The position numbers and the translations under genes were made by a program. The notes beneath the pieces were generated by a model. It ran no database searches and was not told where the DNA came from. It worked only from the letters and a program-made list of their open reading frames with translations. Shown piece by piece: positions 1 through 14,199 of a stretch of 14,199 nucleotides of DNA; positions within the stretch are counted from its first letter, which is position 1, and every line of letters begins with the position of its first letter. The DNA is taken from positions 1 through 14,199 of the forward strand of contig CAMBXJ010000048.1 of assembly GCA_945871455.1 (NCBI GenBank), in the 5' to 3' direction. This stretch comes from Asaia bogorensis. Lineage in GTDB: Bacteria; Pseudomonadota; Alphaproteobacteria; Acetobacterales; Acetobacteraceae.

Positions 1-230
1 TCCCGGTCGATCCCCAACCAGCCACGCAGCCGATCGCCGGAGGCATCGTTGAACGGAATCCCCGTTTCATGGACCTTCGTCCCGGGTGCCTGGCTGGCGA
101 TCAGTACCCGCGCCGTCACCGATGCCTGAAACACCGGCCTCGGCCCCAGTGGCAGGTGTTCGGCGCAGACCCGGCAGGCCCGGATTTGCGCCGCTATCGT
201 GTCGAGCGTCTCGTCAGGTAACGATGCCAC
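1..230 (-). CDS. Uracil-DNA glycosylase family protein, N-terminal part (runs off window)
   Basis: A 76-codon N-terminal fragment that continues past base 1. It reads with a GTG start at 230-228 that lies inside the end of cysNC, overlapping it by 17 bases in another frame; no ATG is available nearby and the ribosome site is weak. Visible signs are a CxxC pair (C19, C22), then a strand with SQAPG (46-50) followed by KVHETGIPF, SGDRL and WLG. This matches the N-terminal motif block of the bacterial uracil-DNA glycosylase superfamily, where the region forms the base-flipping and water-activating pocket; the CxxC resembles the first half of the iron-sulfur ligands of the family 4 enzymes. The expected role is removal of uracil from DNA in base excision repair, but many members of this clade are untested. 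The catalytic second motif and the remaining cysteines lie outside the window. The overlap suggests co-translation with cysNC. Confidence 0.8.
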   Translation of the reverse strand, partial: MASLPDETLDTIAAQIRACRVCAEHLPLGPRPVFQASVTARVLIASQAPGTKVHETGIPFNDASGDRLRGWLGIDR

Positions 231-2055
231 GTTCCCGCAGCGCCACCACCACCCGTTCGGCCAATTCCTCCGGCGTGGCTTCCAGGGTCAGCAATCGGAT
301 TTCGGGGTCCAGTGGTTCTTCGTACGGCGCATCGACACCTGTGAAGTTCCGCAACTGACCGGAATCCGCCTTCTGATACAGGCCTTTCGGGTCTCGGCGC
401 CGGCATTCGTCGACCGGCGTGTCGACGAAGATTTCCAGGAATTCGCCCTCCTCCACGCAATCGCGCGCCAGCATCCGCTCGTTGCGATAGGGGGAGATGA
501 ACGAGACCAGCACGATCAGCCCCGCTTCCACGAACAGCTTGGAGACCTCGGCGACCCGGCGGATATTTTCGACCCGGTCGGCTTCGGTGAAGCCCAGGTC
601 GCGGTTGAGGCCGTGGCGGACATTGTCGCCGTCCAGCACCATCGTGTGCTTGCCCATGGCGTGCAGGCGCTTTTCCACCAGATTGGCGATGGTGGACTTG
701 CCGGCCCCGGACAGGCCGGTGAACCATAGCACGGCCGGTTTCTGGGCATTCAGGCCAGCGCGGGCTTGCTTGTCCACGTCCAGGCGGTGCCAGTAAACCT
801 CGCTGCGACCGGCATGGATGTTGGTGATCATCCCGGCGCCGACAGTGTTGCGGGTCAGCCGGTCGATCAGGATGAAACCGCCCAGTTCGCGACTGGTCTC
901 ATAGGTTTCGCAGGCGACCGGGTGGGAAAGAGAGATCGAGACGCGGCCGATCTCGTTCAGGTGCAGTTCGCGGACGCCAATTTCGTTCAGGGTTTCGACG
1001 TCCAGGCGGTTGGTGATGTCCGTAATCGTGCCGGTCACCGTCCGCGCGCCCAGCATGAACTGGTAGGCTCGCCCGCGGAACAGCGGGGTTTCGTCCATCC
1101 ACACGACCCAGCAATCGATCTGATCGGCCAGCCGCGGTGGCGGGGCGGCGGCGATCACATCCCCGCGCGACGCGTCGATCTCGCGATCCAGCACCAAGGT
1201 CACCGGCTGGTCGAAGCCGGCATCCGCCAGATCGCCATCCATGGTGACGATGCGGGCGATTTTCGCTTCAACCCCGGTGGCCGCGTTCACGACCGTGGCA
1301 CCCGGGCGGATGGTGCCGGCGGACACGGTGCCGGCGTAGCCACGGAATGTATGGTCGGGACGATTGACGAACTGGACCGGCATGCGGAACGGTCGATCCG
1401 CGTCCGCCCGGGTCAGTTCCACGTCCTCCAGCACCTTCAGCAGGGTCGTGCCGGTGTACCAGGGCATGCGCGTGCTGGCGGAGGTGACGTTGTCGCCATC
1501 CCGCGCGCAGACCGGGATCGGGGTGACGGTCATGGTGCCCAAGCGGCCCAGCAACGCGCGGAAATCGGCCACGATGCGGTCGAACACCGCCTGATCGAAG
1601 CCGATCAGGTCCATCTTGTTGACCGCCAGCACCAGATCATGGATGCCCAGCAGGGAGGCGATCGCGGCATGGCGGCGCGTCTGGTCCAGAATGCCCTTGC
1701 GTGCATCGACCAGCAAGATCGCCAGGTTCGAGTTGGACGCACCGGTCACCATGTTGCGGGTGTATTGCTGGTGGCCTGGCGTATCGGCGAGGATGAAGCG
1801 GCGCTTGGGCGTTTCGAAGTAGCGATAGGCGACGTCGATGGTCACGCCCTGATCGCGTTCGGCGGCCAGGCCGTCCACCAGCAGCGCGTAATCGACGCCG
1901 TTTTCGACGGTGCCGAAGCGGCGGGAATCATGTTCCAAAGCCACCATCACGTCATCCGGGATGGAACCGCACTCGAACAACAGGCGCCCGATCAGGGTCG
2001 ATTTGCCATCATCGACGCTGCCGCAGGTCAGGACGCGGAGAAGAGAATCGGGCAT
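214..2055 (-). CDS. cysNC: Bifunctional sulfate adenylyltransferase subunit 1 / adenylylsulfate kinase
   Basis: A 613-residue fusion. The CysN part is an EF-Tu-like GTPase that drives ATP sulfurylase (sulfate + ATP to APS): P-loop GSVDDGKST (12-20), switch region ERDQGVTID (66-74), DTPGH (91-95), NKMD (146-149), then beta-barrel domains to about 430. The CysC part (about 437-613) is APS kinase making PAPS: P-loop GLSGAGKST (447-455), DGDNVRHGLN (475-484), the FISPYR segment with the phospho-serine position S521, and FTGVDAPYE (571-579). All nucleotide-binding motifs are intact in both halves. The fused form (often called NodQ or CysNC) is common in proteobacteria. It starts at an ATG overlapping the cysD stop in the TGATG arrangement, with an AGGGA ribosome site eight bases upstream, so translation is coupled to cysD, its obligate partner. 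It acts in the cytoplasm in sulfate assimilation. Confidence 0.97.
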   Translation of the reverse strand: MPDSLLRVLTCGSVDDGKSTLIGRLLFECGSIPDDVMVALEHDSRRFGTVENGVDYALLVDGLAAERDQGVTIDVAYRYFETPKRRFILADTPGHQQYTRNMVTGASNSNLAILLVDARKGILDQTRRHAAIASLLGIHDLVLAVNKMDLIGFDQAVFDRIVADFRALLGRLGTMTVTPIPVCARDGDNVTSASTRMPWYTGTTLLKVLEDVELTRADADRPFRMPVQFVNRPDHTFRGYAGTVSAGTIRPGATVVNAATGVEAKIARIVTMDGDLADAGFDQPVTLVLDREIDASRGDVIAAAPPPRLADQIDCWVVWMDETPLFRGRAYQFMLGARTVTGTITDITNRLDVETLNEIGVRELHLNEIGRVSISLSHPVACETYETSRELGGFILIDRLTRNTVGAGMITNIHAGRSEVYWHRLDVDKQARAGLNAQKPAVLWFTGLSGAGKSTIANLVEKRLHAMGKHTMVLDGDNVRHGLNRDLGFTEADRVENIRRVAEVSKLFVEAGLIVLVSFISPYRNERMLARDCVEEGEFLEIFVDTPVDECRRRDPKGLYQKADSGQLRNFTGVDAPYEEPLDPEIRLLTLEATPEELAERVVVALRERGIVT

Positions 2056-2957
2056 CAGAAATATCCCTCGCGCTTCTTCATTTCCATCGAGGAGTCCTGG
2101 TCCTTGTCGATCAGGCGTCCGGCGCGTTCCGACACCCGGGTCGTACGCATCTCGTTGACGATGTCCTCCAACGTGGCGGCGTCGGAATCGACGGCGGCGG
2201 ACAGTGGGTAGCAGCCGAGGGAGCGGAAGCGGACCATGCGGTCCATCGGGGATTCACCGGGCAGGAAGCGCATGCGTTCGTCGTCGACCACGATGATCTG
2301 GCCGTCGCGGATCACGGTGGGGCGCATCTTGGCGAAATACAGCGGCACCACGTCGATGCCTTCTGACTGTATATACGTCCAGACATCCAACTCGGTCCAG
2401 TTGGACAGCGGGAAGACCCGCAATGTCTCCCCCGGCGCCAGGCTGCCGTTATACAGGTGCCAGAGTTCCGGCCGCTGGCGTTTCGGCTCCCACGTGTGTC
2501 CGGGACCGCGGACCGAGAAGACCCGCTCCTTGGCGCGGGAGCGTTCTTCATCCCGGCGAGCGCCGCCGATCGCGGCATCGTAGCCGCCCGCGGTCAGGGC
2601 CTGCTTCAGCGCGTCGGTTTTCATGATCTGGGTATAGGCGCTGCCGTGGTCGAACGGATTGATGTCGCGCGCCAGCCCATCCGGATTGGTGTGCTGACGC
2701 AATTCCAATCCGAAACGTTCGACCGTCGCATCCCGGAACGTGATCATGTCCCGGAACTTCCATGTCGTATTGACATGAACCAGCGGGAAGGGCGGTTTCG
2801 CCGGGTAGAATGCCTTGCGCGCCAAATGCAGCAGGACGGAGGAGTCCTTGCCGATCGAATACAGCATCACTGGTTTGGTCGTCTGCGCGGCAACTTCGCG
2901 GAATATCCGGATGCTTTCGGCTTCCAGGGCCGTGAGGTGGGCGGGGCGGGCAATCAT
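2055..2957 (-). CDS. cysD: Sulfate adenylyltransferase subunit 2 (ATP sulfurylase small subunit)
   Basis: Full-length, 300 residues, the usual size for CysD. It carries the PP-loop of the PAPS reductase/ATP sulfurylase superfamily in the CysD form, YSIGKDSS (33-40), the strand [11 protein letters not shown] (61-71), the basic [18 protein letters not shown] segment (131-148) that contacts the nucleotide, and the typical C-terminal end [13 protein letters not shown]. CysD forms the adenylating subunit with CysN and joins sulfate to AMP, giving APS for cysteine synthesis. The ATG at 2957 has an AGGAC ribosome site eight bases upstream. It is the first gene of a tight cysD-cysNC-UDG unit. Reductive steps (cysH, cysI) are not in this window. 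Confidence 0.97.
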
Positions 2958-2981
2958 GGATGAACGTCCTGCGGGATGGTG

Positions 2982-3010
2982 ATCATAGTGCCGGGAATGG
3001 TTGCCAAAAG
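2982..3010 (-). promoter_or_regulatory. Candidate sigma-70 promoter of cysD
   Basis: On the minus strand a TATGAT hexamer (2987-2982) matches the -10 consensus at five of six positions and would place the transcript start about 18 bases before the cysD ATG. The -35 is poor: TTGGCA (3007-3002) is a good hexamer but only 14 bases away, while TTTTGG (3009-3004) gives a 16-base spacer with a weak match. The nearby GGTGATAACC (3020-3011) is a perfect 10-base palindrome only in part and could be a regulator site, but I cannot assign it. Confidence 0.3.
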
Positions 3011-3066
3011 GTTATCACCCCAATCGTCGTGTTGTTTTAGCGGCCGGAACCATCGGCCTCCCATCC

Positions 3067-3146
3067 CCGTCATTTCCGAGCCTGAGCTGGCAACCCGCGC
3101 TTCAACGGGCGGGCGCGGTGTGGAGGATCAAGTCTGGCAATGACGG
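3067..3146. repeat. Degenerate palindromic (REP-like) intergenic element
   Basis: The outer arms are CCGTCATTTCC (3067-3077) and GGCAATGACGG (3136-3146), which pair at ten of eleven positions. Inside them a second inverted pair, CCGCGC and GCGCGG (about 3095-3100 and 3113-3118), can form an inner stem, and the parts between pair imperfectly. Ends of the CGTCATT...AATGACG type are typical of dispersed intergenic palindromes in alphaproteobacteria. With one copy in the window, dispersal cannot be shown here. It lies between the ilvA end and the cysD start, so it could also act as a bidirectional transcription barrier. Confidence 0.45.
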
Positions 3147-3312
3147 TGTGGGCGGTGCATCGGTCAATCGTCAGGGCGGTTGGTATTGTTTGCCCGAGCC
3201 AAGCCGGGGGTGCCACGTGTCTTTTCACTTCCTGATTGGGGAGGCAAGAAAATTCCGGCGGCTTGGATAGAAAATAGAGTTTTGCCGCATCGTATGAACC
3301 AAATATCAATGC

Positions 3313-4509
3313 CTAGACGCGCCTGACGACGTAGGTCTGTTCCAGGGCTTCCATGATCGCCAGTGCATGAACCGGATCGCGCGCCTCAACCATGACCTCC
3401 AATTCAGCGGCCTGCACCGAGGATGATGCGAACAGCCGCTGATGCGAGACCTCGATGATATTGCCGCCGCTGTCGCCGATCTTGCCGGCAATATCGGCCA
3501 ACACGCCGGGACGGTCGGGAATTTGCAGATGCAGGCGCAGAAGACGCCCGTCGCGCAGCAGATTGCGCAGCAGGACGTTGGACAGGATGCGGGTATCGAT
3601 GTTGCCGCCGGTGATGGCGACCCCGACCCGCTTGCCACGAAACCGCTCGGGATAGGTCAGCAGGGCCGCGATGCCGGCGGCCCCAGCCCCCTCGGCGACG
3701 GTTTTGGCGCCTTCGATCAGCAATCCTATGGCTTCTTCGATGGCGCGCTCGGGGGTGACCAGGATCTCGGTGACCCGACGGCGGACCAGTTCGAACGGGA
3801 TTTCGCCGATATCGCGCACGGCGATGCCTTCCGCGATGGTTGCCCCACCGACGGATACGCCGCGTCCGGCCAGGCGCTGTGCCATGGCCGCGTAGGCTTC
3901 GACCTCCACGCCGTAGACCGCGATGCCGGGTTTCAGCGACATGGCCGCGATCAGGCAGCCGGCGAGCAGGCCCCCGCCGCCCACCGGAATGACCAAGGCG
4001 TCCAGATCGGGGACGTCCTGCACCATTTCCAGCGCCAACGTGCCTTGGCCCGCGATCACCCCGGGATCGTCATACGGGTGGATGAACACCAACCCGTCCC
4101 GTTGCGCCAGGGTGGTGGCATGTTCCGCGGCTTCGGCCAGGGTTTCACCGCATAATACGACCTTGGCATCCCAGGCCGCGGTGCGGGTTACCTTGGTCGC
4201 CGGGGTGAATTTGGGCATGACGATGGTAGCCGAAATACCCAGCAACCGTGCGTGGCGCGCCACGGCCTGGGCGTGGTTGCCGGCCGACATGGCGATGACG
4301 CCGCGGGCACGTTCCAGTTCGCTCAACTGCGACAGCCGATTGGCCGCCCCTCGTTCCTTGAACGCGCCGGTCGCCTGCAGATTGTCCAACTTCAGGAAGA
4401 CATTTGCCCCCGTGGCGCGCGAGATCGTGTCGCTGGCAATCATCGGGCTTCGCAGCACCCGGCCGGCGATCCGGTCCGCCGCCGCCTGGATATCCGAAAG
4501 GGTGATCAC
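3313..4509 (-). CDS. ilvA: Threonine ammonia-lyase with C-terminal ACT domain
   Basis: A 398-residue PLP enzyme (from the chosen start) that deaminates threonine to 2-oxobutanoate, the entry to isoleucine synthesis or threonine breakdown. Visible are the fold-type II lysine in GAFKERGA (K51), SAGNHAQAVA (75-84), the phosphate-gripping glycine loop VGGGGLLAG (176-184) and TGGNID (300-305). An ACT domain (about 325-398, LHLQIPDRPGVLADIAGKIG) ends the protein. The single short ACT puts it with the roughly 400-residue threonine dehydratases rather than the 510-residue E. coli IlvA with two regulatory domains, so isoleucine feedback may differ. The start is uncertain: GTG at 4509 gives the family-like VITLSDIQAAADRIAG but has no clear ribosome site; an in-frame TTG at 4608 would add 33 low-complexity residues and overlap greA. 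The gene follows greA on the same strand by 79 bases. Confidence 0.92.
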   Translation of the reverse strand: MITLSDIQAAADRIAGRVLRSPMIASDTISRATGANVFLKLDNLQATGAFKERGAANRLSQLSELERARGVIAMSAGNHAQAVARHARLLGISATIVMPKFTPATKVTRTAAWDAKVVLCGETLAEAAEHATTLAQRDGLVFIHPYDDPGVIAGQGTLALEMVQDVPDLDALVIPVGGGGLLAGCLIAAMSLKPGIAVYGVEVEAYAAMAQRLAGRGVSVGGATIAEGIAVRDIGEIPFELVRRRVTEILVTPERAIEEAIGLLIEGAKTVAEGAGAAGIAALLTYPERFRGKRVGVAITGGNIDTRILSNVLLRNLLRDGRLLRLHLQIPDRPGVLADIAGKIGDSGGNIIEVSHQRLFASSSVQAAELEVMVEARDPVHALAIMEALEQTYVVRRV

Positions 4510-4536
4510 GGCCGGATCGACCGGACCGGGTCTCTG

Positions 4537-4553
4537 CCGGGGCGTTGCCCCGG
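4537..4553. repeat. Perfect GC hairpin between greA and ilvA
   Basis: CCGGGGC-GTT-GCCCCGG: a perfect seven-base stem with a three-base loop, 35 bases after the greA stop and 27 bases before the ilvA GTG on the minus strand. No T-run follows on either strand, so it is not a canonical intrinsic terminator. It may weaken read-through from greA, stabilise an RNA end, or affect ilvA translation. Confidence 0.6.
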
Positions 4554-4588
4554 ATGCGCTCGCACGCTGGATTCTGTCACGATGCGCC

Positions 4589-5062
4589 CTAGATAAACTT
4601 GATCCCAAGAATCTCGTACGACCGATCGCCGCCTGGCGCGGGAACCGACACGGTTTCGCCCACCTTCTTGCCGATCAGGGATTTGGCCAGCGGCGACGAA
4701 ATCGACAGGCGCGCCGCCTTGATGTCGGCTTCGTGCACGCCGACGATCTGGTAGGTGTTTTCCTTCTCGGTCTCCTCATCGACCAGCCAGACATGGGCAC
4801 CGAACTTCACGTGGTCGCCGGTCAGGGTGGACGGATCAATCACCTCGGCGGCCGAGACAATCTCCTCCAACTCAATCACGCGGCCTTCGATGAAGGATTG
4901 GCGTTCGCGGGCGGCATGATACTCGGCGTTTTCGGACAGATCGCCGTGGGCGCGTGCTTCGGCGATCGCACGGATGATCGCTGGGCGTTCCACCGCCTTC
5001 AGGTGGCGTAGCTCGTCTGCCAGCCGCTGCAGGCCTGGGGCGGTCATGGGAAACTTCTGCAC
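4589..5062 (-). CDS. greA: Transcription elongation factor GreA
   Basis: 157 residues, the usual GreA length. GreA enters the secondary channel of RNA polymerase and stimulates cleavage of backtracked RNA. The N-terminal coiled coil covers about residues 8-75, with the tip motif HGDLSENAEYHAA; D41 and E44 are the conserved acidic residues that help hold the catalytic magnesium. The C-terminal FKBP-like domain follows (about 80-157) with GKKVGETVSVPAPGG near the end. The start is GTG at 5062, giving VQKFPMTAPGLQRLADEL, which aligns with the alphaproteobacterial GreA beginning; AAGGAC (5074-5069) lies six bases upstream. A longer in-frame reading up to 5206 exists, but its extra residues look unlike GreA. 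It lies 222 bases after carB and ahead of ilvA. Confidence 0.96.
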   Translation of the reverse strand: MQKFPMTAPGLQRLADELRHLKAVERPAIIRAIAEARAHGDLSENAEYHAARERQSFIEGRVIELEEIVSAAEVIDPSTLTGDHVKFGAHVWLVDEETEKENTYQIVGVHEADIKAARLSISSPLAKSLIGKKVGETVSVPAPGGDRSYEILGIKFI

Positions 5063-5068
5063 GTCGAG

Positions 5069-5074
5069 GTCCTT
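5069..5074 (-). promoter_or_regulatory. Ribosome binding site fixing the greA GTG start
   Basis: AAGGAC on the minus strand, six bases before the GTG at 5062. It decides for the GTG start rather than the longer in-frame reading to 5206, which would give a 48-residue extension without GreA similarity. Confidence 0.75.
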
Positions 5075-5109
5075 CGAGCGACAGTGATAAGGGGCCGAGC
5101 AGGCTGGCG

Positions 5110-5133
5110 CGGATTGGATCGCGAAGCAATCCG
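5110..5133. repeat. Inverted repeat in the carB-greA gap
   Basis: CGGATTG and CAATCCG form a perfect seven-base stem around a ten-base loop (5110-5116 with 5127-5133). It sits about 150 bases after the carB stop and 48 bases before the greA start. No T-run follows on the minus strand. A second GC-rich inverted pair, CCGCG/CGCGG, lies near 5226-5244. Either could end carB transcripts or lie in the greA leader; I found no convincing greA promoter. Confidence 0.45.
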
Positions 5134-5284
5134 AAAACCGCACGCGGGCGCGAGCCTGCGCAGGTTTCAGGCGATAAGCAAACCCCGAGAGGTCTGCCCC
5201 AGGCAATCGAGCTGGTCGATCTCAACCGCGCGTCGCGACCGCGGCCCAATTGAGGCCGGGTCGGGTCCGGTCGCGGCGTTCGGC

Positions 5285-8545
<3,261 letters not shown>

Positions 8546-8555
8546 TCAGGGAAAT

Positions 8556-8593
8556 CCTGGTTCATTGATCCCAGGTCAACTGCCTGACGGCAG
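8556..8593 (-). promoter_or_regulatory. Two small hairpins in the carB leader
   Basis: In the minus-strand leader, CTGCC/GGCAG (8580-8584 with 8589-8593, four-base loop) is followed by CCTGG/CCAGG (8571-8575 with 8556-8560, ten-base loop). The second stem covers most of the AGGA ribosome site of carB (8558-8555), so it could limit translation. The stems are only five base pairs, so this may be chance. Confidence 0.25.
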
Positions 8594-8730
8594 CATCGGG
8601 ATACGAATAGCAGTGATTGGCATCTGTTGTGCCGCTATGACGAGTTGAAGCTGAACGCCCCCAACACGTTTTCAGCGACAGGCTGGAGGGCGATCGATCG
8701 GTCGGACTAGCAGAATGCGGCAAGCTTGGC

Positions 8731-9042
8731 TTATTCAGCGGCCGACGCGTTGACCGGTTGCCCCGCTCGACCCCGAACCCATTTCCACCCGCGTTCCGAC
8801 AACCATCCATCAGACTCCTCGGGATCGGTGGCAATCACCAGAAGCCGCGCATCATTCGTGAAGCGCCTGATAGCCTCACTAATCGTGGCCGCATCGTTGC
8901 CACTAACCACCAGGAAAACGCCGGGGATGTGGTTCCACCAATTTTCAAAGAGATCGCTGGTCTTGATGAATTCCTTTAAGGATTCAAGCTCCAACGTTGG
9001 GTCAAACAGATCCAGGGTTATCAAAAATGTTCTACTCGCCAT
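8731..9042 (-). CDS. Small hypothetical protein, possible Cas2/SinR-like ferredoxin fold
   Basis: 103 residues, with no confident family. The start ATG at 9042 has GAGGA eight bases upstream and lies one base after the stop of the membrane-protein gene, so the two are surely co-translated; a longer in-frame reading to 9123 overlaps that gene and is less likely. The pattern is strand (TFLITLDLFD, 4-13), helix (LESLKEFIKTS), WW followed by a strand (GVFLVV), helix (AATISEAIRRFTN), strand (ARLLVIATD), then a Trp-rich tail. This order and the beginning resemble small Cas2/VapD/SinR-like proteins of the form YLITYDL...WW...; that is pattern recognition only. No signal peptide or membrane segment. 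Bases 8941-9060 are strikingly AT-rich for this region (24 and 27 G+C in two 60-base blocks), a sign of acquisition. Confidence 0.8.
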   Translation of the reverse strand: MASRTFLITLDLFDPTLELESLKEFIKTSDLFENWWNHIPGVFLVVSGNDAATISEAIRRFTNDARLLVIATDPEESDGWLSERGWKWVRGRAGQPVNASAAE

Positions 9043-9043
9043 T

Positions 9044-9442
9044 TCAACGATCCTCGTCGGCGCGTCGCTGGCGGGGGACGCGTACTTGGGGTGATTTGGG
9101 GCGCGGTCGATCATCGGCGTCAAGAACTGCGTGACTGAGCCGATCTCGCAGCACCGGGTCCATTTCCTTGTCTCCGATCATCTGTGCCATCGTCATGCTC
9201 AACACATGCCGTTCCGAACGAAGCATTTCGGGTCGTCTGATCATGGCGTACGCGACCAGCCCGATCGCGCTTCCCATGCTAGTCACGCCGCTGACCGCAA
9301 ATAAGATGCGAAGCCAATCGGCAGCAAGCAAGGTACCGCTGAAACAAGCCACCGCAAACAGAACGAGCATGCTGAACACAAAAGGGATGGGGTATGTGAC
9401 TGTCGCGCTTCGAATGGCGTGCTGGAAAAGCCGGGCGTCCAT
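9044..9442 (-). CDS. Small two-helix membrane protein of unknown function
   Basis: 132 residues, starting at an ATG two bases after the carA stop, so probably coupled to carA translation. Two hydrophobic helices are visible (about 17-41, PIPFVFSMLVLFAVACFSG, and 45-68, ILFAVSGVTSMGSAIGLVAY), joined by a very short turn; both ends are therefore predicted on the same side. A charged cytoplasmic tail follows: RRPEMLRSERH (69-79), MIGDKEMDPVLRDRL, then a basic proline-rich end. The RxPxxLRSE...GD tail recalls small membrane proteins found beside small soluble partners in accessory regions, but I do not recognise a named family. It is paired with the next gene by a one-base gap. G+C is 31-32 of 60 at 9301-9420, lower than carA. 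Confidence 0.82.
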   Translation of the reverse strand: MDARLFQHAIRSATVTYPIPFVFSMLVLFAVACFSGTLLAADWLRILFAVSGVTSMGSAIGLVAYAMIRRPEMLRSERHVLSMTMAQMIGDKEMDPVLRDRLSHAVLDADDRPRPKSPQVRVPRQRRADEDR

Positions 9443-9444
9443 GC

Positions 9445-10812
9445 CTACTGTCGCCCGTCGATCATCTCGGCGAAACGCCCAAACAAATAATGGCTATCGC
9501 TCGGCCCTGGGCTCGCCTCCGGATGATACTGCACGCTGAACGCCGGCCGGTCGGAACACGCCAACCCCTCGTTCGAGCCATCGAACAGGGACACATGCGT
9601 GGCCGTCACCGTTGCCGGCAGGCTGTCGGCATCCACCGCGAAACCGTGGTTCTGGCTGGTGATCTCCACCTTGCCGGTGGTCAGATCCTTCACCGGTTGG
9701 TTGGCGCCACGATGGCCGCGTTGCAGCTTGAAGGTCCGAGCACCGAGCGCCAAAGCCAGCAACTGATGCCCCAGGCAGATGCCGAACAGCGGCACCCCAG
9801 CATCCAGGACACCCCGGATCGCCGGCACCGCGTAAACGCCGGTTGCCGCCGGATCGCCCGGGCCGTTCGACAGGAACACGCCATCCGGCTTGTGTCGCAA
9901 GATATCCTCGGCGGTCGATGTCGCGGGCACCACCGTCACCTGGAAACCGGCCGAGGCCAGACACCGCAGAATATTTTGCTTGGCCCCGTAATCCACCGCC
10001 ACGACATGATGCCGCGGCGCGTCCTGCCGGCCGGCGCCATCGGGCCACGACCATTGCGTCTCATTCCAGGCGTAGCTCTGCCGGCAGGTGACCTCTTTCG
10101 CCAGGTCCATGCCTTCCAGCCCGGGCCATGCCCGCGCCTGGGCACGCAGCGCCTCCAGATCGAATTTTCCATCGTCCGGAAACGCCAGCACCCCGCTCGG
10201 CGGCCCGCCGTCGCGGATGCGTACCGTCAGCGCGCGGGTGTCCACGCCGGCAATGCCGGAAATGGACCGGGCGCGCAGCCAGGCATCCAGATGTTGGACC
10301 GAACGCCAGTTCGACGGTTCCGTGATGTCCTGTTTCACCACCAGGCCACGGGCGGCCACCGACACGGCCTCCATGTCGGCGTGGTTGGTGCCGACATTGC
10401 CGATATGCGGGAACGTGAAGGTGATGATCTGCCCGGCATAGGATGGATCGGTCAGGGTTTCCTGATAACCGGTCATCCCGGTGTTGAAGCAGATTTCCCC
10501 CACGCTCACCGGCGAACCCGCCTGGCTGGAAGCGCCGAAACCGCGCCCCCAGAACACCGTCCCATCCGCCAGCACCAGCGCCGCGGTGGCGCCCGGTGGC
10601 ACCTCGTCGGACGCCATGGGCGCCTCGCTTGCCCCGCCACGCAACTCGGCCAGGGTCAGGCCGGTGGACGCGGCGATCGCGTACCAATGGCGGGAAGGGA
10701 TAGAGCCAGCCTGGCGCCATTTGCGCACGGCCTCCGTGCTCACGCCGGCGAGGCGGGCGGCAGCCTCGCCGCCACCCAATCGGTCGATGATATCGTCTAC
10801 GAGTATCGGCAT
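9445..10812 (-). CDS. carA: Carbamoyl-phosphate synthase small subunit with N-terminal helix-turn-helix
   Basis: 455 residues against about 380 for E. coli CarA. The extra ~70 residues come first: [32 protein letters not shown] and then [20 protein letters not shown], which is the layout of a Cro/YdaS-like helix-turn-helix (recognition helix about 26-35). After a short linker (58-73) the CarA amidotransferase begins at [15 protein letters not shown]; the class I glutaminase triad is intact, C346 in FGICLGHQ and H430/E432 in [10 protein letters not shown], each 77 positions after the E. coli residues. It releases ammonia from glutamine for CarB. ATG at 10812 was chosen because it begins the HTH domain; it lacks a clear ribosome site. 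A TTG at 10851 would add 13 residues read through half of the inverted repeat. It heads the minus-strand operon and diverges from yqeY. Confidence 0.95.
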
Positions 10813-10825
10813 GGCGGATCGATAT

Positions 10826-10880
10826 CGGAAAAAATTTCCCGAGACAATCAAATGCGCGCGCGTTCAGGAAATTTTTTCCG
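10826..10880. promoter_or_regulatory. Perfect 14-bp inverted repeat, candidate operator
   Basis: CGGAAAAAATTTCC (10826-10839) and its exact reverse complement GGAAATTTTTTCCG (10867-10880), with a 27-base spacer; centre-to-centre distance is 41 bases, close to four helical turns. Each arm is also a near-palindrome, GGAAA-N3-TTTCC, as expected for a dimeric HTH protein. The first arm begins 14 bases before the carA ATG; the second lies about 72-85 bases before the yqeY ATG. A weaker third copy, GGATTTTTCC, is at 10897-10906. The likely ligand is the HTH of CarA itself (inference). A long RNA stem-loop in the carA leader is the alternative. Confidence 0.65.
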
Positions 10881-10918
10881 CGGCGCCGTGCCGAGCGGAT
10901 TTTTCCAACCGAACGGTG

Positions 10919-10924
10919 TATAGA
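10919..10924 (+). promoter_or_regulatory. Possible -10 element of the yqeY-dnaG-rpoD operon
   Basis: TATAGA, preceded by TG at 10917-10918 without the usual spacing base, 27 bases before the yqeY ATG. The hexamer at a 17-base spacing upstream (CGGATT, 10896-10901) is a poor -35 and coincides with the third GGA-TTTTTCC copy, so a protein bound there would block this promoter. Weak evidence only. Confidence 0.25.
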
Positions 10925-10951
10925 GGGCGTTTAAGCGCGGAAGGAATCGTC

Positions 10952-11410
10952 ATGGCCCTGAGAGAGCAATTCACCGAGCAACTCAAAACCTCGATGAAGG
11001 CCGGCGACGCGCCCCGCACCATGACATTGCGCATGATCTTGGCCAAGCTGAAGGACGTCGACATCGCGTCCCGCCCCAAGGGGATCGACAAGGTTCCCGA
11101 CGATGAGATTCTGTCCATGCTGCGCGGCATGGTGAAGTCCCGCCGCGAATCGGTGGAAATGTTCACCCAGGGGAATCGTCCGGAACTGGTCGCCAAGGAA
11201 TCGGCCGAAATCGCGGTCATCGAAGCCTTCCTGCCGCAACAGTTGGACGATGCGGCGATGGAAGCGGCGGTTGCGGATGCAATCGCGGAAACCGGCGCGG
11301 CCAGCATCAAGGACATGGGCAAGGTCATCGCGGTCTTGCGGGCGAAACATGCCGCGGCCCTCGATATGGCCAAGGCGGGGCCGATCGTGAAAGCGAAACT
11401 GTCCGCCTGA
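10952..11410 (+). CDS. yqeY: GatB/YqeY domain protein
   Basis: 152 residues, the normal size for YqeY. The family shares the C-terminal helical domain of the GatB subunit of tRNA amidotransferase; its own function is not settled. Recognisable parts are LREQFTEQLKTSMKAGDAPR (3-22), TLRMILAKLKD, a central KSRRESVEMFTQGNRPELVAKESAEIAVIEAFLPQQL (first 20 residues only are strongly family-like), and the terminal IKDMGKVIAVLRAK that binds tRNA-like ligands in GatB. ATG at 10952 has AAGGA (10941-10945) six bases upstream; a longer in-frame reading from 10481 runs antisense through carA and is not used. The stop overlaps the dnaG start as TGATG. YqeY stands here where enterobacteria have rpsU, ahead of dnaG and rpoD. 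Confidence 0.94.
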   Translation: MALREQFTEQLKTSMKAGDAPRTMTLRMILAKLKDVDIASRPKGIDKVPDDEILSMLRGMVKSRRESVEMFTQGNRPELVAKESAEIAVIEAFLPQQLDDAAMEAAVADAIAETGAASIKDMGKVIAVLRAKHAAALDMAKAGPIVKAKLSA

Positions 11411-13242
11411 TGGCCCTGCCGCCGAATTTCCTGGATGAACTGCGCAGCCGCACCCCGATCGCGGCGGTGATCGGCCGGCGTGTGCGCCTGGCGCGATCGG
11501 GCCGGCAGTGGAAAGGTTGCTGTCCCTTCCACGGAGAAAAGAACCCCAGCTTCTACGTCTATGACGACCATTACCATTGCTTCGGCTGTGGCGCGCATGG
11601 CGACGCGATCGGCTTCGTCATGCAAAGCCAGGGCACCGGCTTCATGGAAGCGGTGGAGCAACTCGCGTCGGAAGCGGGGATGGACGTCCCTCAACCCACG
11701 CCGGAAGCTGCGGAAGCCGAACGCCGCCGGCTGGACCTGGGCGCGATCCTGGAAGCCGCGGCCGCCGCCTATGAACGCCGCCTCTTCCTCCCCGAAGGCC
11801 ACACTGCCCTGACCTATCTCCTCGGCCGCGGCCTGACCCTGGAAACCATCAAGCAGTTCGGCCTCGGCTGGTCCGGCGAGGGGCGCGGTGCGATCGGTGC
11901 CGATCTGGCGCGGGAGGGTGTGACAGCGGACCAACTCGTCGAGGTCGGCGTCATGCGCCGTGACGATGAAACCGGCCGCACATTCGACCTGTTCTACAAC
12001 CGGGTGATGTTCCCAATCCGTGACCGTCGAGGCCGGACGATCAGCTTTGGCGGGCGGATCATGGGCGATGGGCAGCCCAAATACGTGAACGGCCCGGAGA
12101 CCGCGCTGTTCTCCAAACGCCGCAACCTCTACGGCCTGGATATGGCACGCAATGGGGTGCGCGGGGGCCAGCCTTTGGTGGTGGTCGAAGGCTATATGGA
12201 CGTCATCGCCCTGCACCAGGCCGGCTTCACTGGCGCCGTTGCACCATTGGGCACCGCGCTGACCGATGACCAGTTGGAGCTTCTGTGGCAGGTCTCGCCG
12301 ATGCCGATCCTGTGTTTCGACGGCGATGCCGCCGGATCGCGGGCGGCGGCGCGGGGTGCGGAACTCGCCTTGCCGCTGATCACGCCGGAGAAGTCGTTGA
12401 AACTGGTTACCCTGCCGTCGGGGGAAGATCCGGACAGCCTGGTCCGGCGGAACGGTCCGGGGGATTTCCAGGCGATGCTGGCCGCGGCGCGACCGCTGGC
12501 CGATGTCCTCTACGACGTGTTGCGAGAGGGCGTGACACCGGCGTCAGGTCCCGAGTTGCGGGCCGCGTTCATGGCGCGTCTGAATGCCGCGGCGAACCAG
12601 ATCGCGGACAAGACCCTGGCAGGGGAATATCGCACCACCTTCCGCGACCGATTCTATGCCGATCGGCGCCAAGGCAAATCCTATCAGGGCAAGGCGGGCA
12701 AGTTCGGCAAACCGGAGCCCGCGCGGGCGTCCGGTCCGGTTGTTCGCCCGGTGCCAAGCATCGAATCGAGCGACACCGAGCGAACCCGGATTTTGACGGC
12801 AATCCTGCTGCGCCACCCCGCGCTGCTGGAGGATGTGGAGCCCAGCTATGCGCGGCTGACGTTGGATGGGCGGTTGGAGAGGGTGAGGCAGGCGATCAGG
12901 GAATGGGCTGATCGCGTTGACGTTCTTGACACTGAGGGGGTGATGGACCACCTGACTGCCTCTGGATTGCAGGCGGATGTCGCATATGTCCTGGCGTCGG
13001 TTCCCGTGCCGTTACCTGCCTGTGCATCCCCCTCGGCCATGCTGGCGGAGGCCGGGGCGGGGTGGTGGCATATTTTTGGGTTCCTCAACGTCGAACAACT
13101 CCGTGCGGAGGTTGAAGCCGCCAGAGGGGATTTCGACCGCGAGATGACCCGTGAGAATCAAAATCGCCTCACCGCCCGTGTGGAGGCCCTGTTGAAGGTC
13201 CAGCGCGGCGACCCGGACGGGATCGAACTTGAGGCCGCATAA
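11410..13242 (+). CDS. dnaG: DNA primase
   Basis: 610 residues, a typical length. DnaG makes the RNA primers used at replication forks together with the DnaB helicase. The N-terminal zinc ribbon is C38-x2-H41-x15-C57-x2-C60, binding template DNA. The catalytic core follows, with YGLDMAR (241-247) and the TOPRIM signature VVVEGYMDVIALHQAGF (257-273; E260) and LCFDGDAAG (301-309; D304, D306), which bind metal. After a linker rich in Lys, Gly and Pro (about 420-450) comes the less conserved C-terminal helicase-interaction domain (455-610). It begins at an ATG overlapping the yqeY stop and has no strong ribosome site of its own, so it depends on coupling. It ends with three in-frame stop codons in a row (TAA TAA TGA, 13240-13248). 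Confidence 0.97.
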   Translation: MALPPNFLDELRSRTPIAAVIGRRVRLARSGRQWKGCCPFHGEKNPSFYVYDDHYHCFGCGAHGDAIGFVMQSQGTGFMEAVEQLASEAGMDVPQPTPEAAEAERRRLDLGAILEAAAAAYERRLFLPEGHTALTYLLGRGLTLETIKQFGLGWSGEGRGAIGADLAREGVTADQLVEVGVMRRDDETGRTFDLFYNRVMFPIRDRRGRTISFGGRIMGDGQPKYVNGPETALFSKRRNLYGLDMARNGVRGGQPLVVVEGYMDVIALHQAGFTGAVAPLGTALTDDQLELLWQVSPMPILCFDGDAAGSRAAARGAELALPLITPEKSLKLVTLPSGEDPDSLVRRNGPGDFQAMLAAARPLADVLYDVLREGVTPASGPELRAAFMARLNAAANQIADKTLAGEYRTTFRDRFYADRRQGKSYQGKAGKFGKPEPARASGPVVRPVPSIESSDTERTRILTAILLRHPALLEDVEPSYARLTLDGRLERVRQAIREWADRVDVLDTEGVMDHLTASGLQADVAYVLASVPVPLPACASPSAMLAEAGAGWWHIFGFLNVEQLRAEVEAARGDFDREMTRENQNRLTARVEALLKVQRGDPDGIELEAA

Positions 13243-13248
13243 TAATGA

Positions 13249-13275
13249 GGGGCAGCGCCGATCCGGCAGCGCCCC
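13249..13275 (+). repeat. Imperfect hairpin between dnaG and rpoD
   Basis: GGGGC (13249-13253) pairs with GCCCC (13271-13275); a three-by-three internal loop separates this from GCC/GGC (13257-13259 with 13265-13267) and a five-base loop. There is no T-run. The same bases also contain a direct repeat of GCAGCGCC. It could slow polymerase or be an RNA processing site between the primase and sigma-factor parts of the operon. Confidence 0.35.
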
Positions 13276-13300
13276 GTGTGACGAAGGAGTGCGCTGAGAC

Positions 13301-14199
13301 ATGGCCACCAAACCGAGTGTCGCTGGCGATACCGTGACGGCCGAACAGGACGTGGAGACCACGCTGCTGGATGTGCAGACGGTCGCCGTGAAGCGTCTGA
13401 TCGCGCGTGGCAAGGAGCGCGGATACATCACGTTCGATGAGCTGAACGCGATCCTGCCGCCGGATCAGAACAGCAGCGAGCAGATCGAAGACGTGATGGC
13501 CAATTTCTCGGAAATGGGCATCCAGGTCGTCGAGAGCGAGGAATCCGAGGACGGCGAGACTCCTGTCGCCAAGGCGGAGAAGTCCGAGGACGCCGAGGAA
13601 GAAGAAGGCCAGACCGGCAATGTCGATGAGGCCAATCTCGGCCGCACCGACGATCCGGTCCGCATGTACCTGCGGGAGATGGGCAGCGTCGAGCTGCTGT
13701 CGCGTGAGGGCGAGATCGCGATCGCCAAGCGGATCGAGGCCGGCCGCGACATGATGATCAACGGCTTGTGTGAAAGCCCGCTGACCTTCAAGGCCATCAT
13801 CTCCTGGCATGAGCAGCTCAAGGCCGGGCGCATGCTGCTGCGTGACATCATCGACCTGGAAGCGACCGACGGCGCCGGCGCGCCGACCCCGGACAGTGTG
13901 GAAGCGGTCGAGGCCAGTGGTGGTGGCGACGGTTTCCCGGCGAATGACGACATGGACCCCGATGAGGAGGGCGATGGCCCGTCGATGTCGCTGTCGGCGC
14001 TGGAGGAGAAGCTGAAGCCCGAGGTGCTGGCGAATTTCGAGGAAATCGAAAACCAGTACAAGAAGCTGCACAAGATGCAGCACCGCCGCCTGGAAAGCAT
14101 GACCAGCGGCGAGGAAGTGACCACCCGATCCGAAAAAAGCTACGAAAAAATCCGGGAGGAACTGGTCCAGAAGGTCGGCCAGGTCCGTCTGCACAACAA
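13301..14199 (+). CDS. rpoD: RNA polymerase primary sigma factor, N-terminal part (runs off window)
   Basis: 299 codons of an open frame that continues past the window end. ATG at 13301 has AAGGAG 11 bases upstream. Region 1.1 is at about 20-80 (VKRLIARGKERGYITFDELN, inhibits DNA binding by free sigma), followed by an acidic linker (80-110), region 1.2 (DDPVRMYLREMGSVELLSRE, 117-136, contacts the discriminator) and the start of the non-conserved region up to the window edge, with a gap-like acidic stretch (186-230) and KMQHRRLESM. Regions 2-4, which bind core polymerase and the -10/-35, lie outside. The order yqeY-dnaG-rpoD, all on one strand, is the alphaproteobacterial form of the macromolecular-synthesis operon. 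A 341-residue open frame on the other strand here is a shadow. Confidence 0.97.
   Translation, partial: MATKPSVAGDTVTAEQDVETTLLDVQTVAVKRLIARGKERGYITFDELNAILPPDQNSSEQIEDVMANFSEMGIQVVESEESEDGETPVAKAEKSEDAEEEEGQTGNVDEANLGRTDDPVRMYLREMGSVELLSREGEIAIAKRIEAGRDMMINGLCESPLTFKAIISWHEQLKAGRMLLRDIIDLEATDGAGAPTPDSVEAVEASGGGDGFPANDDMDPDEEGDGPSMSLSALEEKLKPEVLANFEEIENQYKKLHKMQHRRLESMTSGEEVTTRSEKSYEKIREELVQKVGQVRLHN

Follow-up and report, generated by a model that had tools for sequence, protein, structure and literature searches.

The window analysed here, a 14,199-nucleotide stretch of DNA assigned to Asaia bogorensis, carries carA as a minus-strand open reading frame (10812..9445) that encodes a protein of 455 amino acids. 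In a profile search the enzyme model TIGR01368 begins at residue 77, which leaves 76 residues ahead of the enzyme. The predicted Cro-like helix-turn-helix (HTH) domain comprises residues 1-60 (10633..10812, minus strand) and is followed by a linker, residues 61-76 (10585..10632, minus), which is poorly conserved in the alignment (this reaches residue 70). The enzyme part, stop codon included (9445..10584, minus), matches the profiles of CPSase_sm_chain and of the class I glutamine amidotransferases. The large CPSase subunit is encoded by carB (5285..8545, minus; NF003671, 1719.6 bits), possibly in the same operon as carA. Between the two genes lie two small minus-strand open reading frames, 9044-9442 (132 aa, with hydrophobic stretches) and 8731-9123 (130 aa), neither of which gave a Pfam match at E 0.01. 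At 214-2957, also on the minus strand, a GTPase and APS-kinase fusion adjoins a PAPS-reductase-family gene by Pfam; these we take to be ordinary sulfate activation genes, CysNC-like and CysD-like, respectively.

The N-terminal domain was matched by NF046037 ('carph-isopro') over CarA residues 5-57, with 66.2 bits for the cut-out domain and 61.5 bits in the whole protein, the curated cut-off being 38 bits. Pfam P22_Cro (PF14549, gathering threshold 30.2) reached 30.9 bits with the cut-out domain and 26.3 bits with the whole protein, and Pfam YdaS (PF15943) matched the cut-out domain weakly (25.2 bits, threshold 30). AlphaFold2, supplied with an alignment of 51 domains, predicted helices at residues 5-12, 15-22, 26-35, 40-50 and 54-58, that is, a helical HTH fold as in Cro, with block pLDDT values of 73-93 as far as residue 60; in the linker the pLDDT was below 50 at residues 62-66 and 68-70. 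Comparison of the profile of the 51 domains with solved structures returned XPH1, which is a hybrid of two Cro proteins, and the Cro proteins of Xfaso 1, N15 and P22 (E 3e-4 to 0.04). The best Foldseek matches of the domain model were N15 Cro on DNA, Xfaso 1 Cro and P22 Cro (probability 1.00, E 0.012-0.09), and in the structural comparison Z was below 8 throughout.

The enzyme itself appears to be complete. CarA scored 449.3 bits on TIGR01368 (equivalog cut-off 307.35), and the glutaminase triad C346, H430 and E432 was invariant in 31 aligned CarA homologues. Thus, as judged by sequence and predicted fold, an intact enzyme and a DNA-binding domain are present in one chain. The first-pass annotation had described about 70 residues with a helix-turn-helix ahead of an enzyme with an intact triad, had offered the name carph-isopro for the domain, and had proposed a profile search with the domain alone, a structure prediction and a survey of CarA proteins for the extension. 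The results given above agree with that description and with the name offered, and the survey found the domain to be widespread in the window's family.

In this survey the first 143 residues of CarA were matched in 192 of 200 family genomes and, among the matches listed, those of the family began at query residues 1-7. The 26 family genomes with weak or split matches were re-examined: 22 have the domain (one of them on another contig), in two a contig end interrupts the locus (G410, G558) and two, G413 and G497, which are both of the available genomes of the genus g306, have no HTH domain on CarA. A draw of 250 genomes from the order Acetobacterales returned only the window's family, in which every genome had a CarA match. 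In one family genome of 1.7 Mb (G583) the only CarA match was weak and about as long as those of proteins that lack the HTH, so that this genome may represent a second loss. The close homologues were, where named, mostly from Acetobacteraceae, with Rhodospirillales and Proteobacteria in addition. Named HTH-CarA records carry the labels Asaia, Acidocella, Acidobacteria and Marinimicrobia; since the Acidobacteria-labelled record falls among the family in the tree, its label is doubtful. The window's own genome, which is 85% complete, contains one NF046037 match, the one in CarA. Over the domain dN was 0.015-0.24 versus a dS of 0.33-1.8 in eight comparisons, and the domain is thus under purifying selection; all but one of the eight showed faster change in the domain than in the enzyme part. 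The extension is not a product of chance, since other CarA proteins of the family have the domain in the same position and its dN is below dS.

A palindrome upstream of carA had been noticed by eye before an unbiased scan was made, in which all pairs of 4-mers at gaps of 0-11 were counted and no motif was assumed. The starting set consisted of 200 loci with a CarA core, of which 114 with the HTH (one per genome) and 76 without a detected HTH were used; second loci of genomes already counted (L188-L191), loci at contig ends (L173, L186, L187) and loci with too short an upstream region (L042, L076, L100) were excluded. For the HTH-bearing genes 250 nt upstream of the start were scanned (160 and 217 nt at two loci), and for the HTH-less controls 350 nt upstream of the core match. 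GGAA-N5-TTCC ranked first, being present in 108 of the 114 HTH-bearing upstream regions and strictly missing at six, while first-order Markov resampling gave a mean of about 1 (0.9-1.0) and a maximum of 4 in 200. At least two strict sites were found at 62 of the 114 loci. None of the 76 carA genes without a detected HTH had the palindrome; these are 74 named records, mostly alphaproteobacterial, and the two of g306, the absence of the HTH having been judged by tblastn with the window protein, which a much-diverged HTH could escape. Because all of these controls except g306 come from other groups, ancestry is confounded with the domain in this comparison. In other 250-nt segments of the same loci the palindrome occurred in 0 or 1 of 36-114, the two short loci being left out of the first segments (106 of 112 with the palindrome).

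A weight matrix, built from the HTH carriers themselves, gave a median score of 26 for the carriers and 7.4 for the worst of them, and the best HTH-less gene (L041, its site not palindromic) scored 11.7. With this matrix a distal site was found at 87 of the 114 HTH-carA loci, spaced 37-41 bp from the proximal one in 72 and 48-50 bp, about one helical turn more, in eight; no distal site was found in the control segment of the same loci. The equal helical phase of the two operators suggests cooperation between them. In the window the proximal candidate operator, GGAAAAAATTTCC, occupies 10827..10839 and the distal one, GGAAATTTTTTCC, 10867..10879, with their centres 40 bp apart; both are indicated by the footprint, the tandem pattern and the sequence, the first also by the gapped-word scan and the second also by the matrix.

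When 108 loci were aligned on the palindrome proximal to the start, the flanks were near random apart from promoter-like columns and a weaker palindrome centred 39 bp upstream. Relative to the operator, the conserved columns were TTG at -8..-6 (73-75% per column), G at -1 (81%), C at +13 (86%), A at +14 (71%) and T/A/T at +15..+17 (54, 69 and 45%). The TTG and T/A/T columns fit the promoter consensus of Gluconobacter oxydans, -35 ttGnnn and -10 nAtnnn, as it stands in the available part of its source (PMC5756330), and the operator fills the 17-bp spacer between them. In the window the predicted -35 element is TTGTCT (10842..10847, minus) and the predicted -10 element is TATCGA (10819..10824, minus), the proximal operator lying in the spacer. 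Since the predicted -10 element ends 6 nt before the ATG, the carA message is probably leaderless or nearly so. The earliest ATG of the open reading frame is at 10812. An upstream TTG, listed as its start at 10851, is an improbable start codon, since the operator and the predicted -35 and -10 elements separate it from the ATG. Operator and ATG are 24-28 nt apart in 59 of the 108 loci (full range 18-165). To the suggestion that the extension is never made, translation starting from near residue 70, which the first-pass annotation had named as a case that would overturn its reading, we give practically no credence: dN far below dS over the domain, the operator-to-ATG distances and the position of the window's predicted -10 just ahead of the long-form ATG all argue against it.

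The tandem arrangement is largely confined to carA. A strict tandem pattern was present in 58 of 120 family genomes and could be placed at carA in 54 of the 58 (28 of 30 loci by tblastn and 26 of the remaining 28 genomes by coordinates); it lies elsewhere in three (G443, G416, G334), and its location could not be checked in G429. The reversed pattern, used as a control, occurred in three of the 120 genomes, which is about the rate of the pairs away from carA. The window's own genome has one tandem site, at carA. Single sites showed no enrichment there (98 against 104 for the reversed control, one mismatch allowed), and since they are no commoner than the control, other CarA targets in this genome are neither shown nor excluded.

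A palindrome by itself does not identify the protein that binds it. It could be the site of another transcription factor, the CarA domain being a relic or serving in assembly only, but we consider this unlikely on several grounds. Site and domain co-occur, and in g306 both are absent (best matrix scores -8.9 and -8.1), whereas its neighbour G256 carries both. When 76 CarA cores were placed in a tree, g306 joined G256 with a support of 100/96, and the simplest reading is a loss of both domain and sites in g306; this is a single event, however, and its branch is long in a tree rooted, arbitrarily, at the midpoint. On this tree the HTH label needs four changes, one of which is L173, where the HTH is on another contig. 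The predicted recognition helix, approximately residues 26-35, contains A28, K31 and W32, which are invariant across the 51 aligned domains. Residue 34 of this helix is Q in 103 of 113 carriers and A, H, S or T in ten (L183, whose helix did not fit the pattern, was dropped); it is A in the CarA of Acidocella aquatica (L033). The outer G:C of the operator was altered in eight of the ten non-Q34 carriers versus 21 of the 103 Q34 carriers (Fisher p 2.5e-4); this association was chosen after examples had been seen and was then tested, and the test ignores shared descent. When all 121 variable columns in the first 140 CarA residues were ranked by covariation with the operator, residue 34 headed the list, followed by residue 25, which stands where the recognition helix begins. 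Residue 10 was third, followed by several enzyme columns with small p values, uncorrected for shared descent; shared descent therefore contributes to the covariation. Lastly, other enzyme fusions of the domain, described below, recur with other palindromes.

The proposal of the first-pass annotation that the enzyme regulates genes has thus gained strong, though indirect, support, since the paired palindromes of the carA promoter track the domain and covary with its recognition helix. In the window's family CarA is very probably an autorepressing enzyme that would act on the palindromes of its own promoter, as far as sequence evidence can tell. DNA binding by CarA, repression rather than activation and the cooperative binding of two dimers are what we infer. 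The N-terminal Cro-like domain of one CarA would pair with that of another, and the HTH dimer would sit on GGGAAANNNTTTCCC, the palindrome between the -35 and -10 elements of carA, with a second dimer on its copy farther upstream, at a distance of about 39 bp or nearly four helical turns. The bound protein would exclude RNA polymerase from the promoter, and the expression of carA, and probably that of carB too, would consequently drop when CPSase is abundant.

CarA might instead bind these sites and activate carA, or serve as an architectural factor. The distal site does lie upstream of the -35 element, where activators often bind, but the spacer that the proximal site fills is, at 17 bp, of ordinary length, whereas spacer activators of the MerR type use 19-20 bp, and the nearest solved relatives are phage Cro proteins, which are repressors. 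We therefore hold this to be less probable still than binding by a foreign factor, and retain autorepression. As for the sensing that the first-pass annotation had also proposed, the signal is a guess on our part, with the abundance of CPSase and its assembly with CarB as first choice; CPSase is an (alpha-beta)4 enzyme in E. coli. The signal may be tuned by UMP or ornithine, effectors that bind CarB, or, less probably, by glutamine in the glutaminase site.

The same domain was found on other enzymes. NF046037 was detected (E 0.001 or better) in 115 of 385 genomes of the class, above the cut-off in 73, and 50 loci were read, 30 from the class survey (the window's own included) and 20 fetched. 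At 27 of these 30 loci a GG-[IL]-RP motif is present in the domain, which continues into a long protein, and the long proteins resemble one another. The commonest carrier among the loci read (L002-L029 except L026) looks like a mitofilin-like membrane protein, an odd partner for a DNA-binding domain; the Pfam assignment as Mitofilin was made at L002 only. Short carriers without an enzyme occur in other families of the class, at L313:977-1180 (minus) and L314:527-937, with open frames of 68 and 137 aa and scores of 45.3 and 44.5 bits, respectively. By Pfam and NCBIfam, the domain is fused to HisZ (L298, L301, L309), CoaBC (L303), ArgB (L308), pyruvate dehydrogenase E1 alpha (L316), NAD(P)H-hydrate epimerase/dehydratase (L026), crotonyl-CoA carboxylase/reductase (L031, taken as an open frame of 1026 residues) and a nitrate-reductase-delta/TorD-like protein (L310). 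In the profile search of these fusions and of L314, the domain scores above the NF046037 cut-off in L309, L314, L026 and L031 only; L298, L301, L308, L310 and L316 are below it, and L303 is absent from the NF046037 listing of fusions.

The upstream regions of the HisZ, NAD(P)H-hydrate and CoaBC fusions also contain palindromes, each unlike the CarA operator. For the HisZ fusions of family f49 it is CATA-N3-TATG, part of ATTCATA-N3-TATGAAT, in 15 of 15 loci from related genomes, with two copies, some imperfect, in the 14 loci shown. In the 110 nt upstream of the HTH-HisZ start of L348-L362 the ATTCATA-N3-TATGAAT palindromes are seen in pairs, one of them near the ATG. TTCA-N7-TGAA was found in 17 of 23 loci for the HisZ fusions of family f19 and ACGT-N5-ACGT in five of nine for the NAD(P)H-hydrate enzyme fusions (nine of 11 kept, L401 and L402 having been dropped as no HTH was found in them), and for the CoaBC fusions half-sites were present in 9-18 of 30. 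One of the 24 matched genomes in the fusion-locus sample (L368, contig end) was unused. L026 and L392 have a perfect 21-bp palindrome, TTGTACGTATTTTACGTACAA, 31 nt upstream of the ATG of the HTH-NAD(P)H-hydrate epimerase/dehydratase, and inspection by eye shows a comparable site, placed within a TTGAC..TACAAC spacer, in several of their relatives. These operator sets, small and from related genomes, favour a general rule without proving one. We lean slightly towards the broader view that a phage Cro-like HTH may have been captured repeatedly by alphaproteobacterial core enzymes (CarA, HisZ, CoaBC, NAD(P)H-hydrate epimerase/dehydratase, perhaps ArgB, pyruvate dehydrogenase E1 alpha and crotonyl-CoA carboxylase/reductase). 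Each fusion would then be a one-gene homeostat with a private operator on its own promoter that follows the recognition helix, and the oligomeric CPSase would be a repressor that bridges two operators about four helical turns apart.

Gene regulation by an enzyme is in itself a known phenomenon. PutA of enterobacteria is a proline dehydrogenase which represses its own gene through its own ribbon-helix-helix. Like CarA, as read from its sequence and predicted fold, it joins an active enzyme and a DNA-binding domain in one chain; however, PutA has a ribbon-helix-helix, is catabolic and responds to a redox signal, whereas CarA has a Cro-like HTH on a subunit of a biosynthetic enzyme. BzdR of Azoarcus, as presented in the available sections of its description, is an enzyme-derived regulator, an HTH-XRE fused to a shikimate-kinase-like domain, and resembles CarA in having an N-terminal XRE-type HTH, a linker and the fold of a metabolic enzyme (PMC3602430). 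In the model of that paper, as far as its available text goes, the enzyme fold of BzdR is the effector domain and has lost its activity, whereas CarA retains the catalytic triad (PMC3602430). The phage Cro proteins of N15, Xfaso 1 and P22 (6on0/2hin, 3bd1, 1rzs) are stand-alone, whereas the CarA domain is fused and has a candidate operator of its own. The YdaS-type regulators (PF15943), likewise stand-alone, are Cro-like as the CarA domain is, with the weak Pfam match given above. They are described in the accessible part of a paper on prophage toxin-antitoxin systems (PMC8630535).

The CPSase gene of E. coli is governed by several separate regulators, namely ArgR, PurR, RutR, IHF and the trigger enzyme PepA, according to the available portion of an account of carAB control (PMC6245113), and a regulon survey, in the part available, places carAB under ArgR in gammaproteobacteria (PMC5343134). 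Regulation of this promoter by an enzyme is thus already known, but PepA is an unlinked aminopeptidase, and in the available portion of the E. coli account CarA itself is not described as a regulator (PMC6245113). In the literature searched we found no description of an HTH on CarA. CarA as its own repressor across a family, with a defined pair of operators, appears to be new, and so does the repeated occurrence of this domain on other enzymes.

CPSase provides for the synthesis of pyrimidines as well as of arginine, and in the window's family the task of the regulators seems to be performed by the enzyme itself, through a tandem operator that is rarely found away from carA in the genomes searched. 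If this is true, a catalogued domain would gain a function and an operator predicted to the base, and how a gene is informed of the level or state of the enzyme it encodes would become a directly testable question. Since the other fusions are built in a similar way, the turning of a phage repressor into the regulatory part of an enzyme may be a general route of evolution.
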